Positions 1 through 48,736 of a DNA stretch of 48,736 nucleotides are shown in pieces. A model generated the notes under the pieces. It made no database searches. It was not told where the DNA came from and saw nothing but the letters and a program-made list of their open reading frames with translations. This DNA is from a virus: positions 1 through 48,736 of IMG/VR virus record IMGVR_UViG_3300004369_000026. One strand, 5' to 3'. Position 1 is the stretch's first letter. Each line of letters begins with the position of its first letter. Made by a program: the position numbers and the translations under genes.

Positions 1-129
1 TGTGAAGAGTGGTTAAAACAATCTATTGAAATCCAACAGGATCCAAACCTTGACTTTCATGCCAAGAGGAACCTAATCGGATACCTTAGATCAAAAGTAC
101 CAGGTGAATGTAACCAAGTGTTAACATAG
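1..129 (+). CDS. 3' end of a truncated small gene (hypothetical)
   Basis: The frame is open from the first base of the window to a TAG at 127-129, giving 42 C-terminal residues that begin CEEWLKQSIEIQQ. The start lies outside the window. The peptide is polar with no membrane segment. I do not recognise the family. Its stop codon lies inside the left arm of the 123-131/161-169 RNA helix, so the gene runs directly into the riboswitch-like element. It is supported as coding mainly by the open frame and the tight gene packing around it. Confidence 0.5.
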   Translation, partial: CEEWLKQSIEIQQDPNLDFHAKRNLIGYLRSKVPGECNQVLT

Positions 130-169
130 GACGCAAGTAAGTCGCGGAACGGAGCGTTCATCCTATGTT
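123..169 (+). ncRNA. Glutamine-riboswitch-like RNA (glnA / Downstream-peptide type), permuted order
   Basis: Three blocks resemble the conserved core of glutamine riboswitches as I remember it: GGACGCAAGTAAG (129-141), GGAACG (146-151) and CGTTCATCC (155-163). GAACG (147-151) pairs with CGTTC (155-159) across a 3-nt GAG loop. AACATAGGA (123-131) pairs perfectly with TCCTATGTT (161-169). That outer helix contains the ATG (165-167) of the next small gene, and the likely Shine-Dalgarno GGAG (151-154) lies at the hairpin loop. Riboswitches of this class sit upstream of short ORFs in cyanobacteria and their phages, which fits. Compared with the glnA order the blocks are circularly permuted. Ligand binding is inference. 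Confidence 0.6.
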
Positions 170-359
170 TTCATTAGCACTGATCTTTTTTAGTCATGTC
201 CCAGTGGAGAATTATCTTCGCTGTGAAGACTATGAATGGTTGAAGCAGGGACTACAAGAGACAACTCTTTTCACTCCCTTTGAGAAGGCTGATATTCTCA
301 TCCATTGGATGGAACATACAGACCCTCAATGTTTTGATAGCAAGGACGCAAACGACTGA
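165..359 (+). CDS. Small conserved cyanophage-type protein behind the riboswitch-like RNA
   Basis: A 64-residue protein starting MFSLALIFFSHVPVENY and ending KDAND. The first 13 residues are hydrophobic and could act as a signal or short anchor; the rest is soluble and acidic. I recall near-identical small proteins in other cyanophages but no function. The start codon lies inside the 161-169 arm of the upstream RNA helix, so translation is probably controlled by that RNA. The last codons (344-359) overlap a second copy of the GGACGCAA...GGAACGG element. Confidence 0.75.
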   Translation: MFSLALIFFSHVPVENYLRCEDYEWLKQGLQETTLFTPFEKADILIHWMEHTDPQCFDSKDAND

Positions 360-376
360 AGGAACGGGTTTTAACC
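344..376 (+). repeat. Second, degenerate copy of the riboswitch-core element
   Basis: GGACGCAA at 344-351 and GGAACGG at 361-367 repeat the blocks at 129-136 and 146-152 with exactly the same 17-nt offset. The copy lacks the CGTTCATCC block. Instead it is followed by a small GGTT/AACC hairpin (367-376). Its first half codes for the C-terminus of the 165-359 gene, and the second half is the leader of the next gene (start 403). It may be a remnant RNA element or a recombination repeat flanking the small gene. Confidence 0.5.
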
Positions 377-402
377 AACCTTAGTATTTCAGGTACAAAC
401 AA

Positions 403-567
403 ATGAACACACTTACTTTGATCAAAAAGCAAATCCAAAAGGCTAACGCACTTCACGATGCTCAGATTGCGATGACCACCTATCGTGGTGTTCGCTATGA
501 GTGCCAACAAGGTGCTGAAGAAGTTCATGGAACTTTTTGTTATAGAGGACACACTTACAACAAGTAG
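403..567 (+). CDS. Small conserved protein with YRG motif (DUF4278-like)
   Basis: A 54-residue protein (MNTLTLIKKQIQKANAL...). It contains the repeated phrase YRG-x-x-Y: YRGVRYECQ in the middle and YRGHTYNK at the C-terminus. This resembles the DUF4278 family, small cyanobacterial and cyanophage proteins of unknown role. It starts at ATG 403 after an AT-rich leader that follows the degenerate repeat. The gene at 668-838 carries the same YRG motif, so the two may be related. Confidence 0.75.
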   Translation: MNTLTLIKKQIQKANALHDAQIAMTTYRGVRYECQQGAEEVHGTFCYRGHTYNK

Positions 568-571
568 ACCC

Positions 572-667
572 ATGCAGGCACTTCAAATCGCTGGACTAGG
601 TACACTATTTTGTGTAAGTTTTATTTGTCTTATCTACGGTGAAGTCCTTCTACTAACAAAAAAATAA
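572..667 (+). CDS. 31-residue membrane peptide
   Basis: ATG 572 to TAA 665-667 encodes MQALQIAGLGTLFCVSFICL followed by a short tail ending LLLTKK. Nearly the whole peptide is one hydrophobic helix with a positively charged end, so a single-span inner or thylakoid membrane peptide is likely. It lies 4 nt after the previous stop and its own stop abuts the next ATG (TAAATG). Function unknown. Confidence 0.55.
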   Translation: MQALQIAGLGTLFCVSFICLIYGEVLLLTKK

Positions 668-838
668 ATGGAAAACTATGTCTATCATGATGATGACATG
701 GATAAAGACAGCAGACCACCCAGATGTTATCAACTCAAATATAGAGGAGTAACATATTGGTCCTGCTATCGGATACATTTATCCGAATATTTCGAACAAT
801 TACTATCGGTTGAACCTGTGTTCAATCGTAAACACTAG
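668..838 (+). CDS. Small YRG-motif protein
   Basis: 56 residues starting MENYVYHDDDMDKDS. It has an acidic N-terminus and a QLKYRGVTYWSCYRIH segment. That segment resembles the YRG-x-x-Y motif of the 403-567 gene and DUF4278 proteins. The stop codon TAG at 836-838 overlaps the first bases of the terminator stem. Function unknown. Confidence 0.65.
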   Translation: MENYVYHDDDMDKDSRPPRCYQLKYRGVTYWSCYRIHLSEYFEQLLSVEPVFNRKH

Positions 839-862
839 GGGTTGCCAACAACCCCTTTTTTT
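837..862 (+). terminator. Intrinsic terminator
   Basis: AGGGGTTG (837-844) pairs with CAACCCCT (849-856) around a 4-nt loop and is followed by a run of seven T (856-862). It closes the first small-gene transcript. The loop also provides the TTGCCA of the following promoter. Confidence 0.85.
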
Positions 863-880
863 GTATAATGAGTCTAAATA
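842..880 (+). promoter_or_regulatory. Sigma70-like promoter plus T4-late-type motif
   Basis: TTGCCA (842-847) and TATAAT (864-869) are separated by 16 nt. A late-type octamer TCTAAATA follows at 873-880. Both would drive the gene at 896. The -35 hexamer lies in the loop of the upstream terminator. Confidence 0.65.
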
Positions 881-895
881 TGTGAAAGCAGGTGA

Positions 896-1159
896 ATGAC
901 ACACCGAATGGACCAGATTAAACCTGACCATTATGTTACACATGAAGAGTGTAACCGAATGATTGAAGATGCCATTCGACAGCATAATAGGAATGCTTCT
1001 TTGATTAGTATGACTCTTGGTATTATTTTTCTTGCACTATTTGCTGAAGGATTCTTCAGGGTTATTGGAATGATCCCACCTTTCCTGGGAATTGATGTCA
1101 ACATGGTGCAGGATATTGTTGATAAGCTAAAAGAACAACTTCTTTTAGCACTGCAATGA
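896..1159 (+). CDS. Small single-span membrane protein
   Basis: 87 residues, MTHRMDQIKPDHYVTHEE... Residues about 38-65 form a hydrophobic helix (SMTLGIIFLALFAEGFF and following). The N-terminal 35 residues are polar and charged; the C-terminal 20 are amphipathic. A second in-frame ATG at residue 5 could be the start. It overlaps the next gene by ATGA (1156-1159). Function unknown. Confidence 0.7.
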   Translation: MTHRMDQIKPDHYVTHEECNRMIEDAIRQHNRNASLISMTLGIIFLALFAEGFFRVIGMIPPFLGIDVNMVQDIVDKLKEQLLLALQ

Positions 1160-1503
1160 CAGAAATGCCTCACTATCTGGAAATAATTGCCTGGTTGGGC
1201 CTCATATTCTTTGTTATTTCCTTTTTTCTTCAGGGATTGATGATTGCTTCAGAGAGAAATGGATACCAACAGACTCCAAAAATTAAATCTCATCCAGAAA
1301 TAGAAGAGATTAGGGGCACTGGAGTTCTTTTGGGTGTTTCTTTTCCTAGACCCACTCCAGAATTACCAGAACTGGATGAAGATGATCCGTATAAGGTCCT
1401 TCAAAGAAGGGTCTACGAGAAAAAAATAGAAGAACTTTTCGAAGAACCATCCACTTATGAGGACGATGACGATGACGACTTCGGAGTGGCTGGAATTCGT
1501 TGA
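1156..1503 (+). CDS. Single-span membrane protein with acidic tail
   Basis: 115 residues, MTEMPHYLEIIAWLGLIFF... One membrane helix near residues 8-30 is followed by a soluble Pro-rich segment. The C-terminus carries a run of Asp/Glu (EDDDDDDFG). It is coupled to the preceding gene by an ATGA overlap, and its acidic tail overlaps the start of the next small gene in another frame. Function unknown. Confidence 0.7.
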   Translation: MTEMPHYLEIIAWLGLIFFVISFFLQGLMIASERNGYQQTPKIKSHPEIEEIRGTGVLLGVSFPRPTPELPELDEDDPYKVLQRRVYEKKIEELFEEPSTYEDDDDDDFGVAGIR

Positions 1504-1594
1504 ATTCACTAGTCAAATTTTATGGTTATTTGTCTCCTGGATGTCAGGAGTATTACTAGGTTACATGGTCGGCAGAATTCACGGAGGAGACTAA
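1466..1594 (+). CDS. Small membrane protein overlapping the upstream gene
   Basis: ATG 1466 (or 1472) to TAA 1592-1594 encodes about 42 residues: MTMTTSEWLEFVEFTSQ, then a hydrophobic helix WLFVSWMSGVLLGYMVG ending RIHGGD. It overlaps the previous gene by 38 nt in a different frame and fills what would otherwise be an 90-nt gap. TM composition and the TAATG junction with the next ORF support it. Function unknown. Confidence 0.55.
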   Translation: MTMTTSEWLEFVEFTSQILWLFVSWMSGVLLGYMVGRIHGGD

Positions 1595-1680
1595 TGTCAA
1601 GTCTAACATTTTATACAATTCTTGTTTTTGGAGCCATTGGATTTTTTGTACTATGGGGATTGACACACGCCTACGGATAG
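1594..1680 (+). CDS. 28-residue membrane peptide
   Basis: ATG 1594, within TAATG, to TAG 1678-1680. The peptide is MSSLTFYTILVFGAIGFF followed by VLWGLTHAYG, a single hydrophobic helix. An AGGAGA Shine-Dalgarno-like stretch lies just upstream. It resembles in size the small single-helix subunits of photosynthetic complexes, but I cannot match it to one. It overlaps the oxygenase start at 1653 in another frame. Confidence 0.5.
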   Translation: MSSLTFYTILVFGAIGFFVLWGLTHAYG

Positions 1681-2126
1681 AAACTCTGTATCATCCAGAG
1701 GCAGAAAAGATTAACAAAAAATTGTATGATTTTATCTCTTGGTTGCCTGATCAGACAAACAAGTCAACTAGTCTGATCGTCACCAAACATACTGGGTTTC
1801 ATACCTACCCCAAGTTGTTCAGAGATTTTAGTGATTGGGTTCTCCAGAATACTTCCTTTGATATACAACCAGAGAAAACTGAACTTTGGGCAGCTGTATA
1901 CAATGAGGGAGATTATGCTGAACCTCACACACATATACCATGTTCTTACTCTTTCGTGTATTATGTGACTGTACCAGAGGGATCTTCTCCTTTAGTATTT
2001 GAAGATGGATCTTTTATTGATCCTATACCAGGTATGTGTATTATTTTTTCATCAGACACCAAACACGCTGTCCCAGAAAATAAATCTAATGGGAGAGTAG
2101 TTCTCGCAGGGAATTATTACACATGA
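1653..2126 (+). CDS. Putative 2-oxoglutarate/Fe(II) dioxygenase (first of six)
   Basis: 157 residues. The double-stranded beta-helix signature is visible: H92-T-H94 in EPHTHIPCSYSFVYYV, distal H138 (DTKHAV) and R148, the expected 2-oxoglutarate ligand. The HxH metal motif and short length match the family often annotated TIGR02466/2OG-FeII_Oxy_5 in cyanophages. Substrate unknown; protein or small-molecule hydroxylation is possible. The start ATG 1653 lies inside the preceding 28-codon ORF. It overlaps the next gene by ATGA. The other five oxygenases are at 6596, 29997, 40092, 40871 and 45385. Confidence 0.75.
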   Translation: MGIDTRLRIETLYHPEAEKINKKLYDFISWLPDQTNKSTSLIVTKHTGFHTYPKLFRDFSDWVLQNTSFDIQPEKTELWAAVYNEGDYAEPHTHIPCSYSFVYYVTVPEGSSPLVFEDGSFIDPIPGMCIIFSSDTKHAVPENKSNGRVVLAGNYYT

Positions 2127-2335
2127 GACAAAATTTAATCTTATTGGCGTGTCTTTCGCCAGTCGCAATCATCTACATAGTAATGAAACTTGCAGTATGG
2201 TTAACTGCCGTTAATGCTGAATCGGATTATGTCAGAAAAGAACCATTTCGACAACGAGGACCCTTCGTGGCAAATCCATATGAAGACGTTGATGAAGAGG
2301 AAGAGGAATATGGAAGTCGTACAGATTATCGATAA
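2123..2335 (+). CDS. Small membrane protein with acidic tail
   Basis: 70 residues. An N-terminal helix, NLILLACLSPVAIIYIVM, is followed by a basic stretch (VRKEPFRQR) and an acidic run (EDVDEEEEEYG). Start ATG 2123 overlaps the previous stop. A single-span membrane or lipoprotein-like protein; the LACLS motif hints at a lipobox-like cysteine, without certainty. Confidence 0.65.
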   Translation: MRQNLILLACLSPVAIIYIVMKLAVWLTAVNAESDYVRKEPFRQRGPFVANPYEDVDEEEEEYGSRTDYR

Positions 2336-2456
2336 TGCTCTTTATGAGTGGTATTCTGAACGAGGACTGACTGTACCACAGTGGAAACAACAAAAAAATC
2401 CACAGTGGTGGATTGATTATTTAATTGACCTAGGCATTGACCCGACAAACCCATGA
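2310..2456 (+). CDS. Small Trp-rich soluble protein
   Basis: I chose ATG 2310, with GAGGAA just upstream, over the longer frame. It gives 48 residues, MEVVQIIDNALYEWYSERGL... ending DLGIDPTNP, with five Trp. It overlaps the previous gene's acidic 3' end by 26 nt. I recall similar short proteins in cyanophages, without a function. Confidence 0.6.
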   Translation: MEVVQIIDNALYEWYSERGLTVPQWKQQKNPQWWIDYLIDLGIDPTNP

Positions 2457-2584
2457 TGTTAAAGACTGCATTACTTTGGATCTCCATCCCATTTGTTATT
2501 ACTACGTTGATAATGGGATTCTATAAAGGAGAGAATGATTACTACGATTCAGATGACTACGATGGTAATGGAACTGCCCACTAA
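2453..2584 (+). CDS. 43-residue membrane protein
   Basis: ATG 2453 (overlapping the previous TGA) to TAA 2582-2584. An N-terminal hydrophobic helix, MMLKTALLWISIPFVITTLI, is followed by an acidic, Tyr/Asp-rich tail (NDYYDSDDYDG). The same layout, a membrane helix plus an acidic tail, recurs in at least four small genes here. Function unknown. Confidence 0.6.
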   Translation: MMLKTALLWISIPFVITTLIMGFYKGENDYYDSDDYDGNGTAH

Positions 2585-2587
2585 ATA
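2580..2587 (+). promoter_or_regulatory. T4-late-type promoter octamer
   Basis: ACTAAATA matches the late -10 pattern seen at several structural genes in this window (consensus near TMTAAATA). It overlaps the previous stop codon and lies 20 nt upstream of ATG 2608. Confidence 0.5.
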
Positions 2588-2607
2588 TTGATAACGTTTT
2601 GGTTATT

Positions 2608-2886
2608 ATGAAAAAGAGCATACTAAAGTTGATTGAAAAATCTCTTCGGTTTCACCATCAAGACATCCATAAAGAATTGGATGAAATTAAACTCCATCTT
2701 GATTCTATTATGGGCAAGTTGGAGTCTTTGAGTGTTGAAACAGATAATAAAGAGGCTTTAAAACAGGTTATCAAACACGAATTGAATAACACCTCTTTCA
2801 AATGGAACAATGAATATAAATTTGTTCCTGCTGGACAAAACGATGACTCTCTGTTATCATACGAAGGCACCACTGAAGGACAATGA
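2608..2886 (+). CDS. Small helical hypothetical protein
   Basis: 92 residues from ATG 2608 (MKKSILKLIEKSLRF...); an upstream TTG at 2599 is in frame but less likely. Residues 5-60 look like an amphipathic coiled coil (HKELDEIKLHLDSIMGKLES). The C-terminal third is loosely structured. It overlaps the next gene by ATGA. Function unknown. Confidence 0.65.
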   Translation: MKKSILKLIEKSLRFHHQDIHKELDEIKLHLDSIMGKLESLSVETDNKEALKQVIKHELNNTSFKWNNEYKFVPAGQNDDSLLSYEGTTEGQ

Positions 2887-3164
2887 CTTTTTTATTTCTG
2901 ATCTTATTGAATTTTGTATTGTTTCTGTACATAAAAATTCGGTTGGAGAAAAAGTTTCAGAACTCTTACACTGTTTTCTTGACGGATGGTGAAGGTAATC
3001 GGCAGAGGTTGTCTGATACAATCTCTTACCTTTTGGAACAAAGTCAAGTCCAAGAGAAGAGACTTCTCTATATTGTAGATGAGATGGCCCAACAGTGGGA
3101 TTCCATTGAACTCATTAAAGATCAATTAGAACTGGAGGATCAAAATGGATCACAACAAACATGA
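2883..3164 (+). CDS. Membrane-anchored helical protein
   Basis: 93 residues. MTFLFLILLNFVLFLYIKIR forms an N-terminal membrane helix. It is followed by a long predicted coiled coil rich in Gln, Glu and Leu (DTISYLLEQSQVQEKRLL). It is probably co-translated with the preceding gene through ATGA at 2883. The layout resembles phage membrane-anchored spanin or holin-associated proteins, but I see no diagnostic motif. Confidence 0.65.
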   Translation: MTFLFLILLNFVLFLYIKIRLEKKFQNSYTVFLTDGEGNRQRLSDTISYLLEQSQVQEKRLLYIVDEMAQQWDSIELIKDQLELEDQNGSQQT

Positions 3165-3330
3165 GAAACGCCGCGATGCTCTTGGATTGTTTTATGAGAG
3201 TGTATTAAAACCAGACCATCAACTGCGTCAATGCGCTCATAATCAAAAGTGTTTTAATGAGTTAATGGAATGGCGCGAAGAAGTAATTAGGTATCTAGAT
3301 GAAAGACGAAACCAAGAGTTTAATTCCTGA
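3145..3330 (+). CDS. Small charged hypothetical protein
   Basis: 61 residues, MDHNKHEKRRDALGLFYESV..., highly charged with two Cys (RQCAHNQKC). It overlaps the upstream gene by 20 nt and the downstream gene by 32 nt, both in other frames. Function unknown. Confidence 0.6.
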   Translation: MDHNKHEKRRDALGLFYESVLKPDHQLRQCAHNQKCFNELMEWREEVIRYLDERRNQEFNS

Positions 3331-3571
3331 ACATCCACACGCACATTTAATTGATTCTGGAAATTGGTATGATCATGGGACAGGAAAATTTGAACTCCGC
3401 AAGAACCGATTTGGATTGTGGTCTAGCCATGGTGAGGATGGTGCGGAGTATGTCACCGCACTTACCAAGGAAAGTTGTTTCACTGGAACTTTGTTCTACC
3501 TACATGGCAAAAAATACGGATTTGCAGATGAAGTTAAATCTTATGCTGGAACTGTAGGCGGAAAACTGTAG
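3299..3571 (+). CDS. Hypothetical beta-rich protein
   Basis: 90 residues, MKDETKSLIPEHPHAHLIDSG... Gly/Tyr/Phe-rich in the second half with alternating beta-type sequence. No membrane segment. The next gene is reached through the promoter at 3572-3600. Function unknown. Confidence 0.65.
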   Translation: MKDETKSLIPEHPHAHLIDSGNWYDHGTGKFELRKNRFGLWSSHGEDGAEYVTALTKESCFTGTLFYLHGKKYGFADEVKSYAGTVGGKL

Positions 3572-3600
3572 TTGACTGATCCTATATAAGGAGATATAAT
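3572..3600 (+). promoter_or_regulatory. Sigma70-like promoter for the talC group
   Basis: TTGACT (3572-3577) and TATAAT (3595-3600) are separated by exactly 17 nt. The predicted transcript would start near 3607 and serve the genes at 3624, 3769 and talC. The -10 hexamer overlaps the ATG of the 21-codon ORF at 3599. Confidence 0.65.
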
Positions 3601-3664
3601 GCCAACATATTGGGAGATTCCAAATGGCTCAACAACACTTAATCCAACTCCGTTACTGTTTTAA
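3599..3664 (+). CDS. Possible 21-residue leader peptide
   Basis: ATG 3599 to TAA 3662-3664 encodes MPTYWEIPNGSTTLNPTPLL plus F. A near-perfect AAGGAGATAT Shine-Dalgarno precedes it, which is the main support. The same bases form the -10 box of the promoter at 3572-3600, so transcripts from that promoter would lack this start. It would be expressed only from upstream transcripts. Confidence 0.4.
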   Translation: MPTYWEIPNGSTTLNPTPLLF

Positions 3665-3776
3665 AGAGTTCCCACAAACAACTCTTTCTGTATATCTGAA
3701 GGATATGAAAGAGGTTGAGAAGTACAAACAGGAGCACCCAAATTATATGTTCTTGGAGACTCTTAGAAATGTATGA
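3624..3776 (+). CDS. Small hypothetical protein
   Basis: ATG 3624 to TGA 3774-3776, 50 residues (MAQQHLIQLRYCFKEFPQTT...). Charged and soluble, with an amphipathic helix (LKDMKEVEKYKQEH). Just downstream of the 3572-3600 promoter and overlapping the next start (ATG 3769) by 8 nt. Function unknown. Confidence 0.55.
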   Translation: MAQQHLIQLRYCFKEFPQTTLSVYLKDMKEVEKYKQEHPNYMFLETLRNV

Positions 3777-3966
3777 AGATCTAAATTGTTTTGAAAAGGC
3801 TCTTTCTCACTTTGGAACGAGGGTTGAAATTATTGTTGCCCTTGAAATAGGCGACAAAATTGATGGGGACGATGCCTATCACATGATCAAAAAAGAACTT
3901 AAGGATCTGAAAAGGATTCGTAAACAATTTAAAATTAACTCCGATTGTGGAGATTGTGAACTATGA
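3769..3966 (+). CDS. Small helical hypothetical protein upstream of talC
   Basis: 65 residues from ATG 3769 (MYEDLNCFEKALSHFG...). The central part is helical and basic (MIKKELKDLKRIRKQF), and the end has two Cys (DCGDCEL). It overlaps talC by ATGA at 3963, so the two are probably translationally coupled. Function unknown. Confidence 0.65.
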   Translation: MYEDLNCFEKALSHFGTRVEIIVALEIGDKIDGDDAYHMIKKELKDLKRIRKQFKINSDCGDCEL

Positions 3967-4616
3967 AAATTTTTCTTGATACAGCAAACATCGAAGAGAT
4001 TCGTAAGGCGGATGCCACGGGTCTTGTAGACGGTGTTACTACAAATCCAACTCTTATCCTTAAGTCGGGGAAAGACCCCGTAGAGACGATTAGGGAGATC
4101 TCTCAGGAGTTTCCTCACTTCGAATCTATTTCCGCAGAGGTTGTCGCTGACGATGCTCTGGGAATGATCGAACAGGCCCAGGTCTTCAAAGACATGCCGA
4201 ATGTTACTATCAAAGTACCATGTACAGTTGAGGGTCTCAAGGCATGTAAAGCTCTCCGTGCAGAAGGATTTACTACCAATGTTACCTTGGTATTCTCTGT
4301 TGCACAGGCAATTCTCGCTGCAAAGGCAGATGCAACTTATGTTTCTCCCTTTGTTGGAAGAGTATCCGATAACTCTTTTGGTGGTATCGAATTAATTCGT
4401 TCTATTGCCGAATGTTATCGTGAACATATGGTCCGCACTAATATTCTTTCCGCTTCACTTCGTGAGGTGAGTCAGGTTTCTCAATCTTTTACTTGTGGTG
4501 CAGAAGTCTGTACTATGCCTGTAAAGGTATTTGATAAAATGTACGATCATGTATTGACTGAGAAGGGTCTAGAACTTTTCCAAAAAGATTGGGATTCTAT
4601 TAATGGCACTGTCTGA
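3963..4616 (+). CDS. talC: Transaldolase, short (fructose-6-phosphate aldolase-like) type
   Basis: 217 residues, full length for the short TalC/FSA family. The N-terminus MKIFLDTANIEEIRKA and the TTNPTLI segment are classic, and the Schiff-base lysine is K84 in VTIKVPC. The enzyme moves dihydroxyacetone units between sugar phosphates in the non-oxidative pentose phosphate pathway. Cyanophages are known to use it with CP12 to push host carbon toward NADPH and ribose for phage nucleotides; a CP12-like gene is at 22219-22431. It follows the promoter at 3572-3600 and overlaps the next gene at 4603. Confidence 0.95.
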   Translation: MKIFLDTANIEEIRKADATGLVDGVTTNPTLILKSGKDPVETIREISQEFPHFESISAEVVADDALGMIEQAQVFKDMPNVTIKVPCTVEGLKACKALRAEGFTTNVTLVFSVAQAILAAKADATYVSPFVGRVSDNSFGGIELIRSIAECYREHMVRTNILSASLREVSQVSQSFTCGAEVCTMPVKVFDKMYDHVLTEKGLELFQKDWDSINGTV

Positions 4617-4812
4617 TTCTGTTATTGAATCCCTAAAAGAAGCGGATGCTTGTCTTCGTAATGCCCTTGCGTATGCTGCTCGTCAAGAGGAACCATATGT
4701 GGCATTAAACATCTCTAAGATGTTAGTAGATATCGATTCTCTTATTTGTACTGATCGACTTCTCGATGACATGCAAAACATGCTTAATGATAAAACACAC
4801 GAAGACGATTAA
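4603..4812 (+). CDS. Small helical hypothetical protein
   Basis: 69 residues, MALSDSVIESLKEADACLRN..., all-helical in appearance and acidic at the C-terminus. It overlaps talC by 14 nt and ends directly before the glutaredoxin gene. Function unknown. Confidence 0.65.
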   Translation: MALSDSVIESLKEADACLRNALAYAARQEEPYVALNISKMLVDIDSLICTDRLLDDMQNMLNDKTHEDD

Positions 4813-4813
4813 A

Positions 4814-5050
4814 ATGTACACAATTTACGGTAAAAAAAACTGCGGTTTATGTAGAAAAATTATCATGGTTCTTGAGCTTCTTGGAAAGCCGTACAGCTAT
4901 AAAGAACTCGAAGTTGATTTTACCGAGCAATATTTCATGGATAAATTTCCTGGAAAAAATCAGTTCCCGCAAGTAATGCTGGACGAAAAACACCTGGGAG
5001 ATTGCAATGAAACTATTGCTTATCTCAAAGAACATCGCATCCTCAGTTGA
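4814..5050 (+). CDS. nrdC: Glutaredoxin (NrdC-like)
   Basis: 78 residues from ATG 4814 (MYTIYGKKNCGLCRKI). Dithiol active site C10-G-L-C13, a QFPQV cis-proline segment and GDC near the C-terminus match small glutaredoxins. It likely reduces ribonucleotide reductase during phage DNA synthesis, the role of T4 NrdC; no nrdA/B lies in this window. It overlaps the next ORF by TGATG/ATGA at 5048-5052. A second, monothiol family member is at 28593. Confidence 0.85.
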   Translation: MYTIYGKKNCGLCRKIIMVLELLGKPYSYKELEVDFTEQYFMDKFPGKNQFPQVMLDEKHLGDCNETIAYLKEHRILS

Positions 5051-5229
5051 TGGAAGATCGTGATCTCCACATAAATAGAGGTGTGGACTTAATGCTATCG
5101 GGAGGCGGCCCAAAAGAGATCAAGGAGTCTAGAAAGACTTGGGAAGTCTACTTCGGTAAGTTGATCAATATCTTCCACAGAGAGATTGACTTTCACCTAC
5201 AGGTTTCCCTTGATATAAGAAAGAAGTAA
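5050..5229 (+). CDS. Small hypothetical protein
   Basis: 59 residues from ATG 5050 (MEDRDLHINRGVDLMLSGGG...), charged with a C-terminal amphipathic helix. An in-frame TTG at 5047 is less likely. A CATAAATA late-type octamer lies inside the gene near 5079. Function unknown. Confidence 0.6.
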   Translation: MEDRDLHINRGVDLMLSGGGPKEIKESRKTWEVYFGKLINIFHREIDFHLQVSLDIRKK

Positions 5230-5250
5230 TGCCCGTGGGAGGTACAGAAC

Positions 5251-5475
5251 ATGGAAGTAACACTTGTTGCGATATTTGTTTTAATAAGTGTGATGTTTTT
5301 GCTGATTGGTGGTATAATTGGTTGGTTATATCAGCAGCATCAGTTCTACACTGCGACACCCGCCCTCCATCCAGAGATGTTTGATGTCAATGGTAATGTT
5401 ATTCCTGATGAAATTTTAGCCGTGAGGTTTGAAAACAATTATGACGACTACGAAGAGATCGACGACGAGGACTAA
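5251..5475 (+). CDS. Conserved single-span membrane protein
   Basis: 74 residues. MEVTLVAIFVLISVMFLLIG plus GIIGWLY forms an N-terminal membrane helix. It is followed by HPEMFDVNGNVIPDEILAV and an acidic end (DDYEEIDDED). I recall this HPEMFD-G-NV-P-DE segment as conserved among cyanophages; its role is unknown. A GGGAGG Shine-Dalgarno lies 10-15 nt before the ATG. The acidic tail overlaps the next gene. Confidence 0.75.
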   Translation: MEVTLVAIFVLISVMFLLIGGIIGWLYQQHQFYTATPALHPEMFDVNGNVIPDEILAVRFENNYDDYEEIDDED

Positions 5476-6007
5476 AAAAACCACGTCTACTACTGCGAAA
5501 AAAACCACAACAGGACCAAAGAGTATCACAGTTCAAAAGATTGAACTGCGACCAAACTCTTTGGTCCATGAAATTCTTGGAGCAGTTGTACAAGAGAGGA
5601 CAAAGGCAAAGAAAGTGGAGATTCTTCGCAATTATGGCGGAGACTTCCTCAAAGCCTTGTTCATTTGGAACTATGATCCGTCAGTGATCTCAATGATTCC
5701 TGCAGGGGATGTTCCATACCAACCTCTGACTGAAGAGGCTGCCCCAGATCCTAAGAGAGGTATCCCTCAACGTTCTACTCTGAGAAACGAGTGGAAACGT
5801 CTTTATGTTTTTGTTAAGGGTGGAAATGATGCCCTCAATAAGATCAAGAGGGAGACTATGTTTATCAATATGCTTGAGTCCTTGCATCCAGAAGAGGCAA
5901 AGGTTCTTTGTTTGGTTAAAGATAAGAATCTTCAAAGTGTATATCCCATCACTCAAGAGATTATCTCTGAAGCATATCCTGACATTCAATGGGGAGGTAG
6001 AAGTTAA
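5441..6007 (+). CDS. Conserved cyanophage protein with Lys/Thr-rich N-terminus
   Basis: 188 residues from ATG 5441. The first 30 residues are a basic Thr/Lys/Arg tract (TTTKRSTTRTKKTTS), then a compact domain. Strongly recognisable segments are NYGGDFLKALFIWNYDP and KRGIPQRSTLRNEWKRLY. I remember this protein as widely conserved in T4-like phages of cyanobacteria, annotated only as hypothetical. The basic tail could bind nucleic acid (inference). It is followed without a gap by the next gene (TAATG). Confidence 0.75.
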   Translation: MTTTKRSTTRTKKTTSTTAKKTTTGPKSITVQKIELRPNSLVHEILGAVVQERTKAKKVEILRNYGGDFLKALFIWNYDPSVISMIPAGDVPYQPLTEEAAPDPKRGIPQRSTLRNEWKRLYVFVKGGNDALNKIKRETMFINMLESLHPEEAKVLCLVKDKNLQSVYPITQEIISEAYPDIQWGGRS

Positions 6008-6267
6008 TGGGGAAGGGAGTGAATATCATTCACCAGGACTGTGATCCTTCTATGGCTGATGACAGGTCTTTACCCTACACTGCATATCTTGTAGAGTATG
6101 AAGACAACGGACAACGAAAGTTCGATATCTCTGTCGCGCCAAAGAGAGTTGATATTTTCGACTATTACTGGGATAGGTTTAGGTCAGTGATCAACATGAC
6201 CCAATCTGAAGGCAGAGTTAACCCCAAACTTTGGGGTGCTCAAGTTAAATCATCTAAGAAAAAATGA
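6007..6267 (+). CDS. Small hypothetical protein
   Basis: 86 residues, MGKGVNIIHQDCDPSMADDR..., with an aromatic central segment (VDIFDYYWDRFRSVI) and a basic tail (KSSKKK). TAATG junction upstream, ATGA overlap downstream. Its placement in the same cassette as the 5441 gene suggests joint function; not identified. Confidence 0.7.
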   Translation: MGKGVNIIHQDCDPSMADDRSLPYTAYLVEYEDNGQRKFDISVAPKRVDIFDYYWDRFRSVINMTQSEGRVNPKLWGAQVKSSKKK

Positions 6268-6476
6268 ATGAAGATGGTAATGCCGAAGTCACATACAACC
6301 TTGATGAAATTCAAAAGTTGACTCGGACATATAAAAAATTGAAGAAGTACATGAAGTCGAATATTCATGAGATTCGTAGTCTCAGTGGTGTCGATGATGG
6401 TATTTCTAAACTACTGAAAGATTATGGACAAGATCAAAGTCAAAACAACACCACAGAATGTGAAGGAGGCCAATGA
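6264..6476 (+). CDS. Small helical hypothetical protein
   Basis: 70 residues, MNEDGNAEVTYNLDEIQKLT..., a charged helix rich in Lys (YKKLKKYMKSN) and an acidic Asn/Gln-rich end. ATGA overlap with the upstream gene. Function unknown. Confidence 0.65.
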   Translation: MNEDGNAEVTYNLDEIQKLTRTYKKLKKYMKSNIHEIRSLSGVDDGISKLLKDYGQDQSQNNTTECEGGQ

Positions 6477-6615
6477 AGGTCTCTTTTACGCTAAGATGAA
6501 TTTACCTGCTGCGGCGGCTCATTGTGGTATGACCAATAAGGAAATGAAACTCACCTTTTGGGAGTATTTGAAGTATAATCCGCCCACTTATACCAATGAA
6601 AACACAAATACTTGA
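6424..6615 (+). CDS. Small protein with helix-turn-helix-like segment
   Basis: 63 residues from ATG 6424, or 39 from ATG 6496. The C-terminal part AAAAHCGMTNKEMKLTFWEY reads like a small helix-turn-helix: helix, G-M-T turn, helix. The first part overlaps the previous gene by 53 nt, so the shorter start is attractive. A GAAGGAGG at 6463-6470 lies upstream of it. DNA binding is inference only. Confidence 0.55.
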   Translation: MDKIKVKTTPQNVKEANEGLFYAKMNLPAAAAHCGMTNKEMKLTFWEYLKYNPPTYTNENTNT

Positions 6616-7090
6616 TGACTTTCTTGATTACTCTGACTTTAAAAAGTTAGAGGAACAAGTAATGGGGTTTTTGTTTCCCTGGAACTACTATGAGGGGATT
6701 GTGTTGCCAGATGATGGCAAATATCAATTCACCCATTGTTTTTATAATGAGTATGAACCTAGAAGTCAATATTGGCCATTGGTTCAACCTGTGTTTAAAT
6801 CTTTAGGCGCATCTTCTGTTCTTAGGTGTAAGGCAAATTTACTACATAGAACATCTGAGATTCAGGTCAATGATTTCCACACGGATTATCCGAATTGTAT
6901 TACTGCCATTTTGTATATGAGTACAAATAACGGCTATACAATTTTTCGTGATGGTACTAAAATAGATAGTGTATCTAATCGATTGGTAGTATTTGATTCT
7001 AATCTAGAACATGCTGGTACTACTTGTACTGACCTCAATCGTAGAGTGGTTATTAATTTCAACTACAACATATTTGAAGGTGTGCCATGA
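6596..7090 (+). CDS. Putative 2-oxoglutarate/Fe(II) dioxygenase (second)
   Basis: 164 residues. Metal ligands H95 and D97 (FHTDYPN), distal H139 (LEHAG) and an arginine pair R149/R150 (NRRVVINF) fit the 2OG-Fe(II) oxygenase fold. The middle strands AILYMSTNNGYTIF match the family. Substrate unknown. Start ATG 6596 overlaps the preceding gene; the stop overlaps ATG 7087. Confidence 0.75.
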   Translation: MKTQILDDFLDYSDFKKLEEQVMGFLFPWNYYEGIVLPDDGKYQFTHCFYNEYEPRSQYWPLVQPVFKSLGASSVLRCKANLLHRTSEIQVNDFHTDYPNCITAILYMSTNNGYTIFRDGTKIDSVSNRLVVFDSNLEHAGTTCTDLNRRVVINFNYNIFEGVP

Positions 7091-7251
7091 ATAAAGATAG
7101 ACTTAAAGTTCTTATAAAAAACTTGGAAGTATTGATTGAGAATTTGAAAACGGAAGTGTATGCTGATAAAGATGCATACATGAGAAAAGAAGAGTCTGAA
7201 TTCGGATTTAGGTTCGAAGGCAGAGATGATGATGACGGTTATCCAGACTAA
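7087..7251 (+). CDS. Small coiled-coil protein
   Basis: ATG 7087 to TAA 7249-7251 gives 54 residues, MNKDRLKVLIKNLEVLIENL... The N-terminal 30 residues are a leucine-zipper-like coiled coil, followed by an acidic DDDDG tail. ATGA overlap with the oxygenase and 2 nt from thyX. Function unknown. Confidence 0.6.
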   Translation: MNKDRLKVLIKNLEVLIENLKTEVYADKDAYMRKEESEFGFRFEGRDDDDGYPD

Positions 7252-7253
7252 TT

Positions 7254-7886
7254 ATGAGTGCAAAACTAGTAAGTGTTACCCCTGATGCAGAAAAGACCAT
7301 GGCGTATATTGCCAGGGTTTCCAATCCTGCAAATCAAGAGAATGAAAACTATGCAGGTCTCTTGAAGTATTGTATCGTTCACAACCATTGGTCTGTGTTC
7401 GAACAATCTACTATGACTCTTGAAATTGAGACTACCCGTGCAATAGCGGCTCAAATTTTGAGGCATCGCTCGTTCACATTTCAAGAGTTTTCCCAACGGT
7501 ATGCAGATAGTTCTCAGTTAGGTCAAATTCCTCTGCCTGAACTTCGCCGTCAGGACACAAAGAATCGTCAGAATTCCATTGATGATCTTGATCCCGAAAC
7601 TGTGGATAAATTACAGAGACAAATGAAAACCCTGTTTAGTAGTGCAGAAGCTTTGTATCAACAGATGCTTAGTCTCGGCGTTGCAAAGGAGTGTGCTCGT
7701 AATGTGTTGCCTCTCTGCACGCCAACAAAAATCTACATGACTGGTTCTTGCCGTTCGTGGATTCATTACATCAATCTTCGTTCTGCACATGGTACTCAGA
7801 AAGAACACATGAATATTGCTGAATCTTGTAAGGCAGTGTTTATGGAACAGTTCCCTGTGGTATCTGAAGCATTGGAGTGGACCTGA
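7254..7886 (+). CDS. thyX: Flavin-dependent thymidylate synthase
   Basis: 210 residues, the usual ThyX length. The family signature RHR-x7-S is present as R70-H71-R72 with S80 (RHRSFTFQEFSQRYAD). ThyX makes dTMP from dUMP using FAD and methylenetetrahydrofolate, feeding phage DNA synthesis. It is common in cyanophages, which use it instead of ThyA. It begins the nucleotide/replication block and its stop overlaps the next start (TGATG at 7884-7888). Confidence 0.95.
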   Translation: MSAKLVSVTPDAEKTMAYIARVSNPANQENENYAGLLKYCIVHNHWSVFEQSTMTLEIETTRAIAAQILRHRSFTFQEFSQRYADSSQLGQIPLPELRRQDTKNRQNSIDDLDPETVDKLQRQMKTLFSSAEALYQQMLSLGVAKECARNVLPLCTPTKIYMTGSCRSWIHYINLRSAHGTQKEHMNIAESCKAVFMEQFPVVSEALEWT

Positions 7887-8146
7887 TGGCAACGTACCCT
7901 GTAAAGAATACCGTAACTGGTGAAACTAAAGAGGTGGTCATGAGTGTTCATGATTGGGACCAGTGGAAACTAGATAACCCCGAGTGGGTTAGAGATTTCT
8001 CTGATCCCAGTACCTGCCCTGGTGTTGGTGAAGTCGGTGAGTGGAGAGACAAGATGTCCAAGACTCACCCTGGTTGGAACGAAGTTCTTAAAAAGTCGGA
8101 AAAATCTGCTGGTATTAGAGGCAGGTACAACAAACTATCTCGATAA
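7886..8146 (+). CDS. Small conserved protein between thyX and phoH
   Basis: 86 residues from ATG 7886, preferred over GTG 7877. It begins MATYPVKNTVTGETKEVVMS, a beta start reminiscent of FmdB-type zinc-ribbon regulators, but only one Cys is present, so no zinc site is evident. It ends with HPGWNEVLKKSEK and a basic tail. I recall this gene next to phoH in cyanophages; function unknown. Confidence 0.65.
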   Translation: MATYPVKNTVTGETKEVVMSVHDWDQWKLDNPEWVRDFSDPSTCPGVGEVGEWRDKMSKTHPGWNEVLKKSEKSAGIRGRYNKLSR

Positions 8147-8150
8147 AATT

Positions 8151-8909
8151 ATGGCAAGAAGAAAGAGGAAGACTGACGATCCCATCGGAGTGGGAATGAC
8201 AGCAAAACAAATGCGTCGCAAGAAACCAATCAACAGTGAGATGTTGGTTGATATTGAACCACTCACCGATAACCAAGAGAAACTCTACGCTGCCTACGAT
8301 GAGGGCAAAAACATCTTTGCATATGGTGCTGCTGGTACTGGTAAGACCTTTATCAGTCTTTATAAGGCTCTTTGTGATGTTCTGGATGAGAACACTTCAT
8401 ATGAGAAACTCTATATCGTCCGTTCCCTCGTTTCGACTAGAGAGATTGGATTTCTCCCTGGAGATCATGATGACAAGGCTGCTCTGTATCAGATCCCATA
8501 TAAGAACATGGTCAAGTACATGTTCGAGATGGCTACTGATGCCGATTTCGAAATGTTGTACGGTAACCTGAAGACTCAGGAGACTATTTCTTTCTGGTCT
8601 ACCTCATTTATTCGAGGCACAACAATGGATAATTGCATTGTGCTGGTCGATGAAATGCAAAACTTGAATTTTCATGAATTAGATAGTATAATTACACGAG
8701 TTGGAGACAACTGTAAGATTATTTTCTGTGGTGATGCTACTCAGACGGACCTTACAAAGTCCTATGAAAAAGATGGCATCATTGACTTTAAGAGAATTAT
8801 TGAAGTCATGGAAGAAGACTTCGGTGTAATTGAATTCGGACTGGATGACATTGTGCGTTCGGGTCTTGTGAGAAATTACTTAGTTACTAAACTTGCCCTT
8901 GCTTTATAA
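8151..8909 (+). CDS. phoH: PhoH-like P-loop ATPase
   Basis: 252 residues from ATG 8151 (MARRKRKTDDPIG), preferred over the longer frame that overlaps the upstream gene. Walker A is GAAGTGKT (59-66), Walker B is CIVLVDEMQN, and the FCGDATQTD segment is typical of PhoH. PhoH proteins are ATPases of uncertain role, linked to phosphate stress in hosts and possibly RNA metabolism; nearly all marine myoviruses carry one. It leads directly into the exonuclease (TAATG). Confidence 0.93.
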   Translation: MARRKRKTDDPIGVGMTAKQMRRKKPINSEMLVDIEPLTDNQEKLYAAYDEGKNIFAYGAAGTGKTFISLYKALCDVLDENTSYEKLYIVRSLVSTREIGFLPGDHDDKAALYQIPYKNMVKYMFEMATDADFEMLYGNLKTQETISFWSTSFIRGTTMDNCIVLVDEMQNLNFHELDSIITRVGDNCKIIFCGDATQTDLTKSYEKDGIIDFKRIIEVMEEDFGVIEFGLDDIVRSGLVRNYLVTKLALAL

Positions 8910-9592
8910 TGTTTATTCATCTCGACAAGCTAAAAGACTTTGATCTTGAAGCTAAAATGATTGATGGTGTGCGATATTACACAACTCCTGGAGGAAGGCC
9001 TATGCCTTCCATCACCTCAGTCACTAGTTTCTATAATAGAAAAGTTTTTGAAGATTGGAGAGCCCGTGTTGGACAAGAAGAGGCGAATCGTATTTCTCGC
9101 GTTTCAACAACCAGAGGTACTAAATTTCACGACTTGGTTGAGAAATATCTTCTCAATTTGGATGTCAAATCTCAGAACCCACTTCCTTCTACGATGGCAT
9201 TGTTCCTCGCGGCAAAGGATTCTCTGGACAAGATAAATAATATACATGCACTTGAAAAGTCACTCTATAGTGACTATTTTGGCATTGCTGGGAGAGTCGA
9301 TTGCATTGCGGAGTACGACGGAGAACTTTCGGTAATCGACTTTAAGACTTCCAAAAAAATTAAACCTGAAAAATGGATTGAACAATATTTTGTTCAAGAA
9401 ACTGCATATGCCTGTATGTACTATGAAATGACAGGCGAAATCGTGAAAAAACTTGTCACCATTATGGTGGCTGAAAATGGAGACTGTGTTGTTTATGAAA
9501 AACGAAACAAAGGTGACTATATTAAACTTCTTACCAGGTATATTAAAGAATTCGTCACTTATAAACTCGGAGAGTATGGAGAAAGACGTTAA
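8909..9592 (+). CDS. PD-(D/E)XK exonuclease (RecB/MGME1-like)
   Basis: 227 residues. The catalytic core is readable: H74 (TKFHDLVE), D131 (GRVDCIAEYDG), D144-x-K146 (SVIDFKTSKK), then a conserved Gln/Tyr helix (EQYFVQETAYACMY). This arrangement is that of the RecB-like nuclease family including MGME1. It probably processes single-stranded DNA ends in phage recombination or host DNA breakdown. Position beside gp33, gp59 and gp32 supports a DNA metabolism role. Its 3' end overlaps the gp33 start by 17 nt. Confidence 0.8.
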   Translation: MFIHLDKLKDFDLEAKMIDGVRYYTTPGGRPMPSITSVTSFYNRKVFEDWRARVGQEEANRISRVSTTRGTKFHDLVEKYLLNLDVKSQNPLPSTMALFLAAKDSLDKINNIHALEKSLYSDYFGIAGRVDCIAEYDGELSVIDFKTSKKIKPEKWIEQYFVQETAYACMYYEMTGEIVKKLVTIMVAENGDCVVYEKRNKGDYIKLLTRYIKEFVTYKLGEYGERR

Positions 9593-9830
9593 CGACCTAC
9601 TCAAGGAGAAGTTCTTGTGCCAATCTAAGTTCAGTCAGGATATTGAAGTCCTTGTTCTGAACTCAGACTTGAATTATATTGAGGCAATAGTAAGTTACTG
9701 CGAAGAAAACAATATTGAATTGGATTCTGTTTCTAAACTTATTTCTAAACCCCTCAAGGAAAAGTTAAAGAATGAGGCAATGGAACTTAATTTCTTGAAG
9801 AAAAGTTCTAGAGCAAAACTACCATTGTAA
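9576..9830 (+). CDS. 33: Late transcription co-activator gp33
   Basis: 84 residues from ATG 9576. The stretch YIEAIVSYCEENNIELDSVS, followed by EKLKNEAMELNFL, aligns with T4 gp33 (YLEATTAFLEENSIPETQF, then EKIQSEAIDENLL) as I remember it. gp33 binds the RNA polymerase flap and links the sliding clamp to late promoters, fitting the late octamers found here. T4 gp33 is 112 residues, so this one is shorter at the N-terminus. In T4 gene 33 also lies next to gene 59. Confidence 0.82.
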   Translation: MEKDVNDLLKEKFLCQSKFSQDIEVLVLNSDLNYIEAIVSYCEENNIELDSVSKLISKPLKEKLKNEAMELNFLKKSSRAKLPL

Positions 9831-9836
9831 TATGGA

Positions 9837-10427
9837 ATGACGCCCTTTGATGTATATAAAACCTATCTTTCGTTTAAGAACCACTTTACGAAAGATAGTT
9901 ATGACTTTTTTAAGTATAAGGGAAAGACTCGGGCAAACGAGTCTACATTCAAGAAAAGAAAGGATCGATATTTTTTCGAGAGGATGTCTCGGAAGAAAAC
10001 CGATCAAGAAATACATGATTACTTTGTAGCTAGTTTTAGTCAGGCAGAAGACCCTAGATCAGTCTGGATTGGTCAGATTATAGACACTGGTGACCGCCGA
10101 TATTCGGAGTGGTCCGATAAAATGAAGACACTTCAGTCAATGTTTTCTACTGAGGTGTCTGTTTTCATACAGAAGTCTAGGTTTGATGAACTCTTTGCCT
10201 GTAAAAACGGCAATCATTCGGACATTCTGAAGAAACATCTCCAAAGTGCCATATCAATAGAAACCATGATATTATTGGATAGTATTCTTGGTTACGCAAA
10301 AGACTACGATTCTCAACTTTTTGACCCAGTGTGGGAAACCGTAAGTTTTAAAATTAGAAAGTATAAATCCTTTCTAAATATTGACATCCAAGAATATAAA
10401 AGGATTCTAAGGGAGAGTATAGTGTGA
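9837..10427 (+). CDS. 59: Helicase loader gp59
   Basis: 196 residues (T4 gp59 is 217). FKKRKDRYFFERMS matches T4 YQKRRDKYFFQKLS, and SIETMILLDSIL matches SFETFILLDSFL. All-helical and basic. gp59 binds forked DNA and gp32 and loads the gp41 helicase for recombination-dependent replication. It starts 6 nt after gp33 and overlaps the next gene through GTGA. Gene order 33-59-x-32 is the T4-like order. Confidence 0.88.
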   Translation: MTPFDVYKTYLSFKNHFTKDSYDFFKYKGKTRANESTFKKRKDRYFFERMSRKKTDQEIHDYFVASFSQAEDPRSVWIGQIIDTGDRRYSEWSDKMKTLQSMFSTEVSVFIQKSRFDELFACKNGNHSDILKKHLQSAISIETMILLDSILGYAKDYDSQLFDPVWETVSFKIRKYKSFLNIDIQEYKRILRESIV

Positions 10428-10792
10428 CGAGTTTTTTCGATTCCCCAGTGGTTCGTGCCGCTGTAACCGAATTAAATGAACTACAAGATGAGATGGCGAG
10501 ATTGATGTTCAAACATCCAGCTTCTCTGACCAAAGAGGACAGAGAGGAACATCTTCGCCTCATGAAACAACTTTTGGAAAAACAAAAACTCTTCTACTTT
10601 CGTCTAAAAATGTCTGATGACCCTAGGGCAGTGGAGATGAAGGAAGGAATCATGGAATCTGCGAAGTTCTTGGGTCTTCAAGAGGGTCAACCAGTTGAGT
10701 CTTTCTTTGATAGCCTTACTCAGGTTCTTGTGGATCTGGAAGAAAGGTTGGACCAGCCAGAAAACTGGACCGAAGAGGTTGACGAGGACTAA
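10424..10792 (+). CDS. DUF1825-like conserved protein
   Basis: 122 residues from a GTG start that overlaps the gp59 stop (GTGA). SFFDSPVVRAAVTELNELQ, then a long helical hairpin, resembles DUF1825, a cyanobacterial family of unknown function also common in cyanophages. The acidic end (WTEEVDED) runs into the gp32 promoter, whose -35 box lies within its last codons. Its presence in a replication cassette suggests a host-derived factor adapted to DNA metabolism, but that is a guess. Confidence 0.65.
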   Translation: MTSFFDSPVVRAAVTELNELQDEMARLMFKHPASLTKEDREEHLRLMKQLLEKQKLFYFRLKMSDDPRAVEMKEGIMESAKFLGLQEGQPVESFFDSLTQVLVDLEERLDQPENWTEEVDED

Positions 10793-10807
10793 GACTGACG
10801 ATATAAT
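10779..10807 (+). promoter_or_regulatory. Sigma70-like promoter for gene 32
   Basis: TTGACG (10779-10784), a 17-nt spacer and a perfect TATAAT (10802-10807). The hexamer overlaps the end of the DUF1825-like gene. gp32 (ATG 10852) follows after an AC-rich leader with a GGAGA ribosome site. Confidence 0.8.
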
Positions 10808-10851
10808 TAAAAAGTTCAATACCACTCAATACGAACAAATACGGAGAACAC

Positions 10852-11775
10852 ATGTCATTTGCAAATCTGAAGAAACAGTCCCGCTCTGGATCTCTCACCG
10901 ACAAACTGATGAAGAAGGTGGAGAAACTGAACGAAAAGGGTGGGTCATCTACGGATGATCGTTTCTGGAAACCTGCCGTTGACAAGGCAGGTAACGGTTA
11001 TGCCGTTATTCGTTTCCTTCCCGCTGCTGAAGGATGCGATCTCCCTTGGGTGCAACTCTGGAGTCATGCATTCCAAGGCCCTGGTGGATGGTATATCGAA
11101 AACTCTCTGACCACTATTGGTAAACAGGATCCCGTTTCCGAGCACAATCGTGTTCTTTGGAACAGTGGTCTGGATTCTGATAAAGAAGTCGCTCGGAAAC
11201 AAAAACGTAAACTGTCCTACTACGCCAACATTTATGTTGTCAAGGATTCTTCGAACCCTGAGAACGAAGGTAAAGTTTTCCTCTACAAGTTTGGTAAGAA
11301 GATCTTTGATAAGATCTCTGCATCAATGCAACCTGAATTTGAGGATGAGGATCCCATCAATCCTTTTGATTTCTGGACTGGTGCCAACTTCAAACTGAAG
11401 ATCAAGAACGTTGCAGGTTATTGGAACTATGACAGTTCCGAGTTCGCCAAACCCTCTGCTCTTCTGGAGGATGATGATGAACTCGAAACGATCTACAACA
11501 ACCTGTATGATCTGAATGCTTTCATTGCTCCTGATCAGTTCAAGGACTATGATGCACTGAAGAAGCGTCTTGATGCTGTCCTCGGCAACAAACAACAACT
11601 TCGCAAACCCGTTGACGAAGAGGTTGATGATGAGGACAACGATCGTGGTGATGTTGAGGAAGAACTCGCATCAATCGCTGCATCTGCGACTCGTAAAGCT
11701 CCTGTCGTTGAGGAGACCACCGATGAGGATGAAGATGATGCGATGAGTTACTTCCAGCGTCTCGCTGAAGACTGA
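10852..11775 (+). CDS. 32: Single-stranded DNA-binding protein gp32
   Basis: 307 residues (T4: 301). The basic N-terminus (MSFANLKKQSRSGSLTDKLM) is the cooperativity region, the aromatic-rich core follows, and the C-terminus is very acidic (DEEVDDEDNDRGDVEEEL, then TTDEDEDDAMSYFQRL). It coats ssDNA in replication, repair and recombination and contacts gp59. The zinc-binding His/Cys3 cluster of T4 gp32 is absent; there is only one Cys, in EGCDLPW. It has its own promoter and ends at the terminator at 11801. Confidence 0.93.
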   Translation: MSFANLKKQSRSGSLTDKLMKKVEKLNEKGGSSTDDRFWKPAVDKAGNGYAVIRFLPAAEGCDLPWVQLWSHAFQGPGGWYIENSLTTIGKQDPVSEHNRVLWNSGLDSDKEVARKQKRKLSYYANIYVVKDSSNPENEGKVFLYKFGKKIFDKISASMQPEFEDEDPINPFDFWTGANFKLKIKNVAGYWNYDSSEFAKPSALLEDDDELETIYNNLYDLNAFIAPDQFKDYDALKKRLDAVLGNKQQLRKPVDEEVDDEDNDRGDVEEELASIAASATRKAPVVEETTDEDEDDAMSYFQRLAED

Positions 11776-11800
11776 TACCAAAATCGATCTTTGATTCCCT

Positions 11801-11833
11801 AAATGGTCGGAAAAAATTTCCGGCCATTTTTTT
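11801..11833. terminator. Bidirectional terminator between gp32 and the gp53 operon
   Basis: A 13-bp stem AAATGGTCGGAAA / TTTCCGGCCATTT (11801-11813 and 11817-11829, one G-U pair) with a 3-nt A loop, then T to 11833. It separates convergent transcripts. The T run overlaps the stop region of the minus-strand gene at 11832. Confidence 0.85.
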
Positions 11834-12077
11834 ATGCCTGGGGTTCGTTGTCTTCTGACTCAGGCAACAACCCCTTTACTTCTTCTATTTCTAAACACTT
11901 TTCGAATCTATCTCTCAATTCGTTCAATTTTGTCTGTTCTTGAAATTCTTGAATATAACCATTAATTTCTTTTTCGAGTGCATTTAGTGCCATACGATAT
12001 TTCATCTTAATATCAATCAATCGCACCATATCCATGTAGAATTCGGTGCCCTTGTTGATAAATTCTTCGTAGGTCAT
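11832..12077 (-). CDS. Small coiled-coil protein at the end of the gp53 operon
   Basis: 81 residues, MTYEEFINKGTEFYMDMVRL..., almost entirely helical, with a long amphipathic coiled coil (KEINGYIQEFQEQTKLNELR). It overlaps the gp53 stop by one base (TAATG). Possibly a baseplate assembly helper, given its place downstream of gp53; not recognised by sequence. Confidence 0.65.
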   Translation of the reverse strand: MTYEEFINKGTEFYMDMVRLIDIKMKYRMALNALEKEINGYIQEFQEQTKLNELRDRFEKCLEIEEVKGLLPESEDNEPQA

Positions 12078-12838
12078 TAGATACCAGTCAAACGTGGATT
12101 ATATCCTTGTTTTAGAGAGTCAGTTACATATTGGGAAGATTCTTCATATCTCATGATCTTTTTCATATCATCAATAAACACGCCTAGGTATTGATTCTTT
12201 AATATGATGATATTTTTCTTTTGTTCGTTCAGGTCAAATTCATATTTGTAGTTTGTGATTGGAGTAATTCCTGTTCCTAAAATTACTTCACCATTTTCAT
12301 CAAGTGCGGTTCCATGAAGATCTACTGTGGCGGCAGGTGATTGTTCAACGGGAATGTTGTCGTTGAATTTTAATTCCTGATTGGTTTTTTGATCATATAC
12401 TGAGATGTTGTAGTTTGAATCGACAACTAATCCGTCAGGAATTACAGTTCTCGTAAAACCATCTTCGAAAGCAGAGGTTTCATAGTGGTGTATTTTATAT
12501 AAGTTTTCCTCTTCTCCATACTTATCCAGAAGATACTTTCTGAACGTCAGATCATCCATGGGCCAATCTTGCTGGTAGTTCTGGATGTTATTCGTGATTA
12601 AAATTACCCAGTCAAGGTTTGGATCTCCATACTGACGATCTGCAATTTCATCTGGACGAAGATTGCCAGGAATGGTGAAGTATTCATAAACAGTTGCAAC
12701 TGAGGCAATATCTTCCCTTAATCTAGGTCTTTTGAAGATATTTTTTACGGTTACATACTCATCATTAGAACTTCTGTCTAATTGCCTGGAGACGTAATCG
12801 AGATTTGGGAAATACCTGAAATAACTTCTTACTGCCAT
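12077..12838 (-). CDS. 53: Baseplate wedge subunit gp53
   Basis: 253 residues (T4 gp53 is 196). The wedge signature is in the middle: GNLRPDEIADRQYGDPNLDW, followed by VILITNNI and DWPMDD. MAVRSYFRYFPNLDY starts the protein. gp53 joins adjacent wedges during baseplate assembly and contacts the gp48/54 tube initiator. It sits 3 nt downstream of gp48 in a minus-strand operon from the late promoter at 15338. The extra C-terminal 60 residues are an insertion relative to T4. Confidence 0.88.
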   Translation of the reverse strand: MAVRSYFRYFPNLDYVSRQLDRSSNDEYVTVKNIFKRPRLREDIASVATVYEYFTIPGNLRPDEIADRQYGDPNLDWVILITNNIQNYQQDWPMDDLTFRKYLLDKYGEEENLYKIHHYETSAFEDGFTRTVIPDGLVVDSNYNISVYDQKTNQELKFNDNIPVEQSPAATVDLHGTALDENGEVILGTGITPITNYKYEFDLNEQKKNIIILKNQYLGVFIDDMKKIMRYEESSQYVTDSLKQGYNPRLTGI

Positions 12839-12841
12839 TTT

Positions 12842-14392
12842 TTAGTACCCTACATGATCGTCGTTGATTTTTCTCAAATCGCCTTTATTTGTCTGATTGC
12901 CAAAATCATCAAAAGTGGCAACTCGGTTTGCATTGACATTTTGATTGTAATCTGTGTTGTAGATTGGTTCCAGTTCAGCAAAGTCCATTTGAACTTTGTA
13001 TGATACTGGTTGACCCTTATCAAATGCCTGCCAACTACCTTGAGGTGTGTAGTCTGTTTCGAATCTTGTCAGAGCACAAGGTTTGATAATATTTACACCT
13101 GGAATGTCTCTGAAGTTTTCTGTCACATATCTAATAGTGAAAATATTTGGTGTTCCGAGGAAGAACGATGGATCTCCTGCTTCTGCACCACCAACTGCTC
13201 CAGCGTCCTTCTTTGCCGCAGAAAATTCCTTAAAATAACGAATAATCTGTCTGATTCTATTCGCTTCCTGTGGACTTCGGCAGGTGAATTGGAATTGGTA
13301 ATTGAACTGTCTCATTTGTGGACCACGGAACATGAGTTCCATGTTTGAGTTTGGTACAAGTCCTGCACCTCTTGCGAGAAGGGTTTCTGGACTGATATCA
13401 AATCCATACTTGTTCAATACGCCACTTAACAGTCCCGCAGCCGCTGCACTTGCACCGCCTCCAGCACCACTTTCAGTCAATAGTTTGAGTTGCAGTGCAA
13501 GATTACTTGTTCCTCCGATGAGACCTCCGATCAATGGAAGACCAGAAAGTGCAGTTCCCGCACCGTACCCTACAAAGTTTTGGGATACTAAACCTGCTGC
13601 TGCAGCACTCAAATTGTTGAGTTTATCTGTTTCCCAACTTACGGATGAACTGTCCTTTACTGTATTGGGCATGGGGAGGATTACTCCTCCACCAACTTTG
13701 TATTTTAGTGCGGTTCCTCTTTTCAATCCTTTGGTGAGGATATTTGATCTATCGTCTCTAGATTCAATGAAACCCTCTCTGGTAGGTGGTTGATATGAAT
13801 AACACTGAACAACCATCCTATCCTGGAGGTTGGACATATCAATAGGATAGATTAATGGTACAATTGAGGCGTTTCTCTCATTCGCCGTTATATAGTTGGT
13901 AACGTCATATTGAGTGATAACACTCATAGGATCAAAGAGACCAGCAGTTAATGTTGCGATCGTTGTCGTTATGTTAGAAGTGCCAGTTGGATTTGCATAC
14001 GAAATTGGTTCTCCGTTGGAGGAGATTGGTGTCGTTGCTGGACTAGAGGCATATATTCCTTGTCTTTGTGGTGCTGCCCAGGGTGGTAGTGGAGGTTTTC
14101 TTCTTGATTGTCCTCCAGATAAAGCGGAACCTCTTCTGCTATATTCTTCTCTGATTGCAGTTTGAATTTCTTCATGAAAACGTTGTTTATCTCGAGCATT
14201 CAGAGCAAGAATGGTAGAATTTTTCGTCCAGTCACCGTCTGTGTAGATAACGTCTGGGGTTGCCTTATTAGTCCCCGTTTCAATCACACGAACTTTTGCT
14301 TCCTTGAAGTCATACTCCAAGACATATTCAATCGTAACTCCATTGAGAGTTTGAGAGATTGGTGGATCTAATTTAACGGTTTGAAATGCCAT
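12842..14392 (-). CDS. 48: Baseplate tail-tube cap gp48
   Basis: 516 residues, longer than T4 gp48 (364). The N-terminus MAFQTVKLDPPISQTLNGVT and the C-terminal tube-like domain (LMFRGPQMRQFNYQFQFTCR and what follows) identify it. It caps the hub and nucleates tube polymerisation with gp54. The middle (about residues 95-140 and 255-320) is enriched in Pro, Gly and Ala and accounts for the extra length. TAATG overlap with the upstream gene. Downstream is gp53. Confidence 0.82.
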   Translation of the reverse strand: MAFQTVKLDPPISQTLNGVTIEYVLEYDFKEAKVRVIETGTNKATPDVIYTDGDWTKNSTILALNARDKQRFHEEIQTAIREEYSRRGSALSGGQSRRKPPLPPWAAPQRQGIYASSPATTPISSNGEPISYANPTGTSNITTTIATLTAGLFDPMSVITQYDVTNYITANERNASIVPLIYPIDMSNLQDRMVVQCYSYQPPTREGFIESRDDRSNILTKGLKRGTALKYKVGGGVILPMPNTVKDSSSVSWETDKLNNLSAAAAGLVSQNFVGYGAGTALSGLPLIGGLIGGTSNLALQLKLLTESGAGGGASAAAAGLLSGVLNKYGFDISPETLLARGAGLVPNSNMELMFRGPQMRQFNYQFQFTCRSPQEANRIRQIIRYFKEFSAAKKDAGAVGGAEAGDPSFFLGTPNIFTIRYVTENFRDIPGVNIIKPCALTRFETDYTPQGSWQAFDKGQPVSYKVQMDFAELEPIYNTDYNQNVNANRVATFDDFGNQTNKGDLRKINDDHVGY

Positions 14393-14877
14393 TACTTCCA
14401 GGCCCTGTATTTGGGATACTTTTTCCCACGTTTGTCAATGAATCTTTCTGTGGGTAATAACGAAATACTCGCCCAATCTTCGTCGTCTGGAACTTTATAT
14501 AGATTTCCAACGCCAGAGTAAAAATATTTGTGCAAGGAATTTTTGGGTACACTTGCCCCTCTGGACTTATTTATTAGGCTTTTCGCAACGGCATCCCTGT
14601 AATCTGGATTTATATAATGTAAGTTTGCACCAAGAAATCCATCTCTCAAAAAATCTAGGACAAATACCAGAGGTTGCATGTCCCAAAAGTCATAGTTTTG
14701 TGGATATGCAGCACCATAAGAAAAGAAGACTAAACTTCCGACTTCAATCCAACCAGTATCACTTGCGCTGATGTCTGGATCTTGCAGTCCAGAAAGGGAC
14801 TCTTCTAGTTGAGCAATATACCAATCGGCACTTTTATTTTGTTTTCCTGCTTTTTGTTTGATTTCTTCTGCGATCAT
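14392..14877 (-). CDS. Conserved neck/baseplate-operon protein of unknown function
   Basis: 161 residues. It contains NYDFWDMQPLVFVLDFL, then GFLGANLHYINPDYRDAVAK, a phrase I associate with a conserved family encoded near head- and neck-completion genes in T4-like phages. No catalytic motif is apparent. It is coupled to gp4 upstream (TGA/ATG overlap at 14874-14877) and to gp48 downstream (TAATG). A structural or assembly role is inferred from position only. Confidence 0.65.
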   Translation of the reverse strand: MIAEEIKQKAGKQNKSADWYIAQLEESLSGLQDPDISASDTGWIEVGSLVFFSYGAAYPQNYDFWDMQPLVFVLDFLRDGFLGANLHYINPDYRDAVAKSLINKSRGASVPKNSLHKYFYSGVGNLYKVPDDEDWASISLLPTERFIDKRGKKYPKYRAWK

Positions 14878-15314
14878 TTGATTCCTAGTTCGTCTTCGGT
14901 CATAATTTTGAATTCATAATTACGATCCGCACAAAACTCTTCCGCTGCCTTCCATTTTGCCTGATTTACTGCCCACAGTTCAACACTTCGAACCCAGGCT
15001 TTTGTTTTTTTCTTGGGATTTGTTGGAGGCATTTGAACTTCTTTCTTGGGTTTGATCTCAATGACCATAACCCTTCTTTTTCCTGTTGCGTCAATATACT
15101 TTACAAAAAAGTCAGGAAAATAACGATGATACTTATTATCTAGTGGAGATTTATATAGAATGCAGAATTCTTCAGATTGCCATTGGTATACACTCTCATT
15201 CAGATCACAGTACCTCATAAACTTTCGCTCCCAAAGTGACCTATAAATAATATTTGTAGGGTCGCCCTTGTATTTCTTGGGATACTCTGGTTTATATTTT
15301 CCTTTGTAGGACAT
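14874..15314 (-). CDS. 4: Head completion protein gp4
   Basis: 146 residues from the second Met (MSYKGKYKPEYPKKYKGD); a start two codons earlier at 15320 is possible. T4 gp4 (about 150 residues) begins similarly. Nuclease-like residues RSLWERKFMRYCD, YFPDFFVKY and VIEIKPKKE form a PD-(D/E)XK-like core. gp4 is needed to complete DNA-filled heads before tail joining and has been suggested to trim DNA. First gene of the minus operon, behind GATAAATA. Confidence 0.88.
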   Translation of the reverse strand: MSYKGKYKPEYPKKYKGDPTNIIYRSLWERKFMRYCDLNESVYQWQSEEFCILYKSPLDNKYHRYFPDFFVKYIDATGKRRVMVIEIKPKKEVQMPPTNPKKKTKAWVRSVELWAVNQAKWKAAEEFCADRNYEFKIMTEDELGIK

Positions 15315-15337
15315 ATACATAGTATAAAGGATCTTAG

Positions 15338-15345
15338 TATTTATC
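15338..15345 (-). promoter_or_regulatory. T4-late-type promoter for the gp4-gp53 operon
   Basis: Read on the minus strand the octamer is GATAAATA, close to the T4 late TATAAATA, about 23-30 nt before the gp4 start. It lies 2 nt from the gp54 ATG on the plus strand, so the two operons diverge from a 26-nt gap. Confidence 0.7.
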
Positions 15346-15346
15346 C

Positions 15347-16303
15347 ATGTCTAATAAAGGTCAAAGTGCTAATCATAGACGTGTGGAGAATGGCAATTCC
15401 CCATATCTTCTAGATGTGGATGCAAATGGGGGAAATCAGAGAAGTTTTCAGAACTACTTGAGTTCTCCTTCTACTTCAAATCATTACAAAGTAAATTTAA
15501 ATCTGGCTAAGGTCAACAGTGGTCAGAATATGGACCGACTGTCCGAATGGTTGACCAGTGCAGGTGTTTTTGGTGCTGATGAACCACAAAGATTCGACTT
15601 CTTGTGTTCAGAGACTATGTTGCCTGGAACAAGTGTTGAGACATTTACGGAACTTGGAAGTAGACAGGGACTTGAGGAATTTTTTCCTACTAGAAAGATC
15701 TATAATGATCTGAGTATGACATTCTATGTCTCCTCCGATTACAGAATTTTGAAACTTTTTCAAGAGTGGATGAATTTTATCAATCCACTCTATGATCCAT
15801 CCATCGGCAAACTCAAAACAGCATCTCCTGGCGGATATCCATCTTTAAGGGATATTCAGAGTTTCCATAGACATCGTTATCCCATAGAATATCGTAGAGA
15901 AATTTCTGTAACTAAATTTGAGAGAGACATTGGCAATCTTAATGGAAGAAATTTTGGACCTGGTAATAAGTTGATGTATGTCTTTATCAATGCATTCCCA
16001 ATCAATATCAATTCTGTTGCCTTGTCCTACGATGAAGCGCAAGTACTAAAAGTTACAGTTGACTTTAAGTATGATAGATATACTCTCGTACATACTGGTC
16101 AGCCAGTTGTTCCTGCACAAAAAGCAGAACAACCAACTGATGTTGAGGGCAACAAACTTGCATCTTCTAGTGCAAATGTAAATGACGGAAGAGCCCCATG
16201 GGATGTTGGTTCCCCATCTCCATTCTTAGGAGAAACCCCAACATTTGGAGTAAGTCAAACACTTAAAGAATTCAATTCACCTCTGCTCAATAATCCAACC
16301 TAA
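15347..16303 (+). CDS. 54: Baseplate tail-tube initiator gp54
   Basis: 318 residues (T4 gp54: 320). Tube-fold segments FDFLCSETMLPGTSVETFTE and RKIYNDLSMTFYVSSDYRIL, with the later MYVFINAFPININSVALSYD, are those of the gp19/gp54 family. gp54 starts tail-tube growth on the baseplate. It leads a plus-strand operon of hub genes. Its TAA overlaps the late motif for gp26. Confidence 0.88.
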   Translation: MSNKGQSANHRRVENGNSPYLLDVDANGGNQRSFQNYLSSPSTSNHYKVNLNLAKVNSGQNMDRLSEWLTSAGVFGADEPQRFDFLCSETMLPGTSVETFTELGSRQGLEEFFPTRKIYNDLSMTFYVSSDYRILKLFQEWMNFINPLYDPSIGKLKTASPGGYPSLRDIQSFHRHRYPIEYRREISVTKFERDIGNLNGRNFGPGNKLMYVFINAFPININSVALSYDEAQVLKVTVDFKYDRYTLVHTGQPVVPAQKAEQPTDVEGNKLASSSANVNDGRAPWDVGSPSPFLGETPTFGVSQTLKEFNSPLLNNPT

Positions 16304-16306
16304 ATA
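16299..16306 (+). promoter_or_regulatory. T4-late-type promoter octamer before gp26
   Basis: CCTAAATA overlaps the gp54 stop and lies 20 nt before ATG 16327. Confidence 0.55.
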
Positions 16307-16326
16307 AATCACTGATCTAAATTATT

Positions 16327-17052
16327 ATGCCCTTACCAAAGATCTCAACCCCAACTTATGAGTTGACTTTACCCTCCACTGGAAAGATTGTAAAGTTTAG
16401 ACCCTTTCTAGTTAAAGAAGAAAAAATTCTAATCCTGGCATTAGAGAGTCAAGATACCAAACAAATTACTGATGCCATCAAACAAGTATTGAAAGATTGT
16501 GTTCTTACTAGAGGAATCAAGGTAGAACAACTTCCTACATTTGACATCGAATACTTGTTTCTAAACATTCGTGGTAAGTCTGTTTCTGAATCTGTAGATC
16601 TTATTATCACTTGTGGCGATGATGGAGTAACACAAGTACCAGTGAGTGTTTATATTGATGAGATCGAAGTCGTAAAAGATCCAGAACATACGCCTGATAT
16701 TCGAGTTGATAATGACATCATGATTCGAATGAAATATCCTTCGATGGAGGAATTCGTTAAAAACAACTTCACCGTAGAAGGCGATGATGTCAACGAAGTC
16801 GAACAATCCTTTGAAATCATTGCGTCGTGCATTGAACAGATTTATACTGAAGAAGACGCCTGGGCTAGCGAGGATATTAGTAAGAAAGAAATGGTTTCTT
16901 GGATTGAAGGACTGACCTCCGAACAATTCAAGAAGATTGAAAGATTCTTTGAGACTATGCCCAAACTTTCTCATACGTTAAGTGTGAGAAATCCCAACAC
17001 AGGTGAAGATAATACTGTCGTTCTGGAGGGATTGACCAGTTTTTTCGCTTAG
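16327..17052 (+). CDS. 26: Baseplate hub assembly protein gp26
   Basis: 241 residues (T4 gp26: 208). The N-terminus MPLPKISTPTYELTLPSTGK, followed by VKFRPFLVKEEKILILALES, is the recognisable T4 gp26 family start. Such proteins act in hub assembly and resemble tail-assembly chaperones of other phages. Immediately followed by a small ORF (TAGTAATG), as chaperone pairs often are. Confidence 0.85.
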   Translation: MPLPKISTPTYELTLPSTGKIVKFRPFLVKEEKILILALESQDTKQITDAIKQVLKDCVLTRGIKVEQLPTFDIEYLFLNIRGKSVSESVDLIITCGDDGVTQVPVSVYIDEIEVVKDPEHTPDIRVDNDIMIRMKYPSMEEFVKNNFTVEGDDVNEVEQSFEIIASCIEQIYTEEDAWASEDISKKEMVSWIEGLTSEQFKKIERFFETMPKLSHTLSVRNPNTGEDNTVVLEGLTSFFA

Positions 17053-17054
17053 TA

Positions 17055-17237
17055 ATGTCTCAGATGAATCTTGAGGCATACTTTAGGATTAATTTCGCTC
17101 TCATGCAGTTCCATAAATACAGCTTGACAGAGATCGAAAATATGATGCCCTGGGAAAGGGACATTTATGTAGGATTGCTGAAACAGCATATTGAAGAAGA
17201 GAATCTCAAAGCACAACAAAGAGCTGCTAATCAGTAA
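17055..17237 (+). CDS. Small protein paired with gp26 (chaperone- or gp51-like position)
   Basis: 60 residues, MSQMNLEAYFRINFALMQFH..., with TEIENMMPWERDIYVGLLKQ. The LT-x-E-I-x-x-MPW-x-R pattern is like the short second tail-assembly chaperones of many myophages. In cyanophages a gene in this place is sometimes called gp51; I see no direct similarity to T4 gp51. It starts 2 nt after gp26 and its stop overlaps the next ATG. Confidence 0.65.
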   Translation: MSQMNLEAYFRINFALMQFHKYSLTEIENMMPWERDIYVGLLKQHIEEENLKAQQRAANQ

Positions 17238-18985
17238 TGAAAAGATCCGCCTTCACCTCCATTAGACCGAAAAGCATATTAAGAAGAGGTTCCAAGAAAA
17301 TTGGAGCAAAGACTCTTCGTGGTGGTTCTCGTTCTGGTTTCTTTGGTGGTAAGTCTATTGGATCTGCACTTGGAAATGCATTTAAGGGTAAGGTAAAGGC
17401 TGCTCCTAATGGACTGGGTTCAGTCATTCAGAACATCTCCCAAACAGTTGGTGGTGGAGATCAGTCCAACGTAGTAAATATCAACAAGTTTATTCAACAG
17501 AAGGTTTCTGACGCGCTGAGTAAGACGGGATCACTTTCCGCTCAGGTGCAGATGCCTCAGCTGGATGGTATCCTCAATGCCTTTGGAGGCATTGCAGATT
17601 ATATGAGAAGTCTTGCTGATCCTTCAGCATTGAGTGACTTCTCTCGTGGAATAGATTCTGTCAATGAATCCTTATCGAAAACCACCGATCTTGTAGTAAA
17701 GGTTAGATCCTTTATCAAGAAACTTGTCAAAGATCTTGGTAAAGTAAAAGGTGGAGGAGGAGGCGGTGGCGGCCTTTTGGGTGCCGCTGCTCTGGGATTG
17801 GGTGGTACAGCTGCTCTTGGAGGTGCTAAGAAGGGGTTATTAAAGAAGGGCGGAGGTGCCCTTGCTAAATTCTTTGGTGGAAAGAAAGGTAAGTTGCTCC
17901 TTGGTCTTGGTGGACTGGGATTAATTGGTGCTGGTGCAGCAAGTGCAGCAGAAGGTCCTACTGGAGAACCAATTGAAATTCCACCTCCAATTCCAGAAGA
18001 AGATGTAAATATCTTTAATAAGACTGTAGATGATTTTAGTAAGTTCGTAAAGAAACTGCTTGAGGCTCCACCAAAACCTCCTGGAAAGGGATCTGAACAA
18101 AAACCAGCTCCAAGTTCTTCAACTCCTACCAGTTCTCCTATGAGTTCTGGTCCCAGTGGACCAGTTGCTGGTGTTACTACTCCAGAGGCAAAAGCCGCGA
18201 TTCAAACTATCACTCAATTGGAAGGGACTTCTGGCCCAGGTGGTTATAGTAGATGGTTTGGTGATCGTCAGGGTGAGATGAAGTATGGTGATATTACTGG
18301 AAAAACTCTTAAAGAAGTGGATGATCTTCAGACACGGTTCTTGCAGGATCCACAGTCAGAGTTTACTGATAGGACTGGGAAAAAGGGTAGATCTGCCGCA
18401 GTTGGTGCAGGACAGTTTACCTTCCTCTTGGATCATGCTAGGAGAATGGATCCTAATGTAGATATTACCAAGCAGACTTTCAATCAAGAATATCAGAACA
18501 GACTTATGATGTTCCTTGCCAAAGAGAGGGGAGTAGATCTCAATAAACCTCTCACAGAGGCAGACATGACGAAGTTGGGTGGTGTATGGGCGAGTATGAC
18601 ACCACAATACAATCAGACATCTAGAACTGCAGCTCAAAGTTTGCAGGTTTACAATGCAAATCTTAAGAAGGCCAGAGCGGCGGGTGCAGTCTTACCACAG
18701 ACTCCAGAGACTATGATTGACCCCGCAGGACCACAATCGAGTGCTGCAACTTCGCCCGAGACTATCGGTACGGTTGCTCAGGTTCCACAAACTCAGCTGG
18801 GTCAAAACAATGTTCAGGTAATCAATACAGGAATGGGAGATCAAGGTTCTGGTCAAATTGATCCTTCCAATGTTCCTGCACCATCTGTTTCCGCTAATAC
18901 AGTTCCATTCCATATGCCTTATGATGAGGATAATATGGAAAGACTGGGAACCATTAGTATCTATAACCTAATCAGTGCAAGCTAG
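17237..18985 (+). CDS. Hub/tape-measure-type structural protein with lysozyme-like domain
   Basis: 582 residues, close to T4 gp29 (590). Residues 1-55 are very basic, 80-170 helical, 171-240 a Gly-rich hydrophobic segment (GGGGGGGGLLGAAALG) that could insert in membrane, and 315-480 a lysozyme/transglycosylase-like domain. In that domain E329 (ITQLEGT) is a plausible catalytic Glu, and SAAVGAGQFTF resembles the conserved segment after it. The tail is low complexity. Size and position between gp26 and gp27 suggest a tape measure or hub protein that delivers a peptidoglycan hydrolase. Identity with gp29 is inference. Confidence 0.7.
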   Translation: MKRSAFTSIRPKSILRRGSKKIGAKTLRGGSRSGFFGGKSIGSALGNAFKGKVKAAPNGLGSVIQNISQTVGGGDQSNVVNINKFIQQKVSDALSKTGSLSAQVQMPQLDGILNAFGGIADYMRSLADPSALSDFSRGIDSVNESLSKTTDLVVKVRSFIKKLVKDLGKVKGGGGGGGGLLGAAALGLGGTAALGGAKKGLLKKGGGALAKFFGGKKGKLLLGLGGLGLIGAGAASAAEGPTGEPIEIPPPIPEEDVNIFNKTVDDFSKFVKKLLEAPPKPPGKGSEQKPAPSSSTPTSSPMSSGPSGPVAGVTTPEAKAAIQTITQLEGTSGPGGYSRWFGDRQGEMKYGDITGKTLKEVDDLQTRFLQDPQSEFTDRTGKKGRSAAVGAGQFTFLLDHARRMDPNVDITKQTFNQEYQNRLMMFLAKERGVDLNKPLTEADMTKLGGVWASMTPQYNQTSRTAAQSLQVYNANLKKARAAGAVLPQTPETMIDPAGPQSSAATSPETIGTVAQVPQTQLGQNNVQVINTGMGDQGSGQIDPSNVPAPSVSANTVPFHMPYDEDNMERLGTISIYNLISAS

Positions 18986-18989
18986 TGCC

Positions 18990-20912
18990 ATGATTGGAAA
19001 TAACATCACCAGAAAACAGAAAGTTGTCGAGTCGATCTTTAGAAGATCTAAAAAGGAACTCGGTAGGGGTAAAGTTCAGTTTAGTGAATTAACAAATTTT
19101 CTCGAAAAGGCAAAGAATAAACTTGACAGTGCGCCTACACTTACAGATAGAGAACTTTTTAAACTAAAGTCATTTGATATCTCTAAACTCAGTGGTAATC
19201 AAGGTGGTGGATTTGTTTCTAGTGCCTTAGGACTTCTTGGTTCTGTTGGACTTGGGATGGTTGGTGAGAATCTTGCAAAGAAATTCTTCGGCAAGAAACT
19301 TGCACAAAAGGGTGCAGAGACTGTAGCGAAAAAAGTAACTAAAGAAGTTGCACAAGAGGGTGCAGAGACTGCAGGAAAACTCGTCAGTAAAGAAGCTCTT
19401 GAAGCTGGTGGAAAAGTTCTTGCGAAGGAAGGTACAGAGAAGGCAGCTACTAAGGGTATTGGTAAATTACTAGGCAAAAAGATCCCAGTTGTTGGCGCTG
19501 CATTGGGGGGAATCTTCGCTGTTGAGAGAGCCATGAAGGGTGATCTACTTGGTGCTGCTGGAGAACTTGCATCTGGTGTGGCATCAACAGTTCCTGGATT
19601 TGGTACTGCTGCTTCTCTTGCTATTGATGGTGCTCTTCTCGCAAGAGACGTTAAGAAAGCTTCGGATAATGCAGATAAGACAAGCTCAGATACAACTACA
19701 ACCAAAGAGGGTTTAGAGGTTGTCCAGCCTCAAACATCGATGATGGACATGCCAAAATTCCGCAAGGCTGTTGATGATTTTGGAAAAATTGAAATTGATT
19801 TTGCAAGTAGAACTTTTGGTGGTGGGGATCCCGCTGCAACTGGACAAGCAAGACCAGTATCTACTGTTATGGAAGGTACTCCTGAGGCACCTGTCGCTCC
19901 TGGTGGTGGACTTAAGTCCCTTGCAGACGCTGCAGAGAGTCTTAAGGGAATGAATAGTAATAGAAAGGAAACTGATTGGGGTAGAAATGGTTGTGTCTGG
20001 GCAGTTAATCAGGTCTATAAGGCAGCAGGACTAACACCACCCTGGGGAACTTCTTTGTGGGTTCCTACAGCTGAGAAGAAAATGATCGATGCTGGATATG
20101 TTGAGATTCCTCGTGATCAGAGACAACCTGGCGACATTATGATTAACTATAATACTCGTTACGCGGGAGATCCTGAACCACAGGCTCATATTGGTGTCGT
20201 TATCAACAATGGAAATGTGTTGTCGAACTCATCGAGTAGGGCGTCGTTCAGTACAGAATTGTCTCCAGAGGGGTATGATAACATTTATGGAGGAGAAAGA
20301 GGTAAAATTTATCGAGCACCATCAACAATCACCAATAAAGGCACAACTACAACAACACAGAAACCTCCCGCTGTCAATGGTACTAGTGCAGCTGCTAACA
20401 CAAAACAAGTTGCTACAATACAAACACAACCAAAACCTGGTGATATAAGAAAGACAACGAGAAAGGTTCAACTTCGTGGTGCTAAGACCAAAAATGAAAC
20501 CGTATATCAGAGATATGATGAGAAAAATGGATGGCAAACTGCTACTGGAAAGACCGCAGCAGAGTTGGAAAAATTAATAAAACAACAAGAGTATGAGAGA
20601 TCGCAACAGGGACGTGCAAACTTAACTTCACCTCCTGTTAATCCTGGGGTTCCCGATAGTGTGGTTATGAGTAGAAAAACTCCAGTAGAGGCCGAGAGTC
20701 AAATGGTTTCCACATACACTGCATATAACAATCCCACGAACATGGTAAATAGTACAACACTCATTAATATATCAACTGGCGGTAGTGGTTTCAAACCACC
20801 AATGGTTGTTCAGATGGGTGGTGGACAGACGGCAACAATTGTACCTCCTTCCGATTCTGCTGTTGCCCTAAAACTCGCAAAAGCAGTTCTCTACAATAAG
20901 TTGGTCTCCTAA
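18990..20912 (+). CDS. Hub/tape-measure-type structural protein with CHAP-like domain
   Basis: 640 residues from ATG 18990 (MIGNNITRKQKVVESIF); an in-frame GTG at 18975 precedes the upstream stop. Residues 75-220 are a Gly/Ala-rich membrane-compatible region with imperfect repeats (AEGAETAxKxVxKE-like). A CHAP-like amidase/peptidase domain follows: Cys near 335 in GRNGCVWAVNQVYKAAG, His near 399 in PQAHIGVVINNG, and a QPGDIM segment between them. The C-terminal 200 residues are Thr/Pro-rich. Domain layout parallels the preceding gene, so both may act together in the tail lumen or hub. Confidence 0.7.
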   Translation: MIGNNITRKQKVVESIFRRSKKELGRGKVQFSELTNFLEKAKNKLDSAPTLTDRELFKLKSFDISKLSGNQGGGFVSSALGLLGSVGLGMVGENLAKKFFGKKLAQKGAETVAKKVTKEVAQEGAETAGKLVSKEALEAGGKVLAKEGTEKAATKGIGKLLGKKIPVVGAALGGIFAVERAMKGDLLGAAGELASGVASTVPGFGTAASLAIDGALLARDVKKASDNADKTSSDTTTTKEGLEVVQPQTSMMDMPKFRKAVDDFGKIEIDFASRTFGGGDPAATGQARPVSTVMEGTPEAPVAPGGGLKSLADAAESLKGMNSNRKETDWGRNGCVWAVNQVYKAAGLTPPWGTSLWVPTAEKKMIDAGYVEIPRDQRQPGDIMINYNTRYAGDPEPQAHIGVVINNGNVLSNSSSRASFSTELSPEGYDNIYGGERGKIYRAPSTITNKGTTTTTQKPPAVNGTSAAANTKQVATIQTQPKPGDIRKTTRKVQLRGAKTKNETVYQRYDEKNGWQTATGKTAAELEKLIKQQEYERSQQGRANLTSPPVNPGVPDSVVMSRKTPVEAESQMVSTYTAYNNPTNMVNSTTLINISTGGSGFKPPMVVQMGGGQTATIVPPSDSAVALKLAKAVLYNKLVS

Positions 20913-22207
20913 TGGCACAAGAGTTAGAAGCTATAACCTATAACGAAGCGACTCTGACATCTAATGATGGAAAGAGAGCGGAGGACATTTCGCAGTATAT
21001 TAGTTCATTTGATTATTTTGAGGATATCCTTTCCTCTACAGTAACTGCAAGGGCTCATATCGTTAACACTACGGGATTATACAATAGACTTCCTATTCGT
21101 AGTGGGGAGAGATTTGACGTTGAGATTGCCAATGTCAAAGGACTTTTCAGTAGAAATAAGAAGAAACCTTTGTATGTTACTAGTGTCAGTAACTACATGT
21201 CAAAAGAAAATACAGAGAACTTTTATTTGCATTTTAGATCTCTGGAAGCTATTAGTAATGAAACTTCTAGATGTGTTAAAAAGTATGAGAAGGCATCTAT
21301 CAGTGAACACGTTGAAGATATCTTGAAAAATATATTGGAAACTGATAGAATAGGTACGATCGAGAGAACAGTAAATTCGTATGGTTTTTATGGCAATCAA
21401 AAGAAACCATTTCATGTTTTGAAATGGTTGGGCCCTAAAGGAATCCCTGCAGCAAAGAAACCATCAGGAACAAGTGGTGATGGAGAGACGGGAGAAGCAA
21501 AAGGAACGTCGGGGTACTTTTTCTTTGAGAATGCCGATGGGTTTAATTTTAGAAGTATTGAATCAATGGTTTCGAAAACAACTCAACCTATTGGTGGACA
21601 AGAAAAATCAATTCAAACTTTCATATACAGTTCTGAAATTAGTGGAGAAGTAAAGGCATCACTCTCAAATAAGATTATTCAACACGTCTTAGAGAAAAAT
21701 ACGGAACTCTTGGGTTCTTTAAGAATTGGATTATATGGCAATAGAACATTCTTATTTAATCCATATAATCTCTCACTGGACAGGTATGATTATACTCTCG
21801 ATAACGAACTTGGAAACAAGTTAGGATCTGATAACTCAAACGGACTTCCTGAGTTTTTTACTCAAACTCCGAGTAGAATATTGGTTAGATCTTCTGATCG
21901 AGGCATGTTTAGTGACTCGATTACAGAAGACTCTGGAAGAGACAATGCCGATATGGCAAAGTCTTATGCCAGATATAACCTGTTGTTCAGTCAGTCACTA
22001 AATATCAATGTGCCTCTAAATGCTAGTCTAAAAGCTGGTGACATCGTAAAAGTTATACTGCCCGACTCGGGTTCTCCCTCAAACAACAGAGTTGAAGTTG
22101 ATGAACAGATGAGTGGTTACTACCTTATTAAAAACTTGAGGCATCATTTTGAAAAAGGAAGAGCCACTACATCTATTTCATTGATCAGAGACTCATATGG
22201 TCTATAA
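20912..22207 (+). CDS. 27: Baseplate hub subunit, gp27-like
   Basis: 431 residues (T4 gp27: 391). N-terminal strands (ITYNEATLTSNDGKRAEDIS, then YFEDILSSTVTARAHIVNTT) and the later RIGLYGNRTFLFNPYNLSLD and GYYLIKNLRHHFEKGRATTS fit hub proteins of the gp27/VgrG N-terminal type. It would form the trimeric ring carrying the gp5 spike. It begins at a TAATG junction and is followed by CP12 and then the gp5-like gene. Confidence 0.75.
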   Translation: MAQELEAITYNEATLTSNDGKRAEDISQYISSFDYFEDILSSTVTARAHIVNTTGLYNRLPIRSGERFDVEIANVKGLFSRNKKKPLYVTSVSNYMSKENTENFYLHFRSLEAISNETSRCVKKYEKASISEHVEDILKNILETDRIGTIERTVNSYGFYGNQKKPFHVLKWLGPKGIPAAKKPSGTSGDGETGEAKGTSGYFFFENADGFNFRSIESMVSKTTQPIGGQEKSIQTFIYSSEISGEVKASLSNKIIQHVLEKNTELLGSLRIGLYGNRTFLFNPYNLSLDRYDYTLDNELGNKLGSDNSNGLPEFFTQTPSRILVRSSDRGMFSDSITEDSGRDNADMAKSYARYNLLFSQSLNINVPLNASLKAGDIVKVILPDSGSPSNNRVEVDEQMSGYYLIKNLRHHFEKGRATTSISLIRDSYGL

Positions 22208-22218
22208 TTTAACAACAA

Positions 22219-22431
22219 ATGGAAAACATCGAAGCACACATTGCAAAAGATAAGGAAATTCTGGACAATCCTCAGACATCTCCTCAAGCACGCAGACACA
22301 CAGAACAAGAACTTGCCGATCTGGAAGCATACGCAGAGCGTCATCCAGAAGATCATCACGATCCGACTCCACTTGAGTTGTATTGTGACACTCACCCAGA
22401 TGCATCTGAGTGTAGAATTTACGAAGACTGA
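22219..22431 (+). CDS. cp12: CP12-like Calvin-cycle inhibitor
   Basis: 70 residues. The C-terminus PLELYCDTHPDASECRIYED matches the CP12 GAPDH-binding end, with C56 and C65 separated by eight residues. The N-terminal half is a charged helix. CP12 ties GAPDH and phosphoribulokinase into an inactive complex when oxidised; phage copies are thought to shut the Calvin cycle and favour the pentose phosphate pathway with TalC. The N-terminal Cys pair of many host CP12 proteins is missing. It sits between gp27- and gp5-like hub genes, so late expression with the structural genes is likely. Confidence 0.85.
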   Translation: MENIEAHIAKDKEILDNPQTSPQARRHTEQELADLEAYAERHPEDHHDPTPLELYCDTHPDASECRIYED

Positions 22432-22442
22432 TATTCCTAATT

Positions 22443-24980
22443 ATGGATGATACCCTTTTAAAGTCTCAATTTATGGGCAGAGACCAATTCACTTGGTGGA
22501 TTGGTCAAGTTGCTCATCCAAAATATTGGAGAGATGGTAAAACCGAAATAAAGACATCCAACAGTGATAAAGATCTGGGGATGAGTTGGGCTTATCGTTG
22601 TAAAGTCCGCATCATTGGGTATCATCCCTTTTCTGGTAATGAACTTCATGACAAAGATTTGCCTTGGGCACATGTGATGGTTCCTGCTAGTCAGGGAACT
22701 GGTCATGGTGCTCTTGGCGAATCTAGTCAAATGGTCGGTGGAGAAACTGTATTTGGGTTTTTCCTTGATGGAGATGAAGGACAACAACCAGTAGTTTTTG
22801 GTGCTCTTCATAGAAATCCAAATGCAGTAAGTAAGATCGGAACTAAAGAAGTAGAGAAAGAAGGTAGTTCTAGATTCAAAGCATATTCTGGTATCGGAGC
22901 ACAAAAAGCATTGAACTCTGGAATTACCCAGAGGCCTCCCAAGAATGACACCGATTTAAAAACTCCAACTGACAATGCCAACACAGAAAGAAAACCTACT
23001 GGTGGGGCATCTAAAAATCCAGATCAAATCTATCCAGAGAGTGATGCTGAGACTGCATTTGCTGGTGGTGGAACTCAGACATCTATTCCCAATGGTTGTG
23101 AAAGTAACTTTTTAAGTGAAATTACTAATGCGATTAGAAGTTTTATCGCAACTACTAATAGTCTTACAGCATTCCTTGGGGTTTACGTTGATGCTGTGCA
23201 GAATTTCGTCCAAGATATTGGCAGACTGGTAAGTAAAACTGGTGCTATTATTTTGGGTATCATGAAGAAAGTTTTTAATAACCTTCGTGATCGACTGATG
23301 AAGTGGTTGGGTAAGAGATTTAGAGATTTCATTGCACTATTTGTACCCGAACCTCAACAACAACCAATTGCTAATGCAATTAAGAAAATCATGGATACAA
23401 TTTTTTGTATCTTTGAGAAACTTGGTAAGAATGCTCGTAAGTTTATTGAAAACTTCCTTAAAAGTGTCATTAACAAGACTATTGCTGGTCCTCTTTGTGC
23501 CGCTGAACAAGCAACTGCTGCATTAGTTTCTGCACTTCTAAAGGCACTTGATGGTCTACTTGAACCCATTATGGAGGGCATCAGTTGGTTGACTGGTGCT
23601 CTTGGACAAGTCAGTGGTGCCTTGAGACAAGTATCTGCTTACGCAAACCAGATTCTAAGTTTCCTGGATTGCGACAAGTTAAGTTGCAGAAAAGTCACGG
23701 ACTGGACTTCTGGTTGGGGTCTTTCTACTCAACCAGCAAATAACCTTTCTAGTATGTTGGATAAGGTTTCCATCATGGATGGTCTTATCACAGATGGTAA
23801 GTCGATGACTCTCGATGAACTTGCTGCAGAAGGATCTAATTTCTCTTTCCTTACTATTGTTGGGGGAGATTATGCTGGATTTATTGAGTGTAACAATAAG
23901 AGAGACAATCCTACATCGCAAGATGATATTGGTATCACTCCACCAGGATTTATTTTCCCCAAATGTATTCCACCAAAAATTGAATTCGTTGGAGATGCTA
24001 CTGTTGCAGCAGAAGGACTCCCCATCGTTGCTTCCGATGGATCTATTCTTGCAGTTGTAATTACTAATCCTGGATCTTCATATGATGAATCTCCTACAGT
24101 TGCTGTCATTGATAAGACTAACCATGGTGGTGGTGCAGATCTAGAGGCAATCCTCGATTCAAATGGAAGAGTCGTTAATGTTGTTATTAGAGATCCTGGA
24201 TTTGGTTATTGTCAATCATCTCTTGGTGATGTTATTGGGTTGCCTGATCGACTGCCAGATCCAACTGATGGCGAAACCTTCCCTGATGTAACTCCCCCAG
24301 TCATATCTGTTCTCACTCCACCAGATAATTCTGTTGGCGTTTCTACCTTAACTTGTTTCCAATTTGAGTTTAGTGAACCAATTCAAAGAGGATCTGGTAA
24401 AGTCACCATCATTGAGACATTATCCAATCAAGTTCATGATTCTATTGACGTAGTTGATAGGGATAAAGTAGAATTTGTTAACAGCAATACTATTAAAGTT
24501 TGTCCAACAACTCCACTTTCTCCAGAAACTGAGTATCACATTAATATTACTCAAGGGGCATTCACAGATAACAGTGGAAATTCTTATGCTGGTATTGCTA
24601 ATACAACAACATATAATGTCACAACAACTGTCATTGCTGGAGTAAGTAGTGTTCCTGTTGGCATTGTTACCGATGTATATGTTGATCGCCCTGGTCTTGG
24701 ATATACTGATGGTGACTTTGGTCAATATGGAAATTGTACTTTCGATTTCGTTCTGAATCCTCAAGGATCTATCATTGGTATTAAGAATCTTACTTGTACC
24801 GATAGATTCAATAGCCGCCCAGATATCACAATAAATACGAATACTGGGACGGGAGCAGATTTGTTGGCCGTTACTTCTTACAAACCAAACACGACCGTTA
24901 TCACTACTACTCTTGGACCTGATGAACTCAAGGCAAGAGGAATTGCTATCATTAACAAAGTTCAATGTCCTGGACGATAA
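22443..24980 (+). CDS. 5: Baseplate hub gp5-like protein (OB fold, no lysozyme domain seen)
   Basis: 845 residues. Residues 1-140 form the gp5/VgrG OB domain (MGRDQFTWWIGQVAHPKYW, ... DGDEGQQPVVFGALHRNP). Residues about 215-430 are helical and amphipathic. Then come beta modules with a V-x-x-V-x-I-x-x-PG-x-GY motif (ILAVVITNPGSSY, VVNVVIRDPGFGY, VTDVYVDRPGLGY) flanking an Ig-like domain (TPPVISVLTPPDNSVGVS). T4 gp5 has a lysozyme domain and a beta-helix; neither is visible here, and a separate spike gene follows. Hydrolases are found instead in the 17237 and 18990 genes. Confidence 0.8.
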   Translation: MDDTLLKSQFMGRDQFTWWIGQVAHPKYWRDGKTEIKTSNSDKDLGMSWAYRCKVRIIGYHPFSGNELHDKDLPWAHVMVPASQGTGHGALGESSQMVGGETVFGFFLDGDEGQQPVVFGALHRNPNAVSKIGTKEVEKEGSSRFKAYSGIGAQKALNSGITQRPPKNDTDLKTPTDNANTERKPTGGASKNPDQIYPESDAETAFAGGGTQTSIPNGCESNFLSEITNAIRSFIATTNSLTAFLGVYVDAVQNFVQDIGRLVSKTGAIILGIMKKVFNNLRDRLMKWLGKRFRDFIALFVPEPQQQPIANAIKKIMDTIFCIFEKLGKNARKFIENFLKSVINKTIAGPLCAAEQATAALVSALLKALDGLLEPIMEGISWLTGALGQVSGALRQVSAYANQILSFLDCDKLSCRKVTDWTSGWGLSTQPANNLSSMLDKVSIMDGLITDGKSMTLDELAAEGSNFSFLTIVGGDYAGFIECNNKRDNPTSQDDIGITPPGFIFPKCIPPKIEFVGDATVAAEGLPIVASDGSILAVVITNPGSSYDESPTVAVIDKTNHGGGADLEAILDSNGRVVNVVIRDPGFGYCQSSLGDVIGLPDRLPDPTDGETFPDVTPPVISVLTPPDNSVGVSTLTCFQFEFSEPIQRGSGKVTIIETLSNQVHDSIDVVDRDKVEFVNSNTIKVCPTTPLSPETEYHINITQGAFTDNSGNSYAGIANTTTYNVTTTVIAGVSSVPVGIVTDVYVDRPGLGYTDGDFGQYGNCTFDFVLNPQGSIIGIKNLTCTDRFNSRPDITINTNTGTGADLLAVTSYKPNTTVITTTLGPDELKARGIAIINKVQCPGR

Positions 24981-25541
24981 ATGGCTGATCAACCAAAATA
25001 CTATTTTAGACAATTTCCTGGATTCAGAATAACTTCTGGTGTTAAAATCACCAAGGGTGCTGATAAAGGAAAGACTACCGACTATGGAGTTATCACCGAT
25101 AACGCCCAGGGTTATGTGTGGTATAAAGATGGAGTATCCAGACAAAGATGTCTCAAGACATCCATGGATCTCTGTGGTCAGAAATGCAAGAAAGATGAAC
25201 CTGCAAAGATCATTCAGGCAGAGAACGGTGCAATCATTATTGAGGCACAGTATGGTGACGTTGTTATCAAAGGTAGAAACGTCAGAATTGAATCAACAGC
25301 AGAAGATGGAGAGGTAACGATCCTCTCTGGTAAACACATTTATCTCAAGGCTGCTGTTACAAACATCAAAGGAACCACAGTCAATGTTCTTGCGTCTCAT
25401 GATTTGAGAATGGGTGGTCAGTTTATCAATGTCAATGCTGGTATTACCTTCGAAGCATCCACATTAACTGATTTCGTTAAGGCATCTTTCCTTGGAAAAT
25501 TGATGATCGGTATTCAGAGATTTAAGGAGTTCTTAGAGTAA
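24981..25541 (+). CDS. Central spike / gp5 C-terminal beta-helix protein
   Basis: 186 residues starting MADQPKYYFRQFPGFR. From residue 70 onward the sequence shows short strand repeats (GAIIIEAQYGDVVIKGRNVR, DGEVTILSGKHIYLKAAVTN), the pattern of the triple-stranded beta-helix in gp5C and VgrG needles. A Cys pair (LCGQKCKKD) lies before it. It starts directly after the gp5-like stop (TAAATG). I infer that it forms the membrane-piercing tip, encoded separately from the OB ring. Confidence 0.72.
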   Translation: MADQPKYYFRQFPGFRITSGVKITKGADKGKTTDYGVITDNAQGYVWYKDGVSRQRCLKTSMDLCGQKCKKDEPAKIIQAENGAIIIEAQYGDVVIKGRNVRIESTAEDGEVTILSGKHIYLKAAVTNIKGTTVNVLASHDLRMGGQFINVNAGITFEASTLTDFVKASFLGKLMIGIQRFKEFLE

Positions 25542-26395
25542 TGGGATTTGTTAGTCCTATCGGAATGGTTGGCGATAAGTTAATCGTCGGAGCCATTGAT
25601 ACTTCTTTTCTAGCCAGTGTTACTTCAGTTACCCCAGGAACAACAGTCCTGAATGGTCCTGTCTATGCTGGTGCTGCTTTTGGTGTTGGTGTTGCTCGAG
25701 CAACAGTAATGATTGGTCCACCTTTATCTGTATCTCTTCCAGCCTCACTTGAAGTTACTGGTATTACAAATATATTTGGCGTCCTTAATGTAATTTCTGT
25801 CAGTACATTTACTGGACTGACAACTAAACTTGGAACAACTATTAAAAATGCGTTGAGTCTTAAGAATGGTATTGACATTAAAAATGCTCTCAACGTTGGT
25901 AATGCAGCAGGTGTAGATAACGGTACACGAACTGTTAATGGCATCTTGATCGTTAATGGTATTTTGAAAGCGAACGGAACTATCTCTACTCCTGCAATTA
26001 CTGCGGCATTTGGTGCTTTTGGTTCAGTTGCTGCGCCTTTCAAACAGTTTGATATTCCTCACCCAACCAAACCTGGATATAGACTTAGACATACCTGCCT
26101 TGAAGGTCCTGAGATTGGTGTATATTGTAGAGGTGTTCTTGAAGGAAAAGATGTAATTGAACTTCCTGACTATTGGAGAGGACTGGTAAGGCAAGGATCT
26201 ATCACAGTCAATTTGACTCCTAAAGAAATATATCAAGAGTTATACTATGAGATTATCGATTGGGGAACAAAAATCAAAGTCAAAAACAATGCTTCTGCTC
26301 CAGTAAATTGTAGTTATACAGTATATGGAGAAAGAAAGGACATCGAAAGAATCCAAGTTGAATATGAAGGGGAGGAAATAAACAATGGCGTATGA
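25541..26395 (+). CDS. Beta-rich tail/fibre structural protein
   Basis: 284 residues. The N-terminal half has Val/Gly/Thr-rich strand repeats (LKNGIDIKNALNVGNAAGVD), like short fibres. The C-terminal part, FDIPHPTKPGYRLRHTCLEG, followed by PEIGVYCRG, is a motif I associate with C-terminal domains of marine phage fibre proteins. It probably decorates the hub or a short fibre. Overlaps the spike gene at its start and the next gene by 11 nt. Confidence 0.68.
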   Translation: MGFVSPIGMVGDKLIVGAIDTSFLASVTSVTPGTTVLNGPVYAGAAFGVGVARATVMIGPPLSVSLPASLEVTGITNIFGVLNVISVSTFTGLTTKLGTTIKNALSLKNGIDIKNALNVGNAAGVDNGTRTVNGILIVNGILKANGTISTPAITAAFGAFGSVAAPFKQFDIPHPTKPGYRLRHTCLEGPEIGVYCRGVLEGKDVIELPDYWRGLVRQGSITVNLTPKEIYQELYYEIIDWGTKIKVKNNASAPVNCSYTVYGERKDIERIQVEYEGEEINNGV

Positions 26396-28124
26396 TGATC
26401 TTACGGGGTTAGACGCTCCTAAACTTCTCGAAGACATGAACAATAAGGAGAAGGTTCCCCTTACTCCAAAAAAGATTGCTCAAGATTTGAGATCGGACTT
26501 TGGTAGTATCGAACGTCAAGTGGATCAGTTGACTGAACAATTGACAATTACTGATGCCATCCTCGACCAGTATGATGATCTGATTATCAAAGTAGATAAT
26601 AAGATATTCAGTCCACAAGATTTCACTGCAGAAATCAATGCTGCTATTGATGTAGTATCTAATGCATACAAGGCAAGGATTGCTGCTGGATGTAGGAATG
26701 ATCTTGCGTGGGTATTAGTAGAACAGGACAAGTTGTGGAATAAAGCATTTGGTGGTCAAGTAGATGTTTCTGTGTATGAGTGTAAGAAAGACCCTGCGAC
26801 TAGAGTCCAACAGAATTACTATGGCGTAAAATACTATAAACGACCTAAAGATAGGGATTATGGTGCAAATGTCGTAGATCAGATTAGGAATGGTACTATT
26901 GACGTACTCACAACTGTTTTGGTGTTGTTTGATGAAAATGCTGGAGACTTCGTTGGTCTTGCTAGTACTGATGGTGTTGTCTGGTCTGCCCCTCAGGGAA
27001 GAAATACTGGAGTTTCTTCCATAATTAGTATTGGTGATTTCATCACTGATGACCTCGATAATCCAAAGATCTTTACCACTGGCAATCTCCCCACAGTAGT
27101 TGGTTTAGGTACTACAAGTTACCCAGCAGAAAGAGTATCCGTCTCTGGATTTACTACTTCAGGTGAGTCTAGATTTTATGGGGACAATCAAACAGGAATC
27201 TTGACGACATACTCTATCGGTGATTTTATCTATGCCGATGGTGTATTCCCTAATGGAACTACTATTACTGGATTTGGAACTGCTTTATCCACACAAACAA
27301 TTATCGACGAGGTTGGAGTAACCACGTCAATTGAAATTGATATTGATTATGCAACAACCTCTCAGCCATCTATTGCTACCACTTCGGGACATATCCTTCA
27401 GGTAGGTATTGTTTCCACATATCCAGCAGTATTTCTAAGCACATTTACTCAAGTTGGTGGTGCGAATACTGGATTTACTATTGTTAGACCGCCAGAAATC
27501 GGTGGAATTACTTTCGATGAAAGCAAGAACCCCCTTGATCCCGTTGAAATTGGTATGCTTGCATCGGGAAAGGTGGGTTTTGGGAATAAGATTGCCTTGG
27601 TAAACAATGGAGATTCATCTTCAACCAAATCTTGGCATGAAGTTAGAGAAGAACCTCAACCAGGTGTAGGTGCTGGATACATTGAACATTGGGAAGGCAA
27701 TCTTCTTTGGCCTACTCTAGAGACCACTTCCATTTCTGGATATGCTGGATCTACTGCTATCTACTCTACTAGTATTAATTATGCTACTGAAGGTCAAAGA
27801 GTGACAGTAAATAGTGGTTCTGGAAGTACGGCTTCGAGTAAGATTGGAACGACTGGTGTTTCTCCTTTGTCTCCATCCAATTGTGCGGAACTTGATGCCG
27901 CCATTGCGTCTGCGGAATCTAACAGAGATGCAATAATTAGTGCCAATACTCCAAAACTCAACTATTATTGTGGTGTAACTCAGAGTCTGAGAGACCTCAG
28001 GGATGAGAAGCAAACTCAAGCATGGTCATTCCTACAGGGGATTGGAAGTCTTAATGCCAAAAAGGCAAACGACACTGCAAGAGCTGAACAAATGGAAAAC
28101 ATTGATTGGTCTGAATTTCAGTAA
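26385..28124 (+). CDS. Structural protein of unknown function (tail/baseplate)
   Basis: 579 residues, MAYDDLTGLDAPKLLEDMNN... The first 130 residues are helical (SIERQVDQLTEQLTITDAIL) and include C-x-N-DLAWV. The middle 300 residues are beta-rich and Thr/Ser/Gly-heavy. The C-terminal 100 are helical. Good ribosome site (GGGGAGG) before the ATG. Place in the late operon and composition support a virion protein. I cannot match it to T4. Confidence 0.68.
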   Translation: MAYDDLTGLDAPKLLEDMNNKEKVPLTPKKIAQDLRSDFGSIERQVDQLTEQLTITDAILDQYDDLIIKVDNKIFSPQDFTAEINAAIDVVSNAYKARIAAGCRNDLAWVLVEQDKLWNKAFGGQVDVSVYECKKDPATRVQQNYYGVKYYKRPKDRDYGANVVDQIRNGTIDVLTTVLVLFDENAGDFVGLASTDGVVWSAPQGRNTGVSSIISIGDFITDDLDNPKIFTTGNLPTVVGLGTTSYPAERVSVSGFTTSGESRFYGDNQTGILTTYSIGDFIYADGVFPNGTTITGFGTALSTQTIIDEVGVTTSIEIDIDYATTSQPSIATTSGHILQVGIVSTYPAVFLSTFTQVGGANTGFTIVRPPEIGGITFDESKNPLDPVEIGMLASGKVGFGNKIALVNNGDSSSTKSWHEVREEPQPGVGAGYIEHWEGNLLWPTLETTSISGYAGSTAIYSTSINYATEGQRVTVNSGSGSTASSKIGTTGVSPLSPSNCAELDAAIASAESNRDAIISANTPKLNYYCGVTQSLRDLRDEKQTQAWSFLQGIGSLNAKKANDTARAEQMENIDWSEFQ

Positions 28125-28291
28125 TGGATGATCTGCAAAAACTAAAACTCTCCAAGCATCATGTTGAGTGTTTGGAGATTCTTTTATGTGACAATGAGTG
28201 GTCTAATTATTTGAATAGTAGTCTGATCTCAATTGAATATGAATTAGATCGACAGATTAGTCTTTTGGAGAATGCCAATGGGAATGTTTGA
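28124..28291 (+). CDS. Small helical hypothetical protein
   Basis: ATG 28124 (within TAATG) to TGA 28289-28291, 55 residues, MDDLQKLKLSKHHVECLEIL... Helical, with no membrane segment. The next ORF starts inside its 3' end in another frame. Function unknown. Confidence 0.6.
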   Translation: MDDLQKLKLSKHHVECLEILLCDNEWSNYLNSSLISIEYELDRQISLLENANGNV

Positions 28292-28421
28292 TACAATTCG
28301 TTCTTCTTACAATCTTGGAGAAGATTTTACTAATGTGACTTTACAAACTAAGGATTTAGATTGTATAATGTCAGAGTACTGGTTGGATCCAGCTGGTAAC
28401 TTATATGAAATAGAACATTGA
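28272..28421 (+). CDS. Small hypothetical protein
   Basis: ATG 28272 (or 28278/28284) to TGA 28419-28421, 49 residues, MPMGMFDTIRSSYNLGEDFT..., ending LDPAGNLYEIEH. MFDTIRSSY and the W-L-D-P-x-G-x-L-Y-E-I end resemble small phage proteins that start with a compact beta fold. It overlaps the next ATG by TGATG. Function unknown. Confidence 0.6.
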   Translation: MPMGMFDTIRSSYNLGEDFTNVTLQTKDLDCIMSEYWLDPAGNLYEIEH

Positions 28422-28606
28422 TGGAACCACAACATACTCAAGCATTTGGTACTGAACTTTTGATGCAGAATGCTAATCTGATTGCAAAAGATTTGTACGA
28501 GGCCACAGAGAGAATCAAACAACTTGAGAGACTTGTTACAGATCTTCGACGTGATGTCGATTCTCAGAAGTTTTTCATGGATCGACTACTAGATGAACAT
28601 GAATGA
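28421..28606 (+). CDS. Small coiled-coil protein
   Basis: 61 residues from ATG 28421, MEPQHTQAFGTELLMQNANL..., a single long amphipathic helix (ATERIKQLERLVTDLRRDVD). Coiled-coil oligomer likely. Overlaps the next gene by 14 nt. Confidence 0.6.
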   Translation: MEPQHTQAFGTELLMQNANLIAKDLYEATERIKQLERLVTDLRRDVDSQKFFMDRLLDEHE

Positions 28607-28841
28607 AGCAGCAGTAATTTATTCCAATGGAAGTCAAGAATGTGAGCGCATGGCAATGCTGCTCCGATCTTTAGGGGGAGAGTTCCATGAATATCTCCTC
28701 GGAGTTGACTTTAGTGACAAACAATTTCGTATGGAATTTGGATCTGAAGCAACGTATCCACAATGTGCTATCGGTCACAAGCATATCGGCAGCATGAAAG
28801 AGACACTACAGTATATGAATGAACAGGGAATGTTTTTATGA
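28593..28841 (+). CDS. Glutaredoxin-like protein with a single active-site Cys
   Basis: 82 residues (start ATG 28593 or 28599). A thioredoxin-fold pattern is visible: strand AAVIYSNGSQEC, helix ERMAMLLRSLG, cis-Pro segment TYPQCAIGHKHIGSMKETL. The usual CPYC is replaced by NGSQEC, leaving only C17, and a second Cys follows the cis-Pro. It may be a monothiol glutaredoxin-like redox or scaffold protein, distinct from the dithiol protein at 4814. Confidence 0.65.
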   Translation: MNMNEAAVIYSNGSQECERMAMLLRSLGGEFHEYLLGVDFSDKQFRMEFGSEATYPQCAIGHKHIGSMKETLQYMNEQGMFL

Positions 28842-28990
28842 CTAAGAGAGAATTTATTGACAGTAATGGTAACTCCTGGGAGTGGGAAGAAACCTCCGAG
28901 GTTACCAAGGCAGTTGCCCGTCTTCATGAAGATATTCGCACTCGTGAAACACGATACAAAAAGGAAGGGGTGGACACTTCAGAGAACTGA
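28838..28990 (+). CDS. Small charged hypothetical protein
   Basis: ATG 28838 (ATGA overlap) to TGA 28988-28990, 50 residues, MTKREFIDSNGNSWEWEETS..., highly charged with a basic end. The -35 of the next promoter lies 4 nt after its stop. Function unknown. Confidence 0.55.
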   Translation: MTKREFIDSNGNSWEWEETSEVTKAVARLHEDIRTRETRYKKEGVDTSEN

Positions 28991-28994
28991 CCCC

Positions 28995-29023
28995 TTGACG
29001 AATCCCGCCAGACACCGTATATT
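28995..29023 (+). promoter_or_regulatory. Sigma70-like promoter for the 29.0 kb gene and RNA cluster
   Basis: TTGACG (28995-29000), 17 nt, TATATT (29018-29023), followed by TATTGTTCAACACACAAC. The downstream 20 nt closely match those after the promoter at 46921. It could also drive the tRNAs and tmRNA, since no terminator is seen in between. Confidence 0.75.
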
Positions 29024-29047
29024 AGTATTGTTCAACACACAACCCCA

Positions 29048-29224
29048 ATGAACGAAGAGTTTCTCACCCGTATCGTTGCCGACATCGAACGCAAGACGTT
29101 CTATCTTTATTCCAACGAGGGTGATTCTAAAGTGATGGAGTGTGAAACCTCCGAACAATTCCTTTCTGTACTTGATGTTTGCAAGAATCAGTGCCAAAAT
29201 GGTGAGTTAGTATTTGCTCCTTGA
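29048..29224 (+). CDS. Small hypothetical protein upstream of the tRNAs
   Basis: ATG 29048 to TGA 29222-29224, 58 residues, MNEEFLTRIVADIERKTFYL..., ending CQNGELVFAP, acidic with three Cys (ECETS, DVCKNQCQN). It has its own promoter and an AC-rich leader. It ends 6 nt before tRNA-Leu. Function unknown. Confidence 0.6.
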   Translation: MNEEFLTRIVADIERKTFYLYSNEGDSKVMECETSEQFLSVLDVCKNQCQNGELVFAP

Positions 29225-29230
29225 TAATAT

Positions 29231-29315
29231 GGGAGCGTGGCGGAATCGGTAGACGCACCAGACTTAAAATCTGTTGGGCATTGTGCTCGTGGGGGTTCAA
29301 GTCCCCCCGCTCCCA
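29231..29315 (+). tRNA. tRNA-Leu (UAA)
   Basis: 85 nt with a long variable arm, as expected for leucine. Acceptor stem GGGAGCG pairs with CGCTCCC; the anticodon loop CTTAAAA gives anticodon TAA; the T arm is GGGGGTTCAAGTCCCCC. CCA is not encoded. Confidence 0.95.
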
Positions 29316-29341
29316 TATTAACTACATAGTATACAATAATT

Positions 29342-29415
29342 GCCACTATAGCTCAGCTGGATAGAGCAACGGTTTTGTAAACCGTAGGTCGTCGGTTCAA
29401 GTCCGACTCGTGGCT
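29342..29415 (+). tRNA. tRNA-Thr (UGU)
   Basis: 74 nt. Acceptor GCCACTA/TCGTGGC (one mismatch), anticodon loop TTTGTAA with anticodon TGT, T-arm GTCGGTTCAAGTCCGAC. CCA not encoded. It abuts the tmRNA acceptor piece with no spacer, so processing must cut between them. Confidence 0.92.
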
Positions 29416-29705
29416 TTCCTCTTCGGAGGAATAGGTGGTGTTACCGCTATTTCGGACAGGGGTTCGATTCCCCTCGACTCCACTCATGGGGTCGCAATGG
29501 TCTCGACGGGGTTGTAGGAACATGACTGAAACCTGCTTGGATAAGCAACAAATAGATGCCAAAAACATCGCTCCAGCGAACAAGATTGTTCGCTTCTCCC
29601 GTCAGTCTGCACCTGTTGCTGCCTGACCCATATAGGGAGATCGGGGTTAAGTTAGCCTTGTTACCCAAATAACTCTTTGGGGGGTGGAATGCCCCCTTAG
29701 AAAAT
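29416..29705 (+). ncRNA. ssrA: Circularly permuted (two-piece) tmRNA, tag ANKIVRFSRQSAPVAA
   Basis: The acceptor piece comes first. It has a TTCCTC-TTCG-GAGGAA hairpin (29416-29431), ATTTCGGAC (29449-29457, as in bacterial tmRNA 3' ends), T arm AGGGGTTCGATTCCCCT and acceptor strand CGACTCC-A (29475-29482). Five nt later GGGGTCG (29488-29494) opens the coding piece and pairs with that strand, keeping the G3-U70 alanine identity pair. TCTCGACGGGG follows. The tag frame runs from GCG 29576 to TGA 29624. tmRNA rescues stalled ribosomes and adds a degradation tag. The gene order is the permuted form of marine picocyanobacteria. The 3' end (~29705) is approximate. Confidence 0.93.
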
Positions 29706-29717
29706 AGGGAGAACACG

Positions 29718-29891
29718 ATGAAAATCAATCTATGGTATTGCGTCGAAATGAAACAATGGCGCTGGACTTTGGTAGATGATCGTCGTCCTATTCTTAAACA
29801 ACACTCTGGTCAAAGACCAGATCTAAGAGTGGCAATGGAAGACGTTGCTAATACGGTAGAATATATATTAGATACAGGATTGGGGAATTAG
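29718..29891 (+). CDS. Small protein between tmRNA and tRNA-Ala
   Basis: ATG 29718, preceded by AGGGAGAA, to TAG 29889-29891. 57 residues, MKINLWYCVEMKQWRWTLVD..., ending TGLGN. I recall similar short Trp-containing proteins beside tRNAs in cyanophages. Its last ten nt overlap tRNA-Ala: the stop codon is formed by tRNA residues U8-A9-G10. Translation and tRNA maturation from one transcript are therefore mutually exclusive. Function unknown. Confidence 0.65.
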   Translation: MKINLWYCVEMKQWRWTLVDDRRPILKQHSGQRPDLRVAMEDVANTVEYILDTGLGN

Positions 29892-29954
29892 CTCAGTTGG
29901 TAGAGCGCCTGCTTTGCAAGCAGGATGTCAGCGGTTCGAGTCCGCTATTCTCCA
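29882..29954 (+). tRNA. tRNA-Ala (UGC)
   Basis: 73 nt. Acceptor GGGGAAT/ATTCTCC with the G3-U70 wobble required by alanyl-tRNA synthetase, anticodon loop TTTGCAA (TGC), T arm AGCGGTTCGAGTCCGCT. No encoded CCA. A 7-bp hairpin TATTCGC/GCGAATA follows about 5 nt downstream and may mark the 3' processing site. Confidence 0.95.
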
Positions 29955-29996
29955 TTCGTTATTCGCAAATGGCGAATACTGATCATCAGGCAAAGT

Positions 29997-30494
29997 ATGA
30001 AAATAATTAGAGATTGCTTAACGGAACTAGTTTTTACTGAGTGTAAGAGAGAACTTAAAGATAAATTACACAGGGAAGAATGGTCATCTAGTCAACTTAA
30101 TTGGACTGATGATGTTCGCACTCACATAGGATCTTGCCTTGCCTCTACACTGACAGATAGTCTGAAAGATATGGTTCTTCGTGACATCTCTGAACATTTA
30201 CCCGAGTGTCAACGATATAGATGTAGATTCTATGTGTGGCAACCTTTGTCTGGTATTCCTCCACATACAGACCAGAATCATAAGTTCGGTGCCACAATCT
30301 ACCTAAATGAGAAGTGGGATCTTCGTGATGGTGGATATTTCATGTGGAAAGAAGGTGATGGGGATATATGGAACGCAATACATCCACAACGTAACATGAT
30401 GATGGTTAATACCACACAGGAATGGCACCAAGTCACTCCAGTGTTGCAAGATCCAGCTAACTTGCGTTATACTATTCAAATCTGGGGTGATTAA
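29997..30494 (+). CDS. Putative 2-oxoglutarate/Fe(II) dioxygenase (third)
   Basis: 165 residues from ATG 29997. H90-x-D92 (PPHTDQNHKFGATIYLNE), distal H144 (EWHQVTPV) and R157 (LRYTIQIW) form the iron and 2-oxoglutarate site of the prolyl-hydroxylase-like fold. It ends TAAATG with the carbamoyltransferase, suggesting a two-gene modification unit. Substrate unknown. The 42 nt before the start, after tRNA-Ala, hold only the 7-bp hairpin. Confidence 0.8.
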   Translation: MKIIRDCLTELVFTECKRELKDKLHREEWSSSQLNWTDDVRTHIGSCLASTLTDSLKDMVLRDISEHLPECQRYRCRFYVWQPLSGIPPHTDQNHKFGATIYLNEKWDLRDGGYFMWKEGDGDIWNAIHPQRNMMMVNTTQEWHQVTPVLQDPANLRYTIQIWGD

Positions 30495-32150
30495 ATGAGA
30501 ATCGTTGGCATTAGTCCAAGTCACGACTCTTCTGTCTGTGTTTACAATGATGGAGAAATAGAATTCTTCTTCAAAGAAGAAAGACTTTGTGGTATTAAGA
30601 AAGAGTCCAAACCGTTTCTTGCCATGTATGAAGCATACAAGACTCTTAAGGGACCTGTTGATGTAGTTGTAATTGCAACACCAGACGGTAGGAGTGTATA
30701 CAGTATTGATCTTCTTGCAGAAAGATTATTTAAGTGTCCCGTGATTGATATGGACGAGTATCATCACATGAGTCATGCTGCACTGGCATTTGAGAACAGT
30801 GGTTTTGATGAGGCACTTATCTTTGTTGCTGATAGGAATGGATCTAGGATTAATGACATTTGTCGCGAGTCGGAGACTGTTATGGTTGCTCGTAGGGATC
30901 CATATACGTTCACAGAAATCTATAAAAACTATTGGTCAGACAGTCCCTCACATCAGATTCGAGAAACTTTAGAGTATCTGAAACAAGTTAGATCTCAGAC
31001 AAAACATATCTGCCGTAGTCAATTCAATACTACGATGGTATATGAGTCTGCAACTACACTCATTGGCGAACATCCACTGGAGAATGGTAAGACGATGGGA
31101 CTCTCTGCCTACGGTCATCCAGAGGGGTTTCCTGATCTTTTCATTCGTCCAATGGACCCCGATGTGTTCATGGTTCCTCAGGATTCATACTTCCAACTAA
31201 AACAAGATAAATATAAAGTTTTTCCTGTGACAAATGTAGACCTGGACTGTTTTGCCACAAGAAAAGTTACTCCAGAACATACTCTACAGGCAGACTATGC
31301 CAAACATGTTCAATCTCAAACTCAAGAAGAAGTTGCTAAGTGGGTTGAATACTATGTTAATAAGACTGGTATTAGGAATGCAATTGTCACTGGTGGATAT
31401 GGAATGAATGTTGTTACTAATTCATATCTGATCAAACAGATGCCCGAGTGCAACTTCTTCTTTGAACCTATCGCAGATGATACGGGTAACTCTATTGGTG
31501 CAGCAATTAAAGTATACAAAGAACGTACTCAAAGTTATGAATCATATCCTCTAAAAGATACTTTCTTCCATGGATATGATTATAGTCTTGATGATATTGA
31601 GAGAGACTGTCAGTTATTGGTTTCGGAAAAAGAAATTGCAGAGTTTATCTTAGATAACAAGTCAGTTGCCGTCTACTATGGAAAAGCAGAGGCAGGACAA
31701 CGTGCATTAGGAAATAGATCTATTCTCTTTGATGCTTTTAATCCTGACGCCAAAGATATTGTTAATAAAATTAAAAAACGTGAATGGTATCGTCCATTTG
31801 CGGGCATGATATTACAAGAAGATGCCAATACCTGCTTTGATATGTTAGGATTGGAAAAGAGTGAGTTTATGACAAACTCGTTCCAAATTAGAGATGAGTG
31901 GAGATCTAAACTTCAAGGCATTGTTCATGAAGATGGATCCTGCAGAATCCAAACCGTGAGTGAAGGGCACCTACTTTATGAACTCCTCAAAGAGATCAAA
32001 TCTGTGCGAGGTATTGGGATTCTTCTCAACACTAGCTTTAATCTTGCTGGTGAGCCCCTTGTTGAAACGCCCGACGAAGCACTCCGAACATTGCACAACT
32101 CCGAATTAGATTATGTGTGGTTTCCTAAACTTAAGAGTGTTGCCACATAA
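30495..32150 (+). CDS. NodU/CmcH-type carbamoyltransferase
   Basis: 551 residues, full length. The N-terminus MRIVGISPSHDSSVCVYNDG and the HHMSHAALAF metal-site motif belong to the Kae1/TsaD-like domain. The C-terminal domain carries GQRALGNRSILFDAFNPDAK, followed by WYRPFAGMI and LLNTSFNLAGEPLVETPDEA, diagnostic for the family. These enzymes transfer carbamoyl from carbamoyl phosphate to hydroxyls of small molecules or sugars. Cyanophages often carry one; modification of cell-surface or nucleotide sugars is a guess. Its end overlaps the promoter at 32140. Confidence 0.92.
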   Translation: MRIVGISPSHDSSVCVYNDGEIEFFFKEERLCGIKKESKPFLAMYEAYKTLKGPVDVVVIATPDGRSVYSIDLLAERLFKCPVIDMDEYHHMSHAALAFENSGFDEALIFVADRNGSRINDICRESETVMVARRDPYTFTEIYKNYWSDSPSHQIRETLEYLKQVRSQTKHICRSQFNTTMVYESATTLIGEHPLENGKTMGLSAYGHPEGFPDLFIRPMDPDVFMVPQDSYFQLKQDKYKVFPVTNVDLDCFATRKVTPEHTLQADYAKHVQSQTQEEVAKWVEYYVNKTGIRNAIVTGGYGMNVVTNSYLIKQMPECNFFFEPIADDTGNSIGAAIKVYKERTQSYESYPLKDTFFHGYDYSLDDIERDCQLLVSEKEIAEFILDNKSVAVYYGKAEAGQRALGNRSILFDAFNPDAKDIVNKIKKREWYRPFAGMILQEDANTCFDMLGLEKSEFMTNSFQIRDEWRSKLQGIVHEDGSCRIQTVSEGHLLYELLKEIKSVRGIGILLNTSFNLAGEPLVETPDEALRTLHNSELDYVWFPKLKSVAT

Positions 32151-32168
32151 TTAAACCTATTATATAAT
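32140..32168 (+). promoter_or_regulatory. Sigma70-like promoter
   Basis: TTGCCA (32140-32145), 17 nt and TATAAT (32163-32168), overlapping the end of the carbamoyltransferase gene. A terminator follows only about 25 nt after the -10 box, so this promoter may give a very short RNA or an attenuated transcript into the 32232 gene. Confidence 0.7.
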
Positions 32169-32193
32169 ATTTGGGTGTGAAGGAAGTGCAATC

Positions 32194-32216
32194 GGGGTCT
32201 TCGGACCCCATTTTTT
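32194..32216 (+). terminator. Intrinsic terminator with UUCG loop
   Basis: GGGGTC-TTCG-GACCCC (32194-32209) followed by ATTTTTT. A 6-bp GC-rich stem with the very stable UUCG tetraloop. Confidence 0.85.
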
Positions 32217-32231
32217 ACAATAAACATCGTC

Positions 32232-32429
32232 ATGCATTACAAACCTTATTCCCCTGAATGGCATAGATATCGTTATCTTAAGGAAGCCATTGATAAATAT
32301 CTAGATGATGGTATTGATCCGACGTTTATTGTGGATGACATTCGTGACATTCTACATATTCGTTCTGAATCAGCATATGCTGAGTTCCAAAGGATCAATC
32401 AATTAGAACACTATCTATCGGAAGAATAG
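32232..32429 (+). CDS. Small hypothetical protein
   Basis: 65 residues, MHYKPYSPEWHRYRYLKEAI..., with an aromatic N-terminus and two helices (IDKYLDDGIDPTFIVDDIRD). Preceded by the promoter/terminator unit at 32140-32216. One nt separates its stop from the next ATG. Function unknown. Confidence 0.7.
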   Translation: MHYKPYSPEWHRYRYLKEAIDKYLDDGIDPTFIVDDIRDILHIRSESAYAEFQRINQLEHYLSEE

Positions 32430-32430
32430 T

Positions 32431-32748
32431 ATGCTTTCAACCCAATATCGCCTTCGTCTTGAAGGTATCTGCAAGAGAATCATTCGTGGCGAAAATGTAA
32501 ATCTTGAAGATATGATTTGGTCAAATAAGTTAGCAAAAGCAAATACAACTGCTAGTGAAATGCTTAAAAAAGCAAGACGCCAGGCTGCCAATCCAGACAT
32601 GGTTGAAGGCAGTATGGATGATTTTATGAATAAAATGGGATTGGGTGATCCCGATCCATCAAATCATCGCTCAGGATTTAGTAGTGCTGATGAGATTGTA
32701 GATTGGTTTAATCGCGAGAAACCAGATGACTGGCGACAAAGAGATTGA
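32431..32748 (+). CDS. Hypothetical helical protein
   Basis: 105 residues, MLSTQYRLRLEGICKRIIRG..., with a basic helical half and an acidic second half (DFMNKMGLGDPDPSNH). It overlaps the next gene by 23 nt. I recall a conserved cyanophage protein of this kind upstream of the large fibre; function unknown. Confidence 0.65.
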   Translation: MLSTQYRLRLEGICKRIIRGENVNLEDMIWSNKLAKANTTASEMLKKARRQAANPDMVEGSMDDFMNKMGLGDPDPSNHRSGFSSADEIVDWFNREKPDDWRQRD

Positions 32749-33046
32749 ACATAAGTTTGAATATCAATGGGGCGGTGAAGATACCTGGTACACAAAGTCA
32801 AAACGTTGGGCAAATAAACAAAAATTTCCCATCAATCATCTTGCCCTTGGTTTAATTGAGTGGTTATGGGAAAGGTGGATTGATGGTAGAGTAGAGATGG
32901 AGATGACTTCTGTTGACAAACAGGCAGAAGAAATCAAGAAACAATGGGAAGAAGAAGAAAAACAAGAACCCATTACTGAATCAAAACCATCAGAAGTAGA
33001 AGGACTTGATGATATTAGTATCAAAGCACCTTACATTTCAGATTAG
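32726..33046 (+). CDS. Hypothetical Trp-rich protein
   Basis: 106 residues, MTGDKEIEHKFEYQWGGEDT..., with seven Trp and a Glu/Lys-rich helix near the end (QAEEIKKQWEEEEKQE). It ends at the terminator 33047-33068, so it closes the small-gene transcript before the fibre gene. Confidence 0.65.
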   Translation: MTGDKEIEHKFEYQWGGEDTWYTKSKRWANKQKFPINHLALGLIEWLWERWIDGRVEMEMTSVDKQAEEIKKQWEEEEKQEPITESKPSEVEGLDDISIKAPYISD

Positions 33047-33068
33047 ACCTCCCAATGGGAGGTTTTTT
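33047..33068 (+). terminator. Intrinsic terminator before the large fibre
   Basis: ACCTCCC (33047-33053) and GGGAGGT (33057-33063) with an AAT loop, followed by six T. Confidence 0.85.
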
Positions 33069-33072
33069 AGTG

Positions 33073-33080
33073 TCTAAATA
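33073..33080 (+). promoter_or_regulatory. T4-late-type promoter for the large fibre gene
   Basis: TCTAAATA, 29 nt before ATG 33110 and immediately after a terminator. Fibre expression is therefore uncoupled from upstream genes. Confidence 0.7.
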
Positions 33081-33109
33081 TAGTCAGAAGAATATTATTT
33101 TGAGTCAAA

Positions 33110-36100
33110 ATGCCTCTTTCAAGACTAGAGAATTTCCTCAAGAACGCTGAAGGTAATATTTTATATGTAAACCCTTCCGACTTTGATGCTACAGACAGTA
33201 TTGAGAACAGAGGTAATTCTCTGACTCGTCCTTTTAAGACAATTCAAAGGGCACTGATCGAGGCGGCAAGATTTTCGTACCAGACAGGAAAAAATAACGA
33301 TAAGATCGACAGAACAACGATTCTGACGTTCCCAGGAACGCACTATATTGATAATAGACCTGGATATACTGTTGTAGATAACAGTGGTACTGCCCAGTTT
33401 AAGGCAAGAAAAAATAATGGTTTCGTTGAAGTAACTCTGAATGAGTTTACAACAGAAACCAACTTTGACGTACTTGACAGAAACAACGATCTTTACAAGT
33501 ACAACTCTACTGAAGGTGGCGTAATTCTGCCTCGTGGTACGTCTATCATTGGTCTGGATCTCCGTAAAACCAAGATTCGTCCTCTGTATGTTCCTGATCC
33601 TGAAGACGATAGGTTCACATACACTTCGATCTTTAGAGTTACTGGTACTTGTTACTTCACGGCATTCTCTCTGTTTGATGCCGATCTTGCTAAAGTTGCA
33701 TATTATGACTTCGACAGTAACACTAAGAAACCAACATTCTCTCACCACAAACTGTCTTGCTTCCAGTATGCAGACGGTGTAAATAATGTCATTATCAACG
33801 GTACGGATTCTCAACTGACCGACCTCGATATGTTCTACTATAAGGTTGCTAGAGCATATGGTGATGCTTCTGGTAGACCTGTTGGAGACTTCCCAACGTT
33901 TGATGACTTCGAACCCAACATCGACGAATTTAGAATTGTTGGTGACCTTGCTGCTGACCCAGTTGGCATCAGTTCTATTAAGTCTGGTGATGGTAATACT
34001 GCCTCTACACAGATTACTGTAACCACAAACAAACCACACAATCTTTTCAAAGAGACTCCCGTTCTGATTGCTGGTATTACTACATCCATCAATGCATACA
34101 ACGGTTCTTTCGTTGTTGATGAAGTTCTGAGTGATACTGAGTTTAGATATATTTCTCCTCTTGTTCCTGGTAATCCACTGCCAATTCCTCAAGAGATTCA
34201 GAACTCTTCTGTTATCATCGAACCCGATACTGTAGGTTCTGCATCTCCATATATCTTTAACTGTTCTCTCCGTTCGGTTTATGGTCTGAACGGCATGGAT
34301 TGTGATGGCGACAAGGCGACTGGATTCAAGTCGATGGTTGTTGCACAGTTCACGGGTATCTCTATTCAGAAGGATGATAATGCATTCATTCTGTATAACC
34401 CAGATACTGCAATCTTTAATGATGATACTTCTGTTGCTGATGCTGAGAGACCTCTTCATAGTAACTCCAGGGCCATCTATAAACCAACATACGAAACCTC
34501 TCACATGAGAGTGAGGAACAACGCTGTTGTTCAGATCGTTTCGGTGTTTGCTATTGCGTTCGCAAGACACTTCCAGGCAGAGAGAGGTGGTGACGCCTCC
34601 ATTACTAACTCTAACTCTAACTTCGGTCAAACTGCTCTTGAGTCTAGTGGATTCAGACCCTTCTCCTTCGATAGAGACGACGTTGGTTATATTACTCACG
34701 TCATTCCACCTAGAGAACTTACAGCAGAAGACACCACAATTTCTTGGTTGACTCTGGATGTTCAGAAGACTATTGGTATTGCTGATACTGGTAGACTCTA
34801 TCTTTATGGATACGATACTCGGGAAGTTGTTCCACCTTCTCAGGTTGACTCTTATCGAGTTGGTGCAAGAGCAGGTGATACTCTGAAACTTGCTCTGATA
34901 GATACTAGTACTGGTACTGCTATTCCTAATGTATATTCTGCACCAATATTGATGCAGTCTGGTTCCTCTGGTATCACAACTTCGTATCGTAAGGTATACA
35001 ATGTTGTTCGCAATGCGGGCGTCAACTTTATTGTTTCTAACGTCTTTACTCTGCTTGAAGACCATCAGTTAATTACTGGTGAGAAAGTTAGAGTCTTCTC
35101 TGACACTGGTGAGACACCAAATGGCATTACCAACGATAAGATTTACTATGCCATTACTGGTGGTTCTCTTGCATCAAATAGAATTCAACTTGCCGCAACT
35201 CTGAACGATGCTCTCTCCCGTAGACCTCTAACTGGTCTTTCTAATGGTGGCGGTAAACTTAAGATTATCTCTACAGTTTCCGATAAAGAACCTGGACAAT
35301 TTGGACACCCAATCCAGTTTGATAGTGTAAACACTAACTGGTATATTACTGTTGACCCAAGTTCTGTTTCCAACACCATCTACCCAGCATTGTATAGTTT
35401 GGGTGTTGGTCAGATTGGTGAAGAATCTGGATCTACCTACTTGGAAAGAAGAGTAGATAACAGATCTCTGCAAGATAGACTTTATAGAGCAAGATACGTT
35501 ATTCCTAAGGAACACGTTGATGCACGTCCACCTACTCCTGGTTTCGTTCTTCAGGAATCTAAGACAGTTGGTATTACCTCCGCCTCTTATCTGAGTGCAG
35601 ACTTAACTAACCCAACACAACTTAGAAACGTTAAGATCATCAAGAATGCCACCTGGGCAAATGATATCATTACTATTACGACAGAGAAAGATCACAAATT
35701 TGCTGTCGATGATCTAGTAACTCTTAGAAATATTGATTCTGTCAACAACCCAGACGGAACCTACAATGTTGGTTTCAATGGTGAGAATCCAGTTAAGAGT
35801 ATTCTGAGTAGAAAACAGTTCACTATTGCTGGTATTGCAACTGATCCTGGTGCATTTAAGAACCAGATCAACCAGAGAACAACACAGGCACAGATTGAGG
35901 CACTGCCTACTGCCCAAAGATCCAAGTCTAAGGATAGTCTCTATGTCTATCGTGTTCAAGAAGTAAAACCACATATTCCTGGAACATCTGGACAAGATGG
36001 TATCTACAACCTCATTCTTGTCTGTGGTTCTATCCCTCTTGATAAAGATCTTGGTTTCGGGGTTTCCTTCAAGTCCTTCTCTCAAGACGTTAGAAACCTC

Positions 36101-39100
36101 TATCCACAGCAAGATAGAGACAATTACAACTCCGATCCAGAACCTTCTGTATCGTTTGCACAACCTTCCGTCATCGGTAAGGTTATTTCCAACGACAAGA
36201 AAAAGTCTCTCACAAGAGAATCCCTTAACTACTTCATGCAGGGATTCAATGTCGGTACTGCTGTAACTGGTGCAGTTGTTTCTGGTACAGGTAACACCAC
36301 TATCACTCTCTTTAGTGAAGTAGAACACAACTTCAATTCCATCAAAGAAGTTAATATCATTGATGGTGGTGCTGGATACAACAACAGCACAGGTATTGCA
36401 ACTGTCATTTATGCCGCAGACTTCGTTAATAATGCCTTGATTGGTAGAGGTGCTGCAGCAGAAGTCCAGATCTCTGCTGCTGGTACTGTTTCTAGTGTCA
36501 AGATTATTGATGGTGGTTGTGCTTATGGTGTAGGTAACACCATGACCATTGATCCATTCCCAGCAGGTGCTGCAACATCTCCTGCTGTTGTTGAAGTTGT
36601 TTCTATCTTTGACAACCTTGGTGATGGTTTGGATCTCTCTGGTTTCGTAGATCCATTGTATAATGGAACTCATAAGATTGTTGATATTCCTACTTCTAGA
36701 TCTGTTTCTATTGAGATTGATAAACCTAATATTGTTTCTCCTTTCTATGAAACTAGAACTGATAGAAGACTTCCACAATACTCTCTCGCCAACCCTGGTG
36801 TAGGTATTACTGCTATTGATATGACTGGTGCAACTGGTGTTGCAACTGTTAGATGTACTGGCAATCATACTTTAGTTGCTGGGCAAACATTTACTATTGT
36901 CGGAACAGGCAATTCCTTCTTTGATGAGAGACCATTTGTTGTTGTTGATGTCAATCCAAATGCACCACTGACGGATATTCACTTTAACGTTGGTGTACAC
37001 ACTGCTGGAATCGTCACTGATTATAGTATTACTGATGCCAGACTGTTTGGTCATGGCATGAGAGCGAGAGCAAGATCTCTTGGTCTGGGTGAGAACAATC
37101 TGGGTGCAAGAGCGGCAACCTTCTACACAGGTATCAGCACAACTCTTGCTGCTCCAATGACAACAACTGACTCTACAATTACTCTTACCAGCACTGCTGG
37201 TTTCCGCAAGGGAGATTATTGTTTAATTAACGCAGAGATTGTCAGATTCACCAACGATAACATTAACTCGGTTATTCGTGGTCAGTTTGGTACTGTTGCT
37301 AGTGCTGCTGTCTCTGGCGCAACGATTAAGAAGATCGAAATTGTTCCAATGGAACTTCGTAGACCTTCTATTCTTCGTGCATCTGGTCATACATTTGAAT
37401 ATCTTGGTTATGGTTCTGGTAACTACTCTACATCTCTGCCACAAAAACAAGATAGAGTTCTGAGTTCTGATGAACAAATCGCCGCTCAGAAGAAAGAAGC
37501 AAACGGTGGTAAAGTCGTTTACACTGGTATGAACGACGCTGGTGAATTCTTCACTGGTTACAACAAACTGTCTGCAATTACTGGTGAGGAAGAGGTCATC
37601 GGTGCTCCTATCTTCACCTATACTGGTGATGATGCAGAGTCAGAGGCAACTAAGAAAGTTTCTGGTGTATTTGACGAGATTCTGGTAAGAGAAGGCATCA
37701 CCGTTGAGGGTGGTGATAACAACAACAGAACTTCTCAGTTCTACGGTCCTGTCAACATGACCGAGAAGTTGACTAACAGTTCTATTGATGGTATTGAAAC
37801 CAGAAACCTGTTCCTGAAAGGTACTGCCCCTCAGGGTAAAGAACTGACCGTAGGTATCTCAACTCCATTAACTGCAAAGAGATCTGGTGATATTTCTCTT
37901 ATCACTAACCCCAACACTGGTGGTTATATTGGACACATCTTTGCTGAAGGAGAGTGGAGAAGAATGGGCGTTGTCTCTCAAGAGAGAGATAGACAGTTCT
38001 TCAAGATTGATCAACTTGGTATTGGTCAGTCGGGTGTTGGTCAATTTAACTTCACTGATGCTTTTGAAGTTAATGGTACTGCAAAGATTAACCACCTGTA
38101 TGTTTCGGGTATTGTTACCTTTGCATCTCCACAGACATTTACTGGTGTTACTTACGATAGCATCATTGTTAGAAAGATTGCCAACTTCTGGGGTTACAAT
38201 ACCACTGGAGGCATCTCTCCTCAGGGTATTCCCTGGGAGAACTATGGTTACTACAGTATTGTAGATGAAGGTGGTGTATCTAGACTCTATGATTTGGAGA
38301 CTGTTGGTACTTATGTTTCCTTCAAACCTGCATCTCACATCAGCATTGAAGGTCCAATCAATGATACTTACGCTGGTGTAAGTACATTCGTTGGTACACT
38401 TGATGTCGGTAATATCGAGTGTGATGGCGGTACAATTAACGTAACTACGTTGACTGCTATCAATGCTGGTATTGATACTCTTGCAGTAAGAAAAGATTTC
38501 TCTACTCCATCTGGTATTATTACCGATCTTTATTCTGAGGTCGCCTCTGTAACTAACGGTCTGTATGCAAACCTCGGTATTATCACCGATTTCTACAGCA
38601 CCACATCTTACACAAATGAGGCAAATATCTACTCGGGTATTGTTACTAACCTATATGCCTCTAACAACCTGACTACTCCACAGGCATACATTGCGAATGG
38701 TATTGCCACCAATATGAGTGGTACAAACCTGACTTATGATAATATCATCGGTGTCGCAATGACAGCGACTGATTTCAACTTCACTGACCAACTGTTTGGT
38801 CCTACTGCTTTCATTAACAGTGGTATCATTACAGCAATTAGATCCAGTGTAATCATGGGTCCTGGTCAACAGGGTCAGGGACAACCTTCTCTTGAGATTG
38901 TTGCCAACTCTGGTGTTGTTACTTCTCTGGTTGGTACTTACTCTACGCTTACATTCCTGAACACTGGTAACGGTGGTTCTCTGACTTCACCCAAACTTTA
39001 TGTCAACTCTGGTATTATTACTGCCCTGGGTGATACTGGCGTCAATATGACAGTTCAGTGTGGACCTACTGGTAAGGTTAATGCCTTCCAGTTTGTACAT

Positions 39101-39889
39101 ACTGCATCTCAAGGTACTCCACCTATCATTACAAACTCCACAACCAAGTGCGCTAACTTAAACGCAGACTTGTTGGATGATATGAATACTTCATCCACAA
39201 ACCAGATTGGATTGTCTATTGTAAGTAGAGATAATACTGGTAGTTTCTCTGCAAACGTCATTACTGCAAATGCATTTAATGGCGGTTCTGGATCCTTCTC
39301 CTCTGGAACTATCAGTGGTAGTTTGGGAGTCAGTGGTTCAACAACCCTCAACAATTTGACCGTCAACGGTACATTTAGTGCTGGTGGTACTTTCAGTGGT
39401 ACTGCTGCTCAGGCAAATGATGTTGAGATCGTTGATACTTCGAACGGTGGATGGTTCTACCCAGTAATGTCCAAACTTCCTGAGAATGATGGTCTTGGTT
39501 ATAGACAACTGTATCGTGACCAGGGATTCCTGTTCAACGCAAACGTCAACCAGATTGCTGCTACAGGTGACATTGTTGCCTTCTATTCTTCCGACGAAAG
39601 ACTGAAGGATAACATCGCTCCTATTCCTAATGCTCTTGATAAGATTCTCTCGATCAGTGGTAACACCTTCGAGTGGAACAACGAAGAACATGAAACTGGA
39701 CACGTTGGTGAAGATACTGGCGTCATCGCACAAGAGATTGAGGCACTCGGATTACCTGGACTTGTTACCACCAGAAAGGATGGATACAAGGCAGTTAAGT
39801 ATGAGAAACTCACCGCACTCTTGATCGAGGCAGTTAAGGAACTCTCCGCTAAGGTTTCCGATCTGGAAGAAAAACTCAAGGATAAGTAA
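33110..39889 (+). CDS. Giant tail fibre with S74 intramolecular chaperone domain
   Basis: 2259 residues. The N-terminus (MPLSRLENFLKNAEGNILYV, then SLTRPFKTIQRALIEAARFS) looks like a beta-helix start known in cyanophage fibres. The middle is beta-rich with GGAGY-type modules near residues 1085 and 1135 and GIIT repeats (about 1780-1975). Residues 2160-2259 form an S74 peptidase/chaperone: S2161-D-E-R-L-K2166 is the autocleavage dyad, followed by GVIAQEIEALGLPGLV and a coiled-coil end. The chaperone trimerises the fibre and is expected to cleave itself off. Likely a host-recognition or long baseplate fibre. Confidence 0.88.
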   Translation: MPLSRLENFLKNAEGNILYVNPSDFDATDSIENRGNSLTRPFKTIQRALIEAARFSYQTGKNNDKIDRTTILTFPGTHYIDNRPGYTVVDNSGTAQFKARKNNGFVEVTLNEFTTETNFDVLDRNNDLYKYNSTEGGVILPRGTSIIGLDLRKTKIRPLYVPDPEDDRFTYTSIFRVTGTCYFTAFSLFDADLAKVAYYDFDSNTKKPTFSHHKLSCFQYADGVNNVIINGTDSQLTDLDMFYYKVARAYGDASGRPVGDFPTFDDFEPNIDEFRIVGDLAADPVGISSIKSGDGNTASTQITVTTNKPHNLFKETPVLIAGITTSINAYNGSFVVDEVLSDTEFRYISPLVPGNPLPIPQEIQNSSVIIEPDTVGSASPYIFNCSLRSVYGLNGMDCDGDKATGFKSMVVAQFTGISIQKDDNAFILYNPDTAIFNDDTSVADAERPLHSNSRAIYKPTYETSHMRVRNNAVVQIVSVFAIAFARHFQAERGGDASITNSNSNFGQTALESSGFRPFSFDRDDVGYITHVIPPRELTAEDTTISWLTLDVQKTIGIADTGRLYLYGYDTREVVPPSQVDSYRVGARAGDTLKLALIDTSTGTAIPNVYSAPILMQSGSSGITTSYRKVYNVVRNAGVNFIVSNVFTLLEDHQLITGEKVRVFSDTGETPNGITNDKIYYAITGGSLASNRIQLAATLNDALSRRPLTGLSNGGGKLKIISTVSDKEPGQFGHPIQFDSVNTNWYITVDPSSVSNTIYPALYSLGVGQIGEESGSTYLERRVDNRSLQDRLYRARYVIPKEHVDARPPTPGFVLQESKTVGITSASYLSADLTNPTQLRNVKIIKNATWANDIITITTEKDHKFAVDDLVTLRNIDSVNNPDGTYNVGFNGENPVKSILSRKQFTIAGIATDPGAFKNQINQRTTQAQIEALPTAQRSKSKDSLYVYRVQEVKPHIPGTSGQDGIYNLILVCGSIPLDKDLGFGVSFKSFSQDVRNLYPQQDRDNYNSDPEPSVSFAQPSVIGKVISNDKKKSLTRESLNYFMQGFNVGTAVTGAVVSGTGNTTITLFSEVEHNFNSIKEVNIIDGGAGYNNSTGIATVIYAADFVNNALIGRGAAAEVQISAAGTVSSVKIIDGGCAYGVGNTMTIDPFPAGAATSPAVVEVVSIFDNLGDGLDLSGFVDPLYNGTHKIVDIPTSRSVSIEIDKPNIVSPFYETRTDRRLPQYSLANPGVGITAIDMTGATGVATVRCTGNHTLVAGQTFTIVGTGNSFFDERPFVVVDVNPNAPLTDIHFNVGVHTAGIVTDYSITDARLFGHGMRARARSLGLGENNLGARAATFYTGISTTLAAPMTTTDSTITLTSTAGFRKGDYCLINAEIVRFTNDNINSVIRGQFGTVASAAVSGATIKKIEIVPMELRRPSILRASGHTFEYLGYGSGNYSTSLPQKQDRVLSSDEQIAAQKKEANGGKVVYTGMNDAGEFFTGYNKLSAITGEEEVIGAPIFTYTGDDAESEATKKVSGVFDEILVREGITVEGGDNNNRTSQFYGPVNMTEKLTNSSIDGIETRNLFLKGTAPQGKELTVGISTPLTAKRSGDISLITNPNTGGYIGHIFAEGEWRRMGVVSQERDRQFFKIDQLGIGQSGVGQFNFTDAFEVNGTAKINHLYVSGIVTFASPQTFTGVTYDSIIVRKIANFWGYNTTGGISPQGIPWENYGYYSIVDEGGVSRLYDLETVGTYVSFKPASHISIEGPINDTYAGVSTFVGTLDVGNIECDGGTINVTTLTAINAGIDTLAVRKDFSTPSGIITDLYSEVASVTNGLYANLGIITDFYSTTSYTNEANIYSGIVTNLYASNNLTTPQAYIANGIATNMSGTNLTYDNIIGVAMTATDFNFTDQLFGPTAFINSGIITAIRSSVIMGPGQQGQGQPSLEIVANSGVVTSLVGTYSTLTFLNTGNGGSLTSPKLYVNSGIITALGDTGVNMTVQCGPTGKVNAFQFVHTASQGTPPIITNSTTKCANLNADLLDDMNTSSTNQIGLSIVSRDNTGSFSANVITANAFNGGSGSFSSGTISGSLGVSGSTTLNNLTVNGTFSAGGTFSGTAAQANDVEIVDTSNGGWFYPVMSKLPENDGLGYRQLYRDQGFLFNANVNQIAATGDIVAFYSSDERLKDNIAPIPNALDKILSISGNTFEWNNEEHETGHVGEDTGVIAQEIEALGLPGLVTTRKDGYKAVKYEKLTALLIEAVKELSAKVSDLEEKLKDK
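38450..39050 (+). repeat. In-gene repeats coding for N-x-GIIT-x-L fibre motif
   Basis: Within the fibre gene the phrases SGIITDLYS, LGIITDFYS, SGIVTNLYA, NGIATNMSG, SGIITAIRS, SGVVTSLVG and SGIITALGD recur at intervals of roughly 20-45 residues. They are typical of a repeating beta-strand shaft and a likely site of length variation by recombination. Confidence 0.65.
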
Positions 39890-40072
39890 ATGGATGAACC
39901 TGATTTCATTATTGATTTTGATCTAGAAGATATCTGCCTTCTCTATAAATCAGTCTCCGTACATTTGGAGACTGATGGACTAGAGGAGGGTCTTTCTGAA
40001 AGATTAAAAGATCTTCAGACACATCTTTATAGAACTATTTTGGAGTGCAAACTCGCTGGAGGGTTTGAATAA
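39890..40072 (+). CDS. Small acidic hypothetical protein
   Basis: 60 residues directly after the fibre stop (TAAATG), MDEPDFIIDFDLEDICLLYK..., helical and acidic. Position suggests a fibre-assembly partner, but nothing in the sequence proves it. A late-type octamer overlaps its end. Confidence 0.65.
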   Translation: MDEPDFIIDFDLEDICLLYKSVSVHLETDGLEEGLSERLKDLQTHLYRTILECKLAGGFE

Positions 40073-40075
40073 ATA
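40068..40075 (+). promoter_or_regulatory. Late-type octamer
   Basis: AATAAATA overlaps the stop of the preceding gene and lies 16 nt before ATG 40092. It is a weaker match than others, lacking the T in position 1. Confidence 0.4.
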
Positions 40076-40091
40076 CAAAAAAGAGGATATT

Positions 40092-40874
40092 ATGTCTTTG
40101 AATTTGATTGATACTAGTGAGATTAAAATTAGTAATGACATGCAATATGTTTCCGTAAGAATCGGAAAAGATCAAAATCATCCAGTTATTGTTGTAGATA
40201 ATTTTCTGGAAGATCCCGATTATTTCTTGGAGAATATTGTAAGTAAAGTTCCTCTTGAAAAGAATAGAGAACAGTTTGATGCTGGTGGTAGTTCTATCCC
40301 AGGATATACAGGGCAAATCTTCATGATGTTGCCTGAAGTTAGAAATGCAATAGGATATTTCATTGATAAATTTACCGATTTCGAGATACCTGATCCAGAG
40401 AATCTTAGGTATGCATTTCAGGTAAATGCCCTTGATAGTAGTCTACAATTTCCAAAGGCAATGATTCAACCTCATGTTGATCCTGCCATGTTTGCGTTTG
40501 TTCTTTACATGAACAAGGAAGTTGATACTGGAGAAGGTGATAATTATGCAGGTGGTACAGCATTTTATTCACACAAGACTGCTGGTTGCATAAACATGGA
40601 ACATGTATTTGCGAAATTTAAGAGAGAAGAACCTTACTGGAATTACAAAGAATGGGAATATGATTTCCTGGAACAAGCTGCTGACATGGTTCCTCTAGAC
40701 TACAAATGTATGGATCCTGTGTGGACAGAGATCCATGAAGTTCCAATGAAATACAATAGATTGGTTCTCTATCCATCATATCTCTGGCATTCTGCGAAGT
40801 TTGCATCCAGTGACTTCAAAGATAGACTTAGAGTTTCAGTTTCTGGATTTGTTGATAAAGATTACTTCCTATGA
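40092..40874 (+). CDS. Putative 2-oxoglutarate/Fe(II) dioxygenase (fourth)
   Basis: 260 residues from ATG 40092 (a TTG at 40065 is in frame). H128-x-D130 (PHVDPAMFAFVLYMN), distal H233 (LWHSAKFAS) and R245 (DRLRVSVSGF) fit the family. YAGGTAFYSH is the usual strand after the first metal pair. The first 100 residues form an extra N-terminal region compared with the shorter copies. It overlaps the next oxygenase by ATGA, so the pair is co-translated. Confidence 0.78.
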   Translation: MSLNLIDTSEIKISNDMQYVSVRIGKDQNHPVIVVDNFLEDPDYFLENIVSKVPLEKNREQFDAGGSSIPGYTGQIFMMLPEVRNAIGYFIDKFTDFEIPDPENLRYAFQVNALDSSLQFPKAMIQPHVDPAMFAFVLYMNKEVDTGEGDNYAGGTAFYSHKTAGCINMEHVFAKFKREEPYWNYKEWEYDFLEQAADMVPLDYKCMDPVWTEIHEVPMKYNRLVLYPSYLWHSAKFASSDFKDRLRVSVSGFVDKDYFL

Positions 40875-41425
40875 ATCTGTCGGATCATATACATGATTAT
40901 CATAATGTATTAGATGCTGATGAATACTTTCGACTTCTGAAGTTATTAAAGAACTTTGAGTTTCCAGACTTTGAAGATATTGCCGAAGATGCAAACTATT
41001 CTCTCAAAGGACATAGGCAACAGGTTCTTTTAACTGAGGGTGAGGTATTTGACATTGTTCATGCTGCCTTCAAAAGAACGATGCCAAAGATATTGAATGA
41101 CTATCGTTGGTGTCTTCCAGATGGCGATGTCTTCGATAAATATAGTGGTTACTGGTTATGTAAATACCCAGAAGGAGGATATCTTTCATATCATACAGAT
41201 ATGGATGCCGACGCTGCTTCAGTTACTGCATCATTTCAAATCAATGATGACTATGAAGGTGGCGAAATGGTCTTCTGGAAAAACTATACGTTAGATAAAC
41301 ATAAAAACTCCATTCATGTTTATCCAAGTGCTTTGGTTTATCCACACGAGGTCGCCAAGGTTACATCAGGAACAAGGTACTCAGTCGTTGTATGGTTTGC
41401 TTACGATAAAGGAGAACAATGGTAG
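40871..41425 (+). CDS. Putative 2-oxoglutarate/Fe(II) dioxygenase (fifth)
   Basis: 184 residues. H108-T-D110 (YHTDMDADAASVTASFQ), EGGEMVFW, distal H159 (VYPHEVAKVTSGTRYS) and R169 match prolyl-4-hydroxylase-like enzymes closely. Coupled to the upstream oxygenase by ATGA and overlapping the next start. Being next to fibre and adhesin genes suggests virion or host-surface protein targets, but this is inference. Confidence 0.82.
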   Translation: MNLSDHIHDYHNVLDADEYFRLLKLLKNFEFPDFEDIAEDANYSLKGHRQQVLLTEGEVFDIVHAAFKRTMPKILNDYRWCLPDGDVFDKYSGYWLCKYPEGGYLSYHTDMDADAASVTASFQINDDYEGGEMVFWKNYTLDKHKNSIHVYPSALVYPHEVAKVTSGTRYSVVVWFAYDKGEQW

Positions 41426-42504
41426 ATTTTGGATCGCTCGAAAAATTAGTTAAGTCGAATGACTATCCGCACTTAGTTTCTCAAACTGATGTAGAGAACG
41501 TTAGAAAGATTGTTGATGCCAATCCATCTCTCTTTTCAAAGGCATGGAATGAACGTGGATCGAAAAGAAGGGATAGTGGGTGTATCTTTGTTCGACAATA
41601 TACTCAGTCTCCTACTTCTGGACTCGAAAACGTCAAGGTTGATACTCTATATGGGTTCTTTTTTAAAGCACCTACAGGTATTACAGAGTGGCAACCATAT
41701 GGTAAAGATGTGATTCATAGAAACCCCATCTTTAACTACTTTATGGGTAATAGATTTCTTGCATTTGATGCAGAAAACCCCACCGAAATTGTGGAAGAAC
41801 ATATTGACTTTGAAATTTTCCCAATGTTCCCTGCAAGTATTAAACACTTGTGTAATTTGATTGGGGATTTAGTAGGCAATCCGAATACATCCGAACTGGA
41901 AAGTATTTTCTCTGGTATTGATAATCTTGCCGATCCAGAACTTAAAGATTCATATGATTTGTCACCCACTTATTTGATTCACAATCGTCTCAAAAATAGT
42001 GTGGAGATTCTCTTAGTTAGAAATGATGATAATGTCGGGACAGTGAAGGACTTGCTCGCAAATGTTGCTGGAAGTAAGAGAACTAAGATGTATTTGAGTG
42101 CAAGTAATACCATTGATGTGATGGACTCATTGTATATTGATGAGAACACCTATGTGAATGTAAGTATCACATTTGATTCTAACGGGGTTCAGAAAAAGTT
42201 TGGTCAGAATGTGTTGCCCAAGAAGAAGAAAGATGCGCCAGCAGGCACTACTGCCCAAGATAACTTTACAAAGTATCAGTATTACAAACAATGTCATATT
42301 GATTCCCTGTCATCTATTTCCCAGTTAACAGAAAATTACTCTTGGTTGCCCGAAGGTTGGGCACCAGAATTAAACAACTGGGAAAATAGTACCAGTACAG
42401 AAAATCTATTTGCTACCTTCCAAGTATCTACGGAACATGAAGGCAACTCTATGCGCGTTGCATATGGATTTGTTGGACCTCTTAATGGTCCAGAACCACA
42501 TTAA
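41419..42504 (+). CDS. Unknown protein next to the adhesin, possibly virion-associated
   Basis: 361 residues, MVDFGSLEKLVKSNDYPHLV... A mixed alpha/beta protein with a basic patch (PKKKKDAPAG, about 272-281) and an aromatic C-terminus (WLPEGWAPELNNWENS). No known motif found. It has a good ribosome site (AAGGAGAA) and follows the two oxygenases with an overlap. It converges with the adhesin gene; the 9-nt gap holds no strong terminator, only a possible AACAAT/ATTGTT pairing. Confidence 0.6.
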   Translation: MVDFGSLEKLVKSNDYPHLVSQTDVENVRKIVDANPSLFSKAWNERGSKRRDSGCIFVRQYTQSPTSGLENVKVDTLYGFFFKAPTGITEWQPYGKDVIHRNPIFNYFMGNRFLAFDAENPTEIVEEHIDFEIFPMFPASIKHLCNLIGDLVGNPNTSELESIFSGIDNLADPELKDSYDLSPTYLIHNRLKNSVEILLVRNDDNVGTVKDLLANVAGSKRTKMYLSASNTIDVMDSLYIDENTYVNVSITFDSNGVQKKFGQNVLPKKKKDAPAGTTAQDNFTKYQYYKQCHIDSLSSISQLTENYSWLPEGWAPELNNWENSTSTENLFATFQVSTEHEGNSMRVAYGFVGPLNGPEPH

Positions 42505-42513
42505 ACAATCGGA

Positions 42514-43692
42514 TTACTGATAACGATACCCATTGTTGGAGTAGTTTGCTTTGCCGGCGCCTGCACCGCCGCCGTTGCCTCCATTACCACCGTTTCCTCC
42601 GTTAGGACCACCGCCGCAACCTTGCTGACCATAACCGCCGCTATTGCCGCTGTTACCGCCACCGCCGCCAGCACCATTTGACTGGAGATCACCTCCACCA
42701 CCGCCATTTCCACCGTTTCCGCCATTTCCTGATCTGCCATTTCCACTGTTTCCGCCATTACCACCAGAGGCACCTGGCCATACTAAATTCCAGTTACTTC
42801 CGCTCCATTCGTAACCCCTACCTCTGCCACCTGATCCACCATTACCACCATTTCCTCCGTTACCACCATCACCATTACATTCTCTCTTTTGTCCATTACA
42901 GAACCAACCGTTACATCTGACGCTACCGCTGTGTTGACCGTTGCCACCATTGCCACCGTTACCGCCATTTCCTCCGCCACCTCCAGCACCAAAGATTCCT
43001 ACAGATGCCCATTGACCATTCCACATACTATCGGGAATCTTGATAGCACTTGCGATATGTAGACCAGTGTTACCAGCACCACCGCCATTATTTCCTGGAC
43101 GACCAACAATTCTAGGACTACCTGTACCTACAAGTTCAACTTGAGCACCATTCAAGTCTCCACTATGGTTAATTCTCAGTGCAGGATTAGTGTCAAAGGA
43201 TCCAGCATGACCACTAAAGATGATTTTTTTGTTTGCCTGAGAAGTCCAGTCAGAGTCTCCATAGATCTCCCATCTTGCCTGGAGATGTACAAAGTTTCCA
43301 TTGCAATATGCATAAATTGTTTTAGTTGACCCACGGAAATTACTGAAATAAATCTGTCCACCAGTGGGAATATTATTGTTATACTGACAGTTTGGAACGT
43401 TACCACCTCTATATTTGGATGATAAGTTATTGCCACCACCAAATGTAGAGTTTAACGAACTCATGTAGATCGCACCACTGGCAAAGTAGTTATCAGTTGC
43501 CTTTGAGATCTGACCGTTTCCGATAATACCTGACATTATACTTTCACCAGGCACATCTGATGCCACCATTTCCGATCCATTATCAGCATTTGTCACAGAA
43601 ACAATCTTCTGATTCTCTTCTGGAACTGCAACAATGTCATCCTTTGCAGATGTTGCGAGTTGTCTCAAGATTGATTGATTTAACTCTGACAT
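42514..43692 (-). CDS. Glycine-rich adhesin, gp38-like (polyglycine II type)
   Basis: 392 residues. The N-terminal 230 form an attachment or beta domain ([20 protein letters not shown]...). From about 238 the chain is built of GGNGGNGGNGG-type tracts separated by short variable loops ([47 protein letters not shown]). This matches the plan of T2/S16 gp38 adhesins, where glycine tracts form a polyglycine-II sandwich and loops bind the receptor. The loops carry five Cys and several Trp. Isolated on the minus strand with its own late promoter at 43719. Likely the host-range determinant. Confidence 0.75.
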
Positions 43693-43718
43693 GTATGGTA
43701 CAATATGACGCCTGCCGT

Positions 43719-43732
43719 TATTTATCTAAATA
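43719..43732. promoter_or_regulatory. Overlapping divergent late promoters
   Basis: Minus strand GATAAATA (43719-43726) points to the adhesin gene. Plus strand TCTAAATA (43725-43732) points to the gene at 43754. They share two bases. Confidence 0.65.
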
Positions 43733-43753
43733 TACGCCGAGAAAGAGTTTATT

Positions 43754-43924
43754 ATGAACACAGAAACAAAGTACAAAGAATTAGTAGACAAGGCACTCAA
43801 ATTGAGAGATGAGTTGCTCCAAATGGAGAAAGATTTTAACGAGAAGAAAGAAGAATTTCTCCGATTGCAAGGTGCCATCAGTGTTTTGGAGGAAATGCAG
43901 ACAGGGGTTGCCAAGGGATCCTGA
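43754..43924 (+). CDS. Small coiled-coil protein
   Basis: ATG 43754 to TGA 43922-43924, 56 residues, MNTETKYKELVDKALKLRDE..., almost entirely an amphipathic Glu/Lys/Leu coiled coil (LLQMEKDFNEKKEEFLRLQG). Behind a late octamer 21 nt upstream. Its 3' end contains the -35 of the next promoter. Function unknown. Confidence 0.65.
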   Translation: MNTETKYKELVDKALKLRDELLQMEKDFNEKKEEFLRLQGAISVLEEMQTGVAKGS

Positions 43925-43936
43925 CTCTGTTATTCT
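43908..43936 (+). promoter_or_regulatory. Possible sigma70-like promoter for the DUF262/HNH gene
   Basis: TTGCCA (43908-43913), 17 nt, TATTCT (43931-43936; four of six match). A 75-nt leader precedes ATG 44011. The leader 43937-44010 shows no other clear element. Confidence 0.45.
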
Positions 43937-44010
43937 ACTTGTGTTGGTGGATGACCGACGGTACACTCCGTTGCTCAAAACCGACACATTGTAGTACGAC
44001 ACTAAACACG

Positions 44011-45348
44011 ATGTCAAACAAAGCAACATTCGGTCCTATTCAATCGGACTTTTACAAGTATTCGGTGGAGTCTTTCCTCGCCGAGATGCAACCCAAGACC
44101 CGTGCGGACTATTCTTTCCAGTCCCGAGTTCGCTGGGCAAACGACAACAAACGTTCCTACATCACTTCGGTGATCCTGGGAATGGCACCCTCTAAGTTCA
44201 TCCTGGCATCTACAGATGCCTGCCAGGTTACTTCCAAGGTTGCCGCAGACAAACAGTATTATCAGGGATGGAAAGGTCGCACTGTTGATTACCTCAACAT
44301 CGACTCCAACAACCGTGTCACTACTCTCGCGGAGTTCATTCGCGGAGAGTTTGGAATCCAACCTGGATTCTATGACATTGCTGGTCAAGTTGTGGAGATC
44401 ATTGAGGGAGAAAACGACATGTTCGAGACTCTGCCTAATGTTATCATGCAGGCATTCTCGAACGCAGTTGTTACCATCGAGATCATTACTTCTGCGACTC
44501 GTGATCAACTTTCTGAACTGTTCATTCGTATGAATGACGGTATCTCTCTGAATGGTCCAGAGAAGCGTAACGCAGTCATCTCCGACTTCTCTAACACTAT
44601 CCGCAATCTTGCCACCGAGTATGAGTCTGTACTGAGGAACTTCTTCTCCAAGGCAGACATCAACCGTCGCAAGGTTGACGACTTCATTGCTGGTCTCGCA
44701 CTGGTGTACTTTGGTGGTCTGAATACCACCATCTCCGACAAGTCCCTGTGGAGTGCTTATGCATACGGGTCCACTGAGGACAAACTCATTCACAAGTTCG
44801 AGTCGGACTTCAAGTCCTTCATCAACTTCATGGGTGATGATCTGAAGGCACTGCCTAACAAGAACTGTGTTCTTGACTTGTTTGCACTGGTGAAGGATCT
44901 GAAGGACAACAACTTCAGCATCAGTAACCGAGATGGTTTCATCGAAGGTTACATGAAGACCCACGCCATGAACCTAACTGACTTCACTACCTACACTTAC
45001 AACAACGGTCGTGATGCAGTGTATAAGGAACTCATGCGTTCGCGTGAGTCTTCCTTCAACAAACTCCGTCGTGAGATTGTTACGAAGACCTGGAATCCTG
45101 AAGAGTTCTGCACTCAACTGGACCCCAAGCGTAACTTCAGCAAGGAACAGAAGTTCAGTGCTGCAGTGAGGCAGAACTGGGTAACTCCCGAAGGTAAGAC
45201 CATCGACAAGGGACGACTCTTTGACCCTACCGCATACCACGGTGGACACATTGAACCCCACGCTGATGGTGGTTCTACCGATGATGCCAACTGTGCTGTA
45301 CAGGAAGCGGGAGACAATCTGTCTCTGGGACGTAACCCCATCCAGTGA
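44011..45348 (+). CDS. DUF262-like protein with C-terminal HNH nuclease motif
   Basis: 445 residues from ATG 44011 (MSNKATFGPIQSDFYKYSVE). The N-terminal 330 residues resemble DUF262 (ParB/Srx-like) proteins: YLNIDSNNRVTTLAEFIRGE and SELFIRMNDGISLNGPEKRN match the family's D-G-x-QR-like and F-x-R-x-N-x-G-x-x-L-x-x-x-E pattern. The C-terminus HGGHIEPHADGG, then ANCAVQEAGDNLSLG, is a His-Asn-type HNH motif. Relatives include GmrSD-type nucleases that cut modified DNA. In a phage it could attack competing or host DNA. Codon use is noticeably richer in C-ending codons than in neighbouring genes. Confidence 0.72.
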   Translation: MSNKATFGPIQSDFYKYSVESFLAEMQPKTRADYSFQSRVRWANDNKRSYITSVILGMAPSKFILASTDACQVTSKVAADKQYYQGWKGRTVDYLNIDSNNRVTTLAEFIRGEFGIQPGFYDIAGQVVEIIEGENDMFETLPNVIMQAFSNAVVTIEIITSATRDQLSELFIRMNDGISLNGPEKRNAVISDFSNTIRNLATEYESVLRNFFSKADINRRKVDDFIAGLALVYFGGLNTTISDKSLWSAYAYGSTEDKLIHKFESDFKSFINFMGDDLKALPNKNCVLDLFALVKDLKDNNFSISNRDGFIEGYMKTHAMNLTDFTTYTYNNGRDAVYKELMRSRESSFNKLRREIVTKTWNPEEFCTQLDPKRNFSKEQKFSAAVRQNWVTPEGKTIDKGRLFDPTAYHGGHIEPHADGGSTDDANCAVQEAGDNLSLGRNPIQ

Positions 45349-45349
45349 T

Positions 45350-45357
45350 TCTAAATA
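45350..45357 (+). promoter_or_regulatory. Late-type octamer overlapping a terminator region
   Basis: TCTAAATA ends 3 nt before the terminator stem. A transcript starting about 6 nt downstream would lack the left arm and so escape termination, reading the oxygenase gene at 45385. Confidence 0.55.
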
Positions 45358-45359
45358 CG

Positions 45360-45384
45360 AGGGAGGTTCAACCTCCCTTTTTTT
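45360..45384 (+). terminator. Intrinsic terminator after the DUF262/HNH gene
   Basis: AGGGAGG (45360-45366), TTCAA loop, CCTCCCT (45372-45378) and seven T to 45384, abutting ATG 45385. Confidence 0.85.
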
Positions 45385-46140
45385 ATGCCTGAAGTTATGA
45401 CTGTAGTTGACTTACTTCCATCTCCTTTGTATGTTCAGGAGTGTCCATTTCATGATAAAGTTAAATCTTTATTTTTGGCAGAAATTGAGCAGCAAGACGG
45501 AGAAATCATAAAAAATCCACGATCTCATTCGTTGACCCATATAGATCACTATTCTGTAATTCAAGATGATCGTTTTTCGCGGTTTAGAACATGGGTAGAA
45601 AACTGTGCCGAAGACTTTATGTCAAATGTCATGGGATATTACCTCCCAGAGACAATGCAGGTCACAGATAGTTGGATCAATATATGCAATGAAGGTGGAT
45701 ATCAATCACCACATTTTCATTCTAATTCGGTGATTAGTGCCTTATATTATGTCAACTTTGACCCAGAGAAACACTCCCACACATATTTTGGCAGACCAAG
45801 ATTGGGCATGTCATATCCACAATATAATGCACTTCAGATTCCATACCATAAAGAAACCAGGTACAATCAATTTGATTGTGTAACTGGTGCAGAGGGTAGA
45901 TTGTTCTTGTGGGAATCACACATGATTCATGGATTCAAAGTTAATAATCACCCCAATCGCATCACAGTTGCTATGAACTTGATGCCCACCGTAATTTCTA
46001 ACGGGGATTATGGGTGGAGGGTTCAACTTCTCGAACAAAGTGAACGAGAGGAGCACGTTTCTGCCTGGCGTCAGGGTCAACTCTGGGATTTGCCTAACCT
46101 GTTGCCAAAGGATCAGGAAGGCGGTACAGTAGGCGAGTAG
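45385..46140 (+). CDS. Putative 2-oxoglutarate/Fe(II) dioxygenase (sixth, TIGR02466-like)
   Basis: 251 residues. NICNEGGYQSPHFHSNSVIS carries H110-x-H112, with LYYVNFDPE after it; distal H182 (SHMIHGFKVNN) and R192 (NRITVAMN) complete the site. The HxH layout is like the 1653 protein. The ATG directly abuts the upstream terminator T run and lacks a Shine-Dalgarno; Met5 at 45397 is an alternative start. Substrate unknown. Confidence 0.78.
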   Translation: MPEVMTVVDLLPSPLYVQECPFHDKVKSLFLAEIEQQDGEIIKNPRSHSLTHIDHYSVIQDDRFSRFRTWVENCAEDFMSNVMGYYLPETMQVTDSWINICNEGGYQSPHFHSNSVISALYYVNFDPEKHSHTYFGRPRLGMSYPQYNALQIPYHKETRYNQFDCVTGAEGRLFLWESHMIHGFKVNNHPNRITVAMNLMPTVISNGDYGWRVQLLEQSEREEHVSAWRQGQLWDLPNLLPKDQEGGTVGE

Positions 46141-46152
46141 GTTAAAAGACCC

Positions 46153-46515
46153 ATGAAACTCTGGAACGCACTAATTAAGACCGCTGGCGGTCGTCTGGCG
46201 AGGGTAGAGTTTGAGTCTCCCAGTCATTGGCGTGGTGATGCTGCTGCACAAGCAAAAAGTGCCTATGGTGCGAGTGAAGTAGTCTCCATTGATCCTGCTA
46301 CAATTCCTGTTAAGGATGCACCGAGTGCGCCTAGACCAAACATTTCCACTGCTGCTCTTGTATCCACATCTTTCCTGGATCATGCTGTAGGTTGGTTGGT
46401 GATTGTGCCTATTGTAGCAATTTGCATGGCACTACCAATTATTCCTATTGCTGCTGCAGTTGGTTATGCTGTCTGGTTTACCGTAAAACTCGCCAAGACT
46501 GGACCTTGGAATTAG
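46153..46515 (+). CDS. Membrane protein with C-terminal hydrophobic region
   Basis: 120 residues. The N-terminal 75 are soluble (ARVEFESPSHWRGDAAAQAK, then SAYGASEVVSIDP), then about 35 very hydrophobic residues (WLVIVPIVAICMALPIIPIA, AAVGYAVWF) that could form one long or two short membrane helices, ending KLAKTGPWN. I recall proteins of this kind in cyanophages; a holin-like role is possible but unproven. Confidence 0.65.
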   Translation: MKLWNALIKTAGGRLARVEFESPSHWRGDAAAQAKSAYGASEVVSIDPATIPVKDAPSAPRPNISTAALVSTSFLDHAVGWLVIVPIVAICMALPIIPIAAAVGYAVWFTVKLAKTGPWN

Positions 46516-46518
46516 AAT

Positions 46519-46526
46519 ACTAAATA
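46519..46526 (+). promoter_or_regulatory. Late-type octamer
   Basis: ACTAAATA, 23 nt before ATG 46550, just after the upstream stop. Confidence 0.55.
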
Positions 46527-46549
46527 ATCTGTCAAGTCATTATTGTAAA

Positions 46550-46906
46550 ATGAGCGAACAACCAGAAAAGCAATTACTGCAACAAAATCCCCCAGTGGAG
46601 TCTGCTGGTTCTACATTTGTTGGTAAGGGTGAAGATGGTCCACAAAGAATGGATCGTCTGAATAAACAGGTCAAGATTATGTCTGCGACTCTTGGTAACC
46701 TTGATGGTAGACTTTGTGCCCTTGAGAAACTATTGGTACAGGCGATTGGTTATCAACAAACTATTACCAATGTTGTACGCACAACATCAGAAGTAGAGGC
46801 AGAAGTAAGAGCATTGCGTCAAGAATTGGAATCTCTCCGCGCTGAATCTCGTTTCGATATGGGTGCGGGTGCTCCTCTTGATCCAGCAGTTGCACCACTT
46901 GGATAA
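46550..46906 (+). CDS. Coiled-coil hypothetical protein
   Basis: 118 residues, MSEQPEKQLLQQNPPVESAG... Residues 35-100 form a long coiled coil (MSATLGNLDGRLCALEKLLV, ... EVEAEVRALRQELESLRAES). The ends are flexible and rich in Gly, Ala and Pro. Behind a late octamer, so possibly a virion or assembly protein. Function unknown. Confidence 0.65.
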   Translation: MSEQPEKQLLQQNPPVESAGSTFVGKGEDGPQRMDRLNKQVKIMSATLGNLDGRLCALEKLLVQAIGYQQTITNVVRTTSEVEAEVRALRQELESLRAESRFDMGAGAPLDPAVAPLG

Positions 46907-46920
46907 CTGTCCACAACCCA

Positions 46921-46949
46921 TTGACTCCTGACTCAATCCACTCTATATT
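46921..46949 (+). promoter_or_regulatory. Sigma70-like promoter
   Basis: TTGACT (46921-46926), 17 nt, TATATT (46944-46949), followed by ATTATTGTTCACCCAACACAAC. The downstream sequence parallels that after the 28995 promoter. Confidence 0.75.
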
Positions 46950-46973
46950 ATTATTGTTCACCCAACACAACAC

Positions 46974-47120
46974 ATGAACAAAGACTTTGAATACGAGTAC
47001 AGCGATTTCGATGAACTCTATGATTCAATGATGGAATCTGGTCCCGAAGATTGGTTGCCTGAAGCAAGCATTCAGGAGAGTTTCGATGCTGAAACTATGA
47101 AACTTCTGAACCAGTTCTGA
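46974..47120 (+). CDS. Small acidic protein with its own promoter and terminator
   Basis: ATG 46974 to TGA 47118-47120, 48 residues, MNKDFEYEYSDFDELYDSMM..., very acidic (net strongly negative), ending KLLNQF. It is a single-gene transcription unit between the 46921 promoter and the 47147 terminator, as expected for an early phage effector. Very acidic small phage proteins sometimes mimic DNA or bind host RNA polymerase; that is speculation. Confidence 0.65.
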   Translation: MNKDFEYEYSDFDELYDSMMESGPEDWLPEASIQESFDAETMKLLNQF

Positions 47121-47146
47121 CACTGTGACAGTTCAATAACCTGCAC

Positions 47147-47175
47147 ACGGGGGTCGCCAAGACCCCCGTTTTTTT
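47147..47175 (+). terminator. Strong intrinsic terminator
   Basis: ACGGGGGTC (47147-47155), GCCAA loop, GACCCCCGT (47161-47169) and seven T to 47175. A 9-bp nearly all-GC stem. Confidence 0.92.
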
Positions 47176-47182
47176 GTATTAT
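47154..47182 (+). promoter_or_regulatory. Possible promoter overlapping the terminator
   Basis: TCGCCA (47154-47159) in the terminator loop, 17 nt, TATTAT (47177-47182). The arrangement copies the terminator/promoter pair at 837-869. It would drive the helicase gene. Confidence 0.4.
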
Positions 47183-47206
47183 TATCTTATCGACCGCAAC
47201 GCATCA

Positions 47207-48391
47207 ATGCAACTCCGTCCTCATCAGGAAAAGATTCTTGATCGTATGTTTGCTTATCATAAAGGACAGATCATTGTTCCTACTGGCGGTGGTAAAACAT
47301 TGACGATGATTGTTGATACTCAGACCACTTACGATCTTATCAAGAAAGGGACCACCACAGTTGTTGTAGCACCTCGTATCCTTCTTGCTGAACAACTCTG
47401 TCAAGAGTTTCTAGAAGTTATTGACACCAAATATACTCATGTGATGCACGTTCACAGTGGTGAAACTCATCACTTCTCTTCTACTAACCCCGAGAAGATT
47501 CACCTGTTTGCTAACACTGCCCGCACCGCAGGTGAGAACGTTATTATCTTCACTACCTATCATTCTCTGCACCGTGTAATGGATGCAGATATTGAGGTCA
47601 ACACGATCTACTTTGATGAGGCACACAACAGTATCACTCGCAACTTCTTTCCTCCTACTGAGTTCTTCTCCAATGAGGCAGATCGTTGTTATTTCTTTAC
47701 TGCAACTCCCAAACATTCTTTGACTGTGAAGAAACCAGGGATGAATGACGTTGATGTTTATGGTCAGGTAATTTGTCAGGTTCCTGCACCCGAACTGGTG
47801 GAGGGTGGTTATATTCTGCCCCCTAAAGTTAATGTCCGTCAACTTCCACTTTCCAAGGACAAGAACAACTGGCAACGTGATGCGGACTACCTGCATCAGA
47901 CGATCGTGGATGACAACAAAAACCAAGTTCTTGTGTGTGCCCGCACTACCAAACAGATCATCAATGTGATCCAAAATACTAACTTTGTCACTAAGATTGC
48001 TGCAGAGGGTTATTCTTGGATGGTGATTACTTCCAAGACTGGCGCTATCATTGACGGTCACAAAGTCAATCGCGAAAAGTTCTTTGAAACTCTGAATGCC
48101 TGGGGTAAAGATTCCTCCAAGAAGTTTATTGTTCTTCACCACTCTATTCTATCAGAGGGTATCAATGTTAATGGTCTTCAATCTGTTATTTTCCTTCGCA
48201 ATATGGATTATGTTGGTATCTCTCAAACTGTGGGTCGGGTGATTCGTCTCGGTGATGAATCTAAGACTTACGGTCTAGTCACCATCCCAACTTATGACAA
48301 CGTTGGTATCAGCACTGCCCGCAAAGTGCAGGCAGTTGTAGACACCATCTTCAATCAAGGTCAACCCGCTATCTCCGAGATTCGCAAATGA
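47207..48391 (+). CDS. Superfamily 2 DNA/RNA helicase (UvsW-like core)
   Basis: 394 residues from ATG 47207; an upstream TTG at 47174 lies in the terminator T run and is rejected. Motifs: Q-like LRPHQEKIL (3-11), Walker A VPTGGGKT (24-31), DEAH (137-140), TATP (165-168) and QTVGRVIRLG near 360. The fold is like T4 UvsW, which remodels branched DNA, but the N-terminal UvsW arm is missing. It could act in recombination or on RNA. The next gene overlaps by ATGA. Confidence 0.85.
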   Translation: MQLRPHQEKILDRMFAYHKGQIIVPTGGGKTLTMIVDTQTTYDLIKKGTTTVVVAPRILLAEQLCQEFLEVIDTKYTHVMHVHSGETHHFSSTNPEKIHLFANTARTAGENVIIFTTYHSLHRVMDADIEVNTIYFDEAHNSITRNFFPPTEFFSNEADRCYFFTATPKHSLTVKKPGMNDVDVYGQVICQVPAPELVEGGYILPPKVNVRQLPLSKDKNNWQRDADYLHQTIVDDNKNQVLVCARTTKQIINVIQNTNFVTKIAAEGYSWMVITSKTGAIIDGHKVNREKFFETLNAWGKDSSKKFIVLHHSILSEGINVNGLQSVIFLRNMDYVGISQTVGRVIRLGDESKTYGLVTIPTYDNVGISTARKVQAVVDTIFNQGQPAISEIRK

Positions 48392-48591
48392 ACTACACCA
48401 AACAACAACTAATTGATGCACTTCAACGGGAGTATGAGTGGTTATGCCATGATGATTTCGATCCTGATGAAGATCTAACAATGGAAGAACATCTAGATAT
48501 GCTGCAGCAACTATCCTATGATGAGTTGGTAGAAGAGACATCGACCGATGACATTTTCACGTTAGATGAGTTTATGAGGACGTATGGGTAG
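48388..48591 (+). CDS. Small acidic hypothetical protein
   Basis: 67 residues, MNYTKQQLIDALQREYEWLC..., acidic and helical (DFDPDEDLTMEEHLDMLQQL). ATGA overlap with the helicase, so translationally coupled. The next gene starts inside its last codons. Function unknown. Confidence 0.65.
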   Translation: MNYTKQQLIDALQREYEWLCHDDFDPDEDLTMEEHLDMLQQLSYDELVEETSTDDIFTLDEFMRTYG

Positions 48592-48736
48592 AGAGCAAAA
48601 GTATTACAACTGTAACTCAAGTTTATTAGATCCAGTTTGTGTGAGAGATTATGTATCTCCTGATGGAATGTGGGCAGTAGTGCCATGCATTGGTGACAAA
48701 GAGTGGGTTATCATTCACAATGGAAGTGTGCTCAGT
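48584..48736 (+). CDS. 5' part of a gene cut by the window end
   Basis: ATG 48584 opens a frame that stays open to the last base, giving 51 residues, MGREQKYYNCNSSLLDPVCV... then PDGMWAVVPCIGDKEWVIIH. It overlaps the previous gene by 8 nt. No family recognised; the rest lies outside the window. Confidence 0.55.
   Translation, partial: MGREQKYYNCNSSLLDPVCVRDYVSPDGMWAVVPCIGDKEWVIIHNGSVLS

Follow-up and report, generated by a model that had tools for sequence, protein, structure and literature searches.

Host glutamine riboswitches belong to two classes, in both of which glutamine turns expression on, and they are found mainly with DUF4278 genes; the DUF4278 domain covers an N-terminal stretch of IF17, a glutamine synthetase inactivating factor (PMC6316151). 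The glutamine-I class has a loop E and a covarying one-base-pair pseudoknot in its junction (PMC8250186, PMC12510878); the glutamine-II class has a single long-range pair, C19:G41 (PMC6698751). Tandem glutamine riboswitches are already known (PMC2864571, PMC9481103), and pseudo-cooperative control has been proposed for them. Cyanophage glutamine riboswitches are likewise known by annotation, such as the glnA feature of S-CREM1, whose 99 nt span the whole of the composite element described below (PMC9964418). Finally, the natural circular permutations listed in PMC10085705, in which the same core occurs with its strand order rotated, comprise hammerhead and twister ribozymes, 5S rRNA and group II introns, but no riboswitch aptamer.

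The window, i.e., the whole stretch of DNA that was analysed, is a virus record of 48.7 kb and, judged by its relatives, is a cyanophage. We regard it as probable that it carries a cyanophage glutamine riboswitch of two interlocked aptamer units, with protein genes lodged in the aptamer loops. Read in this way, the window has the following features, the RNA strands being predicted.

1–129, + strand: 3' part of gene A, ending ...GECNQVLT with the stop TAG at 127–129 (reading frame; phrog_6471, E 6.5e-16); expected in the P2a loop of unit 1, with its start beyond the contig end (from complete relatives with an upstream CGTTCATCC)
129–134, + strand: P2a 3' strand of unit 1 (GGA 129–131), then CG and pseudoknot base X1 (C134)
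136–144, + strand: loop-E strand AGTA of unit 1 (136–139) and P3 5' strand AGTCG (140–144), from P3 covariation with unit 2
147–159, + strand: inner P1, with GAACG_1 (147–151), linker GAG (152–154; Y1 = G152) and CGTTC_2 (155–159); GGAG 151–154 is the likely Shine-Dalgarno sequence of gene B
161–164, + strand: P2b 5' strand of unit 2, TCC plus U164, pairing with AGGA 343–346 across the gene
165–359, + strand: gene B, a nested ORF of 64 aa starting 1 nt 3' of the P2b triplet (phrog_13397, E 8.7e-46), its stop TGA (357–359) lying inside CTGAAG
344–349, + strand: P2b 3' strand of unit 2 (GGA 344–346), then CG and pseudoknot base X2 (C349)
353–361, + strand: P3 3' strand CGACT (353–357) and loop-E strand GAA (358–360); CTGAAG (356–361) has an alternative pairing with TTTCAG near the ribosome-binding site of gene C
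362–367, + strand: GAACG_2 (362–366), the outer P1 3' strand, then base Y2 (G367)
387–393, + strand: TTTCAGG, ribosome-binding-site region of gene C, complementary to CTGAAG
403–567, + strand: gene C, a DUF4278-like protein of 54 aa (TYRGVRY; phrog_545, E 1e-32; PF14105, E 5.4e-4, its 20.7 bits being below the 25.3-bit cut-off)

Our comparative set comprised about 340 distinct cyanophage junctions, in which rows are contigs and not lineages; the scans fixed part of the motif, and less restrictive ones were used for variation in the P2 triplet. The motif is not due to chance, the pattern matching at least 120 stretches in IMG/VR, and a related compact element was matched in 457 cyanophage records. 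In most relatives, an extra CGTTCATCC stands directly 5' of the first GGACG, with a short hairpin loop between the two, while GGACGCA...RAAGGAACG comes further downstream, preceded by a short loop or by a gene. The window's copy of the latter (344–366) is the 3' half of unit 2; it is found 180 nt further on, beyond the 64-codon gene, and the DUF4278-like gene comes next. Together, the upstream CGTTCATCC and the downstream GGACGCA...RAAGGAACG indicate an element of two units, each running CGTTCATCC, loop, GGACG, J segment, GGAACG. P2 loop lengths are bimodal (5–41 nt or 136–240 nt), and compact composites, which are free of genes, measure about 80–110 nt. The 5' strands of unit 1 are not visible in the window because its left contig end falls inside gene A; from the relatives, we infer that they exist in the window's phage. 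An earlier note on the window had described a stand-alone aptamer with its conserved blocks in the order 2-3-1. The blocks are present in that order (GGACGCAAGTAAG at 129–141, GGAACG at 146–151, CGTTCATCC at 155–163), but 129–163 is the junction of two aptamer units, and the permuted core is made of GAACG_1, CGTTCATCC_2 and GGACG_2, i.e., the order 3-1-2.

The two units are interlocked by P3, a helix between their J segments (AGTCG, AGCCGACT, GGACGG in unit 1; CGACT, AGCCGACT, CCGCCC in unit 2). The 27 distinct long combinations form 174 pairs, whereas none of 2,000 shuffles gives more than 164; position 8 is paired in 27/27 (12.4 expected) with four pair types; for the short class, the observed pairing was reached by 259 of 2,000 shuffles. 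Loop E is split between the units, its AGTA strand (AAGTA) lying in unit 1 and its GAA strand (RAAG) in unit 2, both flanking the covarying P3. Since unit 1 mostly has no GAAG and unit 2 no AAGTA, neither has a complete loop E. Three freshwater-type composites (L506:4054-4150, L515 and L528:3571-3679) carry AAGTA and GAAG in both units, which would allow a loop E at either end of the P3 that the units share. Among further variants, L065:6500-6830 is a triple array (compact unit, gene-A unit, compact unit) whose first P3 strand has no obvious partner, and the more distant composites L519 and L533 (GGAAGTA / CCGGGATTG) still have a plausible P3 (GGTGACA / TGTCTCC).

For the pseudoknot, we compared base X after P2 (CGXA) with base Y after GAACG in both units of 334 junctions. 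The pairings X1:Y2 and X2:Y1, i.e., the nested fold, are favoured by all 51 junctions that discriminate (51/51). The bases X1,Y1,X2,Y2 read G,G,C,C in 44 of these, possibly largely one clade, and the reverse C,C,G,G in L182, which has a perfect P3 (AGTCT/AGACT), while 6 further informative junctions keep the outer pair alone. Over the whole set, X1:Y2, the one-base-pair pseudoknot of the outer aptamer, pairs in 334/334 junctions and the inner X2:Y1 in all but 8, with 45 fully swapped cases that fit the nested partnership only. This exchange of partners implies that the inner core (GAACG_1, CGTTCA_2, GGACG_2) is circularly permuted, and its rotated strands are indeed mutually paired, P2b covarying and the inner P1 being invariant. 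The inner P1 linker has 3 nt in 240, 4 nt in 89 and more in 9 of 338 junctions; in the window, the GAACG-GAG-CGTTC hairpin proposed by the earlier note can form, and the comparison supports a permuted core with a P1 capped by 3 nt. Since P1 never varies, its partners are assigned from energetics, loop-E geometry and the pseudoknot pair. P1 itself cannot decide the fold, because scans for variants returned chance matches, a change in L509 that is not compensated, and L506 and L515, which are symmetric composites of the freshwater type. On the compact forms, RNAalifold recovered the outer P1, the inner hairpin, P2a and P2b, and missed P3 because of alignment gaps.

At face value, these units might be taken for an ordinary tandem, i.e., two independent canonical switches, (1-2-3)(1-2-3), each with its own P1 and together exerting pseudo-cooperative control: the block order is canonical within each unit, single units score near the Rfam cut-off, and PMC9481103 reports 157 doublets and 4 triplets of glutamine riboswitches. 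Such a tandem would, however, break the pseudoknot pair in the 51 informative junctions, where the nested reading keeps it, and it agrees poorly with P3 pairing between units, with a linker that is 3 or 4 nt long in 329/338 junctions and with the incomplete loop E of either unit. Moreover, the nested fold has the lower energy in 43/43 compact composites, by a mean of 3.4 kcal/mol, the P3 pseudoknot of the tandem fold being unscored. We therefore consider the tandem unlikely. The phage element resembles the arrays of PMC9481103 in having two glutamine aptamer sequences side by side, but its units are interlocked by covariation, and nested ORFs are not mentioned in the accessible part of that source.

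The earlier note was right in kind about the RNA: a glutamine-riboswitch-type RNA, in a phage, with a start codon buried in P2. Searching Rfam, we obtained no glutamine riboswitch match in the window, which holds the gene-bearing form, even at E up to 10. Compact relatives pass RF01739 (cut-off 35 bits), with 36.7 bits for L001, 38.3 for the L009 composite and 39.4 for L073, and the model aligns L009 8338–8422 as a single 85-nt aptamer, the inner unit being treated as an insertion. The 33-bit cut-off of RF01704 is not reached (best 32.8; L009 25.9). As for whether glutamine-II already has the 2-3-1 order, which the earlier note had wondered about, both Rfam models run CGUUC, GGACG, GAACG. The outer aptamer of the composites shows the RF01739 order 1-2-3, with P1 CGUUC/GAACG and P2, and the phage element shares with glutamine-I (RF01739) that P1, P2, loop E (AGUA/GAA), P3, the one-base-pair pseudoknot and the position upstream of DUF4278 genes; it differs in its two units sharing P3, its permuted inner core and the genes in its P2 loops. 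With glutamine-II (RF01704), it has in common the CGCA after the first hairpin, GAACGG, the long-range C:G pair and a partner near the ribosome-binding site, but it stays below the cut-off and its P3 pairs between units. As to a glutamine-II-like helix that would enclose GAACG, with its partner strand directly 3', CTRAAG/TTYAG covaries, yet CTRAAG also serves P3 and loop E.

The scaffold might also be kept while another ligand is bound, or the RNA might merely couple the translation of genes A, B and C, to which we give little credence. Glutamine binding is here a prediction, and phage metabolism could favour a different ligand; against this, neither core shows any change in CGUUCA or GAACG, CGXA is nearly constant in both, the scans for P1 variants yielded one uncompensated case only, and gene C is DUF4278-like, as are the hosts' genes.

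The composite junction was absent from 30 host loci (151 genomes of one cyanobacterial family), those that could be read being single aptamers. A scan of genome contigs proved too permissive and gave mostly chance matches, except for a single-cell contig of uncultured Prochlorococcus AG-337-J18 (L393), which contains genes A and B together with the composite junction and probably comes from an infecting phage.

In contrast to P1, P2 varies. Within each unit, its triplets change and compensate across 140–200 nt of coding sequence, the pair types across the gene being TCC/GGA, TCT/AGA, GAT/ATC and TTA/TAA. Unit 2 has TCC/GGA in 160 cases, TCT/AGA in 65, the wobble TCT/GGA in 24, GAT/ATC in 3 and TCA/TGA in 2, and unit 1 has TCC/GGA in 58 and TCT/AGA in 39, while the mismatch TCC/AGA occurs in zero gene-bearing units (unit 1, 0; unit 2, 0). 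Contiguous P2 pairs in unit 2 average 6.0, versus 4.1 with shuffled strands (shuffle maximum 4.4), and the fourth pair is CG in 147, AT in 58, TA in 32 and TG in 17, with mismatches in 6/260. A P2 of at least 4 bp is found in 259/266, versus a shuffled mean of 133 and a maximum of 150, the 3' half having been located without reference to P2; when one arm is shuffled among loci, the match is lost. Two cultured phages have CATCT...AGACG, S-CAM1 around gene A and DSL-LC03 around gene B, and freshwater relatives have unrelated P2 arms of 8–10 bp, e.g., TTACAGTCAA/TTGACTGTAA. On the gene B tree, few independent pairs are supported for P2, and the third pair is never opposite, which is not significant. 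It also speaks against the composite reading that closing P1 and P2 over 150–200 nt of translated mRNA would be costly.

Across the ~340 junctions, the P2 of each unit encloses either a short hairpin loop or exactly one small gene, an ORF being held by 262/264 long P2b loops and 99/99 long P2a loops. The P2b ORFs start 0–2 nt after the P2 triplet in 254 cases and stop with the TRA of CTRAAG in 243; gene A stops with the TAA of AAGTAA in 31 cases and at or before the P2 3' strand in 68. Genes A and B are real genes, since their differences are concentrated at third codon positions (positions 1/2/3: 3714/2730/9022 for gene A and 8240/4079/14180 for gene B). They are distantly homologous by hhalign (probability 98.2, E 2.8e-14), occupy alternative loops and have a conserved Cys pair (C20 and C56 in the window's gene B, which is predicted to be an alpha-hairpin, pLDDT 82); neither has a match in an NCBIfam profile search. 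Gene C is annotated as DUF4278 in P-TIM40. Where the earlier note had seen control of one small protein, there are up to two nested genes plus the DUF4278-like gene. Elsewhere in the window, a second small ORF lies 3' of gene C (668–838; marginal DUF4278 match, E 0.035), and 29231–29954 holds in a row a tRNA, a cyanobacterial-type tmRNA (29399–29695), which also matches the permuted tmRNA family, and a tRNA.

The linker carries GGAG in 140/264 gene-bearing units versus 1/67 compact ones (2e-17, relatedness ignored), i.e., the Shine-Dalgarno sequence appears with the gene. This bears on the idea that the split P2 arms are terminal inverted repeats of mobile cassettes, whose pairing would serve insertion and not regulation. 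The distant homology of genes A and B in alternative loops is as expected for cassettes, but the linker GGAG found almost exclusively with a gene, the diverse compensatory pairs kept by the arms and the stop codon at a fixed aptamer position make this highly improbable.

In the window itself, much of what the earlier note described is there: AACATAGGA (123–131) is the exact complement of TCCTATGTT (161–169), the ATG at 165 lies within the latter stretch, and GGAG (151–154) is at the loop. Folded alone, the window adopts this local structure (pair probabilities 0.83–1.0, z -3.7), and in silico the 9-bp alternative is far more stable than the long-range P2 (P2 probability about 0.003). The helix is nevertheless not conserved, and we rejected it as a conserved feature: of the 82 junctions that have a gene on either side, 77 show just 2–3 bp of pairing between the units, and the window alone shows 9 bp. 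The note had seen part of the element but given P2 the wrong partner, as P2 pairs across the gene, CGTTCATCC (155–163) with GGACG (344–348) 3' of it, and not with the upstream GGACG. A local 2-3-1 aptamer at 123–169 with a 9-bp P2 burying the gene B start is thus scarcely tenable, very stable as it is in the window, since the cross-unit P2 shows no covariation in excess of shuffles or column composition; the local fold may be a lineage-specific off state.

In the interlocked reading, which we prefer, a canonical glutamine-I aptamer with outer P1, P2a, loop E and P3 would arise from unit 1's 5' strands together with the 3' end of unit 2, and GAACG_1, a 3–4-nt loop, CGTTCA_2, P2b and CGX_2 would make up a second, circularly permuted core; both would share P3 because the permuted core would sit inside the P3 loop. 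A nested gene has its start codon within the P2 5' strand or next to it and its stop codon either by the P2 3' strand or inside loop E. Binding of glutamine would let P2, P3 and the inner P1 form, occluding the starts of genes A and B as well as gene B's GGAG in the P1 loop, while CTRAAG would be held in P3 and loop E, leaving the ribosome-binding site of gene C free; in this state, gene C would be on and the nested genes off. If glutamine is lacking, ribosomes would enter A and B, cross the aptamer strands and keep the aptamer open, and CTRAAG could pair with the gene C site. CTRAAG and that site (TTYAGG) do covary (A-T 59, A-C 0, G-T 67, G-C 84; Fisher 6e-17, relatedness ignored). In L023, L026, L046 and others, a palindromic -10-like box (GGTCTATAATAGACC and variants) stands directly 5' of the first CGTTCATCC; given its closeness, transcription may start right at the first strand of the aptamer, with gene A nearly leaderless.

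Covariation supports the composite architecture: it shows the helices P2 and P3 as well as the partners in the pseudoknot and the alternative anti-Shine-Dalgarno pairing. Glutamine binding and the direction of control are predicted by analogy with characterised host switches. The occlusion of the A and B starts, the freeing of gene C and the hindrance of folding by ribosome traffic are likewise predictions. From these, we infer reciprocal glutamine-dependent control of the nested genes versus the DUF4278 gene. The fuller model would be a back-to-back two-site glutamine switch, with the first natural permuted riboswitch aptamer, in which translation and ligand are mutually exclusive and by which phages would toggle between Cys-pair proteins (low glutamine) and the DUF4278 protein (high glutamine); we give it an even chance of being right.

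Group I introns (e.g., T4 td/I-TevI) carry a protein gene in a peripheral loop and have its translation occluded by RNA structure; the phage case differs in being a predicted ligand-sensing aptamer and not a ribozyme, with no splicing. In the literature that we searched, which included few subscription papers, there was no report of genes inside aptamer loops, interlocked units or natural permuted riboswitches, and the layout with genes nested in sensor loops, carried by viruses of ocean cyanobacteria, appears new. If our reading is right, coding sequence and aptamer are interleaved, with a start codon in one aptamer strand and a stop in another, so that translation and metabolite binding would be in competition for one RNA. 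It would also provide a natural circularly permuted riboswitch aptamer and a new way of coupling two binding sites, for which the compact forms suit probing and crystallography, and glutamine riboswitches filed as simple tandem pairs would merit re-examination. Finally, cyanophage expression would be tied to the nitrogen state of the host via a relative of the glutamine synthetase inactivating factor.
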